Source: an uncultured Alphaproteobacteria bacterium (lineage in GTDB: Bacteria > Pseudomonadota > Alphaproteobacteria > MPNO01 > UBA2964). From it: DNA of 64,000 nucleotides. The stretch's first letter is position 1; every line of letters begins with the position of its first letter. The position numbers and the translations under genes are program-made. Of this stretch, positions 1 to 64,000 are shown piece by piece. Under the pieces are notes generated by a model. The model ran no database searches and was not told the origin of the DNA. It saw only the letters and a program-made list of their open reading frames with translations. The stretch lies in assembly GCA_951812775.1 (NCBI GenBank), contig OX638326.1, positions 1,190,335-1,254,334 on the forward strand. Direction: 5' to 3'.

Positions 1-389
1 TGAAGATGTGTTATGCGGGTATTACAAAAGGCACCAGTGCACTCCATGCAGCAATGCTTATGGCGGCGGAAAAACTTGGCATAGCGGATGACCTCCATGA
101 CGAGCTCTCCTATAGCCAGGGGGCTATGTATAAACGCATGGAGAACCTTACGCCCGCCCTGCCCGCCGTTTCCGATCGCTATATCGGTGAGATGGAAGAG
201 ATTGCAAAGACCATGAATGCCGTCGACATGCCAAGCGGGTTTCACGACGGGTCTGCGGCACTTTATGGGCTGATGACCAAATCGCCCTACGCTTCTGAAA
301 TTCGCGAAACCGTCGATAAAAGCAGGACCATGCGTCAAACCGTTGAAGGCTGTGCTGCTGTTGTCGGCAAAAAAGACGCTGCCGGATAA
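1..389 (+). CDS. NAD(P)-dependent oxidoreductase with DUF1932 C-terminal domain (3' part only)
   Basis: The reading frame is open to the left edge, so only the last ~129 residues are visible. They start near LKMCYAGITKGTSALHA and are mainly helical. This matches the C-terminal DUF1932 substrate domain that follows a Rossmann domain in 3-hydroxyisobutyrate-dehydrogenase-like reductases, where the conserved lysine of KMxYAGxTKG lies in the active-site region. The Rossmann part is outside the window, so cofactor and substrate cannot be read. The 3' end overlaps the convergent GIY-YIG gene by about 55 bp. Family assignment is by recalled resemblance; the substrate is unknown. Confidence 0.7.
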   Translation, partial: KMCYAGITKGTSALHAAMLMAAEKLGIADDLHDELSYSQGAMYKRMENLTPALPAVSDRYIGEMEEIAKTMNAVDMPSGFHDGSAALYGLMTKSPYASEIRETVDKSRTMRQTVEGCAAVVGKKDAAG

Positions 390-823
390 ATTTCTTCTTT
401 GATTTCCACTGCAAGCGCTTCCAGGACCTCCACGCCGCCTCCGTGGACCGCCAGGAAGTGCGCGGGACAGGATTTGCAGTCACTGCTGCCAAAGCCCGGG
501 ACCGGCACGGACAAATTTGCCATTTTTCTCCCGAGGTCACACAAATTGCATTCCCGACCGTCAACCACTGGCAATATCCCAACCACCTTACCTGCCAGCG
601 TGATGTGATCGACATGCCAATGTATTTTCTTGTCTGACCGGACATGCCGCTTCAAACGTGAAGCCAAACCACCTGGCCCACGCGCACTTCCAAAATAGAG
701 ATAGTGACCTGCAGCAAGAGAGATTTCACCAAGCGAGCCAACGGAACCGGTATATATCTTGTCCAGTTCAATCAGAAGGACGTACGCCCCAGGCTGTTTT
801 AGAATCTTATTCTCTTGCATCAT
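335..823 (-). CDS. GIY-YIG family protein (DUF123 / COG1833)
   Basis: This 162-residue protein has a GIY-YIG-like core: GAYVLLIEL near residue 12, then GHYLYFGSARGPGG and the conserved arginine in SRLKRHVR (about residues 38-62), then HWHVDHIT. The C-terminal half has a Cys-rich stretch (ECNLCDLG, SDCKSCPAHFL), probably a metal-binding knuckle. This is the arrangement of DUF123 proteins, single-domain putative nucleases related to UvrC/I-TevI. Role and substrate are unproven; a DNA-repair role is inferred from the fold only. It ends inside the convergent gene to its left. The start has two adjacent ATGs and no clear Shine-Dalgarno sequence. Confidence 0.75.
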   Translation of the reverse strand: MMQENKILKQPGAYVLLIELDKIYTGSVGSLGEISLAAGHYLYFGSARGPGGLASRLKRHVRSDKKIHWHVDHITLAGKVVGILPVVDGRECNLCDLGRKMANLSVPVPGFGSSDCKSCPAHFLAVHGGGVEVLEALAVEIKEEIYPAASFLPTTAAQPSTV

Positions 824-851
824 GCGGCATTGATCAGCGGTCAGAGTTCAG

Positions 852-1601
852 ATGTCACAAAGCCTAACGGAAAACCGTACGACGGTAACCTTACCCAGCG
901 GCAGGTCAGCTATCGTCAACATTAGGCGAAGTCCCCGGTCGCGTCGCATAACGTTGCGGATAGCGCCAGGTACGGCTCAGCCCGAACTCGTTCTGCCAAG
1001 AGGACTTTCAGAAAAAAAAGGGATCAGCTTTCTCCATGATAAGGTGGACTGGCTTGAAGAGCGTCTATCGAAATACCCCGCCCCGGTCCCTTTCAACGAG
1101 GGCGAGGTTGTTCCATTTCTCGGAGACCTTTTAACAATCCATCACGTCGATGCCCGGCGAGCTGATGTTCGCAAAGAACAAGACAGACTCGTTGTCGCCG
1201 CACCAAAGCCTCGTATATCGAATGCGGTTCGGGATTGGTACAAGCGCGAAGCTGGCTGTGAAATTACAGTCCTGGCAAAACAAAAATCAGCGATGTTCGA
1301 TAGACCTTATGGCCGACTGACCATCCGCGACACCAAGAGCCAGTGGGGGAGTTGCTCCGCAAAAGGCGATCTAAATTTCTCGTGGCGTGTCGTAATGGCA
1401 CCGGGCTATGTGCTCGATTATCTGGTCGCGCATGAGATCGCTCATCTTGCTGAAATGAACCATTCGATGAGGTTCTGGAATATTGTCGAAAATCTATCGG
1501 ATGATTTTGAAAGAGGCCGCAACTGGCTCCGCCTGAACGGGCACGAACTTCATCGCTATGGCGTGGAATCACCCGCTGCGGAAAGCCTGGAATCGGAATA
1601 G
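852..1601 (+). CDS. YgjP/SprT-like M48-type zinc metallopeptidase
   Basis: The 249-residue protein belongs to the YgjP-like family (COG1451, DUF45). The zinc-peptidase motif HEIAHLAEMNH lies near residues 195-205, preceded by the family block KSQWGSCSAKGDLNFSWR (around 163-180) and the hydrophobic YVLDYLVAHE strand. The two histidines and glutamate of HExxH are intact; the later NHSMRFW supplies the likely third ligand. No signal peptide, so it should be cytoplasmic. The physiological substrate of these proteins is not established. The last 46 bp overlap the convergent DMT transporter gene. Confidence 0.85.
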   Translation: MSQSLTENRTTVTLPSGRSAIVNIRRSPRSRRITLRIAPGTAQPELVLPRGLSEKKGISFLHDKVDWLEERLSKYPAPVPFNEGEVVPFLGDLLTIHHVDARRADVRKEQDRLVVAAPKPRISNAVRDWYKREAGCEITVLAKQKSAMFDRPYGRLTIRDTKSQWGSCSAKGDLNFSWRVVMAPGYVLDYLVAHEIAHLAEMNHSMRFWNIVENLSDDFERGRNWLRLNGHELHRYGVESPAAESLESE

Positions 1602-2506
1602 GTGTTGTAAAACACCGCCATAAAGATCACGACAGCGCCGATGCCCACCCAGATTTCGGGGATCTGATTGAAGAAAAAGTAGCCGATTAAGCTCGCCCAA
1701 ATCACCTTTGTAAAATCCGCCGACAAGACCAGCGTCGCGTCAGCATGCCGGAAAGCTTCTGTCAGAGCGAGTTGGGAAATCGTTCCAAATATTGCAATGA
1801 GGGCCATCCATATCATTTGCTCCAATGTCGGCCATTGCCAGACAAATAGCGCGAACAGAAAAGCGATTGGAGCCTGTAGTAGGCTGGCATAGAGGGCAAC
1901 AGTAACGGAGCTATCTGTTCGCGTTAAGACCTTGATGACCACCAGGGCCACTGCCCACAACATGTTAGACATCAGCACCATAAGGGCGCCAAGAGAAACA
2001 GCCTGTATACCGGGCCGCAGAATTATCACCGCGCCGGCAACGCCGATAGCTAACGCGATCCATCTATGCAGCGTCATCCGTTCCCGCAAAAAGATAACAG
2101 CGCCAACAGTTGCAAAAAGTGGTGCCGTCAGCCCCAGCGACACAACTTTTGCCAATGGCTCCAGGCTAAGCCCGTAAAAAAAGGCCAACATCGCAGCGAC
2201 ATTTAAAACTGCCCGCAATAAATGCAGCCAAATTTTCTGTGTAAACAAGGGCCGTAAACCGCCCCGCAGAAAAAGGGCGGCCATGAACAAGAGCCCGAGA
2301 AGTTGTCTGAAAAAAGCGACTTCAAAGACATGAATGCCGTGCGATAGATGCTGTACAGCCCCATTTGCCCCTGAAATGGACGCCGCAGAACCCAGCATCA
2401 GCCCCACCCCTTTGGCGCCATCTGGGATTGGAGCGAATAACGCGGCAACTCGAGTTTTGATATTTGCCATGAATGATACGCTGTGAGCGGAGACTTTCTC
2501 TATCAC
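1556..2506 (-). CDS. DMT-superfamily (EamA) transporter
   Basis: This protein of up to 316 residues has about ten hydrophobic segments arranged as two EamA repeats, e.g. VFEVAFFRQLLGLLFMAALF in the first half and ALIAIFGTISQLALTEAFRHADA in the second. The internal duplication, the R-x-L-x-x-L helix after TM2 and the A-x-x-x-A patterns are typical of drug/metabolite exporters. It sits in the inner membrane and probably exports a small metabolite; the substrate is unknown. The longest frame begins at a GTG (2506). An ATG at 2470 (MANIKTR) is an equally plausible start because neither has a good ribosome-binding site. It converges on the metallopeptidase gene and diverges from queA. Confidence 0.85.
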   Translation of the reverse strand: MIEKVSAHSVSFMANIKTRVAALFAPIPDGAKGVGLMLGSAASISGANGAVQHLSHGIHVFEVAFFRQLLGLLFMAALFLRGGLRPLFTQKIWLHLLRAVLNVAAMLAFFYGLSLEPLAKVVSLGLTAPLFATVGAVIFLRERMTLHRWIALAIGVAGAVIILRPGIQAVSLGALMVLMSNMLWAVALVVIKVLTRTDSSVTVALYASLLQAPIAFLFALFVWQWPTLEQMIWMALIAIFGTISQLALTEAFRHADATLVLSADFTKVIWASLIGYFFFNQIPEIWVGIGAVVIFMAVFYNTYSDSRLSAAGDSTP

Positions 2507-2581
2507 GATTCATAGCGGATGGCACAGCTTTGCATAAACCTGCTAAACAACGCTGGAATTTGTGCTTGCTGCAATCAGAAC

Positions 2582-3610
2582 ATGAAAACTGACGCCTTCA
2601 ATTTTGATCTACCAAAAGAACTGATCGCCCAGGAACCAGCCTCACCACGGGATTCTGCGCGGTTGCTTCATGTTGATAACGCTCTTGCGGATTTAAGTGT
2701 TCGCGATCTGCCGACATTATTGTCCCCGGGCGACGTCCTCGTGCTGAACAACACTAAGGTCATTCCCGCGCGATTGCGCGGTCGTCGCGGAGAAGCATCC
2801 ATTGAAATCACATTGCACAAAAGAAATGGGGACCAAAGTTGGTGTGCCTTTGCCCGTCCTGCCCGAAAATTGCGGGAGGGCGATAAAATCAGCTTTTCGA
2901 GCGATTTTTCGGCAGACGTCATTGAAAAAAGAGACGGTGGCGAAATTGTGATCGAGTTTTCCGGACAGTCACTGGATGAAGGGCTAGGGCAAAACGGTTT
3001 CATGCCGCTACCACCCTATATCAGTCGCAAAGAAGGGATAAGGGAAACGGACCAACAAGATTACCAAACCGTATATGCCGCAAACGCCAGCGCTGTCGCG
3101 GCGCCAACGGCGGGACTCCATTTCACGGACACTTTACTGTCTGAAATAAAAGCAAGCGGGGTTGAAGTTGTCGAGCTGACGCTTCATGTCGGTGCCGGGA
3201 CCTTTTTGCCAGTTAAAGCTGAAGATACCGATGACCACAAAATGCATTCAGAATGGGGCAAACTTGATGAGGTAAATGTTCAGCGGATTCTGAATGCGAG
3301 GAAAAATGGTGGGAAAGTCACGGCCTGTGGTACTACCGCACTACGATTATTAGAATCAGCAGCCCCCGCAGTCGGTGAACTCAATCCCTTCGAGGGCGAT
3401 ACAGATATATTCATTACTCCCGGCTATGAGTTTCGGATCGTCGACAGGCTAATGACCAATTTTCACCTGCCCTGTTCAACTCTATTCATGTTGGTTTCTG
3501 CTTTCTCAGGACTCAACCGAATGAAAGCTGCCTATGCCCATGCTATTGAGGCGGGGTATCGCTTCTATTCATACGGTGATGCCTGCTTGCTGGAGAAAAA
3601 CGACGCATAA
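2582..3610 (+). CDS. queA: S-adenosylmethionine:tRNA ribosyltransferase-isomerase QueA
   Basis: QueA transfers the ribosyl group of SAM onto preQ1 in tRNA to give epoxyqueuosine. The 342-residue product starts at [17 protein letters not shown], the canonical QueA N-terminus; the open frame extends 21 codons upstream, but those residues are not family-like. Family signatures: [29 protein letters not shown] near the middle, the [14 protein letters not shown] block and the C-terminal [17 protein letters not shown]. It opens the queuosine operon. Its TAA stop overlaps the ATG of tgt by one base, so translation is probably coupled. Confidence 0.96.
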
Positions 3611-4749
3611 TGAGTGAGACCGGCACAAGATTTGAGCTTCTGGCGACTGACGGCAGCGCCCGGCGAGGTCGGCTGTCAACCGCCCATGGTGAGATAAACA
3701 CGCCGGCTTTTATGCCGGTAGGTACTGCCGGAACGGTTAAGGCAATGATGCCCGAAGATGTCGCGGCAACCGGTGCCGAAATTATTTTGGGCAACACCTA
3801 TCACCTGATGTTGCGGCCCACTGCGGAACGGGTTGCTAAACTTGGCGGCCTTCATCGTTTTATGAACTGGCCAAAGCCAATCTTAACCGACTCTGGTGGA
3901 TATCAGGTATTCTCCCTCTCCAAACGTCGTACGATCAACGAACAGGGTGTTGTCTTCCAATCACATATTGATGGCGCAAAAATTGAACTGACGCCGGAGC
4001 GGTCAATAGAGATTCAGCGTCTTCTCGGATCAAACATCACCATGGTTCTGGATGAGTGCACCGAATGGCCGATTTCCGAGGAAGACGCCCGCAAATCTAT
4101 GGAGCTTTCCATGCGTTGGGCAAAACGCTGCAAAGATGCCTTTGAAGAACGATCGGGATATGGCCTCTTCGGCATCGTTCAAGGCAGTATGTATCGTGAA
4201 CTGCGTCATGAATCCGCTGCTCGTTTGATTGAGACTGGTTTTGATGGTTATGCCGTCGGCGGTCTCACCATCGGCGAACCCCAAGAGGTCATGTTTGACG
4301 TCCTCGATTACACAGTGCCAACGCTGCCAAGCGAACGACCGCATTACCTTATGGGAGTCGGCAAACCTGCGGATATCGTGGGCGCTGTTCAGCGTGGGAT
4401 CGATATGTTTGATTGTGTTATTCCGACACGCTCCGGTCGCACAGGCCAGGCTTTCGTGCGCGGCGGTTCCCTGAATCTGAGGAATGCCAAGCACACAGAT
4501 GACAATCGTCCCCTGGACGCCGCCTGTACATGTCGGGTCTGTGCCAACTATAGCCGCGCCTATCTGCACCATCTCGTAAAAGCCGGAGAAATGCTCGCGG
4601 GAATGTTTTTGACCTTGCATAACCTGCATTACTATCAAACCCTGATGGCAGAAATGCGCAACGCCATAGAGAATGGCACGATGGCAAAATTTGTAACCGC
4701 ATTTGACGCTGACCAGGAAACCGGGCCGATAGCGTCGGTAGCCGAATAG
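3610..4749 (+). CDS. tgt: Queuine/preQ1 tRNA-guanine transglycosylase
   Basis: The enzyme exchanges G34 in the anticodon of GUN tRNAs for preQ1. In this 379-residue protein the general-base aspartate is in [12 protein letters not shown] (D94) and the nucleophile in [11 protein letters not shown] (D268). The zinc site is CTCRVCANY followed by the histidine of LTLHNLHYY, i.e. C-x-C-x2-C-x(~25)-H as in bacterial Tgt. The length is normal. It overlaps queA by 1 bp and is followed 16 bp later by queF. QueA acts directly on the product of this enzyme, which explains the coupling. Confidence 0.97.
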
Positions 4750-4765
4750 AAAACGGAGTTGGTCC

Positions 4766-5230
4766 ATGACCACAGCTAGCGATGAGACTTTGACACAGCT
4801 TGGTGCCCACACCCCCTTACCCGCATCGCCCGAAGAAGCCGTCTTGGAACGTGTGGGAAATCCACAATCTGACACGACGTATTTGGCACGTTTTACCTGC
4901 CCAGAATTCACCAGCCTGTGCCCGGTTACAGGGCAACCTGATTTTGCTCATCTGGTGATCGATTACGCGCCAGACCAATGGATCGTCGAGAGCAAATCCT
5001 TAAAACTGTATCTCGGATCGTTCCGCACTCATGGTGCTTTTCATGAAGATTGCACAGTTGGCATCGCTAAACGTCTGGAAGAACTGCTTTCACCGCACTG
5101 GATTAGGATTGGCGGCTATTGGTATCCACGCGGTGGTATGCCAATAGACGTGTTTTATCAAAGCGGACCACCACCCGCAGATATCTGGATTCCAGATCAG
5201 GGTGTTCCTGCCTATCGCGGACGCGAGTGA
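4766..5230 (+). CDS. queF: NADPH-dependent preQ0 reductase QueF (short, unimodular type)
   Basis: QueF reduces the nitrile of preQ0 to the amine preQ1 using two NADPH, the step before Tgt. At 154 residues this is the short type found in Bacillus rather than the two-domain E. coli form. The catalytic cysteine is C52 in [12 protein letters not shown] and the acid is D59. The QueF signature [13 protein letters not shown] for NADPH binding follows at about residues 77-89. The tunnelling fold is seen from the FHEDC block onward. An upstream GGAG supports the ATG. The 3' end overlaps queG by 4 bp (GTGA). Confidence 0.96.
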
Positions 5231-6360
5231 ACAAATATTCGCCAAATGAAGAAGCCAATACGGAGGCGATTCGTGATCGCGCTCTGGGGCTAGGGTTTGA
5301 CGTCGTAGGCTTTGCACCCGCTGCGCTCCACGAAAATGCCAGAGAACGGCTTTCCGATTTTATTTCTAACGGATATCACGGCGATATGGGTTGGCTTGCT
5401 GAACGCACCCAGCAGCGATCCCAACCGACCGATTTGTGGCCTGAGGCGAAAAGCGTCATCGTCGTCGGATTAAATTATGGTCAGGATGGCGATCCCTTAG
5501 ATGCCCTGGCGAAACCTGAACGGGGCTCAATTTCGGTCTATGCACGCGGTCGTGATTACCACGATGTTGCCAAAAAGAAACTGAGAGTCCTCGCACGGTT
5601 TATCGCCGATGACCTCAATGGCGACGTGAAGTTATTTGTCGATACAGCGCCCGTCATGGAAAAGCCATTAGCCGCCAGAGCGGGAGTCGGGTGGCAGGGC
5701 AAACATACCAACCTGGTATCCCTGTCTGCGGGCTCATGGCTCTTTCTGGGCGAGATATATACGACCCTGTCATTAACACCGACGGGCGATAGTCAGGACA
5801 GTTGCGGCAGCTGTTCGCAGTGTCTGTCTGCTTGTCCGACAAATGCTTTTCCAGCCCCATACAAGCTAGATGCACGTCGTTGTATCTCCTATCTGACAAT
5901 AGAACATAAAGGTCATATTCCGCGAGAATTCAGAGAACCGATTGGAAATCGAATTTACGGCTGCGACGATTGTCTCGCTGTGTGTCCCTGGAACAAGTTT
6001 GCCCACAAAACCAGCGAACCTGATCTCGAAGCAAGGCTTGAACTCCGCTGGCCACGACTCGCCGATTTAGGGCAGCTCGATGACCCCGCGTTCCGAAGAG
6101 TTTTCTCTGGTTCGCCCGTTAAGCGGCTCGGACGTGACCGATTTATCCGGAACGTTTTAATCGCAATCGGCAACAGCAACAGGTCCGAATTGTCGGATCT
6201 CGCAGAAGCAAGATTGGCTGACAAATCACCTTTGGTTCGGGCAATGGCGGTGTGGGCGCTTTCGCGCCTCCTCACACCAGAATCATTTGAGAATTTACAC
6301 GACATTTATCGCGGCGAAGAGACTGATGTCAACGTTTTAAAAGAATGGGTAGGAGACTAA
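5227..6360 (+). CDS. queG: Epoxyqueuosine reductase QueG
   Basis: QueG removes the epoxide of epoxyqueuosine-tRNA in the last step of queuosine synthesis and depends on cobalamin and two [4Fe-4S] clusters. The best start is the GTG at 5227, overlapping the queF stop as GTGA; the frame runs further upstream inside queF but without family sequence. From this start it is 377 residues. The DUF1730 domain ([22 protein letters not shown]) is followed by two ferredoxin motifs, [12 protein letters not shown] and [11 protein letters not shown], and then a HEAT-like tail. A short hairpin (6362-6376, 6-bp stem) follows the stop but lacks a T-tract. This completes the queA-tgt-queF-queG operon. Confidence 0.96.
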
Positions 6361-6537
6361 TTCCGATATAATCGGAGATTCAGAAATTGAATCGTCGGAA
6401 TCCTTTACATTATTTCAACAGACCCCTTCTTGAATTCCTGTAACCAATTGAAAACAAATATTTTAAGTGAGGTGGCATAATTCTTGCTTATTTTATAGGC
6501 GGAGCCGTCTGTGCTCCGACTGAATTTTACGGCGGAA

Positions 6538-7337
6538 ATGTTGTCGATGATGGTTTTAAGGCTCAGGAGCAGGATGATTGCGATGCTAATCGCCGCCTTT
6601 GGTGCGATCATTGCCTATTCTGGCCCGGCGCATGCCGTCGCAACCTATAACGCCAGTTCCTATGCAGCAGTGACAATTACAGGTTTCAGCACAATATCGG
6701 GACCTGTATCAAAGCCGCCAACTCTCACAATTATCGGGACCGCTGAACCAAGTTTATCTGAAAGCGGGACGACGGTTAGCGGCACTGGGACCGCCACCAT
6801 CACTGAAATCACTGATGTGATTTCCCTTACGCCCTCGGCCATTCGCATGTTGCCACCGCTAGCGGTGGTGCTGCTGGTCCGGGCGGCCAGTCCTATTCGG
6901 ATCAGGTCACAAACGGTGAGATTTTCTTTGGAAATGCTGGTACCGAAGATATCACCGTAACGTTAGGAATTGACTGGGCGTATGCGGTAATGGCATCTAC
7001 ATCCGGGCCCAACCGAATAGCTAAAGCGTTCGCCAGTATAATTGTTGATACAGTTATTTTTGATTCGATCGGCGAACAGGTTGGAGAAGATATTTTTCAT
7101 GTCGATGAACTGGCGATAGCCGATGGAATCGGCGGCAGTTTTGAAGACCTGTCCGACACCACTACTTTGTCTGTTGATGTAGTTGTTCTCGCAGGGTCAG
7201 TGACAAGCGTTGGCCTTTTTGTCGATGCAAGAGGAAGTGCCGAGGTTTCTGCACCTCCTTCATTGTTAATATTTTGTCTCGAAATTATCGCTACGGGATT
7301 TGTGCGTCGGCAACTCGTTAAATCAACTGCGGCGTAA
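6538..7337 (+). pseudogene. Exported PEP-CTERM-like protein gene with internal frameshift
   Basis: The first frame begins at the ATG at 6538, preceded by GGCGGA, with a convincing signal peptide (hydrophobic MIAMLIAAFGAIIAYS, then AHA/VA cleavage). It proceeds through a Ser/Thr/Gly-rich beta-type sequence to about 6840. From there a different frame continues the same style without a stop (GHSHVATASGGAAGPGGQ, then the region from 6990) and ends at 7337 with APPSLLIF, a hydrophobic helix and RR. That tail resembles a degenerate PEP-CTERM sorting signal with PEP replaced by APP. The two frames join only if one base was lost between about 6816 and 6845. As written the product would stop at 6960 without its anchor. 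Function unknown. Confidence 0.7.
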
Positions 7338-7341
7338 TCCA

Positions 7342-7563
7342 ATGCTACCTGCGTCCGATAACGGAAATTCACCCAAGCAAAACAACGCCCGTCAGCATTC
7401 CCGTCTCGAAATTGACGGAGAACCTGACCTTCTGAACGGCACGCTGGAAGAATGGCATATCTACCGGAAATCCCTTTCTGCGCTACCGCAGGAAGATGAG
7501 AATGTCCGTGTTGCGATCGCCGTTGCAGACGCCCGAATCGCGAGGCTCAAAGGGAACGATTAG
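7342..7563 (+). CDS. Small hypothetical protein
   Basis: A 73-residue acidic protein starting MLPASDNGNSPKQ. It has no signal peptide or membrane segment. The second half (LEEWHIYRKSLSALPQ to VADARIARLKG) is predicted helical and could be a short coiled coil. It begins right after the broken PEP-CTERM-like gene and ends before the convergent protease-like gene. I do not recognise the family. Start choice rests on position only; there is no strong ribosome-binding site. Confidence 0.45.
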   Translation: MLPASDNGNSPKQNNARQHSRLEIDGEPDLLNGTLEEWHIYRKSLSALPQEDENVRVAIAVADARIARLKGND

Positions 7564-7600
7564 TTCCGGTTTAGTCGCAATATGACTGGTTGGCTAATTC

Positions 7601-8623
7601 TTAGTGCCGCCGGGGAACCTTCAAATAGTCGTGGCGATCCCCTGAACGAATAACGACATCAATCTGGCGCGACCCCCGAACAACACTAATGCTGACATCA
7701 GCTCCCGCGCCACCGACTGCCCAGATTTTACGATACATGTCCGGTAGGCTTTCAACTGTCTGGGATTCAATTTCCTCAACAATGTCACCCACCTGGATAT
7801 CGGCTCTGTCAGCGGGTCCACCATCATGAACGCCCGAAACAACGAGATGCCCAATGGCTTCCGTCGTTTGCATTCCCAGCCACGGTTTTGCAGCCTTTTG
7901 CGCTCGACCAGTATCGATGAGTTCTTGATAAATCGGCGGTAGCAAATCCACAGGGACAAACATGTTGCCCTGACTCTCGGTACTGTTTCCGCCAGGATCC
8001 TGAACAAATAGGGAGCCAACACCAACGAGAGCACCTGTTCGCGGATCAATCAGAGCACCGCCACTCCATCGAGGGTGCAAAGGCGCCGTAAAAACAGCCG
8101 ATTCCAATAAGTATTCCCAAGACCCAGCGAATTCGCGCCGGTCGACGACATCACCCAAAACAGCAGATGGAATACCGCCTGACGCTGCGACGACAACTTT
8201 GTCCCCTGGCAAGACGTCATCAACATTGGATGCTAATGCAAGTGGCGTCAAATCAAGAGGTTCAACCGTTCGGACCAAACCGAAACCGGTACGGTGATCA
8301 TATCCGACAACCTGAGCCGGAACTTCCTTACCCCCAGAGCCGCCGATAAAAATATCAGTCGCTTCTGTGATGAGATAACCAATCGTGACCAGAGTCCCGT
8401 CAGCATCGATTAAGACGGCATTGCCTTCTCGTTCCGTTCCGAGATTTCGGGCGCTGTGAGCATCGGCGGGAATTTTCGACCGCAGTGATCTTACGGCGGC
8501 CAAGCCCACCTCAAGGTCAAATGAAACGTCATCTTCCGTAGGCTGTGGCCCAGGCATTGGCGGTTCACCAAGGGGCAAAATCCCGTCGAGCCTGTGACCG
8601 TTTGCCCGTGTTACTTCTGTCAA
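7601..8623 (-). CDS. HtrA-like trypsin-fold protein with PDZ domain, catalytic triad degraded
   Basis: A 340-residue protein with an S1C (DegP/HtrA) fold followed by one C-terminal PDZ domain (about residues 245-330: PWLGMQTTEA, GGPADRADIQVGDIV, VRGSRQIDVVIRSG). Aligned by eye with DegP, the catalytic histidine position is Tyr83 (in IGYLIT), the aspartate is Gly113 (RTGFGL), and only the serine remains, S187 in RWSGGAL. It should therefore not hydrolyse peptides and may bind them as a chaperone or sensor. No signal peptide is visible. The start is a TTG preceded by GGGGA. It is convergent with the small gene to the left. Confidence 0.75.
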   Translation of the reverse strand: MTEVTRANGHRLDGILPLGEPPMPGPQPTEDDVSFDLEVGLAAVRSLRSKIPADAHSARNLGTEREGNAVLIDADGTLVTIGYLITEATDIFIGGSGGKEVPAQVVGYDHRTGFGLVRTVEPLDLTPLALASNVDDVLPGDKVVVAASGGIPSAVLGDVVDRREFAGSWEYLLESAVFTAPLHPRWSGGALIDPRTGALVGVGSLFVQDPGGNSTESQGNMFVPVDLLPPIYQELIDTGRAQKAAKPWLGMQTTEAIGHLVVSGVHDGGPADRADIQVGDIVEEIESQTVESLPDMYRKIWAVGGAGADVSISVVRGSRQIDVVIRSGDRHDYLKVPRRH

Positions 8624-9010
8624 TTTGTTTCCCCGTAAAGTGTATGGTGAATCTAGGCGCTGATCTCATTATCGAGAGACATGAAGGCGGTGACAACAAT
8701 TGAAACGAACCAGACAATTTTTGTCCTGAAAATATTGGTCGAATGGTGCCCAAATTTCAAAATTTTGCATGAACTCTATTTCTGGTTGATGGAACCTTCT
8801 TCCATACTCCCGTTTCTATCCTTTTCTTTCGAAATTTCTCCTTGGTATTTGTAAAACAATAATAAAATTAACCTATGTAACAGCGATTTTACTTGCCTAT
8901 TTGCCCAAAACAGCTGATTGTACCGGACAATATATTTTGATTTATAAAAATCTGCATCAGAAGGGCGGGGGAATTCTGGTCTGATTCAGGGTTATAAGGC
9001 GTTTATCTGG
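8624..9010. other. AT-rich intergenic region upstream of the metzincin gene
   Basis: About 390 bp without a coding frame I can support. It is the divergent gap between the HtrA-like gene and the PEP-CTERM metzincin relic and is visibly AT-rich from about 8800 to 8960. A small GACAA/TTGTC hairpin is seen near 8722. No RNA gene or repeat family was recognised. Confidence 0.5.
8918..8946 (+). promoter_or_regulatory. Candidate sigma-70-type promoter for the metzincin gene
   Basis: TTGTAC at 8918-8923 and TTTATA at 8941-8946 are separated by 17 bp, about 65 bp ahead of the ATG at 9011. The match is fair and the surroundings are AT-rich, so this is a by-eye candidate only. Confidence 0.3.
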
Positions 9011-9863
9011 ATGCTCCGCTCGTTCGTAAAATCAGCTCCGCTCGTTCGTAAAATCGATTGTCATATTACTTGTGCTCGTTGGGATTTCAACAGGTCCCAA
9101 TAGTCGCGCTTATGCGCTGACCCTTGTAATCGACTTTGATCCTACCGTAACCATATTCGGGAATGCCATGACGCCGTTTGACTCTGCCCCTTATGGTGCA
9201 AGTCTTTCAAGGTCAGCGGTTATCACCGATATCATGGACGGATTGAGAGAGGACTTTCACAACATATCATCTCCATTAATTCCCAGTGGCAAACAACTGG
9301 ATATAAATTTCGAATTGGGAACGATCGGAGATGGCGGTGTCACCGCAAATGGCGATAGTAATTATTTTTATATTGCTGTAGGCAGCGCAAATGATGGCGG
9401 CGCCCCGCTGGGGGAAGCATTCGGACCACCCTCAATTGCGCTTCCAGTAAATTCTTTTGCCCCTGGCACTACCCTTGGTGCGATCTATACCGACCAAATT
9501 GACAACCTCGTTGTAAATGTGAATAACGCTTTTGAAACGAGAAATTTGATACTTGGAACTCTGTCGCACGAAATCGGCCACACAGTAGGGCTGACACATT
9601 GTGCCGTGGCAGGATCCACAACGCCCAATGGCCTTGACCCCGTTATGGCAACCGGCGCCATTGATTTGCCGAATGCCGCCCGACTGAATGACCGAGAATT
9701 TGGATCTTCATGTAATACCGGTTCAGGCACTCAAAACAGCATCCAAACATTGGTCACGAATTTGGGTCTGGCTGACACGCCGGTTGTCCCTGAACCAACA
9801 ACCATTTTGATACTGGCGGCGGGTCTCGCTGGTGTTAGATTTATGCGTCATCGCGTGGCATGA
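9011..9863 (+). pseudogene. PEP-CTERM metzincin-type metalloprotease, start knocked out of frame by 22-bp duplication
   Basis: The open frame up to 9863 carries the zinc motif HEIGHTVGLTH (HExxHxxGxxH, around 9567-9600), as in matrixin-like proteases. It ends with VPEPTTILILAAGLAGVRF and basic residues, a textbook PEP-CTERM sorting signal. The natural start is ATG 9011: with one 22-bp unit removed it reads MLRSFVKSIVILLVLVGIST and on to a cleavage site at RAYA, a complete signal peptide. In the sequence as given, that ATG runs into a stop after about 30 codons. The only in-frame start left is GTG 9072, which loses most of the signal peptide. Probably exported and surface-anchored when intact; the substrate is unknown. 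It may be a dead gene or a slippage switch in the off state. Confidence 0.75.
9013..9055 (+). repeat. 22-bp tandem duplication across a signal-peptide start
   Basis: Two identical 21-bp copies beginning GCTCCGCTCG lie at 9013-9033 and 9035-9055, giving a period of 22 bp. The first copy carries the last base of an ATG (9011-9013). Because 22 is not a multiple of three, the duplication moves that ATG out of frame with the gene downstream. Removing one unit restores the open frame. Confidence 0.9.
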
Positions 9864-9882
9864 TATTTTTTTCCAAACTCTG

Positions 9883-10707
9883 TTAGAGACTTTCAAAGAA
9901 TTTCACCATTTCCCGGCGCATTGCGATGTTGGGTACCGCTTTCCCGGCCGACAAAACGAAATCGAGCATGTGGGCAGGATTTCCCGTTGCCGGGATGACG
10001 CAAGTGACAGCAGTTTCCCCTAAGATATACCTCAGGAAGAATTCTCCCCAGCAAGAGCAATCAAATTCTTCCACCAAACGACGCGATGATACGCCTTGGA
10101 TAGCATCAAACAAATTACCACCCTCAAACGGCCGATTCACGATCACCGCCACACCTCTATCAGCAGCTAGAGGCAAGAGTAGGTTTGCAGCATTACGTAA
10201 AGAAATGGCATATGGCAATTGCACAAAATCGATCGGTTCGGTCGATATAATATTTGCCAACTGTTCGAAGGCTCTCACCGTATAATGCGTTATCCCGATA
10301 TACCGGATTATTCCCCCTTCTTTCCAATCCCGGAGAGTAGAAAGATGAGTTCGCCAATCTACCAAGTTATGGATCTGCATAAGATCAATGGTCGGAACCC
10401 TCAACAAATCCATTGACCGGTGCATCTGGTCGATACCGTGTTGTTTTCCCTCGGTCCAAACTTTAGTGGCAAGAAAGGCGTCATTCTGGCGATGAGTCTC
10501 AGGCAACAAATCACCGACAACCCGTTCCGCAGCACCATACATAGGGGAACTATCAATGACGGTACCGCCCGCCTCGAACAACGTATCTAGAACCTCAACA
10601 CGGGTAGATCGTTCCTCTGGACCATTGCCGATATCAAAGGAACGCCAAGTTCCAGCGCCGATTACAGGTAGTTCTTCACCACTCGACGGAATTTTACGGC
10701 TGAGCAT
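9883..10707 (-). CDS. Aldo/keto reductase
   Basis: A 274-residue (alpha/beta)8-barrel reductase that should use NADPH. The AKR tetrad is recognisable: Asp in VIDSSPMYG, Tyr in MYGAAE, Lys in ATKVW and His in LMQIHNL. The carbonyl substrate cannot be read. The ATG directly follows the TAA of the upstream SDR gene (TAAATG), so the two form a tight operon read SDR then AKR. A joint role in reducing or oxidising a shared metabolite is inference. Confidence 0.88.
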   Translation of the reverse strand: MLSRKIPSSGEELPVIGAGTWRSFDIGNGPEERSTRVEVLDTLFEAGGTVIDSSPMYGAAERVVGDLLPETHRQNDAFLATKVWTEGKQHGIDQMHRSMDLLRVPTIDLMQIHNLVDWRTHLSTLRDWKEGGIIRYIGITHYTVRAFEQLANIISTEPIDFVQLPYAISLRNAANLLLPLAADRGVAVIVNRPFEGGNLFDAIQGVSSRRLVEEFDCSCWGEFFLRYILGETAVTCVIPATGNPAHMLDFVLSAGKAVPNIAMRREMVKFFESL

Positions 10708-11505
10708 TTAGACCTTGCCGTTTTCTCCAGGCTGGCGCTTCAAATAGATATAGCCGCCATCAACTAACAGATTTGTTGCCGTAACAAATGAAGAGTCTTC
10801 TGACGCCAGAAACAGAACTGCATTGGCGATTTCTTCCGGCTGACCAACACGACCAAGCATATGCAGTTTACCCCGCGACTCATGAAATTCTTCTGCCGTA
10901 TCGAACCGCCGCCGCGTCCTCGGTGTCTCAATAACACCCGGCGATACAGAATTCACACGAATATTATCTCCCGCTACTTCCGCCGCCAAAATTGTTGTTA
11001 AATGAATAAGCGCTGCCTTGGTCGTGCAGTAAGCTGATCGATTGGGCACACCGATGGTTCCCAGCTGTGACGCCATATTGACGATGGCACCCCCACCGGC
11101 CTTGCGAATTTCAGGTATGGCAAATTTCGACATCAGAAACGGGCCGGTCAGATTAACAGCAAACGCCCGATTCCATTCCTCGAGCGGCAATTCATCAACC
11201 GGCGCATCCGGCGTGACAGCCGCTGCAACATTCACCAACACGTTTAGTCCGCCAAAGGCAGAAACGGCGGTTTCAACTGCGGCTTTACCCTGAGCCGGAT
11301 CCGCAACATCAATCGCGATAGGCTCTGCAGAGCCGCCGTTATCCTTGATCTCTTGGGCAATTTTTTCTGCCATTTCAGCGCGTTCATCTGCAACCAGGAC
11401 ACTCGCGCCTTCATCAGCCAGCAAATGCGCAGATGCGCCGCCGATGGCGCCACCGCCGCCAGTTACCAGGGCAACTTTGCCATCCATTTTTCCATTGGTT
11501 GCCAT
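10708..11505 (-). CDS. Short-chain dehydrogenase/reductase (SDR)
   Basis: Classical SDR of 265 residues: cofactor motif TGGGGAIG near residue 15, NVAAA (the NNAG-type block) near 90, catalytic Ser in IVNMASQLG, and the YCTTK dyad. The C-terminus matches FabG-like oxidoreductases (LLVDGGYIYL). The ATG at 11505 is preceded by GAGAGGAAA at a good distance, so the longer frame to 11559 is not used. It is the first gene of a two-gene operon with the aldo/keto reductase and is divergent from the DMT transporter. Substrate unknown. Confidence 0.88.
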   Translation of the reverse strand: MATNGKMDGKVALVTGGGGAIGGASAHLLADEGASVLVADERAEMAEKIAQEIKDNGGSAEPIAIDVADPAQGKAAVETAVSAFGGLNVLVNVAAAVTPDAPVDELPLEEWNRAFAVNLTGPFLMSKFAIPEIRKAGGGAIVNMASQLGTIGVPNRSAYCTTKAALIHLTTILAAEVAGDNIRVNSVSPGVIETPRTRRRFDTAEEFHESRGKLHMLGRVGQPEEIANAVLFLASEDSSFVTATNLLVDGGYIYLKRQPGENGKV

Positions 11506-11673
11506 CTTAATTTTCCTCTCTGAATAAACTATTCCAGCCCCTGCCCTTTCTTTCCGCAAGACAGGTTACTCTCTTCATGTTCCATGTAACCCACGGTAGG
11601 GGGGGTTGCTAATCGACGCAACGGTAGGTCCAGCGTTTGACAAGGGAAAAAGCGACGCGCACATTGCCTAATA

Positions 11674-12615
11674 ATGACCAACCCCTCAGGATCACGCTCT
11701 CCCAAATTACCATTACCAGGCCCGCTTTTGGAACGCTGGAACCGTATTTCACCTAATGTTCGCGGTGCCTGTTTTGTTGTCGTTGGAGCTTTTCTGCTCA
11801 TTGTCATGGCATCGCTCGTCAAACATCTGGGCAAAACCCTTCCCGCCTTCGAGGTTCTCTTTGTGCGGTTTTTAGCCGGTCTCATTGTCATCACGCCGCT
11901 GGTCTGGCGGATGGGTTTAAAGATTGTCAAAACCTCAAAGCTACATCTCCATGCAGCGCGCGGCTTTGTCGGCTTCATGGGCAATCTCTGTTTCTTTTTT
12001 GCGCTTGTTCACATCACCCTGGCAGATACTGTGACCATTCAGTTTTCACGCCCGATGATCATGATCGTCGTCGCGGCCCTGTTCCTGAATGAAGTCATCG
12101 GCTTCAAACGCGGGATCGTAACGCTTCTGGGGTTTGGCGGCATTTTGCTCATTACCAAGCCATTTGGAGGGGGATTTGACCCCTGGTATCTCGTTGCCCT
12201 AGGCGGAACCGTATTTGGTACTGGCGTCGTTCTAACCATCAAGCTTCTGAGTCGCACCGAAGAAACCGTCACAATCATGTTTTATTTCGCCCTGTTCACG
12301 ACTTTATTGGCCTTTATACTGGCGATGATTGTCTGGCAAACACCGACATGGACAGAGATTGTACTGCTCGCTCTGACGGGAACACTTGGTATCCTTGGCC
12401 AAGGCCTTTTTACTCATGGCGTCGGGCTTGGTGAAACCGGTTTCGTCATGCCTTTTGACTATATGCGGATCGTCTATGCCTTTGTGCTTGGCATTATCTG
12501 GTTCGCCGAAACCCCGGGCTGGTGGAGTTACGGCGGGGCGGCCATCATCATTGGAAGCAGCGTTTATCTGCTAAGAACAGAGAATGCCAAGAAGACAGTA
12601 GCGAAAGACGAATGA
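11674..12615 (+). CDS. DMT-superfamily (EamA) transporter
   Basis: A 313-residue inner-membrane protein with ten predicted helices in two EamA repeats, beginning after a hydrophilic N-terminus at GACFVVVGAFLLIVMASL. A distant parallel of the DMT gene at 1556-2506, with the same length and repeat architecture. It probably exports a small metabolite; the substrate is unknown. It is divergent from the SDR-AKR operon and 48 bp ahead of the epimerase gene on the same strand. Confidence 0.87.
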   Translation: MTNPSGSRSPKLPLPGPLLERWNRISPNVRGACFVVVGAFLLIVMASLVKHLGKTLPAFEVLFVRFLAGLIVITPLVWRMGLKIVKTSKLHLHAARGFVGFMGNLCFFFALVHITLADTVTIQFSRPMIMIVVAALFLNEVIGFKRGIVTLLGFGGILLITKPFGGGFDPWYLVALGGTVFGTGVVLTIKLLSRTEETVTIMFYFALFTTLLAFILAMIVWQTPTWTEIVLLALTGTLGILGQGLFTHGVGLGETGFVMPFDYMRIVYAFVLGIIWFAETPGWWSYGGAAIIIGSSVYLLRTENAKKTVAKDE

Positions 12616-12663
12616 AGAGATTAATGAAGAAAATACATCCAGAGAAGTGACAGGGAGAATATC

Positions 12664-13608
12664 ATGACCACATTGATCACTGGTGCCGGGCTTGTCGGCA
12701 CGTCCTACGCTCAGCACGCCCTCCGCCGCGGCGAAAATGTCGTCTTTGTCGATCCGGTTCCCCGCGAAGACTATCTCCGAGCGCGCATGGGGAATGCGGA
12801 CTTTACCTATCTAAATGAAGACGTCAGAAGCCTCCCGGGGCTTATCTCAACGATCAATGACCACAATATAGAAACTATTCTCCATACGGCTTCTGTCATC
12901 GGTAAACGGGTTAATGATCCAATTCATTTCGGCTATGACCTTAATATAGGCGGCACCCAGGCCGTTGCGGACGCAGCTCGGTTAACCGGCGTAAGGCGTA
13001 TTGTCCACATCAGCACCTTTGGTGCGTATAACTGGCGCAAAATTACCGAAAACCCGGTTGCAGAAGATAATTTGCTGGGTGCTGGTACGGCATACAGCAA
13101 TTCCAAAGTTTCCCAGGAGATGATCCTTGAAGCATACGCACAGGATGCAGGTTTCGATCTGTTTATGTTGCGTCTTGGCAACGTATTCGGCGTCGGGCAC
13201 TTCTGGGCGGGCTCTGGCGGTGGCCAGAAAGTGCAAGACCTCGTAATGGCCGGGATTACAGGCGAACCGGCAAAAATTCCCGAAGAACAGACAATGGGTT
13301 TTGTTTATCTTTATGCCAAGGATTGTGGTCGAGCGATCAATATCTGCGCCACAATCGAGCAACCACCGGAGCGGGTCTTTAACGTAGCTTACCCGTTTGC
13401 CACGTCATTTGACGACCTCGTGGCAGTGATAAAAGACCAATTGCCTGACCTCCGCGTTGAAATCATCCCAGGTGTTGCGCCTCTCAACCGAGCTGCTTCC
13501 CTAGACATTTCGCGGGCCAAGGAAATGCTGGATTGGGAACCGGAATTCTCGATGGCAGATGCCTTTGCCGACTATATCGCTGATCTTAAAGCCCAGATGA
13601 ACAAATAA
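12664..13608 (+). CDS. NAD-dependent epimerase/dehydratase family protein
   Basis: An extended SDR of 314 residues with the cofactor motif GAGLVGTSYA at residues 7-16, an acidic residue after strand 2 (VFVDP), and the catalytic Ser/Thr...YSNSK (Tyr-x3-Lys) around residue 143. The C-terminal half has the substrate domain typical of nucleotide-sugar epimerases and related reductases. The substrate is not inferable; no sugar-nucleotide pathway genes are nearby. CAGGGAG precedes the ATG. It follows the DMT transporter and may be co-transcribed. Confidence 0.85.
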   Translation: MTTLITGAGLVGTSYAQHALRRGENVVFVDPVPREDYLRARMGNADFTYLNEDVRSLPGLISTINDHNIETILHTASVIGKRVNDPIHFGYDLNIGGTQAVADAARLTGVRRIVHISTFGAYNWRKITENPVAEDNLLGAGTAYSNSKVSQEMILEAYAQDAGFDLFMLRLGNVFGVGHFWAGSGGGQKVQDLVMAGITGEPAKIPEEQTMGFVYLYAKDCGRAINICATIEQPPERVFNVAYPFATSFDDLVAVIKDQLPDLRVEIIPGVAPLNRAASLDISRAKEMLDWEPEFSMADAFADYIADLKAQMNK

Positions 13609-13724
13609 ATCTTCCAAGCGACGGGAATAAAACGCTCTAATCGTTCGTAATAGATATCAGGGCCAGTTGCCTTTTATCTGAGCGCCACCGGGATTGGAAT
13701 TCACGGCGGTGTTGGAGGCAGACA

Positions 13725-14384
13725 ATGACGAGCGTGGATAGCTATATTGCAGCGAACCGGTTTGGTCTGGGGCCCAAAGGCGGCTATCTCGGCGGAATTG
13801 CGACCGACCCCCAAAGTTGGCTTTTACGCCAACTTGGCCCCGATGATGGGGCGCTCCCTTATTTGAATGATCTACCGGGTAGCGATGAGATCGTCCGGGC
13901 ACGGATGCAAGCGCGGGGTTCCCGCGAAATGCGGAACCCCGGGCGCTTCGGGACACTGACGGAAGCAGCCGGAAGATTACTGGCCGCAAATCAGGGCACC
14001 GTAACAGGTCGATTGGCCCGGAATCCTGGTCGCCTCGCGAGCGGACTCGATGAGCTCTCCAATCGCCTTGAACCAGTATGGCGAGACACCGTTATTTGTG
14101 TCGTCACAGAGTTCGGCCGCACGGTCAGGATGAATGGTAGTAAAGGGACAGATCACGGGACAGGCGGCGCTGTTTCCGGTGGCCATGTGGCCACTCGATG
14201 GCCCGGTCTTGACGAAGATTCACTATATGGCGGCAGAGATTTAACTCCGACAAGTGATTTGCGCGGTTTGTTCAAAACCGTTTTGCATGATCATTTGAAT
14301 ATCCCCTCGCAAACGTTGGAAAGCTCTGTATTTCCGGAAAGTGAAAATGCTGCTGCGCCGCCGGGGAAGCTAATCCGAAGCTAA
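13725..14384 (+). pseudogene. Chimeric relic: DUF1800 N-terminus fused in frame to DUF1501 C-terminus
   Basis: Residues 1 to about 88 match the beginning of DUF1800 proteins (AANRFGLGPKGGYLGGI, WLLRQLGP). From about ANQGTVTGRLARNPG the sequence is the end of a DUF1501 protein: WRDTVICVVTEFGRTVR, GTDHGTGGA, LYGGRDLTPTSDLRGLFK. DUF1800 and DUF1501 genes usually sit side by side in this order, and each is normally 400-500 residues. The 219-residue frame is therefore best explained by one deletion that removed the end of the first gene and the start of the second and happened to stay in frame. GGAGGCAGACA precedes the ATG, so it may still be translated. Neither domain is complete. Confidence 0.8.
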
Positions 14385-14551
14385 CCGGCGCGATTTTAGT
14401 TCGACCACACGCGCAAATCACGCTTAAGACCGCCCAAAATTCCCTAAAATAAATACGACAATCGTAGTGGCGCTGACGGATATTTATCCCTAGGCTGCTC
14501 TCATAACAATGACAAGTCAGGCGAACTGCCTTGGCTAGGGGACGAACGAGA

Positions 14552-15673
14552 ATGATTTCTATTAGCCACCTGATGAAGGAATTCACGGTAACCGATGGCA
14601 AGGTCGCGGCGCTGAACGACCTCAACATTGAAGTCGACCCCGGAGAGTTCTTTGTTATTGTCGGTGCCAGCGGCTCCGGAAAAACGACATTATTACGATC
14701 TGTTGCGGGACTTGAGAATCCGGACTCCGGCTCGATTAAGGTCGCTGATCGTACGGTGTTTTCAAACGACCCTCCTGTCTGGGTCGCTGCGCAGGACCGC
14801 GGTTTCGGCATGGTATTCCAGTCCTATGCCGTCTGGCCCCATTTGACCGTCTACGACAATGTCGCCCTCCCCCTGAAAGAAGGCGCCCAGAAAATTCCGG
14901 GCGAGCAGGTTCGCGCCCGTGTGCAGCAAGCGCTTGAGATGGTTCAGCTCGAAGAGCAAATTGACCGACCTTCGACCCTTTTAAGTGGTGGGCAGCAGCA
15001 GCGTGTTGCCCTGGCTCGTGCCATTGCTGTTAATCCAAGCGTTCTCCTTATGGATGAACCGCTAAGCAATCTGGACGCCAGATTGCGGGAAGAAGTCCGC
15101 GGCAAAATTCGCGAGCTCGCAAAGCATCTGGACGCGACCGTTCTCTATGTAACGCACGACCAAATCGAGGCGATGGCTGTTGCCAACAAAATTGCACTGA
15201 TGAGTTTCGGAAAGCTTTTGCAGTATGGTTCCCCAATTGACCTCTACACCAAGCCCAACTGCCCGGAAGTTGCGGAGTTTTTTGGGACAGTCAACTGGCT
15301 GCCCGGAGAACTAAAATCTGCGGAAAGCAATATAATCAAAACGGAAATTGGCGAGTTTTCTGTCCCGGACATTGATGCTCAAGAGAAAGAGGTTTGGATC
15401 GGATTTAGACCCGAACATATGGGAATCTCAACGGACTCCTATAACGCGCAAACAAATCACATTCAGGCAGATCTTCGAAATTCAACGTTCCTGGGTGATC
15501 AATATATATTTGAAGCACTTGCGGGCACTGCTCAGCTGGACGGCAAAAGCCGTGTAGCGCCTGCGTTGCAGGCCGACAAGCTGCATATCGCTATTGAGCC
15601 GTCGGACATCATGATATTTCCGGCAAACGATGAAAACACTTCCTTTATCAACACCGCTATGACGAATTCGTAG
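14552..15673 (+). CDS. ABC transporter ATP-binding protein (PotA/FbpC type)
   Basis: A 373-residue ATPase for the importer encoded downstream. Walker A is GASGSGKTT (about residue 38), the Q-loop is MVFQSYAVWPH, the ABC signature LSGGQQQRV, Walker B VLLMDEP, the D-loop SNLDA and the H-loop VTHDQIEAMA. The last ~110 residues form a TOBE-type regulatory domain (WIGFRPEHMGI). The start at MISISHLMK is preferred to the longer frame. The family imports iron(III), polyamines, thiamine, sulfate or putrescine-like solutes; which applies here cannot be told. First gene of the ABC operon. Confidence 0.93.
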   Translation: MISISHLMKEFTVTDGKVAALNDLNIEVDPGEFFVIVGASGSGKTTLLRSVAGLENPDSGSIKVADRTVFSNDPPVWVAAQDRGFGMVFQSYAVWPHLTVYDNVALPLKEGAQKIPGEQVRARVQQALEMVQLEEQIDRPSTLLSGGQQQRVALARAIAVNPSVLLMDEPLSNLDARLREEVRGKIRELAKHLDATVLYVTHDQIEAMAVANKIALMSFGKLLQYGSPIDLYTKPNCPEVAEFFGTVNWLPGELKSAESNIIKTEIGEFSVPDIDAQEKEVWIGFRPEHMGISTDSYNAQTNHIQADLRNSTFLGDQYIFEALAGTAQLDGKSRVAPALQADKLHIAIEPSDIMIFPANDENTSFINTAMTNS

Positions 15674-15783
15674 GGTAATTCCCTAATAGATTTATGGTTT
15701 TAGGGCTATATAGTCGACAACAAGAAGTACGAGGTGCGTAATTTTCCAACGACGATAACACTTGAAACCAAGGAGGCAGTTAG

Positions 15784-16899
15784 ATGTCTAAGAGAAGAAT
15801 TAGATTTACGACTTTGAAGACCGTTGCCGTTATCCCAATCACAGCAATGTTGGCGTTTGGCTCAGCACATGCTGCCGACGCCCCCAAAAACCTGGAAGAG
15901 CTAATAGCCGGCGCAAAAAAGGAAACAACACTGCACGCTATGTGGTCGTCAGCCAGCTTGAATGGCGGCAAAGGATTGAAGCAAATCGTCGCCGCCATGA
16001 ATAAAAAGTATGGCACGACGCTTAAAGCGAAATTTACGCCGGGGCCTTCCATGACCCGGATGATTGCAAAGATCACCCGCGAAATGAAAGCGGGGCAACC
16101 CTCGAGCACTGACGTCATATACGGCAACGCTGGCGGCGTGTTGAAAGGTTCAAAAATCGGCCTTTTTCGTAAAATGAACTGGTTGAATTATCTGAGCCGT
16201 CCGATGATCAAGGAAAAAGGGTTTGACCCCGTCGGACCAGGTGGAACCGCTTTGGCGACTGGGTCTACGCTTGTCGGTGTCGTCTATAATAGTGATATCG
16301 TCAAAGGGGCAGATATTCCGCAATCACTTGCCGATACACTAAAGCCTAAATGGAAAGGCAAAATCGCTTCCACGCCATACGCGGCAGGGATGCGTGAATT
16401 TGCCATGCCTGATCTTTTGGGCAAGAAAGCAATGATCGACTATACGACAAAGCTTTCCAACCAAATTGGTGGTCTGATGCGTTGTGGATCAATGAATAAG
16501 ATCACTAGCGGCGAATTCCTCATGTTGGTCCTAAGCTGCGGCGATCAATATGTGAATCAGGCGCTTCGCAAGAAAGAACCCCTCGGTTATGCGCTTATGA
16601 ATGAAGCCGTTGTCTCTCATACCCGCTATGGGTCAGTACCTGTAAATTCAAAGTCTCCGAATGCCGGTGCCCTGTTTGTCGTATGGCTGCACAGCAAGGA
16701 AGGTCAGAAATGGATGTGGGACAACGTTGGTCTGGATCTCCACGTATATCCGGAATCCCACCAGCGGAAGAAACTGGTGGCACAGATGAAAAAAGGTGCC
16801 AAAGCGGTTATCAATTCACCGCAATGGCTCGGCGCTCAAGGTGGTTATGTAAAAACCCGTAAAGCGCTACAGACAATTCTGAAAAAGAAGAAAAAATAG
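15784..16899 (+). CDS. ABC transporter periplasmic substrate-binding protein
   Basis: A 371-residue protein with an N-terminal signal (basic MSKRRIRF, hydrophobic core, cleavage near AHA/AD at residue 27). The mature part resembles family-1 binding proteins of the iron(III)/2-aminoethylphosphonate/putrescine type (ELIAGAKKETTLHA, DVIYGNAGGVL, LHSKEGQKWMWD). The iron-ligand tyrosine pair is not evident, so an organic ligand is as likely. A strong AAGGAGG precedes the ATG. A terminator hairpin right after the gene fits the usual excess of binding protein over permease. Confidence 0.88.
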   Translation: MSKRRIRFTTLKTVAVIPITAMLAFGSAHAADAPKNLEELIAGAKKETTLHAMWSSASLNGGKGLKQIVAAMNKKYGTTLKAKFTPGPSMTRMIAKITREMKAGQPSSTDVIYGNAGGVLKGSKIGLFRKMNWLNYLSRPMIKEKGFDPVGPGGTALATGSTLVGVVYNSDIVKGADIPQSLADTLKPKWKGKIASTPYAAGMREFAMPDLLGKKAMIDYTTKLSNQIGGLMRCGSMNKITSGEFLMLVLSCGDQYVNQALRKKEPLGYALMNEAVVSHTRYGSVPVNSKSPNAGALFVVWLHSKEGQKWMWDNVGLDLHVYPESHQRKKLVAQMKKGAKAVINSPQWLGAQGGYVKTRKALQTILKKKKK

Positions 16900-16920
16900 G
16901 AACTTTTTTCTTGAAATCAG

Positions 16921-16958
16921 CGGGTTGGAGGGCCGTCCCCTCCAACCCGTATCTTTCT
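16921..16958 (+). terminator. Strong hairpin after binding-protein gene (terminator/attenuator)
   Basis: A perfect 12-bp stem (16921-16932 with 16938-16949), loop of 5, GC-rich, followed by TATCTTTCT. It lies between the binding-protein stop and the permease start. It probably lowers transcription into the permease gene or stabilises the upstream mRNA. Confidence 0.75.
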
Positions 16959-16994
16959 GAAATCTGCTTTATTGCCGGGCTATAGGTACACTCC

Positions 16995-18698
16995 TTGCAT
17001 TCTAAAACGTCCCCTACCCTGATGGTGCTTGCCGCACTACCGATGTTCGTCATCGTCGTATTGGTTGGGGTTCTCATTTCGATCAGCTTCCAATCAGGCA
17101 TTATTGGAACGTCGGATGCAAAATTTACTTTAAGTAATTATGTCGATCTGTTCTCCGATCCGATCATCGGGGAAGCCCTCTACAACACCGTTATATTTTC
17201 GGTCACAGCGACCATCGTATCGATGGGAGTTGGATTGCCTGTTGCCTGGCTTACCGAGCGAACCACGATGCGCGCCAAGAGCGCCGTCTATGTCATCATG
17301 ACCCTCGGTCTGCTGATCCCCGGAATTTACACCGCTATGGGCTGGACCTTTCTGGCACACGCCCGAATCGGATTTCTGAACAGATGGGCCACCCGGTTTT
17401 TTTCCTTGTCGGAAGGCCCCATCAATATCGCTACGCCAGTTGGAATGGGATTTGTGCAGGGGCTCAGCCTAGCGGCCCTGGCTTTTATTCTGACGGCGCA
17501 AATGTTTCGCGCGATGAATCCGTCCCTGGAAGAAGCCGCTAAAATTCATGGTTTAGGTTTTTTCGGCACCATGCGCCGCGTGACCCTTCCTCTCGCCATG
17601 CCGGCAATTCTGGCAGCGGTTATCTATATTGTTGTTATCGGGATCGCGACATTCGACGTCCCCGCGATTATCGGGCTGGCCAACCGCGTCTATATGATTA
17701 GCACCTATGTGTTTGAAAAAGCTAACCCGGGTGATGAAGAATTCTCCCAGCACGGGATAACGGCGGCGCTCGGCGTCATTATGATTGCCGTCGCCCTTCT
17801 TCTTACTTGGTGGTACAGCACCGTTCTTCGGCAAGGCGACAAATACCAGGTCGTTACGGGCAAGGGGTATCGTCCCAATCTCATTGATATCGGACATTGG
17901 GGCAAAGCAGCCTGGACTTTTATCATAGTTTACATCATTGCCGCGAAGGTCATTCCCCTCATTTTGATCGTGTATGCTGCTTTTGTTCCTTACCTGGCGC
18001 CACCTTCCGCCAAAATGTTCAGCCTTATGTCCATCGACAATCTGATGGAAAACATGGATTGGGATCTGGTGTTTCGCGGGCTGAAAAACACCATCATTCT
18101 TGTCCTGGTCGTTCCTGCGGCAACGCTTGTCGTTGCCTTCAGTGTTTCCTGGCTGATTGTTCGAAGTCGAAGCAGAGCCCGCTATGTTCTCGAATTTGGG
18201 GCCTTCCTGCCACATGCACTGCCAGAAGTCATTCTCGCCGTTGCTGCAATTCTTATGGCGCTCTTTGTCCTAAAAGACTTTGTCCCGCTATACGGAACAG
18301 TCACGCTCATTGCCATCGTTTACGTCATCACCCGAATAAGCTTTGCCACGCGAGCCATAAACAGCGCTCTTCTCCAAATACACAAAGAGCTGGAAGAGGC
18401 CGCCCATGTTTCAGGTCTCTCTGAAGTCAGGACCTCATGGCGGATTCTGGTTCCACTGTTACGGCCAACATTGATGTCCGTTTGGATCTGGTCAGCAATT
18501 CTCGTCTACCGTGAACTGACCGTCGCCGTCTTCCTGGTGGGGCATGAAAATATAACGCTACCCGCCGTAATATGGAGCTATTGGCAATCTGGCGCCACCA
18601 ATCTGGCTGCTGGCGTTACCCTGATTATGACATTGGTTCTTACACCGCTGGTGTTGCTATTCTGGTGGTTCGGTAGAAAATCGGTGATGTCAGACTAA
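16995..18698 (+). CDS. ABC transporter permease, two fused permease domains
   Basis: A 567-residue inner-membrane protein with about 12 helices in two BPD_transp_1 halves. The coupling (EAA) loops read EEAAKIHGLGFFGTMRRVTLP in the first half and EEAAHVSGLSEVRTSWRILVP in the second, both with the conserved E-A-A-x3-G. This fused layout (FbpB/ThiP type) means one chain replaces a permease dimer. The longest frame starts at TTG 16995; an ATG 27 bp further (MVLAALPMF) is possible. It works with the ATPase and binding protein encoded upstream, separated from the latter by a hairpin. Confidence 0.93.
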   Translation: MHSKTSPTLMVLAALPMFVIVVLVGVLISISFQSGIIGTSDAKFTLSNYVDLFSDPIIGEALYNTVIFSVTATIVSMGVGLPVAWLTERTTMRAKSAVYVIMTLGLLIPGIYTAMGWTFLAHARIGFLNRWATRFFSLSEGPINIATPVGMGFVQGLSLAALAFILTAQMFRAMNPSLEEAAKIHGLGFFGTMRRVTLPLAMPAILAAVIYIVVIGIATFDVPAIIGLANRVYMISTYVFEKANPGDEEFSQHGITAALGVIMIAVALLLTWWYSTVLRQGDKYQVVTGKGYRPNLIDIGHWGKAAWTFIIVYIIAAKVIPLILIVYAAFVPYLAPPSAKMFSLMSIDNLMENMDWDLVFRGLKNTIILVLVVPAATLVVAFSVSWLIVRSRSRARYVLEFGAFLPHALPEVILAVAAILMALFVLKDFVPLYGTVTLIAIVYVITRISFATRAINSALLQIHKELEEAAHVSGLSEVRTSWRILVPLLRPTLMSVWIWSAILVYRELTVAVFLVGHENITLPAVIWSYWQSGATNLAAGVTLIMTLVLTPLVLLFWWFGRKSVMSD

Positions 18699-18720
18699 CC
18701 CTTGTACGCTGAAGTATTAA

Positions 18721-19974
18721 TTGGACAAAGAAAACATCATGCTCGACTCGATTGATGGAAAATTTAACGTCGGTGGCGTTTTACTCGACCGCCCCTTCAA
18801 AATTCGTCGACTGGGCCATTTCGGTATCAACGCAATCAAAATGGAGGAAGCCCTTCATTTTTATCATGCGTTGTTGGGCTTTCGGATCGTCGATATTCGG
18901 GACCCCTTCCCTGACGGCCGCGAAATCCCGGAGGAACTAAAACCGTTTGGCGATCTCCGCGGCTATTTCTTCCGCTATTCGCACGATCACCATGCTTTTG
19001 TTCTATATAATCACCGTCAACGTGGCGCCGTGGATAAGTTAGGTCGATGGCGCGAAAACATTACAGTCAATCAAATCACCTGGCAGGTCGGCACGCTTGC
19101 CGAAGCGGTAAATGGCCATCACTGGCTAAAAGAGCGCGGCAGCAACATGATCCGCGCCGGGCGGGATATGCTGGGATCAAACTGGCATACCTACTTGATG
19201 GATGCGGACTGGTTCCAGAACGAGCTTTATTACGGCATCGAACAAATCGGTTGGGACGGATATTCCAAACCCTGGGACATGCATGACCGTGAGTTCAAGG
19301 AGGTTGCTTCGCTTCCACAAATTTCTGAGTACCGGGAAGTGAATGAAGCGCTTGAAGCGGGTGTCGAAATGAACACCGGATACCGCGACATCGAACCGCT
19401 GGAAGAAAAATATGATGTCGACGGCATTCTATTAGGACGCCCGTTTAAAATAACCAAGATCGGTCCCGTCCGCTTATTCTGCCAGGACATGGCGTCTGCA
19501 ATTTCGTTCTATCGCGCTACACTCGGTTTTATTGAGACGGAAACAGTCGACTACCAAGGACATCAATGTGTGTTCCTGCGAAACAATACTGAACACCATT
19601 CGATGGCGCTCTATCCACTCGCGCTTCGCAAGAAGCTGGGGTGCCGGGAAGACACTCAACTATTTGCCTTTGCTGTCCGTCTGGCCAATTACCGGCAATT
19701 GAAAAACGCTTTGAGTTTTTTCAGAGAACATGGGTGCACAATCCGCGAAGATATTCCGCAGGAACTTTACCCCGGAATTGATTACACCGCTTTTGTTGTC
19801 GATCCGGACGGGCATCTGATCCATCTCTATGCCTATATGGAGCAGGTTGGCTGGGACGGAATGCCACGCCCAGCATCTGAACGAAGGCGGGTGATCTCGG
19901 GCGATTGGCCGGAGACCCTCGACCAGCAATCTGACAGCTATATGGGCGAACCATTTCTGGGACCACTTGGGTAG
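18721..19974 (+). CDS. Two-domain VOC (glyoxalase/extradiol-dioxygenase fold) protein
   Basis: A 417-residue protein with two VOC modules: RLGHFGINAIKMEEALHFYHALLGF (starting near residue 28) and KIGPVRLFCQDM, ISFYRATLGF (starting near 240). Candidate metal ligands are the His of GHFGIN, the His of HHAFVLYN, the His of HHSMALYP and the late Glu/His around HLIHLYAYMEQ. The layout resembles type I extradiol ring-cleavage dioxygenases, but substrate and chemistry are unproven. The frame starts with TTG at 18721; ATG 18739 (MLDSIDG) is a good alternative. It follows the permease by 22 bp, so the imported solute may be its substrate or precursor (inference). Confidence 0.78.
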   Translation: MDKENIMLDSIDGKFNVGGVLLDRPFKIRRLGHFGINAIKMEEALHFYHALLGFRIVDIRDPFPDGREIPEELKPFGDLRGYFFRYSHDHHAFVLYNHRQRGAVDKLGRWRENITVNQITWQVGTLAEAVNGHHWLKERGSNMIRAGRDMLGSNWHTYLMDADWFQNELYYGIEQIGWDGYSKPWDMHDREFKEVASLPQISEYREVNEALEAGVEMNTGYRDIEPLEEKYDVDGILLGRPFKITKIGPVRLFCQDMASAISFYRATLGFIETETVDYQGHQCVFLRNNTEHHSMALYPLALRKKLGCREDTQLFAFAVRLANYRQLKNALSFFREHGCTIREDIPQELYPGIDYTAFVVDPDGHLIHLYAYMEQVGWDGMPRPASERRRVISGDWPETLDQQSDSYMGEPFLGPLG

Positions 19975-19980
19975 CTAATC

Positions 19981-20313
19981 GTGGCTGACGACCGTGTTCC
20001 TACCCATATCTGGGTCGATGCTCATCTTAGACGTTGTTCCGTTGAGGGCATTCCCGCCGTTGTCATTAACTCCGGCGAGAAAATGGGCGGCACCGTTTTA
20101 CTCAAAATATATCAAGCCGGTGTGGGGTGTCGGTTATTATCGCAAATGCGATATCTGGATGGCAAACTCAGCTGGTACCCCGCCCATGATGAAGACGTCA
20201 TCGAAGAACGGGACGCCGACGAACGTATCCAAAAATCGGTTAACCGCGACCCCGATCTCTGGGTAATTGAAATTGAAAGCCGTGACGGCTCGGTACCTGT
20301 AGACGGCCTATAG
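19981..20313 (+). CDS. DUF1491 family protein
   Basis: A 110-residue soluble protein matching DUF1491, a small family largely restricted to Alphaproteobacteria: PTHIWVDAHLRRCSVEGIPA at the start and DPDLWVIEIESRDG at the end. No enzyme motif is visible and no function is known. GTG start, 6 bp after the VOC gene stop; this may be only positional, as the family is often found in unrelated contexts. Confidence 0.82.
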   Translation: MADDRVPTHIWVDAHLRRCSVEGIPAVVINSGEKMGGTVLLKIYQAGVGCRLLSQMRYLDGKLSWYPAHDEDVIEERDADERIQKSVNRDPDLWVIEIESRDGSVPVDGL

Positions 20314-20317
20314 AAAC

Positions 20318-20653
20318 TCAGCCTGCAAAGGATGACTTCAGGCGACCGAAGAAGCCCTGTTTCTTTTGGGCCTTTCGTTTCCGGTCGGGGTGGGTACGGG
20401 CACCAGAATCTTGTATGCCTTGCCGTCCGCCAGATTTCTTCACGTTGGCATTTTCCTTGGTGCACAAAATTTTAAAGTCACCGTCTTCGTTGACTTTGTA
20501 ATAGGCACTCTTCGCGATTTTGGGATCATCTGCGAAACGGCGCGCCGCATCGCTATCGGCCTCCATACGAGACTGAATATCGCTATACTCGCACTTGCCT
20601 TCCTTGATCGCCTGACCAGGGTAACAAATATATATTTCAGTCGTGCCTGCCAT
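20318..20653 (-). CDS. Hypothetical protein, small, basic C-terminus
   Basis: A 111-residue protein, MAGTTEIYICYPGQAIKEGK at the start and a lysine/arginine-rich tail (RKRKAQKKQGFFGRLKSSF). The central part has a repeated-looking acidic helix (SRMEADSDAARRFADDP). There is no signal peptide or membrane helix. I do not recognise the family; DNA/RNA contact by the basic tail is only a guess. Convergent with the DUF1491 gene, 4 bp apart. Confidence 0.6.
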   Translation of the reverse strand: MAGTTEIYICYPGQAIKEGKCEYSDIQSRMEADSDAARRFADDPKIAKSAYYKVNEDGDFKILCTKENANVKKSGGRQGIQDSGARTHPDRKRKAQKKQGFFGRLKSSFAG

Positions 20654-20849
20654 GCCACTCGCGCCCTAAATTGGAGAATGATAGACGGCACTTTATCCAC
20701 AAAAAATATACAAATTGTTAACGTTAAAAAGAGTTACCGCGCGCACCGTTTTGTAGCGCTCTGGCACGCATCCAAAGATTTGATAGACTGATTGGAAATT
20801 GCCCTACGCAGGTCACAAAACGCAAGTAAGCCCTACAGGAGAGACAGTT

Positions 20850-21965
20850 ATGAGCGATCCCAAGATCTTCATTTTTGCCCCGGTTGATCAGGCAGATGAA
20901 TGCCACGATAAGCTGGAAAAATACGGATGCGAGCTTTCCATGGGCCAAGCTGGCTGGCATTCGCCACAAGGCGATAACGAGCAAGACATGATTTCCATGG
21001 CAAGCGATGCGGATGCCTTGATGGGAACGTCAATTCGATCAAGTCCGATCACCCGTAACATCATGGAATCAAGCCCCAATCTGAGAGTCGTCGTTAAATG
21101 CACAGTTGGTACTGATGATATCGATGTCGACGCCGCGACGGAACTTGGGATACTGGTCTGCCATGCCCCCACAGAATCCAACTGTTATGGTGTAGCAGAA
21201 GGGACTGTCGCCTTTATTCTCGCCACCATCAAAAAACTCAATCAACGCAATGCTGCTGTCAAAAGTGGCAACTGGCGAGACCCCGGCCTGATGGGTCAAT
21301 ATCTTGGCCGCCGGACCACCGACGACTACCCAGGCCTCACGCTGGGTCTTATCGGATTGGGGCGCATCGGCGCTCGTGTTGCCCAGCTCTTTGCACCGTG
21401 GCGTATGCGCATAATAGCCTGTGACCCTTATATTGATGACGAACGATTCATTCGAAACGGTGTCGAGAAAGTCGATATGGATACGCTTCTTGCAGAATCC
21501 GACATTGTCAGCATGCATTGTGTGAACACCAAGGAAACATCGAAACTGATGGATGCTGAAAAGTTCGCGAAGATGAAGCCAACGGCGATTTTCGTGAACA
21601 CGTCGCGCGGGGCCAATGTCGATGAAGCCGCTTTAGCAGATGCATTGGAAAATGACGTCATTGCAGCAGCGGCCATTGACGCCTTTGCCGATGAACCCAT
21701 CGACAGAAACTCTCCACTAAAGAATCTCGGCGACAAGGTAATTCTGTCGCCGCATATGGTTTCGTCTAACCAAGCAAGTGGTCTTGGTCCCGGCTATATC
21801 TGGGCAACCAATGCTGTCCTGCAGGCGTTGGCCGGCGAGATCCCAAATAATGTCTTTAATCCAGAAGTTATCGAGCGCTGGAAAGAACGGTTCGGCGGCA
21901 CCACTGTGCTGACAGCCAATGAACCGGTACCGGATCACCCCGGGTACGGGCCACCAAATCCGTAG
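20850..21965 (+). CDS. D-isomer 2-hydroxyacid dehydrogenase (phosphoglycerate dehydrogenase-like)
   Basis: A 371-residue NAD-dependent dehydrogenase with a split catalytic domain. The nucleotide site is GLIGLGRIGARVAQ near residue 176. The triad is Arg in VNTSRGANVDE, Glu in AFADEP and His in ILSPHMVSSN. It lacks the ACT domain of the true SerA at 57272-58870, so it is unlikely to be the serine-pathway enzyme. A CAGGAGAGAC ribosome-binding site supports the ATG at 20850 over the longer frame. Monocistronic by position; substrate unknown. Confidence 0.88.
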   Translation: MSDPKIFIFAPVDQADECHDKLEKYGCELSMGQAGWHSPQGDNEQDMISMASDADALMGTSIRSSPITRNIMESSPNLRVVVKCTVGTDDIDVDAATELGILVCHAPTESNCYGVAEGTVAFILATIKKLNQRNAAVKSGNWRDPGLMGQYLGRRTTDDYPGLTLGLIGLGRIGARVAQLFAPWRMRIIACDPYIDDERFIRNGVEKVDMDTLLAESDIVSMHCVNTKETSKLMDAEKFAKMKPTAIFVNTSRGANVDEAALADALENDVIAAAAIDAFADEPIDRNSPLKNLGDKVILSPHMVSSNQASGLGPGYIWATNAVLQALAGEIPNNVFNPEVIERWKERFGGTTVLTANEPVPDHPGYGPPNP

Positions 21966-21989
21966 AAAATTTTATCTAAATATCGATAT

Positions 21990-22241
21990 CTACTTATTCT
22001 TTTTCGCCAACCCGATCAGGAAAAACACCAACCAGATTGGCACGACGACAACAGCACCCAAGAGGATGTATTTGAGCGACCATTTGAGAAAGCTCAGGAC
22101 GACTTCACAAATATCAACAACGGTTTCGCCGAGATTTTCTACAAGTGACCGGGGACTGATATCGAAAAAGGCCAGAGCCAACCCTACCAGTAGGGAAACG
22201 ATAGCAATCTTGACGATCGTAGAGACAGCACTATTGGACAT
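21990..22241 (-). CDS. Small two-helix membrane protein (DUF6460-like)
   Basis: An 83-residue protein with hydrophobic segments at about residues 12-26 (AIVSLLVGLALAFF) and 57-78 (YILLGAVVVVPIWLVFFLIG) and a basic KKNK end. It resembles DUF6460, a small alphaproteobacterial family with the motif FDISPRSLVENLG. Function unknown. It lies downstream of the Pmp3-like gene on the same strand and may share its mRNA. Confidence 0.72.
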   Translation of the reverse strand: MSNSAVSTIVKIAIVSLLVGLALAFFDISPRSLVENLGETVVDICEVVLSFLKWSLKYILLGAVVVVPIWLVFFLIGLAKKNK

Positions 22242-22264
22242 TGTTTTCCCTTAGGAATACGCGA

Positions 22265-22456
22265 CTATTGTTTCATCGCCTTTGCGATTTTTTTATCTGT
22301 ATTGTATTGGCTAAGTGCGTAAACAGCCCAAATTGCCGCCAGTATCCAACCAATCAGTGTCAGCTGCAATATTATGCAGATTATACCCTGCATTATTTTC
22401 CCAATAAAAAAGAACGAGAGCCACGGCAGTAATATAGCCAGCAATAAGCGAAACAT
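22265..22456 (-). CDS. Pmp3/YqaE-type small hydrophobic protein
   Basis: A 63-residue protein, MFRLLLAILLPWLSFFFIGK at the start, then a second helix around ILQLTLIGWILAAIWAVYAL. This is the two-helix pattern of the Pmp3/YqaE (UPF0057) family, linked in other organisms to membrane potential and stress. A strong GGAGGA lies at the right distance before the ATG at 22456, so the much longer open frame is rejected. Followed by the DUF6460-like gene. Confidence 0.78.
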   Translation of the reverse strand: MFRLLLAILLPWLSFFFIGKIMQGIICIILQLTLIGWILAAIWAVYALSQYNTDKKIAKAMKQ

Positions 22457-22605
22457 AAAATCCTCCACGCGGTAAACAGCAACAGACCTGAACAGTGGTC
22501 TAAAACTTCCTTTGATTTTATAGGAGACTAACCAGATTCTGTCACGCAGGTGATCTTCGACAGCAAACTCTTGCACCGTGGATTTGGACAGGTTAGTGAA
22601 GGCAG

Positions 22606-23334
22606 ATGTCACAAGAAGACACAGCATTGGTACTTTTTTCCGGCGGGCAGGACAGTTCGACATGTCTTGCATGGGCGATCAATAACTTCGCACGCGTAGA
22701 GACTGTCGGCTTCGATTACGGTCAACGGCATTCCGTTGAGCTCGATTGTCGAATTCAGGTTTTATCCGCCGTCCGACGCGCCTTTCCGACCTGGCACCGG
22801 AAGCTCGGTGAAGATCATTTACATTCAATTCCAGTACTCGGGAACATCAGCGAAACCGCCCTGACCCGGGATACAGAAATTGCTTTTGCGGAAGGCGGGC
22901 TGCCCAACACGTTTGTTCCGGGCCGCAATCTGGTATTTCTGACGCTTGCCGCCGCAATAGCCTATCGTCGAGGTATTCGCCACATTGTTGTTGGCGTTGG
23001 CGAAGTCGATTACTCGGGATATCCGGATTGCAGGGAAGACTCGATCGCTGCAATGGAGGACGCGCTCAATATTGGAATGGAATCGGATTTTATCCTGCAT
23101 ACGCCGTTGATGCACCTCGATAAAATTGCGATTTGGGAGATGGCTGATCACATTGGTGGCCCCGAACTAACTGATATAATTGAAGAATACAGTCATAGCT
23201 GCTATCTCGGAGACCGTAATACGCGGCACGATTGGGGATATGGATGTGGCCATTGCCCGGCTTGCGCCTTACGGGCGGCGGGGCATGAAGGCTTCATCGA
23301 AAAAACTGTCAAAGCCGACAAAACGATTGAGTAA
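22606..23334 (+). CDS. queC: 7-cyano-7-deazaguanine (preQ0) synthase QueC
   Basis: QueC converts carboxydeazaguanine to preQ0 with ATP and ammonia. In this 242-residue protein the PP-loop is [14 protein letters not shown] (residues ~10-24). The zinc ligands are in the C-terminal part: CYLGD followed by [10 protein letters not shown]. Internal family blocks [11 protein letters not shown] and NTFVPGRN are intact. It supplies the preQ0 consumed by QueF of the operon at 2.6-6.4 kb. The next gene, a VUT transporter, starts 2 bp after its stop, so the pair is translationally linked. Confidence 0.96.
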
Positions 23335-23336
23335 CC

Positions 23337-23921
23337 ATGAATAGTTCAGAGACAGATATTTCACCAACAAGACATCAAAAGATTGAAGGATTTATCTTTC
23401 TTGGGGCCTTCGCTTTAACGATCCCCGCAGCGAATTGGCTGATCGGCAATGCCGGAACCGTTTGCCTTGAAAAGGGGCCTTGCCTGATCCCTGTCGCGCC
23501 AGGATTGATGGCCCCGAGCGGTGTATTGATGATTGGTCTTTCCCTCGTTTTGCGAGACCTGGTTCAACGGCGGCTCGGCGCCCTATATGCAGTCGGAGCG
23601 ATCCTGGCTGGTGCTGCGTTGTCTGCATTGCTGGCACCACCAACCCTCGTCCTCGCCTCAGGCGTTGCGTTTCTACTGTCGGAGCTGGCGGACTTTGCCG
23701 TCTATACGCCGTTGCAGCGCCGCCGCCTGGTGCTTGCTGTCTTTGCCAGCGGAATCGTCGGACTGACCATCGACAGTGCTGTTTTCCTGTATTTAGCCTT
23801 CGGTAATCTTGATTTCATAGCGGGTCAAATCGTCGGCAAAAGCTGGATGATCGTTCTCGCGCTGCCAGCAATCATGTGGATACGCCAAAGAGACGAACGG
23901 CTTGGTATTCAACCCGCCTGA
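23337..23921 (+). CDS. VUT-family transporter, likely queuosine precursor
   Basis: A 194-residue inner-membrane protein with about six helices (FIFLGAFALTIPAANWLIG, GVLMIGLSLVLRDLVQRRLG, LYAVGAILAGAALSALLA and others) and the family-like motifs RDLVQRR and ELADFAVYTPL. It belongs to the VUT group that includes the YhhQ preQ0/preQ1 importers. Direct coupling to queC (2-bp gap) makes uptake of a deazaguanine the best guess, giving the cell both synthesis and salvage. Substrate not proven from sequence. Confidence 0.82.
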   Translation: MNSSETDISPTRHQKIEGFIFLGAFALTIPAANWLIGNAGTVCLEKGPCLIPVAPGLMAPSGVLMIGLSLVLRDLVQRRLGALYAVGAILAGAALSALLAPPTLVLASGVAFLLSELADFAVYTPLQRRRLVLAVFASGIVGLTIDSAVFLYLAFGNLDFIAGQIVGKSWMIVLALPAIMWIRQRDERLGIQPA

Positions 23922-23932
23922 GAAACACTCCG

Positions 23933-24463
23933 CTAGTTCGATTTCAAATGAGCGTCCCGACGCTCAAATAACCCATCGTCAGCGTATCCCATCGTTTCTG
24001 GGACTCCTCGGCCCAGCATGACCTGAAACCAAACCGGCTCGAGACTGGTATTGGCATAGCAGTGGATGACACCTGGCGGGCACGTGATGCAATCCCATTT
24101 GCCTAACCGTGTCGTTATTCGATTGCCATCTTCGTCTTCAACGAACGCATCAAGGTGACCCTTCAATACAAAAAAGGTCTCTTCAACCTCATGCGTATGA
24201 GGTGCATTCCCCTGCCCCGGCTCGACATACATGATGCTAAGTGTATGCGCACGGGGCGGAATAGCATTCATGTCACCATGCTTGCCAGATCCGCCAGCGC
24301 CGATGAACCGATGCTGCGCCCTTTTCCAACCTTCAATCTTGGCGTCTTCAAACGCCTCCCAATCCGGAATCCGATCCTTAAATCGGGCGACATACTGATC
24401 CATAATGTCCTCGATTGAGGTATCAACGAGTTCCGGGGGACGTGGGTGACGTGCGACAGACAT
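23933..24463 (-). CDS. Cupin-domain protein
   Basis: A 176-residue protein with one cupin barrel: motif 1 APHTHEVEETFFVLKGHLDAF (GX5HXH-type, two His and a Glu) and motif 2 PPGVIHCYANTS. Metal binding is likely (His, His, Glu, His). The ~90-residue N-terminal extension (IEDIMDQYVARFKDRIPDWE) is helical. Downstream of the TauD-type dioxygenase on the same strand (97-bp gap); a shared role in oxidising or sensing an organic acid is inference. Substrate unknown. Confidence 0.82.
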   Translation of the reverse strand: MSVARHPRPPELVDTSIEDIMDQYVARFKDRIPDWEAFEDAKIEGWKRAQHRFIGAGGSGKHGDMNAIPPRAHTLSIMYVEPGQGNAPHTHEVEETFFVLKGHLDAFVEDEDGNRITTRLGKWDCITCPPGVIHCYANTSLEPVWFQVMLGRGVPETMGYADDGLFERRDAHLKSN

Positions 24464-24559
24464 GAAGTTTCTCCATTAGCAATCCATACAGAAACCGAAA
24501 CACGCTACAGGGCGTGCGTCAACGTCACGTCATCAAAATTACAAAAGAAATAGGCAGCG

Positions 24560-25462
24560 TTAAGCGGTCTTACGATCCGGATATTCAGACAGTTCTTCGT
24601 AAAGTGGTCCGCCCTCAATCGTACAACGCCTCAAAAGACGGGGCTCTTCAGGATCAAACCAGGTGCGCCCGTGGATCGCACAGCGATTGTCCCACATCAC
24701 GAAGTCGCCCAATTCCCATTCATGCTCATAAACGACCTCAGGGTTCTCACCGGCCGCGTAAAGCTGTTCGAGAATCTCTTCACTCTCGTCGTGACTGACG
24801 CCTTCAATCCGTTGCGTCATCAACCGATCTACAAACATCGATTTACGGCCGGATTCGGGATGTGTCACGAAAACCGGATGAAACCAGTGAGGAATGTGGC
24901 TGATATCGCCTGAGATATCGACCCGAGCGCGGCGCTCATATTGATGGATGTGTAGTGCTTTCTTACCTGCGAGCTTTTCTTTTAGCTCCTGGCTAAGGGA
25001 GTCGTAGGCCTTATACATATTGCCAAACAGTGTATTGCCGCCCTTTGACGGCAACTCCACGCCATACAGGAAGGTGTAGGTATAAGGGTTCTGCGCGTAA
25101 CCGGAATCAATATGGTACCACATATCGCCGTCGCCAAAGGAACCGACCGGTTTGCCATCGAGCATTTTGTTGCTGACCAGCATCACGCGCTGGTCGTTTT
25201 GCAGTACGCCCGTCGTACGTTCCTTTAGCTCTTTTGGCGGTGCTTTACGTTCCCCTAAATCACCAAACCGGCCAGCGAAACGCAGCTGTTCTTCTTCGGT
25301 AATTTCCTGACCACGGAACACCAGAACAATATACTCATTCCAAAGGGCACGAATTTCATCAATCGTTTGCTGCGGCAAATTCTCGCGCAAATCCACGCCG
25401 AGAATCTCCACACCGCACGCGGGGGAAAGCGGTTTATACTGAACAGTTACCGGTTGATCCAT
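24560..25462 (-). CDS. TauD/TfdA-type Fe(II)/2-oxoglutarate dioxygenase
   Basis: A 300-residue dioxygenase with the facial triad H117-x-D119 (WYHIDSGY) and H264 (AIHGRTWF); an arginine near 275-279 should bind 2-oxoglutarate. TauD-like enzymes hydroxylate next to a sulfonate, ether or carboxylate and release the group. GAAGGGG precedes the ATG at 25462; a GTG 15 bp upstream is not preferred. It is divergent from the ComDE-like ThDP operon, so a sulfonate or similar C-S/C-P substrate is suggested but not shown. Confidence 0.88.
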   Translation of the reverse strand: MDQPVTVQYKPLSPACGVEILGVDLRENLPQQTIDEIRALWNEYIVLVFRGQEITEEEQLRFAGRFGDLGERKAPPKELKERTTGVLQNDQRVMLVSNKMLDGKPVGSFGDGDMWYHIDSGYAQNPYTYTFLYGVELPSKGGNTLFGNMYKAYDSLSQELKEKLAGKKALHIHQYERRARVDISGDISHIPHWFHPVFVTHPESGRKSMFVDRLMTQRIEGVSHDESEEILEQLYAAGENPEVVYEHEWELGDFVMWDNRCAIHGRTWFDPEEPRLLRRCTIEGGPLYEELSEYPDRKTA

Positions 25463-25562
25463 CACACACCCCTTCACAGCAAAAAATCCTGGAAACGGAT
25501 TTTAGCACTGAAGAGGATGTATGGTCTATGTGAGAAACTGCCCTTGCGGGCGAGGCGCAATT

Positions 25563-25733
25563 CTAGGCGGCCTCGAAATCTGAACCGCTACGCCAGCTAC
25601 CGCTGGACTTGCAACGTTTACAGACGCGTTCACCTGCCCAACTGCTGTCGAAACGTTCGCCACATTTCAAGCAGTCGCGCTTTTTCATCACATAAACCCG
25701 TTCGGGTTCCGGCTTTTTGGATTTGTTTGTCAT
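25563..25733 (-). CDS. Small zinc-ribbon protein
   Basis: A 56-residue frame, MTNKSKKPEPERVYVMKKRD and then CLKCGE...CKRCKSS, two C-x2-C knuckles 18 residues apart, as in small zinc ribbons. It ends SGSDFEAA. Basic N-terminus, no membrane segment. I know similar short zinc-ribbon proteins in alphaproteobacterial genomes, but no function. It lies 100 bp upstream of the TauD gene on the same strand. Confidence 0.65.
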   Translation of the reverse strand: MTNKSKKPEPERVYVMKKRDCLKCGERFDSSWAGERVCKRCKSSGSWRSGSDFEAA

Positions 25734-25988
25734 AGCCATACGGTAACGTATGGTGTTTTTAAAAAAAGTGAAACAAAAAGATTAAATTTTTTGGCCGTTT
25801 GAGGCAAAAAGTCGCACATTTTCGCCGAAAAATGGTTAATTTTCATGAATTCTTTAAGGACTCTCGATAAAAAATTACCCATTCTCCTTGTTTTCGAGAA
25901 ATTTTCGGCGACACTATCAAGCTGGAAATACGCGATTTCACCTAAATTGTTGGTGAAAATTATTACCCAGTTTGGAAGAGACAACACA
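25734..25988. other. AT-rich divergent intergenic region
   Basis: About 255 bp between the zinc-ribbon gene and the ThDP-enzyme operon. Very AT-rich, with runs of A and T around 25756-25800. Both strands have open frames here, but with no family sequence or ribosome-binding site. It should hold the promoters of both operons; I cannot assign boxes with confidence. Confidence 0.5.
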
Positions 25989-26501
25989 ATGTCGGACGAG
26001 CTAACCGGTAGCCTCATTATCAAGGCGGTTAAGGAAAGCGGTGTCAAAACCGTGTTGACCGTTCCGGACAAAACAACTGCAAGTGGATTACTCCGTCCAA
26101 TTTCAATGGATACGGAGCTACGACACATAAGCACCTGCAAAGAAGATGAAACAATTGGGATTAGTGCCGCGCTTTCCTACAGCGGAGAACGCTCCCTGAT
26201 TTTGATCCAGTACACTGGATTACTATATTCCATGAATGCCATTCGGGCCGTTGCCGTCGAATATCAATCCCCGATCTGTTTAATGGTCGGGTTGTTGGGA
26301 AAAGAACCCGGCGTCCCCCCTACTGAGTCCAAACGATATGGCGTCAGAATTATTGAGCCAATTTTAGACGCTATGGGCATCGCTCGGCATATTATCGAAA
26401 CCGACGACGATATCGAAAAAATTTCACCTGCCATTAACAATGCCTATGAAACATCCACACCCGTCGCGATGCTCATCGGCCGTCCCCCATTAGCATCATG
26501 A
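25989..26501 (+). CDS. ThDP-dependent decarboxylase, alpha (N-terminal/PYR) subunit, ComD-like
   Basis: A 170-residue stand-alone PYR domain with the catalytic glutamate region CKEDETIGISAALSYSG near residue 50. It matches the size and motif of ComD, the alpha subunit of sulfopyruvate decarboxylase, and the N-terminal half of phosphonopyruvate decarboxylase. The start at 25989 (MSDELTGSLIIKAVKESGVK) is preferred; the open frame continues upstream through non-family sequence. The stop overlaps the next gene by 4 bp (ATGA), so the subunits are co-translated. The substrate (a 2-oxo acid) is unproven. Confidence 0.82.
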   Translation: MSDELTGSLIIKAVKESGVKTVLTVPDKTTASGLLRPISMDTELRHISTCKEDETIGISAALSYSGERSLILIQYTGLLYSMNAIRAVAVEYQSPICLMVGLLGKEPGVPPTESKRYGVRIIEPILDAMGIARHIIETDDDIEKISPAINNAYETSTPVAMLIGRPPLAS

Positions 26502-27067
26502 TCAAACGCGATGAATGCCTGAAATCACTGGTGTCGAAAATTGCTGAGGACGAAATCGTCGTCGCCGCATACACAACTGCCTTTGAGCTGGATGCTATCA
26601 GGCCCAGCCCACTGAACTATATTTCTTCGGGGGCGATGGGCCTAACGTCTTCGCATGCTCTCGGATTTGCGCTCGCCTGGCCCGACCGGCGGATCATTTT
26701 ACTCGATGGCGATGGTAGTCTGCTGATGAATTTGGGATGTCTCGTTACCACCGCCAACGCAGCACCCAGGAACCTCATTCACATTGTTTTTGAAAACGGT
26801 ACTTATGAAGCGAATGGCGGCCATCCAATTCCAGGGCAGGATAGCGTTAATTTCGCGGGTATGGCGGACTCGGCCGGTTACAACAATTGCCATGAAATTT
26901 CTGATATGGCCGGATTTGAAAGCAGCATTGGCAGTATTTTACAGGAAGAGGGCCCAACCTTCGTAACGATCAAGTGTGAGACCGGTGAAGAATATCCTCA
27001 GGATTATCGATATATGCATAGTGCCGGGCTCCGCCAACGTTTCGCAGATGCCGTCAAAGATTTCTGA
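26498..27067 (+). CDS. ThDP-dependent decarboxylase, beta (PP/ThDP-binding) subunit, ComE-like
   Basis: A 189-residue ThDP-binding subunit. The motif GDGSLLMNLGCLVTTANAAP...VFENGTYEANGG (about residues 70-110) is the GDG-x(24-27)-N signature that binds Mg-diphosphate. Size fits ComE, which pairs with the ComD-like product encoded immediately upstream. Together they should decarboxylate a 2-oxo acid to an aldehyde. In the neighbourhood of a TauD-type dioxygenase and a flavoprotein, a sulfonate or similar acid route is possible (inference). Confidence 0.85.
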   Translation: MIKRDECLKSLVSKIAEDEIVVAAYTTAFELDAIRPSPLNYISSGAMGLTSSHALGFALAWPDRRIILLDGDGSLLMNLGCLVTTANAAPRNLIHIVFENGTYEANGGHPIPGQDSVNFAGMADSAGYNNCHEISDMAGFESSIGSILQEEGPTFVTIKCETGEEYPQDYRYMHSAGLRQRFADAVKDF

Positions 27068-27111
27068 TAGCTCGTCAGGGCGCCTCTCACTCGTTAGGCA
27101 AAGGGAAATTC

Positions 27112-27579
27112 ATGACACTGGAAGTTCGTCGCGTTGTTACAGGGCATGACAAGAACGGAAGAGCTCACGTTGCAATCGATGAGTTGTCTGACAACGTTAT
27201 TTCACGTCGCGCCGGTCAACAGAGCACAGTTATTTGGGCGACAGACCAGACTCCAGCTGATCTAACGGCGTTGAACGATATCTCGGCAGATGTCGAAGCA
27301 ACAACCGTGCCAAATGGAACAGTCTTCCGTATCTCCCGATTCGAACCCGGTGTTGCGCCACGAAATCATCGTACAGCCAGCCTGGACTATGCTGTTGTGA
27401 TGTCGGGCGCGATTGATATGGAACTCGACGATGGCGAAGTCGTACACTTAAAGGCTGGAGATGTCCTTGTGCAGCGCGGTACCGTCCATAACTGGACAAA
27501 CCCTGGCACTGAACCTTGTATGATCGCCTTTATTCTTATGGCGGCACCCCTTCCGGAAGAACTTGCCGCCGAAGGATAG
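27112..27579 (+). CDS. Cupin-domain protein
   Basis: A 155-residue single-cupin protein: GVAPRNHRTASLDYAVVMSG (first motif, with the Arg-Asn-His ligand region), then DVLVQRGTVHNWTNPG (second motif with the terminal His). The fold suits binding of a carboxylate or a metal; the enzymatic role is unclear. Third gene of the ThDP-flavoprotein operon, so it may process or sense the same acid. Confidence 0.8.
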   Translation: MTLEVRRVVTGHDKNGRAHVAIDELSDNVISRRAGQQSTVIWATDQTPADLTALNDISADVEATTVPNGTVFRISRFEPGVAPRNHRTASLDYAVVMSGAIDMELDDGEVVHLKAGDVLVQRGTVHNWTNPGTEPCMIAFILMAAPLPEELAAEG

Positions 27580-27625
27580 AACGGACACACCAGAGACAAA
27601 TAATTTCTAATTGGAGACCCAAGTA

Positions 27626-29101
27626 ATGGCCGACGTAAAAAAGTATGAAACAGAAATTGCAATAATTGGCTCAGGTGGTGCCGGAATTGCAGCAGGGATC
27701 GAAGCGCGTGATGCAGGTGCCAGCGTAATTGTGTTTGAAAAGTCTGCTGAGCTTGGCGGTGCCGCAGCCATATCCGGTGGTGGGTGTTGCATTGTGGGAT
27801 CTCCAGTCCAGAAAGCAGCCGGGATTGAAGACACCCCCGATCTCGCCTTTGATGACTGGGTTAAATGGGGCGGCCTGTCAACAGACGTGGTTTGGGCACG
27901 CTATTACATCGAACATAGTTTGCACGACCTTTACCACTGGGCGGAGAAGTTCGGTGTCAAATGGATCGATATGAAACCCCAGGAGGGTAATTCAGTTAAA
28001 CGTTGGACACGCCCCGAACGCAACGGACTTGGGCTCATGACACACTTGACTAAGGGCTTCCGTGATAAAGGGGGAGAAATCGTCACAAATACTGAAATCA
28101 AATCGATCAAAATGAATGGTGATAAGGCTATTGGCTTTACAGGCACCAATTCTGAAACCGGGGATGAAGTCGACGTCACTTGCAAAACTGTTGTCGTGAC
28201 GACTGGTGGTTTCAACTCAAACATTGAGATGGTGTTGGAAGTGCGCCCCGAACTCAAGGGCTTCAAGGTTATGGAAGGGTCAGGCCGTGGCTCGACCGGG
28301 TCGGGACATAAGATGGTGACCGATGTGGGCGGCTATCTGACTCACATGGAAAATGTCTGGTTCTATGTCTACTCGACACCAGACTATAGAGATCCTGACG
28401 AAAAGCGTGGCCTGGTTTGCCGCCATATCCCCGGCTATATCTGGGTGAACCAGCAGGGCAAACGCTTCCATAACGAAGCGCTTTCAGGCGGCAATTCAGC
28501 GAGTCCGGCAATGCTCGCGCAAGACCCACCGCATGCCTGGGCGATTGTTGACACACCAATGAAAGCCAACCTTGAGATCGCCGACCCGTACTATCGTGAA
28601 GGCGATAAAATCGTCCGGGAGAAGGTCGAAGAGCTCCTGGCCAACTCACCCTATATCAAGAGCTCCGACACATTGGAGGGTCTTGCCAAGGAAATCGGTG
28701 TAGATGAGGCAACCTTCCTGGGCGAAATAGAGCGCTACAACGATGCCTGTAACAAAGGTCTCGACAACGAACCTGACTTTGGCAAGCCACTCGGTATGTC
28801 AAAACCGTTCGATACTGCGCCCTACTACGCGCTGCAGTTCTTTCCCACGGCCCGCAAGAATTTTGGTGGCATCAAAACCGATATCAAATGCCGGGTGCTT
28901 AACAAGCATTTTGAACCAATCGAAGGTCTATTTGCCGCTGGCGAAGCTTGCGGCATGGCGGGAGGCCATATCAATGGTCGCGCCGGTCTCGAGGGCACAA
29001 TGCTTGGCCCATCAGTCTTCAGTGGCCGAGTAGCCGGTGGTTGGGCCGCCAACGAAGCAGGTCATGGCGACGGCTTTATTGGAAAACCCAACCGACCTTG
29101 A
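27626..29101 (+). CDS. FAD-dependent oxidoreductase (fumarate reductase/ketosteroid-dehydrogenase-like)
   Basis: A 491-residue flavoprotein. The FAD dinucleotide motif GSGGAGIAAGIEARDAG is at the N-terminus (residues ~14-30). The end AAGEACGMAGGHINGRAGLEGTMLG is the FAD_binding_2 C-terminal motif. It lacks a signal peptide and the heme domain of shewanella-type fumarate reductases. It may dehydrogenate a carboxylic or enoic acid, but the substrate is not readable. GGAG precedes the ATG at 27626. Last gene of the operon; it converges on rhlE with a 7-bp gap. Confidence 0.88.
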   Translation: MADVKKYETEIAIIGSGGAGIAAGIEARDAGASVIVFEKSAELGGAAAISGGGCCIVGSPVQKAAGIEDTPDLAFDDWVKWGGLSTDVVWARYYIEHSLHDLYHWAEKFGVKWIDMKPQEGNSVKRWTRPERNGLGLMTHLTKGFRDKGGEIVTNTEIKSIKMNGDKAIGFTGTNSETGDEVDVTCKTVVVTTGGFNSNIEMVLEVRPELKGFKVMEGSGRGSTGSGHKMVTDVGGYLTHMENVWFYVYSTPDYRDPDEKRGLVCRHIPGYIWVNQQGKRFHNEALSGGNSASPAMLAQDPPHAWAIVDTPMKANLEIADPYYREGDKIVREKVEELLANSPYIKSSDTLEGLAKEIGVDEATFLGEIERYNDACNKGLDNEPDFGKPLGMSKPFDTAPYYALQFFPTARKNFGGIKTDIKCRVLNKHFEPIEGLFAAGEACGMAGGHINGRAGLEGTMLGPSVFSGRVAGGWAANEAGHGDGFIGKPNRP

Positions 29102-29108
29102 TCAGCCC

Positions 29109-30410
29109 TTAGGCCGCTTTGCGCGCCTGCGTTTGGCGATTACCGCCACGGTTGGGATTACCCGGTCCTTTTCGGTGACCTGCGCCCCGACCACTACGAT
29201 GGCGGGTTTTCTTGGGTTTTTGCCCGGGACGGCCACGATTGTTGCGGGATTTCGTTGGTGGTTTTACAGGTTCACCAACCGGCTCCTCACCGATGACTGT
29301 TAGTTTGCTGCCAATAAGTTTTTCGATGTCACGCAGATACAGCCTTTCAGTCCCGTCGCAGAACGAAATTGCCGCACCATTGGCACCAGCACGCGCCGTT
29401 CTACCAATCCGGTGAACATAGCTCTCTGGTTCATTTGGCAGCTCAAAATTAATGACATGTGTTATGCCGTCCACATCTATGCCGCGGGCGGCAATATCGG
29501 TCGCAACCAATACTCTTATGTCCCCGTTGCGAAACCGCTTTAGCGCTCGCTGTCTGGCGCCTTGGGATTTGTTGCCGTGCATGGCATCAGCCTCAATTCC
29601 AGCTTTGGTAAGCTGCATCGCAACCCGATTTGCCCGATGCTTGGTTCGAGAAAATACAATTACACGGGCAAATGTCGGATCGGATAATACATCTTCAAGC
29701 AGTTTCCGTTTATCGCCCGAAGCGACGTGATGAACACATTGTTTGATCCGCTCAACCGGAGTTGCCTGTGGCGTTACTTCAACACGGACTGGCTTGTAGA
29801 GAAGGTCTTGAGAAAGCTTGCCAACTTCACCTGGCATCGTCGCCGAAAACAACAATGACTGACGTTCTTGTGGCAACGCCGCGATAATTTTCCGAACATC
29901 TCGGACAAACCCCATATCGAGCATGCGATCGGCTTCGTCGAGAACAAGATATTTTACGTCGCCAAGCCTAACGATTTTCTGTTGCATGAGATCAAGCAGC
30001 CGGCCTGGTGTCGCAACAAGAATGTCAACACCGCGATGCATAGCGGTTACCTGTGCTTTTTGACTAACACCGCCAAATATTACTGTGTGGCGGAGATGCA
30101 TATATTTGCTGTATAGCCGAAATTCTTCACCAATCTGGATCGCCAGTTCGCGGGTCGGGGCAAGAACCAGTGCACGAGGGTTACGTGACTTGTTACTTAC
30201 CTCTCCCTTGGCCAGATTGTGGAGGATGGGTAGCGCAAAGGCAGCCGTCTTGCCGGTGCCAGTCTGCGCAATACCGAGCATATCCCGGCCTCGCAGAAGA
30301 TCGGGAATAGATCGGGCTTGAATAGGTGTCGGGGTAGAATGCTTGCGTTCTTTTAACGCACGTTGGATCGGTTCGGCCAAGCCAAATTCCGAAAAATTAC
30401 TAATACTCAC
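29109..30410 (-). CDS. rhlE: DEAD-box RNA helicase RhlE
   Basis: A 433-residue helicase. The Q-motif is FGLAEPIQRALKERKHSTPTPIQ, motif I AQTGTGKT, motif II VLDEAD, motif III SAT, motif V ATDIAARGID and motif VI HRIGRTARAG. A Gly/Arg/Lys-rich tail from about residue 385 should bind RNA. The open frame is longer (to 30572), but family sequence begins at the GTG at 30410, preceded by AAGGA at 7 bp. RhlE types assist RNA unwinding and ribosome assembly. The 300-bp upstream gap holds no other gene I can support. Confidence 0.94.
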   Translation of the reverse strand: MSISNFSEFGLAEPIQRALKERKHSTPTPIQARSIPDLLRGRDMLGIAQTGTGKTAAFALPILHNLAKGEVSNKSRNPRALVLAPTRELAIQIGEEFRLYSKYMHLRHTVIFGGVSQKAQVTAMHRGVDILVATPGRLLDLMQQKIVRLGDVKYLVLDEADRMLDMGFVRDVRKIIAALPQERQSLLFSATMPGEVGKLSQDLLYKPVRVEVTPQATPVERIKQCVHHVASGDKRKLLEDVLSDPTFARVIVFSRTKHRANRVAMQLTKAGIEADAMHGNKSQGARQRALKRFRNGDIRVLVATDIAARGIDVDGITHVINFELPNEPESYVHRIGRTARAGANGAAISFCDGTERLYLRDIEKLIGSKLTVIGEEPVGEPVKPPTKSRNNRGRPGQKPKKTRHRSGRGAGHRKGPGNPNRGGNRQTQARKAA

Positions 30411-30709
30411 TACTAGATTCCTTATATGCCAAGAGACGTGTACAGCGTAATCGCCGCAAACGATTTCTGGCGTTTGACCCTGCTCCAGGCGCGGCCGGAA
30501 CGGGTTGATTTTTTGATTATTGGTCCCGGGACGTGGCACCCAATTCAGGTGCTTCGCGCTATCGAGAGACAATCAACAAGGGGTAAATGGGCCCTTATCC
30601 CGAAAATGTCAAGAAAATCAATTTTTTATGCGTCATAAATCTGCCTACGCAGTTCACAAGTCGCAGAACCAATTTCAGCAAACAGGTCTCTTTCTAGCCC
30701 AACGCTCCG

Positions 30710-31474
30710 TTACCTAAGCGAACAACCCGACCCTTGTTTTCGATACGGTCGATTACATTCCCAGCCATTTCCAGAGAAATTGAGATGAGCATTCTTTGGT
30801 ATCTTCACTAAAGAACATACTTTGCCATTTGCGGTATAGCCACGCTCGCATTTCCATCCTTTCCCATATGAAGAATCCACAAAATAAGCGTTGGCAGGAA
30901 CAGCAACGGCGATACATTTGTTTTTGGTCGCTCGAAATCCGCGTTCGCATTTCCAGCTATCACCACCGGATCGCAGATAACCATTCTTCGGAACTCTGAC
31001 AACGAGGCAACTACCGTTATTTTCCCGAAAGCCTCTGTTGCATTCCCATGCCCGCCCTATGGTCGACGTGCTCAAAAAGGCATTTTTTGGAACTTTCACA
31101 GGACGACAACGACGGTCATCATCTATAAAACCGCGCTTGCATTTCCAGCCATCACCCGAAGCATTCAGGAATCCGTTTGTCGGTACTTTGATTGCGAGAC
31201 AACGTTCACTGACGTTTTGGAACCCGTGATTACATTCCCATATCCGCCCATATCGCGACTTCGTCGCATACGCATTTTTCGGTACCTTTACAGCTTCACA
31301 TGTCTTATTAACTTCGGTGAAACCGCGATTGCATTCCCATCCTCCGCCAAAGGTTTTCGGACTGGCATTCTTGGGTATAGTCGCCGCGTTCGCGGGTAGC
31401 GCGAAAAACGCAAAAATCATCGCTAAATTAGTGACATTCTTTAAAAGCCTATACATTCCTGGAACATTATTCAT
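30710..31474 (-). CDS. Secreted protein with seven Cys-containing ~32-residue repeats
   Basis: A 254-residue exported protein: signal peptide around residues 7-30 (hydrophobic MIFAFFALPANA), then seven tandem repeats of the form VPKNAxL...WxCxRGF...C. Each has a W-x-C followed ten or so residues later by a second Cys, suggesting one disulfide per repeat. Repeat lengths alternate: the first is 32, then 33, 31, 33, 31, 33, 31. The longer ones share an extra two residues before the Trp (e.g. SRYGRIWEC). This suggests growth by duplication of a two-repeat unit. AAGGAAA precedes the ATG. I know no function; the repeat resembles those seen in exported proteins of other marine Proteobacteria. Monocistronic by position. 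Confidence 0.85.
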   Translation of the reverse strand: MNNVPGMYRLLKNVTNLAMIFAFFALPANAATIPKNASPKTFGGGWECNRGFTEVNKTCEAVKVPKNAYATKSRYGRIWECNHGFQNVSERCLAIKVPTNGFLNASGDGWKCKRGFIDDDRRCRPVKVPKNAFLSTSTIGRAWECNRGFRENNGSCLVVRVPKNGYLRSGGDSWKCERGFRATKNKCIAVAVPANAYFVDSSYGKGWKCERGYTANGKVCSLVKIPKNAHLNFSGNGWECNRPYRKQGSGCSLR

Positions 31475-31752
31475 TGATTTTCCTTAGGACAAAAAGCCGC
31501 TCAAACAGCGAATGGAATGACCGGAAACAAGCCCCCATTCCTCGCAAAGCGAGACATGGTTATGTTTTTGAGGAAAGAGAAAGCAAGCTAAAACGGAGGT
31601 TAATGGGTAAATCCGTTTTTGGTGACTTGACTACGCGCTCCCTTTCACCGGGATACAACGTAGTAAGCGATTCTGTTTCTATCCTGAATGCTTGCTGTAC
31701 AGCCGGGCATCGATCCACTAAGAATGGGCTATTCCCTAATGACAGGAAGCCA
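31475..31752. other. Intergenic region
   Basis: About 280 bp between the divergent repeat-protein gene and the small basic-protein gene. The open frame through it (from 31474) has no family sequence; I see no RNA gene or strong hairpin. Confidence 0.4.
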
Positions 31753-31899
31753 ATGGCCCGCAAAACAAATTATGGCTTTGAGCGCCGCGAACGCGAAAAA
31801 GCGCGAGCGCAAAAAAAGGCTGACCGCCAACGCGCAAAACAGGAAAAATCTGACGAACGAAAAGCTGCAGAAGGTGACCAACAACCCATCGACGAGTAG
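31753..31899 (+). CDS. Small basic protein
   Basis: A 48-residue protein, MARKTNYGFERREREKARAQ, then a K/R/E-rich single helix (KKADRQRAKQEKSDERK), ending GDQQPIDE. AGGAAGCC precedes the ATG. Very similar short proteins recur in alphaproteobacterial genomes as conserved hypotheticals. The charged helix could be a coiled coil or bind RNA; unknown. The open frame extends further upstream, but that part is unlike the family. Confidence 0.6.
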   Translation: MARKTNYGFERREREKARAQKKADRQRAKQEKSDERKAAEGDQQPIDE

Positions 31900-31905
31900 T
31901 AACGG

Positions 31906-32409
31906 TCAGCCGTCATCCTGATTCTCAAAGCTACGCGTGTGCAGACGCCGGAATAGTTCGAATAGAAAAGCAGCCGACAGGCCGAACAAAAGCAATCCGT
32001 TTGCGGCACAAATTCCGGACAGAATGCGCCATTGTTTTGGTAGCGTCACATCGCCGTACCCCAATGTCGTGAGAGTCGCGAAAGAAAAGTAAACCGCTGC
32101 TTCCAGCGTCGCACACAAATCCAGCCATACAAATGCCAAGGCCCACATCCACACACCGACGACATTGGCGACAAGCAGCCAAATCGACACTGCTGTTAAT
32201 ACGATAATCGTCTTGTAGTCATGTGGAGGCAGGGATAGCCATGGGCGGGATAGTCGAAGAACACGGATTGCGACAACAATAAATCCTGCCGCCGCCGCCA
32301 TTGTCAAAGACACGACAAAAAAACCTAATATCAACTGGGACGTCATCGTTACGCTCTCAACTTGCGGTATCTCAAAATTATGATCGTTGTCATTAGATGA
32401 TTTCGCCAA
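31906..32409 (-). CDS. Two-helix potassium-channel-type protein
   Basis: A 167-residue inner-membrane protein. Four hydrophobic segments are visible (about residues 24-50, 68-95, 103-112 as pore helix, 130-152). The selectivity-filter motif TLGYGD follows the pore helix FSFATLT, as in K+ channels of the KcsA/Ion_trans_2 class. No RCK or cyclic-nucleotide domain. The gene is convergent with the small basic-protein gene and divergent from an ABC ATPase gene 20 bp away. Confidence 0.82.
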   Translation of the reverse strand: MAKSSNDNDHNFEIPQVESVTMTSQLILGFFVVSLTMAAAAGFIVVAIRVLRLSRPWLSLPPHDYKTIIVLTAVSIWLLVANVVGVWMWALAFVWLDLCATLEAAVYFSFATLTTLGYGDVTLPKQWRILSGICAANGLLLFGLSAAFLFELFRRLHTRSFENQDDG

Positions 32410-32429
32410 CGCAAATGTTGGGGTAATTT

Positions 32430-33212
32430 ATGACCACTATGTCTGAAACTGACACTCCAATATTGAGCGTTTCGGGGCTCCAAAAAAGTTTTGCCGACAA
32501 CCATGTCCTGAAAGACATGAAGCTGGATGTCGCCAAGGGTGAAGCCATTACCATAATTGGCACATCAGGCTGCGGAAAATCCCTGTTCTTCAAATGCCTG
32601 CAGGATTTGATCGCGCCAGACAGGGGGACGATTAAAATCAATGGTCAAAATTTACGCGACATGTCGACCCAGAAACGGAAAGAATATGAAAACAGTCGCA
32701 GCGTCCTGTTTCAGTATGGCGGTCTGTTTGACAGCTTAAAAGTCTGGGAAAATATCTGCTTCCTCCAAACCAACCTAAACGAACTTTCTAAAACAGAAGC
32801 GCGACAGGTCGCCGTAGAGAAACTGGCCATCGTCGGATTGCCTGCTGACGTTTGCGATCTCTACCCCGGTGATCTTTCTGGTGGCATGCAAAAACGGGTC
32901 GGATTCGCCCGCGCGATTGCCAATGACCCCGAAATTCTATTTCTCGATGAACCCACCGCAGGCCTCGACCCGATAATGAGCAATGAGATCTCTCGCTTCA
33001 TCGCCGAGAGTGTTTCAGCGCTCGGGGCGACGACAATCTCAATATCGAGTGATCTCAACACTGTTGAACGAATTTCAGATCGCGTCGCGATGATCCACGA
33101 CGGACGAATAGAGTGGGACGGTCCCACTGACCGGCTATATTCTTCCGGAAATGACTGTGTCCATCAGTTCGTCAATAAGCTCGCAGATGGGCCCATTACC
33201 GTAGGCATATAA
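32430..33212 (+). CDS. ABC ATPase of the MlaF/Ttg2A type, orphan
   Basis: A 260-residue ATPase: Walker A GTSGCGKS, Q-loop LFQYGGLFDSLKVWENI, signature LSGGMQKRV and Walker B ILFLDEPTAGLDP. The QxGGLFDSLxVxxNI block is typical of MlaF, the ATPase for phospholipid trafficking. The permease (MlaE), MCE (MlaD) and MlaC genes that normally adjoin are absent here, so its partner must be encoded elsewhere. No ABC partner lies nearby. Confidence 0.82.
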   Translation: MTTMSETDTPILSVSGLQKSFADNHVLKDMKLDVAKGEAITIIGTSGCGKSLFFKCLQDLIAPDRGTIKINGQNLRDMSTQKRKEYENSRSVLFQYGGLFDSLKVWENICFLQTNLNELSKTEARQVAVEKLAIVGLPADVCDLYPGDLSGGMQKRVGFARAIANDPEILFLDEPTAGLDPIMSNEISRFIAESVSALGATTISISSDLNTVERISDRVAMIHDGRIEWDGPTDRLYSSGNDCVHQFVNKLADGPITVGI

Positions 33213-33299
33213 AGCGAATCCCTCGTTAGCTTAATTAAGTGTATTGGCTGGGTATTTCTCCGAGCAATTGTTGTATATTCGGGTGGCTAGCGTGGCTGA

Positions 33300-33330
33300 C
33301 TGCGTTTCTATAAGTTGAACGCAGTTCTTT
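33300..33330 (+). terminator. Possible terminator before MFS gene
   Basis: A 7-bp stem (33300-33306 with 33318-33324), loop of 11, followed by TTCTTT. It lies just before the MFS start, so it could end transcription from the MlaF-like gene. Weak by stem length. Confidence 0.35.
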
Positions 33331-33345
33331 AACAGCAGTCGCCTC

Positions 33346-34599
33346 ATGCCCGATACAACCAGCCACCCTGGATATACCAGCGCCCAGACGATATCCGTCC
33401 TGACTGGTGCCGGCACCATGCTGACCATGAGCATGGGCATGCGTCAGAGTTTTGGGCTGTTTGTTACGCCCGTGACGCAGGATTTGGGGATTTCAGTAGC
33501 CGATTTTACGCTCGCAATCGCCATTCAAAATTTTACATGGGGCCTGACACAACCGTTGATCGGCGCATTTGCTGACAGATTCGGCTGCCGCATGATGACC
33601 ATCCTTGGGTCCCTTCTCTATGCAGCCGGACTAGGAGTCACCATGATCGCTGAGGGCCCGATCGCTCTGTGGATCGGCCTGGGCGTCATGGTGGGGCTGG
33701 CACTCGCCTGTACCGGCCTAAGTCTTGCCCTCGCAGCTTCAGCGCGGGCGGTATCGCCTCTTAAACGGAGCGTGACACTGGGCACGATATCCGCAGCCGG
33801 GTCGATCGGAACCTTTATCACCGCCCCGCTAGCTCAAGGCCTAATTGACAGTGATGGCTGGCTGTTGGCGATGGTCGGGTTTCTTGGACTCTGCGTGGTC
33901 ATGATCCCGGCAGCTTTTTTCACCGGTGCGGGAGATAAAACAGAACAGCAGATGGCAAAAATCGCTGCTGGCTCAGAAGCCAGTATGTCGCTCAAAGAGG
34001 TTCTGATCGAAGCCTGGAACCATAAAGGCTACGTCACCATGGCGGTGGCGTACTTCGTCTGTGGATTGCAGCTTATTTTTATCGCTGCCCACCTGCCCGC
34101 CTATCTGGAAATATGCGGTCAATCACCGACACTCAGCGCTCAGGCACTAGGTGTCATCGGGGGCTTTAATGCGATCGGGTGTTATATTCTGGGATGGATG
34201 GGTGGCAGATACCCCAAGCACTATTTACTTGGCGGGGTCTATATACTGCGATCCGCCTTTATCGTGGTCTATTTCCTACTTCCTGCAACACCCACGACAA
34301 CACTGATCTTCGCGGCTGTAATGGGTCTTCTGTGGCTCGGCGTCGCCCCCTTGGTAACAGGGTTGGTTGGTCAGATATTTGGCCTTCGCAATGTAGCGAC
34401 ACTTACCGGTGTCGCATTCTTCTGCCATCAGACAGGCTCCTTTGTAGGTGCATGGGGCGCCGGCCTCCTGTTCGATGCGATGGGCAATTATGACCTCGCC
34501 TGGCAGATTGGGGTCACAATCGGCGTAACGGCAGGTATGTGTCAGCTCTTCATGAATGACAAACCAACCCCTCGCATGGGCGGGGCCGTTCCGGCATGA
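33346..34599 (+). CDS. MFS transporter (OxlT/monocarboxylate-like)
   Basis: A 417-residue protein with 12 hydrophobic segments; the loop between helices 2 and 3 has GAFADRFGCR, an MFS D-R-x-G motif. The first helix contains TGAGTMLTMSMGMRQSFGLF, a block seen in oxalate/formate-antiporter and monocarboxylate carriers. Substrate is probably an organic acid; not shown. Starts after a 133-bp gap from the MlaF-like gene and converges on the decarboxylase-like gene. Confidence 0.88.
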   Translation: MPDTTSHPGYTSAQTISVLTGAGTMLTMSMGMRQSFGLFVTPVTQDLGISVADFTLAIAIQNFTWGLTQPLIGAFADRFGCRMMTILGSLLYAAGLGVTMIAEGPIALWIGLGVMVGLALACTGLSLALAASARAVSPLKRSVTLGTISAAGSIGTFITAPLAQGLIDSDGWLLAMVGFLGLCVVMIPAAFFTGAGDKTEQQMAKIAAGSEASMSLKEVLIEAWNHKGYVTMAVAYFVCGLQLIFIAAHLPAYLEICGQSPTLSAQALGVIGGFNAIGCYILGWMGGRYPKHYLLGGVYILRSAFIVVYFLLPATPTTTLIFAAVMGLLWLGVAPLVTGLVGQIFGLRNVATLTGVAFFCHQTGSFVGAWGAGLLFDAMGNYDLAWQIGVTIGVTAGMCQLFMNDKPTPRMGGAVPA

Positions 34600-34680
34600 A
34601 CCTGCAACCAAGCTGGAACGACCACGTGCATGTCCTGTCATCAGGGTTAGACCGTTACTTTTGTGGACACCCGTCTTTGA

Positions 34681-35601
34681 CTAATAATCTACCCATTCAG
34701 CTGCGCCATCGATAAACAATCCGTCGATATCGGGTACCTGGCTGATAAATTTCTGTTCATGCAGATAACGCATAAGCGTTGCAACAATCTCACGGTTCTT
34801 ATCTGTCAGGCCGAATTGAATAAAGTCGTGTCCAGCAGCATCATCTCCCCAAGGGTTCAAATTGCCGCCATCCGTATAAAACTGTTTCTTGCTGGCGCAA
34901 TAGGCGTCGAACAACGGCTTCGGACATTTCGGAAATTTAGCCAGAATGTCTTCATGAATAACGACAGCATGGTTCAAAGGGAAGATGCCGGTTCTCCCGA
35001 AGTAATCGCGTTCCTCTGATTCTGTGTCAGGAAAAAGCTGACGCAACTTCTGTTCTCCAGCCGGATTTTTTCCGTCTTTGGTACTTGGCGCCAGAAATGC
35101 ATCGATCTTTCCGTCAATGACCAGCTGTTCCAGATCTTCGTCTAACGCCTCAACACCAGCTTCCGCGGGTGGCGTAAATCGCTGTTTCTTTTCAGACACC
35201 CAGTTTAGATCGCTCCAGTGTAGTTCGTATTCGTCGATCATCAGACCGCGCCACCAGACACCAGCGGTCTGAGTGTATTCCCGGGCACCAATGGTTTTGC
35301 CTTTTAATTGGGATGGATGGGTAAGATCACTGTCTTTGCGTACAAAAAGCGAGCCATGGCGAAAGGAACGATTAAGAAATACCGGGATCGCCGTCATGGG
35401 AGCGATATTGCGATCCTTCATAAGGGTATAGTTGGCGAGAGAAAACTCGAAAGGTTCGTTTTCGAGTACCGGCCTGAACGATTGCCCTGGCCCGACACTG
35501 GTGTAATTCAGATCGAAACCGTCCCGAACGCCGGTGACGTTCTTAAAAAACGGCAGGTCATTGCCGACCATCTCGATTCTATTATTGGCACTACCAGACA
35601 C
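34681..35601 (-). CDS. 4,5-dihydroxyphthalate decarboxylase-like / periplasmic-binding-fold protein
   Basis: A 306-residue protein with a type II periplasmic-binding-protein fold but no signal peptide, pointing to the cytoplasmic 4,5-dihydroxyphthalate decarboxylase group. Typical blocks: FRPVLENEPFEFSLANYTL, RSFRHGSLFVRKDSDLTHP, LKGKTIGAREYTQTAGVWWRG. The catalytic residues are not certain to me. Start is a GTG at 35601 with GGGAG 7 bp upstream. It lies just outside the left edge of the putative island, so joint catabolism with the island genes is only possible, not shown. Confidence 0.72.
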   Translation of the reverse strand: MSGSANNRIEMVGNDLPFFKNVTGVRDGFDLNYTSVGPGQSFRPVLENEPFEFSLANYTLMKDRNIAPMTAIPVFLNRSFRHGSLFVRKDSDLTHPSQLKGKTIGAREYTQTAGVWWRGLMIDEYELHWSDLNWVSEKKQRFTPPAEAGVEALDEDLEQLVIDGKIDAFLAPSTKDGKNPAGEQKLRQLFPDTESEERDYFGRTGIFPLNHAVVIHEDILAKFPKCPKPLFDAYCASKKQFYTDGGNLNPWGDDAAGHDFIQFGLTDKNREIVATLMRYLHEQKFISQVPDIDGLFIDGAAEWVDY

Positions 35602-35879
35602 ATTGCGCTCCCGTCACTGCCGTTCTTTTCCATGATAATCGTGCAAGCATCGAAATACACCCAGTGGATCCGATGACGGTGCGCAAGTTTTTCGATTTCC
35701 GTCGGTGTGCTGGCGTCCCCTAGGGGAGAAGAACGCCATTTTCCGAGAGTCCCGGAAAATCTGCATTTTGGGCATCGCCTCGTGAGTTATGATCCGTTTA
35801 GAGTACCAGTTTATGTACCAATCGGAAAATCAGATGAAATTAATTTCATAGGGCCTCGACAATCAAAATTGATATGAGT
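35602..35879. other. Left-boundary intergenic region of putative island
   Basis: About 280 bp between the decarboxylase-like and DehI-like genes. It contains the 21-bp tRNA-Glu-derived repeat (35707-35727). Next to it is an 8-bp AT-rich hairpin (35738-35745 with 35753-35760, loop 7), which could close the island operon. No integrase fragment was recognised on either strand by eye. Confidence 0.5.
35707..35727 (-). repeat. Putative att site: copy of tRNA-Glu 3' end
   Basis: This 21-bp segment is identical to 46903-46923 in the same orientation. It includes the last 17 bases of tRNA-Glu (T-arm end, acceptor strand and CCA) plus 4 bp beyond. Flanking bases differ. A tRNA 3' fragment without the rest of the gene is the hallmark of site-specific integration. 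Confidence 0.8.
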
Positions 35880-36725
35880 TTAAACTTTAGATTTGTCAGA
35901 CGGCATCGCGGCAATAATGGCACACACAATCGGAATCATTCTTGCTATCGCGCCACACCCAACGAATGGAGACAGCGCTTCAGATATTTCGACAGCGTTT
36001 AGTGGCGGTGTCTGTACATTTAAATTGCCAGCCATAGCACTTCCCTCGGCACGCGCCGACTCTACGACTCCGAGAACGGCGTCATCAAGAATGCCATTGG
36101 CGTCCAATGGCTTAAGCCGGTCGACACATAGCGCTAGAAACCCATGCCAGTGAGCCAGATGCCGTGCAATCCCTGAGCTCACAACAGTTGCCCGTTCTGT
36201 CATACCAATCGAGCTAAAATCCAATGCGAGGCCTTCAGTTCTCGGAGGCATATCCGACTGCGCCATCAAGTCAGGCAAGGTCTCGACGACCGGCGACGGC
36301 CTATCGGCAGTCGGCAATTCATCACAGACAAGAGCGTCGAATTCACCATTGAGAAAGAGTGTGAGCGCCGTAAAGGCAATGAGGTTGATCGGATTGGTTT
36401 GATCGTAATTTGCAAGAACGGCCCGGACTATTCTTTCTTTCTCAATGCCGATACGAGCATCTCTAAGTTCCTTTATCGTCCAGGGTTGTGCTTGTCGTAT
36501 TGAAATAGAACGCCGCAATTCCTTCGCGGAGGCGTCCAGAGCGCCGGTCACATATAACGGTTTTACGGCATTCCATGTCCATGACAACGCACCATCAATC
36601 GTTGCTAGGCGCCGCCAGACCATGTTGGTCGTGGGCACCCCGAGCGTCACTTTGATGTCTGCATAGAGAGCTGCGATCTCCCCGGAGGCTTCGCTCTCCG
36701 CAATTGTAGGGATCGGATCACTCAT
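35880..36725 (-). CDS. DehI-family (halocarboxylic acid dehalogenase-like) protein
   Basis: A 281-residue protein starting MSDPIPTIAESEASGEIAAL, followed by YADIKVTLGVPTTNMVWRRL and GALSWTWNAVKPLY. This is the N-terminal block of the DehI family named after the group I 2-haloacid dehalogenase of Pseudomonas putida. The family has many members of unknown activity, and I cannot verify the catalytic aspartate here. It is the last gene of the island operon, 9 bp after the PanE-like gene. Dehalogenation of a carboxylic acid is therefore a possibility, not a conclusion. Confidence 0.65.
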   Translation of the reverse strand: MSDPIPTIAESEASGEIAALYADIKVTLGVPTTNMVWRRLATIDGALSWTWNAVKPLYVTGALDASAKELRRSISIRQAQPWTIKELRDARIGIEKERIVRAVLANYDQTNPINLIAFTALTLFLNGEFDALVCDELPTADRPSPVVETLPDLMAQSDMPPRTEGLALDFSSIGMTERATVVSSGIARHLAHWHGFLALCVDRLKPLDANGILDDAVLGVVESARAEGSAMAGNLNVQTPPLNAVEISEALSPFVGCGAIARMIPIVCAIIAAMPSDKSKV

Positions 36726-36734
36726 GAAAGTCTT

Positions 36735-37712
36735 CTAATACAATTCTGCCTGTCGGCCGCGCTCCTGTATAAGCGCGAGAACCACGTCGATATTGGGTGT
36801 TGGTACATCAGTCATGCGGCCCAATTCTTGAACCGCCGTCATCAACGCGTCAATTTCCAGCGACCGATCACGCTCGAGATCCTGAAGCATCGACATCTTA
36901 TGTCCGGCAATGGCTGCTGCGGCATCCAAGCGGCGCTCAATAAATTTCTCAGGAATATCGATGCCCAGCGCCTCATTCACGGATTTCGTCTCATACATCA
37001 TGGTTTTACAAAGGGCGCGCAACGCAGGTTCTGTAGTCGTTCGATCCAACGTCGCATGGGTTAGCGCCCCGATAGCATTGAAACAGACATTGCCCCACAA
37101 CTTCAGCCAGACGTTAAAGCGAACATTGTCGCGGACCGGCGCTTCCATCCCGGATTTAATAAATGCTTCGCTGATGGCATGCACTCTCTCACTATCGCTG
37201 CCATCAGGTTCCCCCAACGTGAAGCGCTTAAGCTCATGATGCTCTATTACCCCCGGCTCGATCACCTCGCAGGCCGGATCAACGACAGCACCAATAGCGC
37301 GTTCGGGGCCAATTAATTGCCATTGTTTACCGCCGGGGTCGACAGATTCCAGGACCCGGCCTTCAAACGCTCCAGCGGACTTATAGAAATACCACCAGGG
37401 AATACCGTTCATGGCGGTCACGACCGCCGTATCGGGACCGAGCAGAGGTGCAAAATCTTCGGCCACTTCGGCAGATTGATGGGCCTTAAGTGCACAGATC
37501 ACAAAATCCTGCGGGCCAAAGTCCGCCGGGTTATCGCTCGCGGGAATATTAGCGACTTTCTCTTCGCCCTCTATACGCAGCTTCAGACCGTTCTCTTTAA
37601 TGGCAGCAAGGTGTGGTCCGCGGGCAATCGCGCACACGTCATAGCCGGATTGCGCCAATTCGACAGCGACGTACCCGCCAATAGCACCGGCGCCATAAAC
37701 ACAAATTTTCAT
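36735..37712 (-). CDS. Ketopantoate reductase-like protein (PanE/ApbA family)
   Basis: A 325-residue NADPH-dependent 2-oxo acid reductase: Rossmann motif CVYGAGAIGGYVAVEL at residues 3-18, LKAHQ near 91-95, and the C-terminal domain with FNVWLKLWGNVCFNAIGALT, where the catalytic lysine lies (LKLWGN). A biosynthetic PanE is not excluded, but its place in a catabolic island operon suggests another 2-oxo or hydroxy acid. Starts 22 bp downstream of the SDR stop. Confidence 0.85.
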   Translation of the reverse strand: MKICVYGAGAIGGYVAVELAQSGYDVCAIARGPHLAAIKENGLKLRIEGEEKVANIPASDNPADFGPQDFVICALKAHQSAEVAEDFAPLLGPDTAVVTAMNGIPWWYFYKSAGAFEGRVLESVDPGGKQWQLIGPERAIGAVVDPACEVIEPGVIEHHELKRFTLGEPDGSDSERVHAISEAFIKSGMEAPVRDNVRFNVWLKLWGNVCFNAIGALTHATLDRTTTEPALRALCKTMMYETKSVNEALGIDIPEKFIERRLDAAAAIAGHKMSMLQDLERDRSLEIDALMTAVQELGRMTDVPTPNIDVVLALIQERGRQAELY

Positions 37713-37734
37713 GGGTTTCCCCTACTCTTCGCGG

Positions 37735-38541
37735 CTACATAAACCGGTCAGCGCCACCAGAAGCCTCGACAGTCGCACCTGTCGTAAATCGATTACGGTC
37801 AGATGCGAGAAAGGCCGCCAATGCGGCAATGTCTTCAGGTTCACCAAAGTGCCCAACCGGCGTCATCGCCGCTCCTAAACGGGCGACCAGTTCTTCGTCT
37901 GAAAGGTCAGCCCAGTCCGGATGGGTTTCTCGCGCCTTGGGAATCATATTATCAGCCCAATTGTCGGTCGTTACCGCGCCGATGCCAATAGCATTGACCA
38001 GAATACCGTCTGGGGCGACGTCGAGCGCCAGGCTTTTCGTCAGGTTATTGATTCCTGCGCTGAGGGCATGTGAAATGGTGAGTTTGGGGTTTGGGTAGAT
38101 ACCACCGACCGAAGACATGTTGACGATCCGTCCCCAGCCCTTTTGTTTCATATGCGGTGCCGCAGCCTGACAAAAATGTACCATGCTGAGGAGCTTTGTA
38201 CTGGTCATATCTTCCCAATCATCATCGGAAGAATCCAAAACGCCGCCCGCATGCGCGCGACCAGCGTTATTGACCAAAATATCCACCGACCCGAAAGCCT
38301 CAACCGCGCCTGCGACGACACGCGCCGGGTCTTTAGGCTTACTGACATCTGCGGCAACGCAAATAACGTCAGCACCGGTCTGATTGCGCAACTCATCCCC
38401 AGCGCTTTCCAACCTTTCCTGACCCCTTGCCGTCAACACGATTTGGGCGCCGTTCTCCGCAAGTTCGCGCGCCGTCGCTTTGCCAATACCCGTGCTGCTA
38501 CCGGTGACGACAGCCACTTTTCCCTTAATGCCTAAATCCAT
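37735..38541 (-). CDS. Short-chain dehydrogenase/reductase
   Basis: Classical SDR of 268 residues: TGSSTGIGKA near residue 14, NNAGRAHAGG near 90 and VNMSSVGG with the catalytic Ser. The expected Tyr-x3-Lys is changed: the helix after the Ser reads LTISHALSAGINNLTKSL, where His-Ala-Leu-Ser replaces Tyr-x-x-Ser and no Lys sits at the next position. The dyad is thus absent by eye, unusual for an active SDR. The C-terminus VEASGGADRFM is of the usual type. Lies between GntR and PanE-like genes in the island operon. Role uncertain. Confidence 0.8.
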   Translation of the reverse strand: MDLGIKGKVAVVTGSSTGIGKATARELAENGAQIVLTARGQERLESAGDELRNQTGADVICVAADVSKPKDPARVVAGAVEAFGSVDILVNNAGRAHAGGVLDSSDDDWEDMTSTKLLSMVHFCQAAAPHMKQKGWGRIVNMSSVGGIYPNPKLTISHALSAGINNLTKSLALDVAPDGILVNAIGIGAVTTDNWADNMIPKARETHPDWADLSDEELVARLGAAMTPVGHFGEPEDIAALAAFLASDRNRFTTGATVEASGGADRFM

Positions 38542-38553
38542 GCCGCGTACTCC

Positions 38554-39342
38554 TTATTCTTCTGCGAGTTTTACTGCGAGTCCCCGTTCCTGACGCGGCA
38601 ACGTGATCTCAAATTGAAATGTGTCGGTGGGATAGTAAAACGTCATTATTTCGAGGACGTTGTTTTCTTTGGAAAAGGTGATGCGGTCCATGGCAAGGGA
38701 GGGTTCCCCCGGCTTCATATTTAAAATTGCTGCCGCATCGGCATCCAATTCCTCCGAACGAATAATATGTTTAGCTTCTTTGATAGCGATGTGCATTTCG
38801 TTTTCAAAAACCGAGTATGTCGTTTCATTGAGATGATCCTCTTGTGCCAGAACGTGCGCGACCCCACTCAAAGCGAGCGGTAAATAAAGATCGACGAGCG
38901 CGATGGGAGCACCGTTGTGTTTGTAACAGCGCCTCAAGTGCGTCACCCTTTCGTCTCCGTTACAGAGAGTGTCCCGGACACGTTCAGGCGGAACAAGCTG
39001 GTCCAACCCAAGCATCTCCACTTCCGGTTCAATCCCTCTCTCCGTCAAAGCCTCGATGATGGTTTTTGCTTGTCGGTTGAGCGGTTGGTTGACCTGCGTC
39101 GCGCCAACAAAAGTCCCTTTGCCCTGCTTCCGGACGACCTGACCATCTTTTTCCAATTCGGCCAGCGCCTGACGAACGGTGACCCGGCTCACGCCGAACT
39201 CACTCATCAACGAGGCCTCGCTAGGCAACATTTCACCTGAAGACAACCGTCCGTCGTCAATCCGGCCAACCAAATCATCGGCGACTTGCCGATAAAGTGG
39301 TTGATCGGATTCTCTTGATAACAGCTTAGACTCTACGCTCAT
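38554..39342 (-). CDS. GntR/HutC-family transcriptional regulator with UTRA domain
   Basis: A 262-residue regulator. The winged-helix N-terminus reads YRQVADDLVGRIDDG, LPSEASLMSEFGVSRVTVRQAL (recognition helix) and VVRKQGKGTFV. The UTRA effector domain follows from about residue 95 (VTHLRRCYKHNGAPIALVD). HutC-type proteins sense a small carboxylate or sugar. The gene sits within the catabolic operon (20 bp after the aldehyde dehydrogenase gene) and is the natural candidate to control it. A possible operator is the 8-bp palindrome TACATGTA near 45113-45120, at the divergent promoter region. Confidence 0.9.
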   Translation of the reverse strand: MSVESKLLSRESDQPLYRQVADDLVGRIDDGRLSSGEMLPSEASLMSEFGVSRVTVRQALAELEKDGQVVRKQGKGTFVGATQVNQPLNRQAKTIIEALTERGIEPEVEMLGLDQLVPPERVRDTLCNGDERVTHLRRCYKHNGAPIALVDLYLPLALSGVAHVLAQEDHLNETTYSVFENEMHIAIKEAKHIIRSEELDADAAAILNMKPGEPSLAMDRITFSKENNVLEIMTFYYPTDTFQFEITLPRQERGLAVKLAEE

Positions 39343-39362
39343 TCCAACTCTTTATCGTAGCG

Positions 39363-40859
39363 CTAAATATCAAAGCGGGATTTGAAGCGTTCCATTCCAA
39401 CGGTCACGCTTTTCACCTGCGTGTATTCATGCATGGCCTCTGCACCGTGCTCACGGCCAATGCCACTCATCTTATAACCACCGAAGGGAATTTCAGACTG
39501 ATAGCCGTAAGCGTTTAGAAATACATTACCCGATTCAAGAGCTTCTGCAACTTGGTGGCCTTTCCGAATGTCATTGGTCCAGACATAGGATGCCAAACCA
39601 AATTCGGAATTGTTCGCCATGGCAATCGCTTCATCCATGTCATTGTATCGCATAACACAAAGGACCGGACCAAACAGCTCTTCCTGAGCCGCATCCATTT
39701 CGTTTTCGACATTCGTCAAAATCGTGGGTGGCAGAAAATTTCCTTTCTCTAGACCTGGCTCTTCCGCCTTTTTGCCACCGCAATTGATGGAAACGCCCTG
39801 CTCTTCTGCCTTCTTCACCTCTACGAGTATTTCATCAAGCCGTTCCGCCGTCATAAGCGGACCCAGCTGTGTCGTTCCTTCAAGAGGGTTACCCATAGGA
39901 ATTTTCGACGCCTTGGCCATCAAATCTGCAATGAAATTATCATGCATGGAAGGGGGAACGAAAAGGCGTGTACCGGCAAAGCATACCTCTGCCTTACGCG
40001 CGAAGGCCTGCGTGAGAACACCATCGATGGCCTCGTCCCAATCGATATCTTCACACACGATGATCGGACCTTTACCACCCAGCTCAAGAACAGTTGGCGT
40101 AATTGTCGCAACTGCCTGTTGCATGATTTCGTAGCCGCCCTGTGTGCCGCCTGTGAAGATGATTTTCCGGACCTTCGGGTGTTCAACGATGGCCTTGCCA
40201 ACCGTCCGGCCGGAACCGGTAATGATATTGACGGAACCCGCTGGGAAACCGGCTTCTTCAACGATTTTGGCGAAACGCAATACGCTGAGCGGTGCCACAA
40301 TGGACGGTTTCACCACCATGGTGTTGCCGCAGGCGATTGCCGCGGCAAATCCACGCGCCATCAACTTCAGCGGCGTGTTCCACGGCACGATCTGACCGAT
40401 CACCCCATAGGGTTCGCGCCGCGTATAATTAAACCGTGCGCCGAGGTCCTGGTACGATCCTTCGATCTTCCCCGCAAAGCCTGCGAAGTACTCCATATGG
40501 AGTGCCGAGGTCGCTACCTCCATCCGCGTTTCGCGAATAGGAATACCGGTATCCATTGATTCCAATGTTGCAAATATCTCGAGATCCCGTTGCAACAGCT
40601 GAGCCACACGATACAAAAGAGAGCCCCGTTCACGATCCAGCAAATCCTTCCAGGAAGGATCATGGAATGTCGCATGTGCTGTCTCGACGGCCTCATTCAC
40701 CTGATCATTGGTGGCGGGATTGATGGCGCAGATCGACTGATTGTCAAAGGGGTTGAGAATATCGACGGCGTCGCTGACGCCACCCTGAACCCATTTACCA
40801 CCGATATATTGATCGCTCACGATATCGGCTTTGGCATCGCTGAGTTGCACAACAGTCAT
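39363..40859 (-). CDS. NAD(P)-dependent aldehyde dehydrogenase
   Basis: A 498-residue ALDH: the catalytic Glu in LELGGKGPIIV, the nucleophile Cys in EVCFAGTRLFV, the cofactor-binding VKPSIVAPLSVLRF, and the C-terminal signature PFGGYKMSGIGREHGAEAM. Close in type to betaine/aromatic aldehyde dehydrogenases. The ATG at 40859 has AAGGAAAG upstream, so the longer frame is not used. It probably oxidises an aldehyde intermediate of the island pathway. It follows the tctA-like gene by 44 bp. Confidence 0.92.
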   Translation of the reverse strand: MTVVQLSDAKADIVSDQYIGGKWVQGGVSDAVDILNPFDNQSICAINPATNDQVNEAVETAHATFHDPSWKDLLDRERGSLLYRVAQLLQRDLEIFATLESMDTGIPIRETRMEVATSALHMEYFAGFAGKIEGSYQDLGARFNYTRREPYGVIGQIVPWNTPLKLMARGFAAAIACGNTMVVKPSIVAPLSVLRFAKIVEEAGFPAGSVNIITGSGRTVGKAIVEHPKVRKIIFTGGTQGGYEIMQQAVATITPTVLELGGKGPIIVCEDIDWDEAIDGVLTQAFARKAEVCFAGTRLFVPPSMHDNFIADLMAKASKIPMGNPLEGTTQLGPLMTAERLDEILVEVKKAEEQGVSINCGGKKAEEPGLEKGNFLPPTILTNVENEMDAAQEELFGPVLCVMRYNDMDEAIAMANNSEFGLASYVWTNDIRKGHQVAEALESGNVFLNAYGYQSEIPFGGYKMSGIGREHGAEAMHEYTQVKSVTVGMERFKSRFDI

Positions 40860-40903
40860 TTTAACTTTCCTTTCTTTATCAACGGGCAGATCACCCATTT
40901 TTT

Positions 40904-42412
40904 CTACGGTTTAGTGGCGGCAAGACGGCGGGGTCGCCTTTCCTGCCAAAATGTCCAAGACAAATAGACGACCATCAGCACGATGAAGGTGGCGCTAATG
41001 GGTTTCTTGAAGAATATGAGGGGGTCCCCCAACGCGATGATAAGCGACATTCGAAACTGCTCTTCGAGGATCGTGCCCAGGATGAGCGCCAATAAGAGCG
41101 GTAAGATCGGGTAACCCCATTTCTGCATGTAATAAGCGAGTACACCAAAAAACAGCATGATCCAGACATCCAGGACGCTGTTTTTGAGCGCGTAAGAACC
41201 AATGATGCAGAGCAAGACAATCGCGGGCATCAGAATCCGTACGGGTATCTTCACCGCACGAACGAAAAACGGAATGCCAAATAGCGCTACGAAAAACAGG
41301 ACCAATAAGGCAATGCCGTATGAGCCAAACAGCCCATAAACCACTTCAGGGCTATTCTGAAATAGTAGAGGTCCAGGTGTCAGTCCTTGAATAATCAGGG
41401 CGCCGAGCATTACGGCAGTAACCGGGTCGCCGGGTATGCCGAGAATCAACATCGGGATCAACGCGCCGCCGGTAAGCGCGCTGTTAGCAGCTTCCGGTGC
41501 GGATATACCTTCTGGATGACCTTCACCAAAAGGCGTTTCGCGATCTCGCGAGAACTTCTCGGCATATTGGTATCCCAGCGTCGCCGCGATGGCGCTCCCT
41601 GTTCCAGGTATTGCTCCGATAACGCTGCCAATCACCGATGATCGAATGATGCAAACAGCAAGGCTCTTCAGCTTGCCAAAAGCTTCCTTAATACCGTCAA
41701 ACGCTTTGATTTTGATGTCGGCAATTTTCGGGCCAACACTTTCGTCCTGCCGGAGGCTTTGTATCGCGACTGGAATTGCGAACATGCCGATCATTACGGG
41801 AATGAAAGATACGCCTTGCTGGAAAATAACCGTGTCGAAGGTATAGCGAGACGATGCCGAGATTGGGTCTAGCCCAATGGTCGCGACAGCGAGTCCTATT
41901 CCAGCGGAAACCATGCCGCGAATCATAGCGCCTTCGGAAAACCCAGCCACGAGTGTAAGGCCAAGCAACACCAACATGGCTTGTTCGGGGGCGCCAAAGA
42001 GCAAGGCGAAATCCGCAAGTTGCGGCGCGACCATGATGAGCATCACGAGCCCGAACAACCCACCCAAAATACTGGACAGGAACGCGATGCCAAGCGCTAA
42101 GTCAGCGCGGCCTTTTTTCGTCATCGGATAGCCGTCAACATTGGTGATAACTGATGCGGGATTACCTGGGATATTGATCAGGATCGCCGAAATGGCGCCG
42201 CCCGCCATGCCACCGACAAAGACGCCAAGCATAAGACCGAGTGAAGGACCGCTCTCCAGATAAAATGTAAAAGGAAGCAGCAACACGACCGCCATAGATA
42301 CGGTCAAACCGGGCATAGCGGAAATAACGAGCCCCAGCGTCACACCTGCAACGGTCAAGAGAAACGTCAGAGGCTGGAGTGCCGCATTGATTCCTTGTAC
42401 TAAATATTCCAA
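40904..42412 (-). CDS. tctA: Tripartite tricarboxylate transporter large permease TctA
   Basis: A 502-residue inner-membrane protein with about 12 helices and the TctA motif blocks GLVISAMPGLTVSMAVVLLLPFTF, GGMAGGAISAILINIPGNPAS and GAIPGTGSAIAATLGYQYAEK. TTT systems import carboxylates using an ion gradient. Substrate specificity resides in TctC; any small di- or tricarboxylate or aromatic acid is possible. It follows the tctB-like gene by 27 bp. Confidence 0.93.
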   Translation of the reverse strand: MEYLVQGINAALQPLTFLLTVAGVTLGLVISAMPGLTVSMAVVLLLPFTFYLESGPSLGLMLGVFVGGMAGGAISAILINIPGNPASVITNVDGYPMTKKGRADLALGIAFLSSILGGLFGLVMLIMVAPQLADFALLFGAPEQAMLVLLGLTLVAGFSEGAMIRGMVSAGIGLAVATIGLDPISASSRYTFDTVIFQQGVSFIPVMIGMFAIPVAIQSLRQDESVGPKIADIKIKAFDGIKEAFGKLKSLAVCIIRSSVIGSVIGAIPGTGSAIAATLGYQYAEKFSRDRETPFGEGHPEGISAPEAANSALTGGALIPMLILGIPGDPVTAVMLGALIIQGLTPGPLLFQNSPEVVYGLFGSYGIALLVLFFVALFGIPFFVRAVKIPVRILMPAIVLLCIIGSYALKNSVLDVWIMLFFGVLAYYMQKWGYPILPLLLALILGTILEEQFRMSLIIALGDPLIFFKKPISATFIVLMVVYLSWTFWQERRPRRLAATKP

Positions 42413-42439
42413 TCGATGAACTCCGCCGCGTGATCCGCC

Positions 42440-42892
42440 TCAGAAAGCGAAAACCACACCGAACCCTTCGCTAAATACGAGAAACAGGCCAACTGCCAAC
42501 AGAAGCGAGATCACAGCGCTTTTCCACAAGGGCCTAAGCCCCATGACAATTGACAAAACCAGAACCATGACAGCGCTTGCCGGAATAAAGCCGACATAAG
42601 GCATTGAAACGACAGCTCCGACGACGCAGGCGATAACAATCAGACTATTAGTAAATTCGCGAAAACTGATACCCCAATCGGAGGGCTCTTGCTTCGGAAG
42701 CCTCCGATATTCTGCGATCTGACGAACACCCTCAATCAGGGCAAACAAACCTGCGATAGCCATAATAATGGTCGGAAAGAATCCTGGACCGAAGCCTTCT
42801 TGTAGATCCATGACGGGAAAGCCCTGGGCTGTCACGCCGTATACAATTACGACCAGGAACAGAAAAAACGGAAAGAAAATCCGACCAATCAC
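42440..42892 (-). CDS. tctB: Tripartite tricarboxylate transporter small permease TctB
   Basis: A 150-residue protein with four hydrophobic helices: IFFPFFLFLVVIVYGVTAQ, IIMAIAGLFALIEGV, SLIVIACVVGAVVSM and VISLLLAVGLFLVFSEGF. Placement between tctC- and tctA-like genes and the length identify it as the small permease of the TTT system. Sequence of this subunit is poorly conserved, so the call rests largely on context. Confidence 0.88.
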   Translation of the reverse strand: MIGRIFFPFFLFLVVIVYGVTAQGFPVMDLQEGFGPGFFPTIIMAIAGLFALIEGVRQIAEYRRLPKQEPSDWGISFREFTNSLIVIACVVGAVVSMPYVGFIPASAVMVLVLSIVMGLRPLWKSAVISLLLAVGLFLVFSEGFGVVFAF

Positions 42893-42913
42893 TGAGGGTT
42901 ACTCCATCGCATT

Positions 42914-42950
42914 GAAAAAAATCGGCAGGCAGGATCAGCTCCCACCTGCC
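42914..42950 (-). terminator. Terminator/attenuator between tctC and tctB
   Basis: On the minus strand an 11-bp stem with two wobble pairs (42940-42950 with 42924-42934), loop of 5, then GATTTTTTT (complement of 42914-42923). It lies between the binding-protein stop and the permease start, so it should raise the binding protein relative to permeases. Confidence 0.8.
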
Positions 42951-42967
42951 AACTTGGTCGTTGTCTG

Positions 42968-43924
42968 CTACTTCTTCTTTTTGATCTTCGCGACAACCGC
43001 GCCCAGAAGTGCGTTCTGCTTCTTCACATAGGCAGGGAATTTGTCGAGACCAATATAGTTGATCCCAAAGCCACGTTTCTTGGCAGTCGCGGCAAGTTTC
43101 TTATCTGTCGCTGCTGCTTTGAACGCTTTGGCAAGAGCTGCTTTAACGCTCTTCGGTGTGCCTTTCGGGACGAATACACCACGGAACTGATAGAAACCGA
43201 GATCCATGCCAAGTTCTTTGAAAGTCGGCACATCTGCATAGGCGGGAACGCGTTTTGGCGCAGAGATGGCCAACAAACGAACCTTGCCAGCTTTCATTGA
43301 CGGGATAAGCTCAGGCGGATGAACCGAAATCGCATCCACTTCACCAGCGAGCAAGGACGGCAGACGCCGCTTGCCAACAGGAACGAATGTGACCTTAGCC
43401 TTTTGCTCAGACACCAAAGCCGCAGCCGTCATATAGGTGAAACTACCCGAACCGGCATGTCCAACTTTAATCTTACCGGGGTTCTTTTTCGTTGCCGCAA
43501 GGAACTCAGGCAAAGTCTTGTAGGGTGAATCTGCACGGACCGCGATGGTCGTTGCATCGAAAGTAACGCCACAAACATAGTCAAAGTGATCATAGCTATA
43601 AGGCAATTTACCGAGCAGAGTTGCTGTCAGAATTGATGCAGACAGCCAGCCTACATTGTAACCGTCTGGCTTTTGTTTACCGACAAAGTTAAAGCCGATG
43701 GATCCACCGCCGCCAAGTTTGTTGGTCGCCTTGATAGGTTTGCCAAGAAGTTTTTCAGCTGCTTTGGCTGACAAACGGCCAGCGATATCTGCCGCGCCAC
43801 CTGGCTTAAAGGTAATCGTCATGGTGACCGGTTTGGTCGGATAGTCCATGGCAATAGCGGCTGGCGCCATTGTCAGGGGCGCTGCAACAACACCTGCAGC
43901 AACGAGATAAGCTAAATTCTTCAT
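42968..43924 (-). CDS. tctC: Tripartite tricarboxylate transporter binding protein TctC
   Basis: A 318-residue exported protein with a signal peptide (MKNLAYLVAAGVVAAPLTMA, cleavage near AIA/MD). The mature part starts YPTKPVTMTITFKPGGAAD, the TctC/Bug-family start, with GHAGSGSF and the ligand-site block KVRLLAIS. Bug proteins bind diverse carboxylates. GGGAGAAG precedes the ATG. It is separated by terminator hairpins from both the amidase gene upstream and the tctB gene downstream. Confidence 0.92.
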   Translation of the reverse strand: MKNLAYLVAAGVVAAPLTMAPAAIAMDYPTKPVTMTITFKPGGAADIAGRLSAKAAEKLLGKPIKATNKLGGGGSIGFNFVGKQKPDGYNVGWLSASILTATLLGKLPYSYDHFDYVCGVTFDATTIAVRADSPYKTLPEFLAATKKNPGKIKVGHAGSGSFTYMTAAALVSEQKAKVTFVPVGKRRLPSLLAGEVDAISVHPPELIPSMKAGKVRLLAISAPKRVPAYADVPTFKELGMDLGFYQFRGVFVPKGTPKSVKAALAKAFKAAATDKKLAATAKKRGFGINYIGLDKFPAYVKKQNALLGAVVAKIKKKK

Positions 43925-43988
43925 CGTAATTCTTCTCCCTTCCTCACCCAGTAACTGTCGGGCTTAAAATCGAAATATTTTGGTTTTT

Positions 43989-44025
43989 AAAAAGAAAACG
44001 CGCGGTGAGAAGTTCCCACCGCGCG
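43989..44025 (-). terminator. Rho-independent terminator after the amidase gene
   Basis: On the minus strand a perfect GC-rich 9-bp stem (44017-44025 with 43999-44007), loop of 9, then TTTTCTTTTT. It sits directly after the amidase stop and before tctC. Confidence 0.88.
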
Positions 44026-44036
44026 CGGCACACTAA

Positions 44037-45059
44037 TTACGCTGCTTCTTCATCAGATTTCTTGAGATCTTTAGCCGCCTTTTCAAGCGCATCGCGACCG
44101 ACATTGGCGATCTCTTCGGAACCCGCATCCGGGGCCCGGTTCCAACGTTCGGGTACTTTGTCCCATTCGCTATAGATGGTGAATGGATTTTCAGTTTTAC
44201 CCATCGGCGGCACACCCGTGTAACCGCGGTGTTTCAACTGATACAGATAGTTGTTGGAAATCCGTTCATCGCGAATGGCCTCAACCTGATTCGGATAGAT
44301 ATCGCATTTGGTCATTCCTTCAGTATCACCCATCTTCATGATGATATTGCCGTCATAATCAGCGACCATTGAGCGACCGAAGTAAGAATATGAGGCATCT
44401 TGGCCCGTATGGTTTACTGCCACCACGTAGCACTGATTCTCATAGGCCCGAACCTGATTGGTAATGTCCCAAATCTTGTCCCAAGGATACATGTATTTCG
44501 ACGGGCGAATAATGACGTTGGCGCCCTTCCAGGCGGCTTCGCGCGAAACTTCCGGGTAGTCGAAGTCTGAGCATATCGACATCGCGAGCTTTGACCCTTT
44601 GGGACCATCGCAAACGTTCATTTCTTCGCCAGGTGTCCAGGGTTCCTTCGGACACCAAGGCATCATCTTGCGGTATTTTAGAGCAACTTCACCGTCAGAA
44701 TTAATGATGACCATGGAATTGTGCGGCTTGTCATTTGGGTTATCGGCTTTTTCAACAACCGATACACAAAGCCAGACGCCTTTTTCCTTCGCCTTTTTAC
44801 CGAAAATTTCAGTTTCCGGACCAGGAATAGTGGAAGCGAGCTTGAGATGCTTGGCATATGGATCAAATCCGAAGCCATGGGTGCTGTATTCCGGCACGAC
44901 AATCAGATCGACACCGGGAAACCCGTTACAGGCCCGGTCGACATAGCCAAAGATACGCTCAATGTTGTGCTCAACACCGGCCCAATCAGTGGCGGCATCG
45001 GGCGAAAACTGACACATCACGATGCTCATTGCATCGCCAGCGGGATTCACAGCAGGCAT
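44037..45059 (-). CDS. Carbon-nitrogen hydrolase, aliphatic amidase/formamidase-like
   Basis: A 340-residue nitrilase-superfamily protein. The triad is E57 (VVPEYSTHG), K131 (YRKMMPW) and C163 (SICSDFDYPE), in the same order and near the positions known for AmiE (E59, K134, C166). The block VAVNHTGQDASYSYFGRS and the HRGYTG tail also fit the AmiE/AmiF subgroup. It should hydrolyse a short amide to acid and ammonia. The ATG at 45059 has GAGGAG upstream; the extra frame to 45116 is not used. First gene of the minus-strand cluster, divergent from the ABM gene, with its own terminator. Confidence 0.9.
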   Translation of the reverse strand: MPAVNPAGDAMSIVMCQFSPDAATDWAGVEHNIERIFGYVDRACNGFPGVDLIVVPEYSTHGFGFDPYAKHLKLASTIPGPETEIFGKKAKEKGVWLCVSVVEKADNPNDKPHNSMVIINSDGEVALKYRKMMPWCPKEPWTPGEEMNVCDGPKGSKLAMSICSDFDYPEVSREAAWKGANVIIRPSKYMYPWDKIWDITNQVRAYENQCYVVAVNHTGQDASYSYFGRSMVADYDGNIIMKMGDTEGMTKCDIYPNQVEAIRDERISNNYLYQLKHRGYTGVPPMGKTENPFTIYSEWDKVPERWNRAPDAGSEEIANVGRDALEKAAKDLKKSDEEAA

Positions 45060-45112
45060 ATTTGTTAACTCCTCATAGGCTGGGTAGACAATATGTTTTA
45101 GAACGTTATAGT

Positions 45113-45120
45113 ACATGTAT
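45113..45120. promoter_or_regulatory. Candidate operator in divergent promoter region
   Basis: The 8-bp perfect palindrome TACATGTA lies in the 136-bp gap between the divergent amidase and ABM genes. HutC/GntR proteins bind short palindromes, and a GntR gene is in the cluster. Such a short palindrome can occur by chance. Confidence 0.2.
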
Positions 45121-45195
45121 TATTCTAATTTGCAAACCCTTGCTCAAACAGACGAAGTATTGTTTTGGAACAAGGACTTAACGGGAGATGACAAA

Positions 45196-45513
45196 ATGGC
45201 AGGAAATCCAGTAATTGTATTCGCAAGCTTTTCGCCCAATGCTGGCCAAGAAGGCGAAGTTGAAGAAATTTTAAAGGGCATGATCGGTCCGACACGCGCG
45301 GAACCGAGCAACGAAATATATGACCTATACAAAAAGACTGCAGACAGTGATAGCGCGCCGAGCTTCCATCTGTTTGAACGCTATACCGATGCCGATGCCT
45401 TACAGGCCCATCGCGACACCGATCACTACAAGGCCTATCGCGCCAAAATCACAGATTACCTGTCCGATCCCATTGGTGTCGTCGTGTTAGATGCCGTAGA
45501 CGCTGCAAGTTAA
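45196..45513 (+). CDS. ABM-family (antibiotic-biosynthesis-monooxygenase-like) protein
   Basis: A 105-residue dimeric alpha+beta-barrel type protein: VIVFASFSPNAGQEGEVEEILKG at the start, then the family core APSFHLFERYTDADALQAHRDTDHY. Such proteins (YgiN-like) act on quinols or serve as small monooxygenases without cofactor, many with unknown roles. The ATG at 45196 has GGGAG upstream. It is in an operon with the broken aldehyde dehydrogenase (9-bp gap) and divergent from the amidase gene. Confidence 0.82.
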   Translation: MAGNPVIVFASFSPNAGQEGEVEEILKGMIGPTRAEPSNEIYDLYKKTADSDSAPSFHLFERYTDADALQAHRDTDHYKAYRAKITDYLSDPIGVVVLDAVDAAS

Positions 45514-45522
45514 GGACAGTCA

Positions 45523-46866
45523 ATGAGCCTCCTCAGCATCAACCCGGCGACTGGCGACGTTATCGCCACCTACGATGAGCTTGACCCTGCGACAACAGCG
45601 GCGAAGACCGCTGCGGCTGCGACAGCCCAAGCGGACTGGCGGAAGACCTCCTTCGAAACACGTGCCGAAGTCCTGCATAACGTTTCGAAAATCCTCCTGG
45701 ACGAGAAAGAAAAACTTGGTCGTATGATGACCGAGGAAATGGGAAAGCCGCTCGTACAAGCCATCGGCGAAGTAGAGAAATGTGCCCTCAGTTGCCGACA
45801 CTATGCCGACCATGGTGCTGGGCTCTTGGCCGACGAACCGGTGAAAACCGAATCTGACAGCTTCATTCGGTATTTGCCGATCAGGGTTTTGCTCGCTGTC
45901 ATGCCCTGGAACTTTCCGTTCTGGCAGGCTTTCCGTTGCATCGCGTCATCGGTCATGGCCGGTAACGCTGTTCTCTTGAAACATGCCTCCAACGTACCCA
46001 CCAGTGCGCTTGCCATAGAGGATATTTTGACTCGCGCGGGCCTACCGGACGGTGTTTTCCAGACCCTGCTTATCGGTTCTGGTCAGGTCGCGGCAGTTAC
46101 ATTAACCGGGAGCGAGGCCGCCGGTGCTAGCGTTGCTAGCGTCGCCGGTAGCGTTCTGAAAAAATGCGTTCTCGAACTCGGGGGCAATGACCCCTTTATC
46201 ATTCTGCCCAGTGCAAATCTGGAACAGGCCGTTGCAACTGGAATTACGGCCCGCGTCATAAATAATGGCCAGTTCTGTGTTTGTGCCAAACGGTTCATCG
46301 TTCACGAGGACATCTACGATCAGTTCGAAACCATGTTTACCGAAGGCCTCGAAGCATTGCAGTTGGGTGATCCGATGCTGGACAGTACGGATCTCGGGCC
46401 CCTCGCCAATGCCGACGGGTTAGAAACGCTGGTTGACCAGGTGGATCGGTCCGTTTCCGCAGGTGCAAAACTTCTCACAGGGGGAACACCATCAGACGGC
46501 CCAGGATATTTCTATCCAGCAACAGCGCTGACCGATGTAACGCCGGAGACAGCCGCCTATAGCGAGGAGGTCTTTGGTCCGGTTGCGGTCATCCTGAAGG
46601 CAAGGAACTTTGATCGTGCCATCGAGCTTGCGAATGACAGCCCGTACGGGCTTGGCAGCAGTATCTGGACCTCTGACCTGGAAGAACAGGACCGCGCCGC
46701 TACCGAAATTGAAGCCGGACAAACATTCATCAATGCCATGGTAGCCTCGGACCCACGCTTACCATTTGGTGGTGTAAAGCTGTAGGGTTATGGGAGAGAA
46801 CTCGGCGTTTACGGAGCACGAGAATTCACAAATATAAAGACGGTGTTGCGCCCGAGTGCTTCTTAA
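45523..46866 (+). pseudogene. Aldehyde dehydrogenase (succinate-semialdehyde-DH-like) with premature amber stop and internal deletion
   Basis: The frame gives 420 residues to LPFGGVKL and a TAG at 46783-46785. Beyond it the same frame continues as GYGRELGVYGAREFTNIKTV and on to a TAA at 46864-46866, the normal ALDH C-terminus; the usual Ser of VKLSGYGRE (TCG) has become TAG. Around IGSGQV-AAVTLTGSEAAG (near residue 188) roughly ten residues usual in SSADH-like enzymes (the V...ADPRV part) are missing. The catalytic Cys block is GQFCVCAKRF rather than GQSC. Two independent lesions suggest a decaying gene. It abuts the tRNA-Glu att site. Confidence 0.82.
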
Positions 46867-46902
46867 TTACCACGCATCGTTGCGGGAAGTTGCGACAGGC
46901 AA

Positions 46903-46923
46903 GTGCTGGCGTCCCCTAGGGGA
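46903..46923 (-). repeat. Right-hand copy of 21-bp att-like repeat, overlapping tRNA-Glu 3' end
   Basis: Identical to 35707-35727. Bases 46907-46923 are the 3' end of the tRNA gene; 46903-46906 extend beyond CCA. Contains the palindromic core CCCCTAGGGG formed by the acceptor/T-arm sequence. Confidence 0.8.
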
Positions 46924-46982
46924 ATCGAACCCCTGTTTTCGCCGTGAGAGGGCGATGTCCTAGGCCGCTAGACGAAGGGGAC
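46907..46982 (-). tRNA. tRNA-Glu (CTC)
   Basis: A 76-base tRNA on the minus strand. The 7-bp acceptor stem is GTCCCCT with AGGGGAC, G73 is the discriminator and CCA is encoded. The anticodon stem TCGCC/GGCGA is perfect and the loop CTCTCAC gives anticodon CTC (46946-46948), reading GAG. The T-loop TTCGAAT is intact. Its 3' end borders the putative island. Confidence 0.96.
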
Positions 46983-47048
46983 ATGTGAACATATCTGTTT
47001 CATAGGCGAGGTCAGCGTATGGATCAAGCGTGATCTGCACGATGGATT

Positions 47049-47375
47049 CTATCGCGCCGTCCCGAGTCTTATCAGGCCAATGCGCTGCCCGGTATTAATG
47101 TCGACAAGCAGCAGCGCCTGCTCTCCGTCAGAGAGACCTAGTCGCAAGACCATTCTATTTCCGTCGAAACTGGTCTCCAATATTTTTGCGCCCGCGGGCA
47201 TCTGAACCCGTTTCTCGCCAAAACCATGCGCCACAGGAACCGAGACAAGAGCCGGGGATTTGGTCGACTGAGAGTCGTCCCCGCCATATCTTTTAACCAC
47301 GGTGACAATAACAACCGTCAATCCAACGACGATCAACACGCCCATCCCGATCACCAAACTCTTGAGCCCACGCAT
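47049..47375 (-). CDS. DUF6476 family membrane-anchored protein
   Basis: A 108-residue protein with one N-terminal membrane helix (SLVIGMGVLIVVGLTVVIVTV) and a small periplasmic domain ending NTGQRIGLIRLG. It matches DUF6476, an alphaproteobacterial family typically next to rluD. Function unknown. It is divergent from rluD, and the start regions nearly touch (22 bp between the ATGs). Confidence 0.8.
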   Translation of the reverse strand: MRGLKSLVIGMGVLIVVGLTVVIVTVVKRYGGDDSQSTKSPALVSVPVAHGFGEKRVQMPAGAKILETSFDGNRMVLRLGLSDGEQALLLVDINTGQRIGLIRLGTAR

Positions 47376-47397
47376 GGTTTATGCTCACTCTCTTTCT

Positions 47398-48390
47398 ATG
47401 ACCACATCAAACGATTCATCTGCTGGGGCTACTGATCGACACCATATCGTTGCCGACACTGACGGCAATAGACTGGACCGCATGCTGGCCGATGCTCTCC
47501 CCAACCATTCACGCACGCGTATTAAAGGTCTCATAGAAAACGGACAACTAACCTCAGCCGGCGCGACGATAACGGCCCCCTCATATAGGGTCAAATCGGG
47601 AGAAGAATTTACGTTGGATATCCCGGCTGCCGAGCCCGCTGTACCACAGGCTGAGGAGATCAAGCTGGATGTCATATATGAAGATAATGATTTGATCGTA
47701 ATCGATAAGCCATCAGGGCTCGTCGTTCATCCGGCACCGGGCAATAGCAGCGGCACATTGGTCAACGCCCTCCTTGCTCATTGCGGAGAGAGCCTTTCAG
47801 GTATTGGTGGGGTAAAACGACCGGGAATCGTCCACCGCCTCGACAAGGAAACGAGCGGCTTGATGGTCATCGCAAAAAATGACCACACTCACGTTGATCT
47901 ATCTGACCAGTTTTCGGCGCGTACGATCAACCGCGCATATCAAGCGCTAATTTGGGGTGTTCCCCGTCCTGGGATCGGCATCATCGAAGGGAATATTGGC
48001 CGCAATCGCCAAAATCGAAAGAAGATGGCGGTGTTGGAGAATGGAGGTAAGCACGCAAAAACCGGCTACAAAGTGATAAAGCGCTACGGTGATCGCGCCA
48101 GCCTCGTTGAATGTCGCCTGGCGACTGGCCGCACCCATCAAATTCGCGTTCATATGGCACATATAGGTCACCCGGTGATTGGGGACCCCGTCTATGGTGG
48201 CGGCACTAGCCGTGCGCGAAGATCGTCTCTAGATACCGAATTACTGAGTTATATCAAAAAGTTAAATGGGCAAGCCCTACATGCGGTTGAGTTGGGATTT
48301 CGACACCCGGTCAGCGCTGACGCTGTCAAATTTTTGTCACATTTGCCTATTGAAATGAGAGAATTAATTGCTTTGTTAGAAAGTCTTTAA
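47398..48390 (+). CDS. rluD: 23S rRNA pseudouridine synthase RluD
   Basis: A 330-residue enzyme: an S4 RNA-binding domain at about residues 20-80 (RLDRMLADAL, SRTRIKGLIENG) and the RluA-family catalytic domain with the Asp of GIVHRLDKETSGLMV. The C-terminal half has ATGRTHQIRVHMAHIGHPVIGDPVYG. Family members make pseudouridines 1911/1915/1917 in 23S rRNA. Two ATGs are possible (47374 and 47398); the later is closer to family length, and neither has a good ribosome-binding site. Confidence 0.92.
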   Translation: MTTSNDSSAGATDRHHIVADTDGNRLDRMLADALPNHSRTRIKGLIENGQLTSAGATITAPSYRVKSGEEFTLDIPAAEPAVPQAEEIKLDVIYEDNDLIVIDKPSGLVVHPAPGNSSGTLVNALLAHCGESLSGIGGVKRPGIVHRLDKETSGLMVIAKNDHTHVDLSDQFSARTINRAYQALIWGVPRPGIGIIEGNIGRNRQNRKKMAVLENGGKHAKTGYKVIKRYGDRASLVECRLATGRTHQIRVHMAHIGHPVIGDPVYGGGTSRARRSSLDTELLSYIKKLNGQALHAVELGFRHPVSADAVKFLSHLPIEMRELIALLESL

Positions 48391-48394
48391 TTCC

Positions 48395-48423
48395 TTGAAA
48401 TCGATAAATTGAATTCCTATTTT
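48395..48423 (+). promoter_or_regulatory. Candidate sigma-70 promoter for rpoH
   Basis: TTGAAA (48395-48400) and TATTTT (48418-48423) are spaced by exactly 17 bp, just after the rluD stop and about 85 bp ahead of the rpoH ATG. Fair match to consensus; by eye only. Confidence 0.35.
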
Positions 48424-48441
48424 TAAGGTCGAACATAAATT

Positions 48442-48455
48442 CGTCAAAATTGACG
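48442..48455. promoter_or_regulatory. Perfect 14-bp palindrome in rpoH leader
   Basis: CGTCAA-AA-TTGACG, arms 48442-48447 and 48450-48455. It lies about 20 bp downstream of the candidate -10, so it could be an operator or the start of an mRNA hairpin. No known regulator is assigned. Confidence 0.35.
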
Positions 48456-48507
48456 TCTAGTCTGTGCATAGCTCAAGACACAGGCACTAAAACAAGGGGT
48501 AACGGGT

Positions 48508-49383
48508 ATGGCCACAAACCTTCCAGCACTTACCGGATTAGATCCCAGCACAAATTTATCGCGCTATCTTTCAGAAATACGAAAATTTCCGATTTTGGAA
48601 GCGCAAGAAGAATTCATGCTCGCCAAAAATTGGGCGGAGCGGGAAGACACTGAATCTGCGCACAAGCTGGTTACCAGTCACCTGCGGCTGGTGGCTAAGA
48701 TTGCCATGGGCTATCGCGGTTATGGCCTTCCGCTCGGTGAATTGATTTCAGAAGGGAATGTCGGCTTGATGCAAGCGGTAAAACGTTTTGACGCTGACCG
48801 GGGGTTCCGTCTTTCAACCTATGCAATGTGGTGGATCAAAGCCTCTATCCAGGAATACATTCTGCATACTTGGTCGCTCGTTAAAATTGGGACGACGGCA
48901 GCCCAGAAAAAACTGTTCTTCAATCTTCGCAAGCTGAAAGGCCAGTTACAGGCCATCGATGAGGGTGATCTCTCCCCAGAGAATGTCAAAAAGATTTCGG
49001 AACGGCTTAACGTCCCCGAGACAGAAGTTGTTAACATGAACCGTCGGCTCTCCGGACCAGATAACTCTCTCAACGCCCCTTTGAAGGCGGAAGGTGGCGG
49101 AGAGTGGCAGGACTGGCTCGTTGACGAAACAGCCAATCAGGAAGAAGTGCTTGGAGATCGCGAAGAACTCGCGGGACGTCGGAAATTACTCGCGAATGCC
49201 CTTACCGGCCTGAATGACCGAGAACGCCATATCTTCGTAGAACGACGTCTTACGGAGAATCCGAAAACCCTCGAAGAACTTAGTGAGGAATATGATATTT
49301 CGCGGGAACGCGTTAGACAGATCGAAGTTAGAGCCTTTGAAAAAGTCCAAAAGGCGATTAAATCAGCAGCTCTCGCTGCCTAA
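48508..49383 (+). CDS. rpoH: RNA polymerase heat-shock sigma factor RpoH (sigma-32)
   Basis: A 291-residue sigma factor. Region 2 has TSHLRLVAKIAMGYRGYGLP and ISEGNVGLMQAVKRFD; the RpoH box is present as AQKKLFFNLRKLKG (about 130-145); region 4 has the helix-turn-helix TLEELSEEYDISRERVRQIE. The start LPALTGLDPSTNLSRYLSEI fits alphaproteobacterial RpoH. It directs heat-shock transcription. AAGGGG precedes the ATG. A 14-bp palindrome and a candidate promoter lie in the 117-bp leader after rluD. A small hairpin (49394-49408) follows the gene and may serve both convergent genes. Confidence 0.95.
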   Translation: MATNLPALTGLDPSTNLSRYLSEIRKFPILEAQEEFMLAKNWAEREDTESAHKLVTSHLRLVAKIAMGYRGYGLPLGELISEGNVGLMQAVKRFDADRGFRLSTYAMWWIKASIQEYILHTWSLVKIGTTAAQKKLFFNLRKLKGQLQAIDEGDLSPENVKKISERLNVPETEVVNMNRRLSGPDNSLNAPLKAEGGGEWQDWLVDETANQEEVLGDREELAGRRKLLANALTGLNDRERHIFVERRLTENPKTLEELSEEYDISRERVRQIEVRAFEKVQKAIKSAALAA

Positions 49384-49407
49384 TAATCACTCTACCCAAA
49401 AATTGGG

Positions 49408-49959
49408 TTAGGCTTGCGTCGTGATGTTTACCGGGGCTTGCGGCGCAACATTTTCTTCATCAACGATATCATTCGATTCGGAAATCGTTGTCCCATCATT
49501 TTCCCCAGCTTTATGTCCAGCTGGCAAAACACACTCACCCCATTCAAGGATAAGATCTTTTTGCTTCTCGCGAAGAAAGTAAATGCACCGTTTGGCGTTT
49601 AAGGCCCGGAACATCGCGACAGCTCCGGGAAGACCGAGAAATAACAACCACCCCATTCCGGCAGCGCTATACACAAAAAACCAGGAATAAACGTCGGTTA
49701 CGATTTTAATGGCCGTTGCCATGTCATGGCCCGAAAACCAAAGACTTGTCAGATAGGGGGTTAGTCCGCCGATATTCATCCAGGCGACGCACTTTGTGAG
49801 GTAACGACCTGGCGTCGAATCAACTATTCTCGCAACCAGTGTTGGCGCCAATCCCATCGCCAGCAACATCGCCGTCGGCAGAGCCGCAAAAATGAGCAGG
49901 AGCACACCAATTGCAATTGTGAGAGGTTTCGCACCTCGTCTGGTTTTTGCGGCAGCCAT
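49408..49959 (-). CDS. Hypothetical membrane protein, partner of pseudokinase
   Basis: A 183-residue protein with two clear hydrophobic regions: PLTIAIGVLLLIFAALPTAM near residue 12 and GMGWLLFLGLPGAVAMFRAL near 100, with a weaker one around IKIVTDVYSWFFVY. The C-terminal ~50 residues are acidic. I do not recognise the family. It is 19 bp downstream of the pseudokinase gene on the same strand, so the two probably function together. Convergent with rpoH. Confidence 0.65.
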   Translation of the reverse strand: MAAAKTRRGAKPLTIAIGVLLLIFAALPTAMLLAMGLAPTLVARIVDSTPGRYLTKCVAWMNIGGLTPYLTSLWFSGHDMATAIKIVTDVYSWFFVYSAAGMGWLLFLGLPGAVAMFRALNAKRCIYFLREKQKDLILEWGECVLPAGHKAGENDGTTISESNDIVDEENVAPQAPVNITTQA

Positions 49960-49978
49960 TTAAATTCCTTAATGTCGT

Positions 49979-52021
49979 CTACGACAGGGCAACGAACGTC
50001 ATCGTCGCGATTGAAACCGACGTACTAATGCCCGATGCGATTCGCCAACCCAATCTCTGCGCACTTTCCTGGAATTCTTTAGATTCAAGTTGCGCAATTT
50101 CTCGTGCTGCATCACTGAATTCCTTCACTGCTTTTTTACGAGCGATTTCGTCCTGGCGAATTATTTTGTCGTTGTTCAGGCAATTGTGTAAGCCCACCAG
50201 GCTGCCCGTTCCGCTGAGACTCTGCACTCTTGCACACAGTTGATCGCGCATTGATTTTCCATTGACCCGATCGACTGTCGGTTCAAGTTCATGCGCCAAC
50301 CACTGCGTCAGGTGTGGTAAATGTTTGGGTCCATACTTTGCCTGCAATCGGGCGAAGATCCCTAGCATGCCAAGTCTTGTCGCCGTGACATCACCTTGTG
50401 CTGAATCCAGGGCCGCTAGTGGCTTATCGATGTTCGCCTTGATGCGGCATGCAATAAACGCGGCGAGATGCCGATCAACAATCGTCGGGAGAGCACCATG
50501 GATTTCAACATTCTTTTCAAGAGCGGGCATCAAATCCCGAATATTTTGAACAAAATTGCCTTGAAGAATTTCACTGAGGCAAGGATAGGTAGGATTGAGC
50601 ATATAGAGGCACCGCTCAATCCCGTAACCAGGAGCTGTATGTTTCAGCAATTGCTGCATTTGCTTCAACTGATTGATTTCCGCTTCGTAGATGATCGTTT
50701 CCGCCCCGCCCTGAAGCGTATACCAATCCAGAACAGCACCTGACGAAATTGCGTCAGCAATGCGTTTGATCGCTTTTGTGTCTTTCCTGAAATATGCGTC
50801 AGCGAGTGCTAACCCCAATGCGGTGGGCATCACGATCAATCCCTGATATCTCACCGGCCCATGGCGATCCATGATCATACAGGCTTGAGAAACCTTACGG
50901 GCATCCAATCCTTTTTCTTTATCCGGCAACCCTCCAATTGAGAGTGTTTTTCTGAGACGATCAGCAAGAGATATATCGGCAACGCCCCGACGCAACCATT
51001 TCTCAAAACCCGCATCCAGAATCACCTTACCCGCCTTCAACCAGTTTTTACCGAAGGCTGCAGCGAGAGCCCGACAATTTGTGTAGTCTTTGCCATCGAA
51101 TTCGAAACTTCGTTCAACCGCTCCTGTGCGAACTTCCTGAACGGAAGAACGCAACCCACCTCCGAGCCATTGTTCCAGTTGCTCGAGTCCCCACCTCTCA
51201 AAAGGGTCATCAGAGAGAAGACCTCTCAATAATTCTCGGAGACCAAAAGGCGGTCGCTCACCATTCATCAATGCTCCGAAAGATCCGCGCGCTAATTTGG
51301 CCTCGATGATTTCCTGGTCAGAAAGTTTTGCAAGCGGCAGGCGGCCCTGGGCCATCGTCAAAATAGTCACGCCCAATGAATAAAAATCGTCGCGGATTGT
51401 TCCAACCCCGCGTCCTATCGGCGGCGTCATACCTGACTCAATCGTTTCATAGAGTACTGGCTGCAACAGTGCGGGGGCGTGAGACAAACAATCACCCAGC
51501 AAAATCGAGTTCCTGCCGCCGCCATGCCAATAGATATTATCTGCTCTGATAGAACGGTGGGCGAGCCCCCGTTGAGCCATATAACCCAGCGTTAGAACTG
51601 CCGACCCTAGCAAGGTTTTGGCAAGCTCATCAGGCTGTAAAGGGTTAGTCTTTATTTCATTGGCGGGCAACATAACGCCGTGGTCAGGTTTGCGAAATAT
51701 GATAGCAATCCGTTGCTGGGTGCTGCCTGGCCACGCCACGTCCTCGCATTCAACAGGACGCAACAAATTGGCGTCCATCATATGTTTCAAGTTGTTGAGG
51801 ATATCCAGCCGAGGCACCGCATCAGAAGGACAGATACGCGCAAAAAGAGGCTCCTTGGGAGTCTTTTCATCGCGTACCACATAGGCCTTAGCCATGCCCA
51901 AATCTAGGTCGGGCAACGCAGAATCGACCAGGATTCGATACCGGTTAGCAACAACAATCTCTTGTCCACTGACTTCGCCGGAATCCTGATTTTCTATTTG
52001 TGCTGTATTGGCCTCGGCCAT
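49979..52021 (-). CDS. Large protein with degenerate Ser/Thr kinase domain (pseudokinase)
   Basis: A 680-residue protein. Residues ~25-300 have the kinase fold: the catalytic loop reads GLAHRSIRADNIYW where active kinases have HRD-x-K-x-x-N, so the catalytic Asp is Ser (157) and the loop Lys is Arg. The Mg-loop DFG is GDC (176-178) and no VAIK lysine is clear. The subdomain IX-like GTIRDDFYSLGVTILTMAQG is intact. The remaining ~380 residues are helical, with a tail hydrophobic end (GISTSVSIATMTFVALS). It may be a scaffold or allosteric regulator in the inner membrane with the protein encoded downstream. Start at 52021 with GAGAG upstream; a GTG at 52039 is possible. Confidence 0.78.
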   Translation of the reverse strand: MAEANTAQIENQDSGEVSGQEIVVANRYRILVDSALPDLDLGMAKAYVVRDEKTPKEPLFARICPSDAVPRLDILNNLKHMMDANLLRPVECEDVAWPGSTQQRIAIIFRKPDHGVMLPANEIKTNPLQPDELAKTLLGSAVLTLGYMAQRGLAHRSIRADNIYWHGGGRNSILLGDCLSHAPALLQPVLYETIESGMTPPIGRGVGTIRDDFYSLGVTILTMAQGRLPLAKLSDQEIIEAKLARGSFGALMNGERPPFGLRELLRGLLSDDPFERWGLEQLEQWLGGGLRSSVQEVRTGAVERSFEFDGKDYTNCRALAAAFGKNWLKAGKVILDAGFEKWLRRGVADISLADRLRKTLSIGGLPDKEKGLDARKVSQACMIMDRHGPVRYQGLIVMPTALGLALADAYFRKDTKAIKRIADAISSGAVLDWYTLQGGAETIIYEAEINQLKQMQQLLKHTAPGYGIERCLYMLNPTYPCLSEILQGNFVQNIRDLMPALEKNVEIHGALPTIVDRHLAAFIACRIKANIDKPLAALDSAQGDVTATRLGMLGIFARLQAKYGPKHLPHLTQWLAHELEPTVDRVNGKSMRDQLCARVQSLSGTGSLVGLHNCLNNDKIIRQDEIARKKAVKEFSDAAREIAQLESKEFQESAQRLGWRIASGISTSVSIATMTFVALS

Positions 52022-52143
52022 AAAACTCTCAAAACCCACAAAATGATGGATTTGAGACTAAATTAGTAATCCAAACCAACCGTTAACGAGGTGTCGCGAA
52101 CTCTACAAAATACCGCCAAATTCAAGGATATTTCCCGGATTGG

Positions 52144-53436
52144 TTAGGCCGAAAATGGGTCATGCACCAAAATAGTGTCTTCGCGCTCCGGACTCGTGGA
52201 GAGTAGAGCAACCGGTGTTTCGATGAGTTCTTCTATTCGCCGGATATATTTGACCGCCGTTGCCGGCAAATCCGCCCAACTCCGGGCCCCACAGGTACTC
52301 TCGGACCAACCATCAAGCGTCTCGTAAATTGGTTCAACACCTGCCTGTGCGTCTCGCCCTGCTGGAAAGAAATCATATTCCTTTCCCTGGTAACGATAGC
52401 CAGTACAAACGTTCAATGTTTCAAAACCATCCAGCACATCAAGTTTCGTCAAAGCAATTCCGTCTATGCCGCCAACCTTGATAGCTTGTCGTACCATCAC
52501 CGCATCGAACCAGCCGCAACGACGGCGACGACCGGTTACGGTTCCAAATTCATGACCCCGTTCACCAAGCGTTTGACCGGTTTCATTGTCTTGCTCTGTT
52601 GGAAATGGGCCACTGCCTACTCGTGTTGTATAGGCCTTGGTGATACCCAATACATATCCCACCGATTTTATAGCCGCACCAGAACCAACGGCAGCTTGCG
52701 CTGCATGCGTATTTGAAGACGTCACGAAAGGATAAGTTCCATGATCAACATCAAGCATGGCCCCTTGGGCCCCTTCAAAAAGAATTCGTTTCCCGGTTCG
52801 CCGTGCCTCATCCAGAATCTGCCAAACACTGTCGGCATACGGCAACAGGCGTGGCGCTAATTCACGGAGCTCTGCTAAAAGCTGTTCCCGGTCTATCTGA
52901 GGTGCACCCAAACCCTTCAGCAATGCGTTGTGATGCATCAACAGTTGGTCGACTCGATCTGGCAGCGTGTCTGGTTCTGCAAGATCACATACCCGAATTG
53001 CACGACGGGCAACTTTATCCTCATAGGCCGGGCCTATACCCCGTCCAGTTGTCCCAATCTTATCGCTGCCGCGCGCTTCTTCGCGGGCCCGATCCAGAGC
53101 ACCATGCAATGGCAGGATCAAAGAAGCGTTTTCAGCGACTTTCAACGTATCGGGGGTTACATCAATACCTTGACTACGAATTCCCTCAATTTCGGAAAGC
53201 AACGCCCATGGGTCAACGACAACACCGTTTCCAATAATAGAAAGCTTTCCGGGACGTACCGAGCCCGACGGTAACAGGCTGAGTTTATAGGTCACATCGT
53301 CGATCACTAATGTATGACCCGCGTTGTGCCCGCCCTGAAACCGAACCACGACATCAGCGCGGTTGGACAACCAATCAACGATTTTACCTTTGCCTTCATC
53401 GCCCCATTGCGAGCCGACTACTACTACATTTGCCAT
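52144..53436 (-). CDS. purA: Adenylosuccinate synthetase
   Basis: PurA condenses IMP with aspartate using GTP, the first committed step to AMP. The 430-residue protein is full length: [16 protein letters not shown] at the N-terminus, [29 protein letters not shown], the [21 protein letters not shown] loop, and TKLDVLDGF for guanine recognition. It lies 8 bp after hisZ, forming a hisZ-purA operon. Confidence 0.97.
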
Positions 53437-53444
53437 TTTGGCTA

Positions 53445-54602
53445 TTACCCTTTTACCGGTTCAGGGCCGGTTTCTCCCATAAAATGTGAACACCCTAACT
53501 GTCGCGCTTCCGCCTCTAACCCGGCGCTGTCATCTAGAGATGAAATCGTGATCCAACCATCATTCTGAAGATCTGATTTGTCATCACGCGATGCCGAACT
53601 TGAAACCAGAATTCGCTTTTGCTTATTTGATCTCGTCAGCATCCCGAGAATCGTATCTACGTATAGCGTAACACCCGTTGCCCGTTCACCATCAGCGTCA
53701 TCCGCACCTTTTACCCGATACCGTCCGCCCCTTGCCAATTCACCGGAAAGACCGCGGGCAAAGATCGTAAAGCCGATCCCCGTATGGTATTCGAAGCCCC
53801 GATTCTCAACAGGATCAAGAGTAATACGTAAATTAGATCCTGATCTCTGCAACCGGGTCACGACCTCTTCCACTCGACCCCGTTCAGCTTCAGCAGAATC
53901 TGGAAGAGACGTCCCTTTGAGTCGTTCGAGGGCGATATCTACAGGTCCTGTGGCACCCAACAATGCGGTAAGAGTATCGGTAGCCTCACCTGCAACGGAC
54001 TTAACGGCCTCAGGGTCTTTGCGATCCAATGCTGCTCTTACAGCATCAACTTCGTCATCAGCTAAGCCATACTGATCGAGAATACTGGGAACCAATCTGG
54101 GAACCGTTAGGTCTACGCTAAAGTCATCAATTCTCAGTGTTTCTATGGCGTTTGCCGCGAGTTCAATGATCTCAGTGTCAGCAAAGGGTGATGCTGAACC
54201 GATCAATTCAGCTCCTACCTGCAAGACTTGGCGTTCCGGTCGCAGTTGACTGCCACGAACTCTTAACACTTCCCCTGCATAGGAAAGACGTAATGGCCGT
54301 TGCGAGCGGCCCAAGCGGGTGCGGGCAATCCTGGCGATCTGCGGCGTAATATCTGCACGAACGCCCATCATTCTCTGGGAAACAGGATCCATGAGGCGGA
54401 AGGTTTGTGGTGCCAATGCAACACCGGCACCGCTAAGCAAACCGTCCTCAAATTCGATTAATGGCGCCTTTACACGGTCATAACCGTTTTGCCCAAAGAA
54501 CTTAACAATTTGCTCGACGATCTCCGCTTCAAACGCGGCATCGTCCGGCAATACATCCCTCAGGCCTGCTGGTAGCAGGGCATTTTTTTCGTTCTCAGTC
54601 AT
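53445..54602 (-). CDS. hisZ: ATP phosphoribosyltransferase regulatory subunit HisZ
   Basis: A class II aaRS-like protein of 385 residues. The N-terminal [14 protein letters not shown], then the motif-2-like block [41 protein letters not shown] and a C-terminal [26 protein letters not shown]. HisZ lacks tRNA-synthetase activity and activates short-form HisG in histidine synthesis. HisG is not in the window. Followed at 8 bp by purA; the pairing links histidine and purine metabolism (PRPP/AICAR shared). Confidence 0.93.
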
Positions 54603-54716
54603 GTTATCCCGCCACCGGCGGTAGTTTGCAAAATTTGATCGTAAGTATTGTACCGTGGGTGCCGCGGGCTATCTACCGGGTTTGGCCAACATGCGCAAAC
54701 AGTATTCAGATATCAA

Positions 54717-55208
54717 TTAAAGCAATGTTGTTATCCCTTCCAACATGCCTTCGGCATTCACGAGATCGACACGTTTTCCCTCGATTGCAAACCCTGTACT
54801 TACCTGTACCAGAGAATGCTGCATTGACCCCGCAAATATCCGCTGTCTTTCGCCTCGGAATTCAACAAGTTGAAACCTCGACATAACACTAATAGCCCCG
54901 GTTTCCGGATTGCGGTCCTCTACTCTTATATTGCCAAGAATCCTGCTTGTTCGAGGTGGCGGGCTTTCCGCATGAATGTTGACATTGTTTAACCGCCTAA
55001 CCCGTGTCTCCAAAAGCTTGCGGTCGTCATAGATGATGGAAACAGTATCTAGGGGACTCTCCTGATCAGCCTTTATCGGCAACCAATACCAGCCATTGTC
55101 TGTAAATAACTTCAGCCAATCATCAAATTTGCGATGATCAAGAAGTTCTGCTTCATTATACAAAAAACGTTCAATATCTCGTTTTTCAGAATTGCCAATC
55201 TCTGCCAT
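54717..55208 (-). CDS. Aromatic-ring-hydroxylating dioxygenase, beta subunit
   Basis: A 163-residue SnoaL/NTF2-like small subunit: EAELLDHRKFDDWLKLFTDNGWYWLP, the block SIIYDDRKLLETRVRRL, RTSRILGNIRVE and QRIFAGSMQHSLVQV match the beta subunits of benzoate/toluate-type dioxygenases. It gives structure to the alpha3beta3 hexamer. It starts 5 bp after the alpha subunit gene ends. The reductase/ferredoxin component is not in the window. Confidence 0.88.
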   Translation of the reverse strand: MAEIGNSEKRDIERFLYNEAELLDHRKFDDWLKLFTDNGWYWLPIKADQESPLDTVSIIYDDRKLLETRVRRLNNVNIHAESPPPRTSRILGNIRVEDRNPETGAISVMSRFQLVEFRGERQRIFAGSMQHSLVQVSTGFAIEGKRVDLVNAEGMLEGITTLL

Positions 55209-55213
55209 CGGAA

Positions 55214-56518
55214 TTACGCCGCCATATAGCCTGACCAGGCTTCAAACATATTTCGGATATGCAACTCACTTAGGCCATTCTCTGCTTGCCAGCCACCGTC
55301 AGGTTCCTGTTTGTCGCGTTTCAAGCCTCGCGACATTGCAATCCAGTCATTGCCATCAGTGGTCAACCCCCGCCGAATGCGGGCATACGTCTCAAGGTCA
55401 TCAGTTAACACAGGAGAAGCGACCGCATTGGTTATATTTGCAAACCGAATAGTGTCGTGAAACATCTTCTCCGGCGCTCCTTTGAGCCGAAAGCAAAAAC
55501 CAAGGACTTCTGTTTTATCAACGCTTACCGGCCGAATTACCCGAAGTTGACGAAACTGGCTCATGAACGAGATTGTCGGATAAATATTTGTGTTCCAGCG
55601 CGTCACGCCAAGAATTTCCTGAGTTCGATCCTTACCCTTTGATGCTTCCATTGCTTTGAAATAATCGTCAAAAGATGGGTTGTTCCGGGCAGCAATCAGC
55701 TTGGCATCATCATGATAGTCACCAAGATAGCTGTGCCCAAATGGGTATGCCCACGATCCCACCTGAGTCTCCCAAAATTCCCACGGCGCTCCATTCTGGC
55801 GCATCTGCCGAACACCGATCTCCCCTGCCCCATCCGAAAAGACGTCATCATCCTGCTGTTGAGCCGCTTCAATCGACGATTGGTGAACACAGTTAGGATG
55901 CAATCCGTCGCAGAGATTCTCAAAAACCAGCTTCCAGTTGCCATTGTATAGGTGGCGCGCGATGCCGCCCGCAACTTCAATTTCCCCATCCGGTGCGCGG
56001 TCAACCATGTCATCAATGGAGCTAGCGATAGGCCCTAGATATTCTTGCAATGAAACGCCCTGATGAGAAAGCGACGCAAATATAAAACCTCGATACTCTG
56101 CAACGCGCGGCAGGCTTGTCATGCCATATGCCGGATCACCCGGGCGTACCTTACTTTCCTCATATCCGCGAGGTTGTGGAACTGCGAGGAGCGTTCCATC
56201 CGTCGCGTATTCCCAGCCGTGATAACAACATCGAAATGTATCCGTATGCCCGGTTTCAGGGCTGACGACCTGTGCACCGCGATGACCACACCTATTAAAC
56301 AAAACCTGTATGGAACCGTCACTATGCCGAGCCATAACGACAGGTTGTCGTGCAATATTTGTACAGAAAAAATCGCCAGGGTTAGGGACCTGACTGGCGT
56401 GCCCGACATAAATCCAGGCGACGGAGAAGATTTTCTCTATCTCGCGTTCAAAAATTTCTGGATCGTTATACACCCGACGGTGTACCCGATCAGGCTGCAC
56501 CAGCTGATCTATGTCCAT
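55214..56518 (-). CDS. Rieske aromatic-ring-hydroxylating dioxygenase, alpha subunit
   Basis: A 434-residue large subunit. The Rieske [2Fe-2S] site is CGHRGAQV followed by CCYHGWEY (C-x-H...C-x2-H, residues ~78-101). The mononuclear iron ligands are in NLCDGLHPNCVH (His-x4-His with the bridging Asp). Length and order match benzoate/toluate-type oxygenases. It should insert O2 into an aromatic acid; the substrate cannot be read. The ATG at 56518 has AAGGTGG upstream. It is divergent from a carbonic-anhydrase-like gene and needs an electron-transfer protein encoded elsewhere. Confidence 0.9.
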   Translation of the reverse strand: MDIDQLVQPDRVHRRVYNDPEIFEREIEKIFSVAWIYVGHASQVPNPGDFFCTNIARQPVVMARHSDGSIQVLFNRCGHRGAQVVSPETGHTDTFRCCYHGWEYATDGTLLAVPQPRGYEESKVRPGDPAYGMTSLPRVAEYRGFIFASLSHQGVSLQEYLGPIASSIDDMVDRAPDGEIEVAGGIARHLYNGNWKLVFENLCDGLHPNCVHQSSIEAAQQQDDDVFSDGAGEIGVRQMRQNGAPWEFWETQVGSWAYPFGHSYLGDYHDDAKLIAARNNPSFDDYFKAMEASKGKDRTQEILGVTRWNTNIYPTISFMSQFRQLRVIRPVSVDKTEVLGFCFRLKGAPEKMFHDTIRFANITNAVASPVLTDDLETYARIRRGLTTDGNDWIAMSRGLKRDKQEPDGGWQAENGLSELHIRNMFEAWSGYMAA

Positions 56519-56642
56519 CTTTCCACCTTGTACTTGGAAAGGATCATGAAGCGAACGTTCCACCGGAGCAAGCCTGAGAACTTGGACTCGCGCCCCATTT
56601 GGGCTAACTCATGCACACGAAGTAATTTGGGAATATCGCGAA

Positions 56643-57275
56643 ATGGCAAACAGCCCAATCAGCAATTGGATAGCGCAAGCAAAACAAGCCGCCACGTCCA
56701 GTCGAGACTCAGATAAGTCACAGGCGCATCAGCAAAGCAAACCTGTTGCCGCTATTATTACCGCTGCCGATTTCCCTATCGACCCGTATCGCCTCACTGG
56801 CGCAGCGCCAGGCTCCTTTTATGAGATTCGAAATGCAGCGGGGCTAGTCCCCCCGGGCGCCGGAGACGGCATGGACTTTTCAGTTGGCGCCTCTCTCGAA
56901 TTCGCTGTTCAGGTTTATGGCGTTGAGCATGTCATCGTTCTCGTCGGCCCCAATTGTGGGCTGCTTAACTGTCTGCTTAATGAAGATGCGGAAGGCATCG
57001 CCACAATTGTCGACGGTCAATATCTTCCAAACTGGACGCAATTGACGGCATCTGCCATTAACCGCGTTGGGAGTGCAAATATTCCCGCTGACCAGCGTAT
57101 GCAAATATGTAGCCAGGAACTCACAAGAATTTCGTTTGAAAATCTCATGACGTACCCGTGGATACTAGATCGGGTCTTTAACGGAACCTTGGCTTTGCAC
57201 GGCTGGTATTTCGACGAAGAAGACGGTGTCTTTTCTTGGTTTGACCCCGCCGCAGACGATTTTATTACCGCTTAA
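56643..57275 (+). CDS. Beta-carbonic-anhydrase-fold protein lacking most zinc ligands
   Basis: A 210-residue protein. The fold signature is visible: SFYEIRNAAGLVPPGAGDG, then VGASLEFAVQVYGVEHVIVLVGPNCG. In active beta enzymes zinc is held by C-x-D-x-R...H-x-x-C; here the first Cys is Ala41 (AADFP, only D43 remains), the Arg is Pro, the His position is Gly102, and only C105 remains. It is thus predicted not to bind catalytic zinc. The N-terminal ~30 residues are polar. It is divergent from the Rieske alpha gene (124 bp) and overlaps the serA stop by 4 bp. A role is unknown. Confidence 0.72.
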   Translation: MANSPISNWIAQAKQAATSSRDSDKSQAHQQSKPVAAIITAADFPIDPYRLTGAAPGSFYEIRNAAGLVPPGAGDGMDFSVGASLEFAVQVYGVEHVIVLVGPNCGLLNCLLNEDAEGIATIVDGQYLPNWTQLTASAINRVGSANIPADQRMQICSQELTRISFENLMTYPWILDRVFNGTLALHGWYFDEEDGVFSWFDPAADDFITA

Positions 57276-58870
57276 CTGCTCGTCCCAATCGATGGAAAGT
57301 TAAGCTGCGTTGCTTCCAGCACATGCGGCACGCTTCGAATTTTATCCAGCACAGTTTCACTGATTTCTTTGTCTAGCTCCAGCAATGCAACAGCGTCGCC
57401 GCCCGGTTTTGTACGCCCCAAGATAAAGTTCGCGATGTTAACGCCCTCATCTGCCATCGCCATACCCAGTGCCCCGATGATTCCCGGCATGTCATTATTC
57501 ACCGTGTAAACCATTTGACGGCCAAGCGATGCTTCCATCGGCACACCGCCAATATCGACAATGCGGGGCTTATCGCCACCAATAAGGGTACCGGCAACGG
57601 AGAGCTGTCGCTCTTCCGTGGTCACGGTCAGCCGGACCAGTGTTTGATATTCACATTCCCTTTCGTGATTAACGATGGAAACCCCGATATCCCGGTCTCT
57701 GGCGATTACCGGCGCATTCACCATATTCACCGATTCCATCGCAGGAGCCATAACACCCTGCAACGCACATGCCGTCAGCGGCTTCGTATTGAGGCTTGCA
57801 GCCTGCCCCTCGTACTCAATGGTAATGGATTGCAGCCCAGTCTTTATAACCTGCCCCGCGAAACCACCCAAAAGGTCCGCAAGATGCATATAAGGTTTTA
57901 GTTTTGGCGCATCTTCTGCAGATACCGACGCCATATTGATCGCATTTACGACAGCGCCGCTAATCAGATAATCAGACATCTGTTCGGCAACCTGCAGCGC
58001 GACATTCTCCTGCGCTTCGGCGGTTGCTGCACCGAGATGTGGGGTGGCAACAACATTGTCCATGCCGAACAAGCTGTAGTCTTCTGGTGGTTCCGTCGGA
58101 AATACATCCACAGCAAAACCACCAACCTTACCCGACTCCAGCGCCGCCTTGATATCTGCTTCAACCACCAGCTCACCACGGGCGCAGTTGATGATTAAGA
58201 TGCCATCTTTCATGCTGTCGAAAGCATCCTTATTGAGAACATCGCGCGTCGCATCTGTCAGCGGTGTGTGGAGCGTAATGACATCGGCCCGCGGAAACAG
58301 CTCGTCGAGTTCAACCTTTTCCACCCCAAGATCCTGAGCCCGATTAGCGGTTAGAAAGGGGTCATAGACCACAACCCGCATTTTGAGACCGAGGGCTCGC
58401 TCCGCGACACGTGAACCGATATTGCCACAGCCAATTATTCCTAGTGTCTTGCCGGTAAGCTCTGTGCCCATATAGCGGGATTTCTCCCACTTGCCGGCCT
58501 GGGTCGTCTGGTCAGCGGAAGGAATTTGACGGGCCAGTGCAAACATCATTGCGATCGCATGTTCAGCTGTCGTGATGGCATTGCCAAAAGGCGTATTCAT
58601 AACAACGACACCATTGGCGAAAGACGCATCGATATCGATATTGTCGACACCAATACCGGCACGGCCAACGACCTTCAGATTGGTCGCCACTTTCAGGACT
58701 TCCGGCGTAACCTTGGTGGCGGAACGCACTGCCAACCCGTCATAGTCACCAATGCAGGCCATGAGCTCCTCGGGCGACATCCCTGTTTTCACGTCGACCT
58801 CGAGACCACGGTTCTTGAAAATTTCAACAGCGCGCGGGCTCAAACTGTCAGATATAAGTACTTTTGGCAT
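57272..58870 (-). CDS. serA: D-3-phosphoglycerate dehydrogenase SerA (with ACT domain)
   Basis: SerA oxidises 3-phosphoglycerate in the first step of serine synthesis. This 532-residue protein is the long form. The catalytic domain has GRAGIGVDNIDI, the NAD site LGIIGCGNIGSRVAERA, Arg in NCARGELV, Glu in DVFPTEPPEDY and His in ATPHLGAAT. It is followed by the intervening (allosteric substrate-binding) domain and an ACT domain (IVDIGGVPMEA, MPGIIGALGMAMADEGVNIANF). It ends 7 bp after serC, with which it forms the serC-serA operon. Confidence 0.96.
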   Translation of the reverse strand: MPKVLISDSLSPRAVEIFKNRGLEVDVKTGMSPEELMACIGDYDGLAVRSATKVTPEVLKVATNLKVVGRAGIGVDNIDIDASFANGVVVMNTPFGNAITTAEHAIAMMFALARQIPSADQTTQAGKWEKSRYMGTELTGKTLGIIGCGNIGSRVAERALGLKMRVVVYDPFLTANRAQDLGVEKVELDELFPRADVITLHTPLTDATRDVLNKDAFDSMKDGILIINCARGELVVEADIKAALESGKVGGFAVDVFPTEPPEDYSLFGMDNVVATPHLGAATAEAQENVALQVAEQMSDYLISGAVVNAINMASVSAEDAPKLKPYMHLADLLGGFAGQVIKTGLQSITIEYEGQAASLNTKPLTACALQGVMAPAMESVNMVNAPVIARDRDIGVSIVNHERECEYQTLVRLTVTTEERQLSVAGTLIGGDKPRIVDIGGVPMEASLGRQMVYTVNNDMPGIIGALGMAMADEGVNIANFILGRTKPGGDAVALLELDKEISETVLDKIRSVPHVLEATQLNFPSIGTSS

Positions 58871-58877
58871 TTTATTC

Positions 58878-60059
58878 TCACTCCGTTTCCGAAAGCTCGG
58901 CTTTCACCGATGCAAAGGCCCAATCAAGCCACGGAAATAAATCTTGCAAATCCTGGGTTTCGACCGTCGCCCCCGCCCAGATACGTAATCCTGGCGGTGC
59001 GTCTCGATAGCCATTGATGTCATAGGCGACATTCTCTCTTTCGAGTATGGCGTCAATCTTCTTAGGCACACTCGCTTGCACTTCTTCGGGCAATTCCAGG
59101 AACCATGGGTCGACGATACTCAAGCAAACAGATGTACTCGATCTTATCTCGGCAGAGACCGCCAGAAACTCAGCCCAGCCAGTATCATCCACCCAACGGG
59201 CAATCGCGTTCAAATTGCTGTCTGACCGACTTATTAAAGCCTCAGCGCCACCGATCGACTCCGCCCATTTCAATCCATCGAGCGCATCCTCAACACAAAC
59301 CATCGATGGTGTATTGATGGTCTCTCCGCGGAAGATGCCTTCAATCAGCTTTTCGCCTGAAGTGAGCCGAAAAATTTTCGGCAGTGGCCAGGCCGGCACG
59401 TATGTTTCAAGACGTTCAACCGCACGCGGACTCAAAATCAGGATACCGTGCTGCGCTTCACCGCCCATAACCTTCTGCCAGGAATAGGTAACGACATCGA
59501 GCTTGTCCCAAGGCAACGGCATCGCAAATGCTGCCGATGTCGCATCGCAAATTGCCAAGCCTTCGCGATCTTCAGCAATCCAATTAGCATCCGGTACTTT
59601 TACGCCGGAGGTCGTGCCATTCCAGGTAAAGACCACGTCGCGAGACCAGTCTGCTTCGGCAAGGTCAGGCAACTCGCCATAACCCGATTTGATTACCCGA
59701 ACGTCTTCGATCTGCAACTGTTTGGTAACATCGGTTACCCAGCCCGAACCAAAACTCTCCCAAGCCAAGACATCGACGCCCCTGGCGCCGAGCAACGACC
59801 AAAGCGCCATTTCCACAGCACCTGTATCGGAAGCAGGAACAATGCCTATTCGATAATCGTCAGGAAGACCTAAAATTTTGCGAGAACGCGATAGTACTTC
59901 AGCGAGCCGTTCCTTGCCTGGACCAGATCGGTGCGAACGGCCAACTAACGCATTTTCAAGCGCTGATGCATCCCAGCCGGGACGTTTGGCACAGGGGCCA
60001 GAAGAAAAACATGGATTACTTGGTAGCCGCGCAGGACGCGCGAAGCTTTCATTCGTCAT
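58878..60059 (-). CDS. serC: Phosphoserine aminotransferase SerC
   Basis: SerC converts 3-phosphohydroxypyruvate to phosphoserine with glutamate. In this 393-residue fold-type I PLP enzyme the N-terminal region [17 protein letters not shown] is typical of the alphaproteobacterial group; the PLP lysine is in [13 protein letters not shown] and the PLP ring aspartate in [11 protein letters not shown]. Substrate-phosphate binding residues are not checked. First gene of the serC-serA operon; a structured leader lies upstream. Confidence 0.95.
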
Positions 60060-60135
60060 AATAACTCTCCCTTACAGAAGAGGCGCAACCCGTTGGGGGG
60101 TCGTAGCCCACGGTCCTTTTAGTGAGATACCGTGC
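60060..60135 (-). ncRNA. Candidate serC leader RNA
   Basis: In the transcript of serC, a perfect 6-bp stem CACGGT/ACCGTG (plus-strand 60129-60134 with 60109-60114, loop 14) is followed by GGGCTACGACCC and CAACGGGTTG, and a GGGAGAG ribosome-binding site just before the ATG. Alphaproteobacteria have a known conserved serC leader motif upstream of this operon; the position and hairpin layout agree, but I cannot score it against the covariance model. If correct, it may regulate serC/serA expression. Confidence 0.5.
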
Positions 60136-60336
60136 AGGGAGCAATGAAAGAATGAAGATGGGCGAATTTGTCGCATCAGGGTTCCTTTAAGGTATTGCTG
60201 AGTAATCCGAAGAGGGACCTGTGCAGGTAACATTCCCCCAAGAGCACAAAATTCGGTATGCTAAATATAGTGAAGAAGGAGTTGAAGAAATTCGTCAACC
60301 GCGCCAAAGGCCAAAATTTCTCAAGAGTGAATAAAT

Positions 60337-61023
60337 TTGTCTGACAGCTCGCATATTCTGGTCGTAGATGACGACACGCGTTTGCGCGATCTTCTGCAAC
60401 GTTATCTCAGTGAGAACGGATTCGCCGTCTCATCGGCTTCCAGTGCCGCGGAAGCACGCGCCCTATTGTCTGGACTGACTTTTGATTTGATCGTCCTTGA
60501 CGTAATGATGCCAGAAGAAGATGGCCTGGCATTCACGGAATGGCTTCGACCTCGTAATGATGTCCCCATACTGATGCTCACCGCCCGTGGCGAAGTGCAG
60601 GATCGCATCGCTGGTCTTGAGCGTGGGGTTGACGACTACCTGTCGAAACCGTTTGACCCCCAGGAGCTCCTTTTACGTATCACGACAATCCTCAGACGTG
60701 TCAGCAGCGCTGCTCCGCTAGCGCCGGAAGCAAAAATCCAGTTTGGGGATTGTGTTTATGAAACCGAAAGAAAGGAATTGTGGCAGAACGAGGACCGTAT
60801 TCACCTGACCGAAATGGAGGCCAGCTTGCTACACAGCATGGCTGAACAATTGGGAAACCCGGTTAGTAGGGAAACCCTTATCCGTGACTGCAACATAAGT
60901 GGTGGTGTGAGAACAATTGATGTTCAGGTAACAAGATTACGCAGAAAGATCGAAGCTGACCCCCGCAACCCACGCTATCTTCAAACGATACGTGGTCGCG
61001 GCTATGTTTTAAGACCGGATTAG
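60337..61023 (+). CDS. OmpR-family response regulator
   Basis: A 228-residue regulator with receiver domain (residues ~7-117): acidic pocket VVDDDT, phosphorylation site D55 in LIVLDVMMP, and conserved Lys in YLSKPFDP. The winged-helix DNA-binding domain follows (VSRETLIRDCNISGGVRTIDVQVTRLRRKIE...GRGYVL). It starts with TTG; no other start is in frame near it. The partner kinase gene begins 12 bp downstream. Targets are unknown. Confidence 0.93.
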   Translation: MSDSSHILVVDDDTRLRDLLQRYLSENGFAVSSASSAAEARALLSGLTFDLIVLDVMMPEEDGLAFTEWLRPRNDVPILMLTARGEVQDRIAGLERGVDDYLSKPFDPQELLLRITTILRRVSSAAPLAPEAKIQFGDCVYETERKELWQNEDRIHLTEMEASLLHSMAEQLGNPVSRETLIRDCNISGGVRTIDVQVTRLRRKIEADPRNPRYLQTIRGRGYVLRPD

Positions 61024-61035
61024 AGATATGAGCCG

Positions 61036-62349
61036 ATGATTTCCATCAAGCAATTTCTGCCCCGCACCTTATTTGGGCGATCCGTGATGATCATCGTGAC
61101 GCCCCTGGTCTTGTTACAGGTCGTTTCCACATGGGTTTTCTATGATCGACACTGGGACACCGTAACGCGTCGGCTGGCATCTGCGGTTGCTGGTGAAATT
61201 GCCAGTGTGATCGACAACCGTCGAATTTTTCCCGGAGAGGAAAATCAGGACTGGGTTTTCTATTCAGCGGGCGCCAATCTGGGCCTGCGAATCAATGTCC
61301 GAAAAGACGATATTCTACCAAACTCACCACGGACGACAGGATCATCCACCCTTGATGAACTGCTAGGCAATGCTCTGCGTGAGCGGGTGCGTCGTCCCTT
61401 TCATATGGATACGTTCAGCCACGAAAGAGAAGTGCGCATTCAAGTTCAATTGCCGGATGGCGTCATGGATATTGTCGTCGATCGGGAACGTTTGTTTAGC
61501 TCGACCACCTATATTTTCGTAATGTGGATGGTAGGAACGTCTTTGCTGCTCTTTGCCATAGCCACTATATTTATGCGCAATCAGGTGAGGCCAATCCGAC
61601 GCCTTGCGGCCGCGGTTGATAATTTCGGAAAGGGTCGGGAAGATTCTGATTTCAAACCCGAGGGATCAACAGAGATTCGTCAGGCCGCAGCAGCCTTCAA
61701 TCTCATGCGCGAGCGAATCCAGCGCACGATGAATCAACGCACAGAAATGTTAGCAGGAATTTCCCATGACCTGAGAACACCGCTGACCAGAATGAAACTC
61801 CAGCTCGCAATGGTTGGGGATTCCCCGGAAATTGCTGACCTTCGTTCAGACGTCGAAGAAATGGAAAAGATGGTTGAGGAGTATCTTGCCTTTGCTCAAG
61901 GGGAAAGTGCCGAGCAAGTCGCCACAACCAACGTATCCGCTATTCTCCACGACGTGGTTAATGGTGCCCGGATCAGCGATACTCTGATCGAACTGAACGC
62001 CAAGGACCGGATTTTTATTCCGTTGAAACCAAACGGCTTCAAACGCGCCATCACCAATCTCGTAAATAACGCATTGCTACATGGCAAATCTGTTGCCGTC
62101 GAGGTGACCGAGATCAAGGGGGCGATCCAAATCACCGTCGATGACGACGGACCGGGAATTCCGACGGCGGAGCGGGAAGAAGTCTTTAAACCATTTTACC
62201 GGCTCGATAGCGCCCGCAGCCCAGATACCGGTGGTAGCGGTCTTGGTCTAACGATTGCCCGCGATGTGATCCGGGCGCACGGCGGTGACCTTACGATCGA
62301 AGATTCACCGTTGGGTGGCGCCAGAATTCGGATGCGTCTCCCCATTTAG
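61036..62349 (+). CDS. EnvZ-type sensor histidine kinase
   Basis: A 437-residue inner-membrane kinase. The first helix is SVMIIVTPLVLLQVVSTWVF; a periplasmic sensor part of about 120 residues follows; the second helix is IFVMWMVGTSLLLFAIATIF. HAMP precedes the H-box GISHDLRTPLTRMKLQL, with the N-box NLVNNALLHG, G1 VDDDGPGI and G2 GSGLGLTIA. The layout is EnvZ-like, and with the OmpR-type regulator upstream it forms a two-component pair. The stimulus is unknown; the last 45 bp overlap the convergent SGNH gene. Confidence 0.93.
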   Translation: MISIKQFLPRTLFGRSVMIIVTPLVLLQVVSTWVFYDRHWDTVTRRLASAVAGEIASVIDNRRIFPGEENQDWVFYSAGANLGLRINVRKDDILPNSPRTTGSSTLDELLGNALRERVRRPFHMDTFSHEREVRIQVQLPDGVMDIVVDRERLFSSTTYIFVMWMVGTSLLLFAIATIFMRNQVRPIRRLAAAVDNFGKGREDSDFKPEGSTEIRQAAAAFNLMRERIQRTMNQRTEMLAGISHDLRTPLTRMKLQLAMVGDSPEIADLRSDVEEMEKMVEEYLAFAQGESAEQVATTNVSAILHDVVNGARISDTLIELNAKDRIFIPLKPNGFKRAITNLVNNALLHGKSVAVEVTEIKGAIQITVDDDGPGIPTAEREEVFKPFYRLDSARSPDTGGSGLGLTIARDVIRAHGGDLTIEDSPLGGARIRMRLPI

Positions 62350-63420
62350 TAATTGGTCTCGTACGACCCCTTTAAGATTTGCGAACAGAAATTCTGCAAT
62401 CTTGGCCGACCTGCTTGGGGTTGTATGAAGACCATCAAAGAAATCGACCTCTGATAATTTGATCTTGCCCGCAAGATCGATACAAACCGTCTTTGCAACC
62501 CGGCATGTGTGCAACAATTTCTGGTTATACAATTTCTGGATTTGAAAATCTTTGACCGCTTTTCCACCTGTGGCGTACATGACCTCGCCGCGAAGGACTG
62601 CATCGCCCCGACGTTGCGAAATAAAAATCGGAAACGCACCCATGCGAACTGATAATTCTGCCAAGCGTTTAATACGATGGTCATACGCCGCCACGGCTTC
62701 CCTATATGGTGTCTCATCAAATTCTGGGTTACTGCCATACTGCTTTAGCTTTGGCGGTGCAGCTTCATAGGTTACTCGCAATTTCTTGGCCATATAGGAA
62801 CCACGGATAAGGCGGACCATTCGAACCAAAGCGCTATTGTTGACGACATAACGGCGTAGACGGGGCCATGAGCCGCTCGCGACAATCGAGTCTTGCTCAG
62901 CCCGGGCAGGCAAAACAGCATCATTAATTCCCACATAAAATAATATGATTTTTGGCTTCAATTGCGGAATTCTATTGAGCCAGGATTCCATACTATACAT
63001 ATGTCCAACAGTTGAATGGCCATTTATTCCGGCGTTACCGATGACGGCAGGAATTCCCACCTGTTTAAACTTTTGTTGCAACTGGGCACTCCAGGTTTCT
63101 GTATCATCGCTGTAGAGTTCGTCCGTTGTACTCCCGCCCATCGTCAAAATATTGATTTCTGAAGGGTGTTTGTGGTCGCCACGCAACCCCCACCGATCAC
63201 GGCTATAGCGAATGGTTCCGCCGCCCGGGCGAATGTTCTTTGTGTCATGTTGTAGGACGAGATCTCGCGGCACGTGAACGTACCCCAACCCGCCGCCCGA
63301 TAACCAGGAACCAATTATCAGCTCGCATAAGAACAGCGCTGAAACAAAAACAACGATATTCCAGCCCACAATTTTTTTCATACTGGAGAAGACCGACCTA
63401 TATTGCGGTGTAAGGCTCAA
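62305..63420 (-). CDS. SGNH/GDSL-type hydrolase, membrane-anchored
   Basis: A protein of up to 371 residues with an N-terminal membrane/signal segment (GWNIVVFVSALFLCELIIGS). Block I is ILTMGGSTTDE (nucleophile Ser), block III-like FYVGINDAVL, and the terminal Asp/His dyad is in FFDGLHTT. Such enzymes are lipases/esterases or cell-surface O-acetyl hydrolases; which one is not clear. The start may be the TTG at 63420 or ATG at 63381 (MKKIVGWN); neither has a strong ribosome-binding site. Its 3' end overlaps the kinase gene. Confidence 0.78.
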   Translation of the reverse strand: MSLTPQYRSVFSSMKKIVGWNIVVFVSALFLCELIIGSWLSGGGLGYVHVPRDLVLQHDTKNIRPGGGTIRYSRDRWGLRGDHKHPSEINILTMGGSTTDELYSDDTETWSAQLQQKFKQVGIPAVIGNAGINGHSTVGHMYSMESWLNRIPQLKPKIILFYVGINDAVLPARAEQDSIVASGSWPRLRRYVVNNSALVRMVRLIRGSYMAKKLRVTYEAAPPKLKQYGSNPEFDETPYREAVAAYDHRIKRLAELSVRMGAFPIFISQRRGDAVLRGEVMYATGGKAVKDFQIQKLYNQKLLHTCRVAKTVCIDLAGKIKLSEVDFFDGLHTTPSRSAKIAEFLFANLKGVVRDQLLNGETHPNSGATQR

Positions 63421-63442
63421 GGATCAGGATCATAGACAAACG

Positions 63443-64000
63443 CTATTCTGATTGATTGTCTGAAGATCGTTCTACAATTCCAAGAGGCAGAAAAGCCGCC
63501 AATTGAGTTGCCTGATTGAGCCGGCGGTCTACAAAGGCCGTTGTCTTTGACAAATCCTGGCTATCGTCGCGCATCCAAACAGTCAATGTTGCAAGATAGA
63601 TCGCCGCCAGACCTTTGGTTCGAATTTTTCCGGTAACGCCAGAGGAGCTGATACCGGCGGATTCAAGAGTCCATGCCATCGAGTTCAGAAAACTTGGTGC
63701 CAGACAAAGCGTTCTCGCTGGATCAGTGGGTAAATCCTTTAGGATAGAAATAATTGCCGATTTATTTGGCTCCATAGCATCAAATCGCCGCAAGATTGCA
63801 TCGAGTAACCGGTCATGAGCTGGCTCATTCTCCGCCGAAGGGTCCGTTCCAGCAACTACTTCGCCAGTGGTTCGCTCCATAACTGCTTCAACAATTCGGG
63901 TTTTCGAAGGAAACTGGGTATACAACTGGCTGAGAGAAATGCCAGCAGTCTCCGCAATTGTCGACAGAGATACTACCCGCCAACGTGTTTCAGCTGCGCA
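63443..64000 (-). CDS. TetR-family regulator (5' end beyond window)
   Basis: The frame is open to the right edge. The visible ~185 residues start with LSTIAETAGISLSQLYTQFP and SKTRIVEAVM, the TetR helix-turn-helix and the start of helix 4. The ligand domain follows. The first few residues are missing, so the start cannot be given. Ligand and targets unknown. It lies upstream of the SGNH gene on the same strand with a 22-bp gap. Confidence 0.8.
   Translation of the reverse strand, partial: CAAETRWRVVSLSTIAETAGISLSQLYTQFPSKTRIVEAVMERTTGEVVAGTDPSAENEPAHDRLLDAILRRFDAMEPNKSAIISILKDLPTDPARTLCLAPSFLNSMAWTLESAGISSSGVTGKIRTKGLAAIYLATLTVWMRDDSQDLSKTTAFVDRRLNQATQLAAFLPLGIVERSSDNQSE

Follow-up and report, generated by a model that had tools for sequence, protein, structure and literature searches.

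Probable decay, rather than an on/off switch, of a PEP-CTERM metzincin gene split by a 22-bp tandem duplication in an alphaproteobacterial genome that has lost XrtA

The cargo proteins of the XrtA/PEP-CTERM system (Haft et al. 2006, PMC1569441) consist of a signal peptide, a little-known body, a C-terminal PEP motif, a transmembrane helix and a basic tail. The protease gene studied here shares these features, the signal peptide when one copy of its repeat is read. PrsT persists in its genome, with PrsK, PrsR and the deacetylase of the system surviving as remnants; the genome differs from the system in that XrtA is absent, PrsR and PrsK are broken, and the cargo is orphaned. Chlorobium tepidum is one organism in which the PEP-CTERM domain only was noted (Haft et al. 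2006, PMC1569441). The repeat itself recalls the pneumococcal capsule genes. Passages of two papers (PMC4022640, PMC4243769) cite Waite et al. (2001, 2003) for reversible tandem sequence duplications in cap3A, cap8E and tts. As those passages have it, a spontaneous tandem duplication within an open reading frame abolishes a surface trait, and reversion was observed; here, in contrast, there is one sequenced genome, the cargo has lost its sorting enzyme, and duplications of the same sort occur all over the genome. The body of the protein resembles the metzincins (adamalysin/reprolysin, matrixin) in its HExxHxxGxxH motif, in profile matches to adamalysin II and acutolysin and in ADAM/MMP fold matches, but its matches are weak and mostly under curated cut-offs, and its structure model has low confidence (pLDDT 52.6).

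The window, the whole 64,000-nucleotide stretch that was analysed (C1:1190335-1254334), comes from a genome, here G000, of 4,149,033 bases in one contig that is 99.6% complete. The relatives are uncultured Alphaproteobacteria/Rhodospirillaceae MAGs from GTDB. The features are collected in Table 1. TRF gives the repeat at the protease start a period of 22, 2.0 copies, a 100% match and a score of 86, the highest in the window, where the second-best array scores 48; it is not a chance repeat. The two copies, 9013-9033 and 9035-9055, are 21 bp long and identical; the A between them, at 9034, has no match, so the origin is either a 22-bp duplication with one substitution or a 21-bp duplication with one inserted base. 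The frame is broken by that extra base, since a 21-bp duplication alone keeps the frame. Because of the repeat, the frame opened by the ATG at 9011 ends after 30 codons at the TAG at 9101-9103, and the ATG with half of the signal peptide is split from the 263-codon metzincin/PEP-CTERM frame. The protease frame is open from 9030 only, because the TAA at 9027-9029 closes its upstream side. Its sole in-frame start codon of the usual kinds, the GTG at 9072, has no Shine-Dalgarno sequence visible before it and comes after most of the signal peptide. The N-terminal signal peptide of a cargo protein is divided by the duplication in G000, and there is an out-of-frame tandem repeat of the sort that a phase-variable gene carries in or just before its frame.

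Table 1. Features at the protease locus and its neighbourhood (window positions).
Feature	Position	Strand	Evidence or remark
Neighbouring PEP-CTERM cargo gene, frameshifted	6511..7337	+	tblastx frame 3 -> 2, net -19 nt vs G007
Intact HtrA-like protease gene (Trypsin_2 + PDZ)	7601..8623	-	85-90% identical to congeners
ATG-started frame with the true N-terminus MLRSFVKS	9011..9103	+	Sequence; homologous position, MLRS start in G003
22-bp-period tandem duplication	9013..9055	+	TRF, exact-run scan; absent in four congeners
Protease frame, 277 codons stop to stop	9030..9863	+	In-frame start GTG 9072 only
HEIGHTVGLTH metzincin zinc-binding motif	9567..9599	+	Alignment; weak Reprolysin/Matrixin profile matches
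PEP-CTERM sorting motif VPEPTTILILAAGLAGVRFMR	9786..9848 (about)	+	PF07589 5.5e-5, TIGR02595 1.3e-4

Orthologues of the protease were found in four of the eight congeners searched (57-59% identity) and in one genome of the same family (47% identity). All five are single-copy and uninterrupted from start codon and signal peptide through to the PEP-CTERM tail. In all four congeners, only one copy of the repeat is present, and 30 residues lie between the position aligned with the ATG at 9011 and the ALT or ALM of the ...RANALT segment. When the window is read with a single copy, it likewise gives 30 residues to ALT, and the orthologue of G003 also starts MLRS. Since the orthologues are single-copy with that spacing, the extra 22 bases are a derived insertion in the G000 lineage, and they separate the signal peptide from the frame of the protease. 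A search of genome contigs with the single protein and one of viral contigs found no relative; a query made from the alignment recovered the same congeners together with distant planctomycete and Tateyamaria homologues. In Tajima relative rate tests against three sisters, the protease has diverged faster in the G000 lineage in two cases (47:22, p 0.0035; 48:22, p 0.0025) and not significantly so in the third (41:27), and the test with the more distant outgroup G009 was not significant. The neighbouring HtrA and QueG genes, the first of which also anchors the synteny and serves as a rate control, show no significant acceleration in the same test.

Of the zinc motif, HExxH and the third H are retained in all six aligned sequences (the protease and its orthologues), and a Met stands at a candidate Met-turn site (DPVM) in five of the six. 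Both PEP-CTERM profiles exceed their cut-offs, as expected of a cargo protein. The best fold matches (ADAM/MMP/psychrophilic protease, E 7.7e-3) come from the low-confidence structure model, a prediction too weak to use. A sequence-only reading of this DNA had described the duplicated 21-bp copies and the broken frame, an intact signal peptide on deletion of one of the copies, as well as the metzincin motif and the C-terminal anchor. These parts of it are borne out; its suggestion that the repeat is a reversible switch is not supported.

The exosortase locus was examined by synteny. In the congener G007, a canonical XrtA locus encodes PrsR, PrsK, PrsT, XrtA, the XrtA-system deacetylase, an ATPase, an outer-membrane protein and a tyrosine autokinase. 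The syntenic locus of G000 lies at about 2326000-2349000 of C1 and carries a deletion scar at 2336935-2338596, where 63 bases now lie between residue 213 of PrsK and residue 75 of the deacetylase. This deletion fused remnants of PrsK (from residue 213) and of the polysaccharide deacetylase (residues 17-75), and XrtA and neighbouring genes fall within the deleted part. A second deletion took the N-terminus of the autokinase together with the genes beside it. PrsT is intact, while there are frameshifts in PrsR and in several further genes of the locus. The whole G000 genome gave no match to PF09721, TIGR02602, TIGR04178 or the congener XrtA protein, and so the exosortase that a cargo protein would have in its own genome is missing. 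In G003, XrtA was lost by a different and larger deletion, independent of that in G000. G002, a MAG that is 98% complete, has no exosortase detectable by PF09721 or TIGR04178, and its enzyme is either unbinned or missing; the genome has 22 PEP-CTERM sites, and 18 of the 21 that were inspected are intact. The protease orthologues of G003 and G002 are intact although XrtA is deleted in the one and none was detected in the other, and therefore exosortase loss does not quickly inactivate the protease. A literature search for loss of PEP-CTERM cargo following exosortase loss found nothing. A genus in which one species keeps the exosortase locus and different deletions have removed it from two others constitutes a natural experiment, and the set bears on the value of PEP-CTERM proteins without their sorting enzyme. 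In the best assembled of the species that lost the exosortase, decay is under way in the cargo genes, in their regulator and in the polysaccharide locus.

The damage in G000 extends to many other PEP-CTERM genes, as well as to PrsR. About 28 PEP-CTERM sites over the cut-off were found in this genome. Frames without an intact start and signal peptide, as called by one automatic and heuristic rule, number 11 of 26 in G000 against 7 of 53 in three congeners (Fisher p 0.0085). The lesions are of several kinds: a nonsense codon in the gene at 690356; single frameshifts at 265644, 1501933, 1460647 (within the PEP motif) and 4079054 (just past the signal peptide); an out-of-frame 73-bp direct duplication at 2104173; and truncations at 739133, 205224 and 4130162. 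In G007, G003 and G002, the gene syntenic with the frameshifted cargo gene beside the protease is intact. Poor assembly was considered as the source of the broken frames and rejected. Conserved genes were intact in 132 of 134 comparisons, and therefore poor assembly is no explanation and the genome at large is not broken.

Short duplications are a feature of this genome. A scan for exact close repeats covered 1.264 Mb of G000 and 0.4 Mb of each of three congeners. It found 34 short exact tandem duplications in G000, plus one 336-bp array, against 0, 0 and 2 in the congeners (1.2 Mb in total; p 2.6e-8), a 16-fold excess that is to be read with the possibility that the congener assemblies differ from G000 in sequencing technology. 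The periods are 8-35, mostly 15-24, and there are usually exactly two copies. The GC content of the duplications, 42%, is below that of the genome, 51.5%, and extrapolation to the whole of G000 gives about 110. At a density of about 28 per Mb, the 22-bp repeat is one of many and therefore no special device. Stretches around the 27 other PEP-CTERM sites contain 1 duplication in 67 kb, to which the window gene adds one, so these loci are near the background density and the repeats are not placed specially at contingency genes. Neither loss of the PolA 5' nuclease nor loss of MutS accounts for the excess, the domain and the gene being present and intact. A literature search for comparable short tandem duplications in bacterial genomes found nothing. 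The excess is a separate, testable property of the genome. We offer as a tentative idea, more doubtful than not, that an unusually active process in this lineage makes exact two-copy duplications of about 15-28 bp and that the gene-breaking ones, that of the protease among them, make up a genome-wide stock of revertible alleles. If true, such duplications would amount to a diffuse, unevolved form of reversible inactivation, undone by loss of one copy. The array at C1:1300001-1302406 is perfect, with at least 7 copies, and we take its units to be Calx-beta-like repeats.

In a reversible phase-variation switch, loss or gain of a 22-bp copy would toggle export of the protease, with the sequenced cell in the OFF state. 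This is possible in principle because the cited passages (PMC4243769, PMC4022640) document reversible duplications, attributed to Waite (2001, 2003), by which pneumococcal capsule genes phase-vary, and the locus does have, where the gene of a predicted surface protein begins, a tandem repeat whose period is not a multiple of three, followed by an intact frame. However, the four congeners examined all carry one copy, neither varying nor sharing the duplicated state; two copies in every relative, the finding named as refuting the sequence-only reading, did not turn up. With one copy there is nothing left for slippage to act on, and therefore a return to OFF would not be frequent. Similar duplications also occur genome-wide with no enrichment at PEP-CTERM loci, the exosortase is missing by deletion, other cargo genes have been broken by lesions of non-repeat kinds, and there are two copies only, imperfect at the junction base. 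Nothing at the locus specifically favours a switch, and we regard one as very unlikely. A spurious second copy, arising in assembly or sequencing, is slightly less credible again. The density of exact short duplications in the G000 assembly and their near absence from three congener assemblies would fit an artefact, but the conserved genes are intact, and there is an unmatched base between the copies. Moreover, periods that are multiples of three are over-represented (18 of 34, p 0.014), an excess that is expected because coding sequence would filter real mutations; selection would yield it, and artefacts would not.

Least probable of all is that the gene functions as it stands, from another start (the GTG at 9072 or a rare ATT or ATA) or by ribosomal frameshifting. 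In favour of this are the retained zinc motif and a frame that stays open from 9030 onwards. Starts at the GTG and at the upstream ATT/ATA codons were nevertheless rejected, having neither a Shine-Dalgarno sequence nor a signal peptide; a start at the GTG would forgo most of a signal peptide that every orthologue retains. A programmed frameshift was rejected as well, since the relatives are without the repeat and therefore no conserved frameshift site can exist. By a wide measure of confidence, we favour the duplication being a recent loss-of-function lesion in a PEP-CTERM metzincin cargo gene orphaned by exosortase loss. Taken alone, the protease locus looks like a case of ordinary inactivation, by gene decay and not by an on/off switch. 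With XrtA lost by deletion, the cargo would have come under relaxed selection, and the protease gene would then have been struck, presumably recently, by the short-tandem-duplication process of the genome. Translation from the ATG at 9011 would now give a dead peptide of 30 residues, and translation from the GTG at 9072 at most a protein that lacks a signal peptide and is not exported. The 263-codon frame is without stops and keeps the zinc motif, and therefore either the lesion is young or the frame still matters. Reversion through loss of one copy would be physically possible as a rare mutation, not as an evolved switch.

A few other observations concern the window. Upstream of the protease start, the block GGGGGA..TCTGGTCTGATTCAGGGTT at 8950-9011 is partly conserved in the four congeners and is a possible regulatory or leader element. 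A sigma-54 promoter ahead of the protease gene was rejected, as no match to TGGC-N7-TTGC occurs there in the window or the congeners. Sigma-54-like sites have been described for PEP-CTERM genes (Haft et al. 2006, PMC1569441), and the broken gene at 6511-7337 has one, TGGCATAATTCTTGC, at about 6473-6487. The short frame at 13725-14384 matches the C-terminal part of DUF1501 in its second half. Its start looks like a different, DUF1800-like protein, and the frame is probably a deletion fusion. The aldehyde dehydrogenase at 45523-46785 ends early at ..PFGGVKL, covering profile positions 11-439 of 461, and is possibly truncated at its C-terminus.
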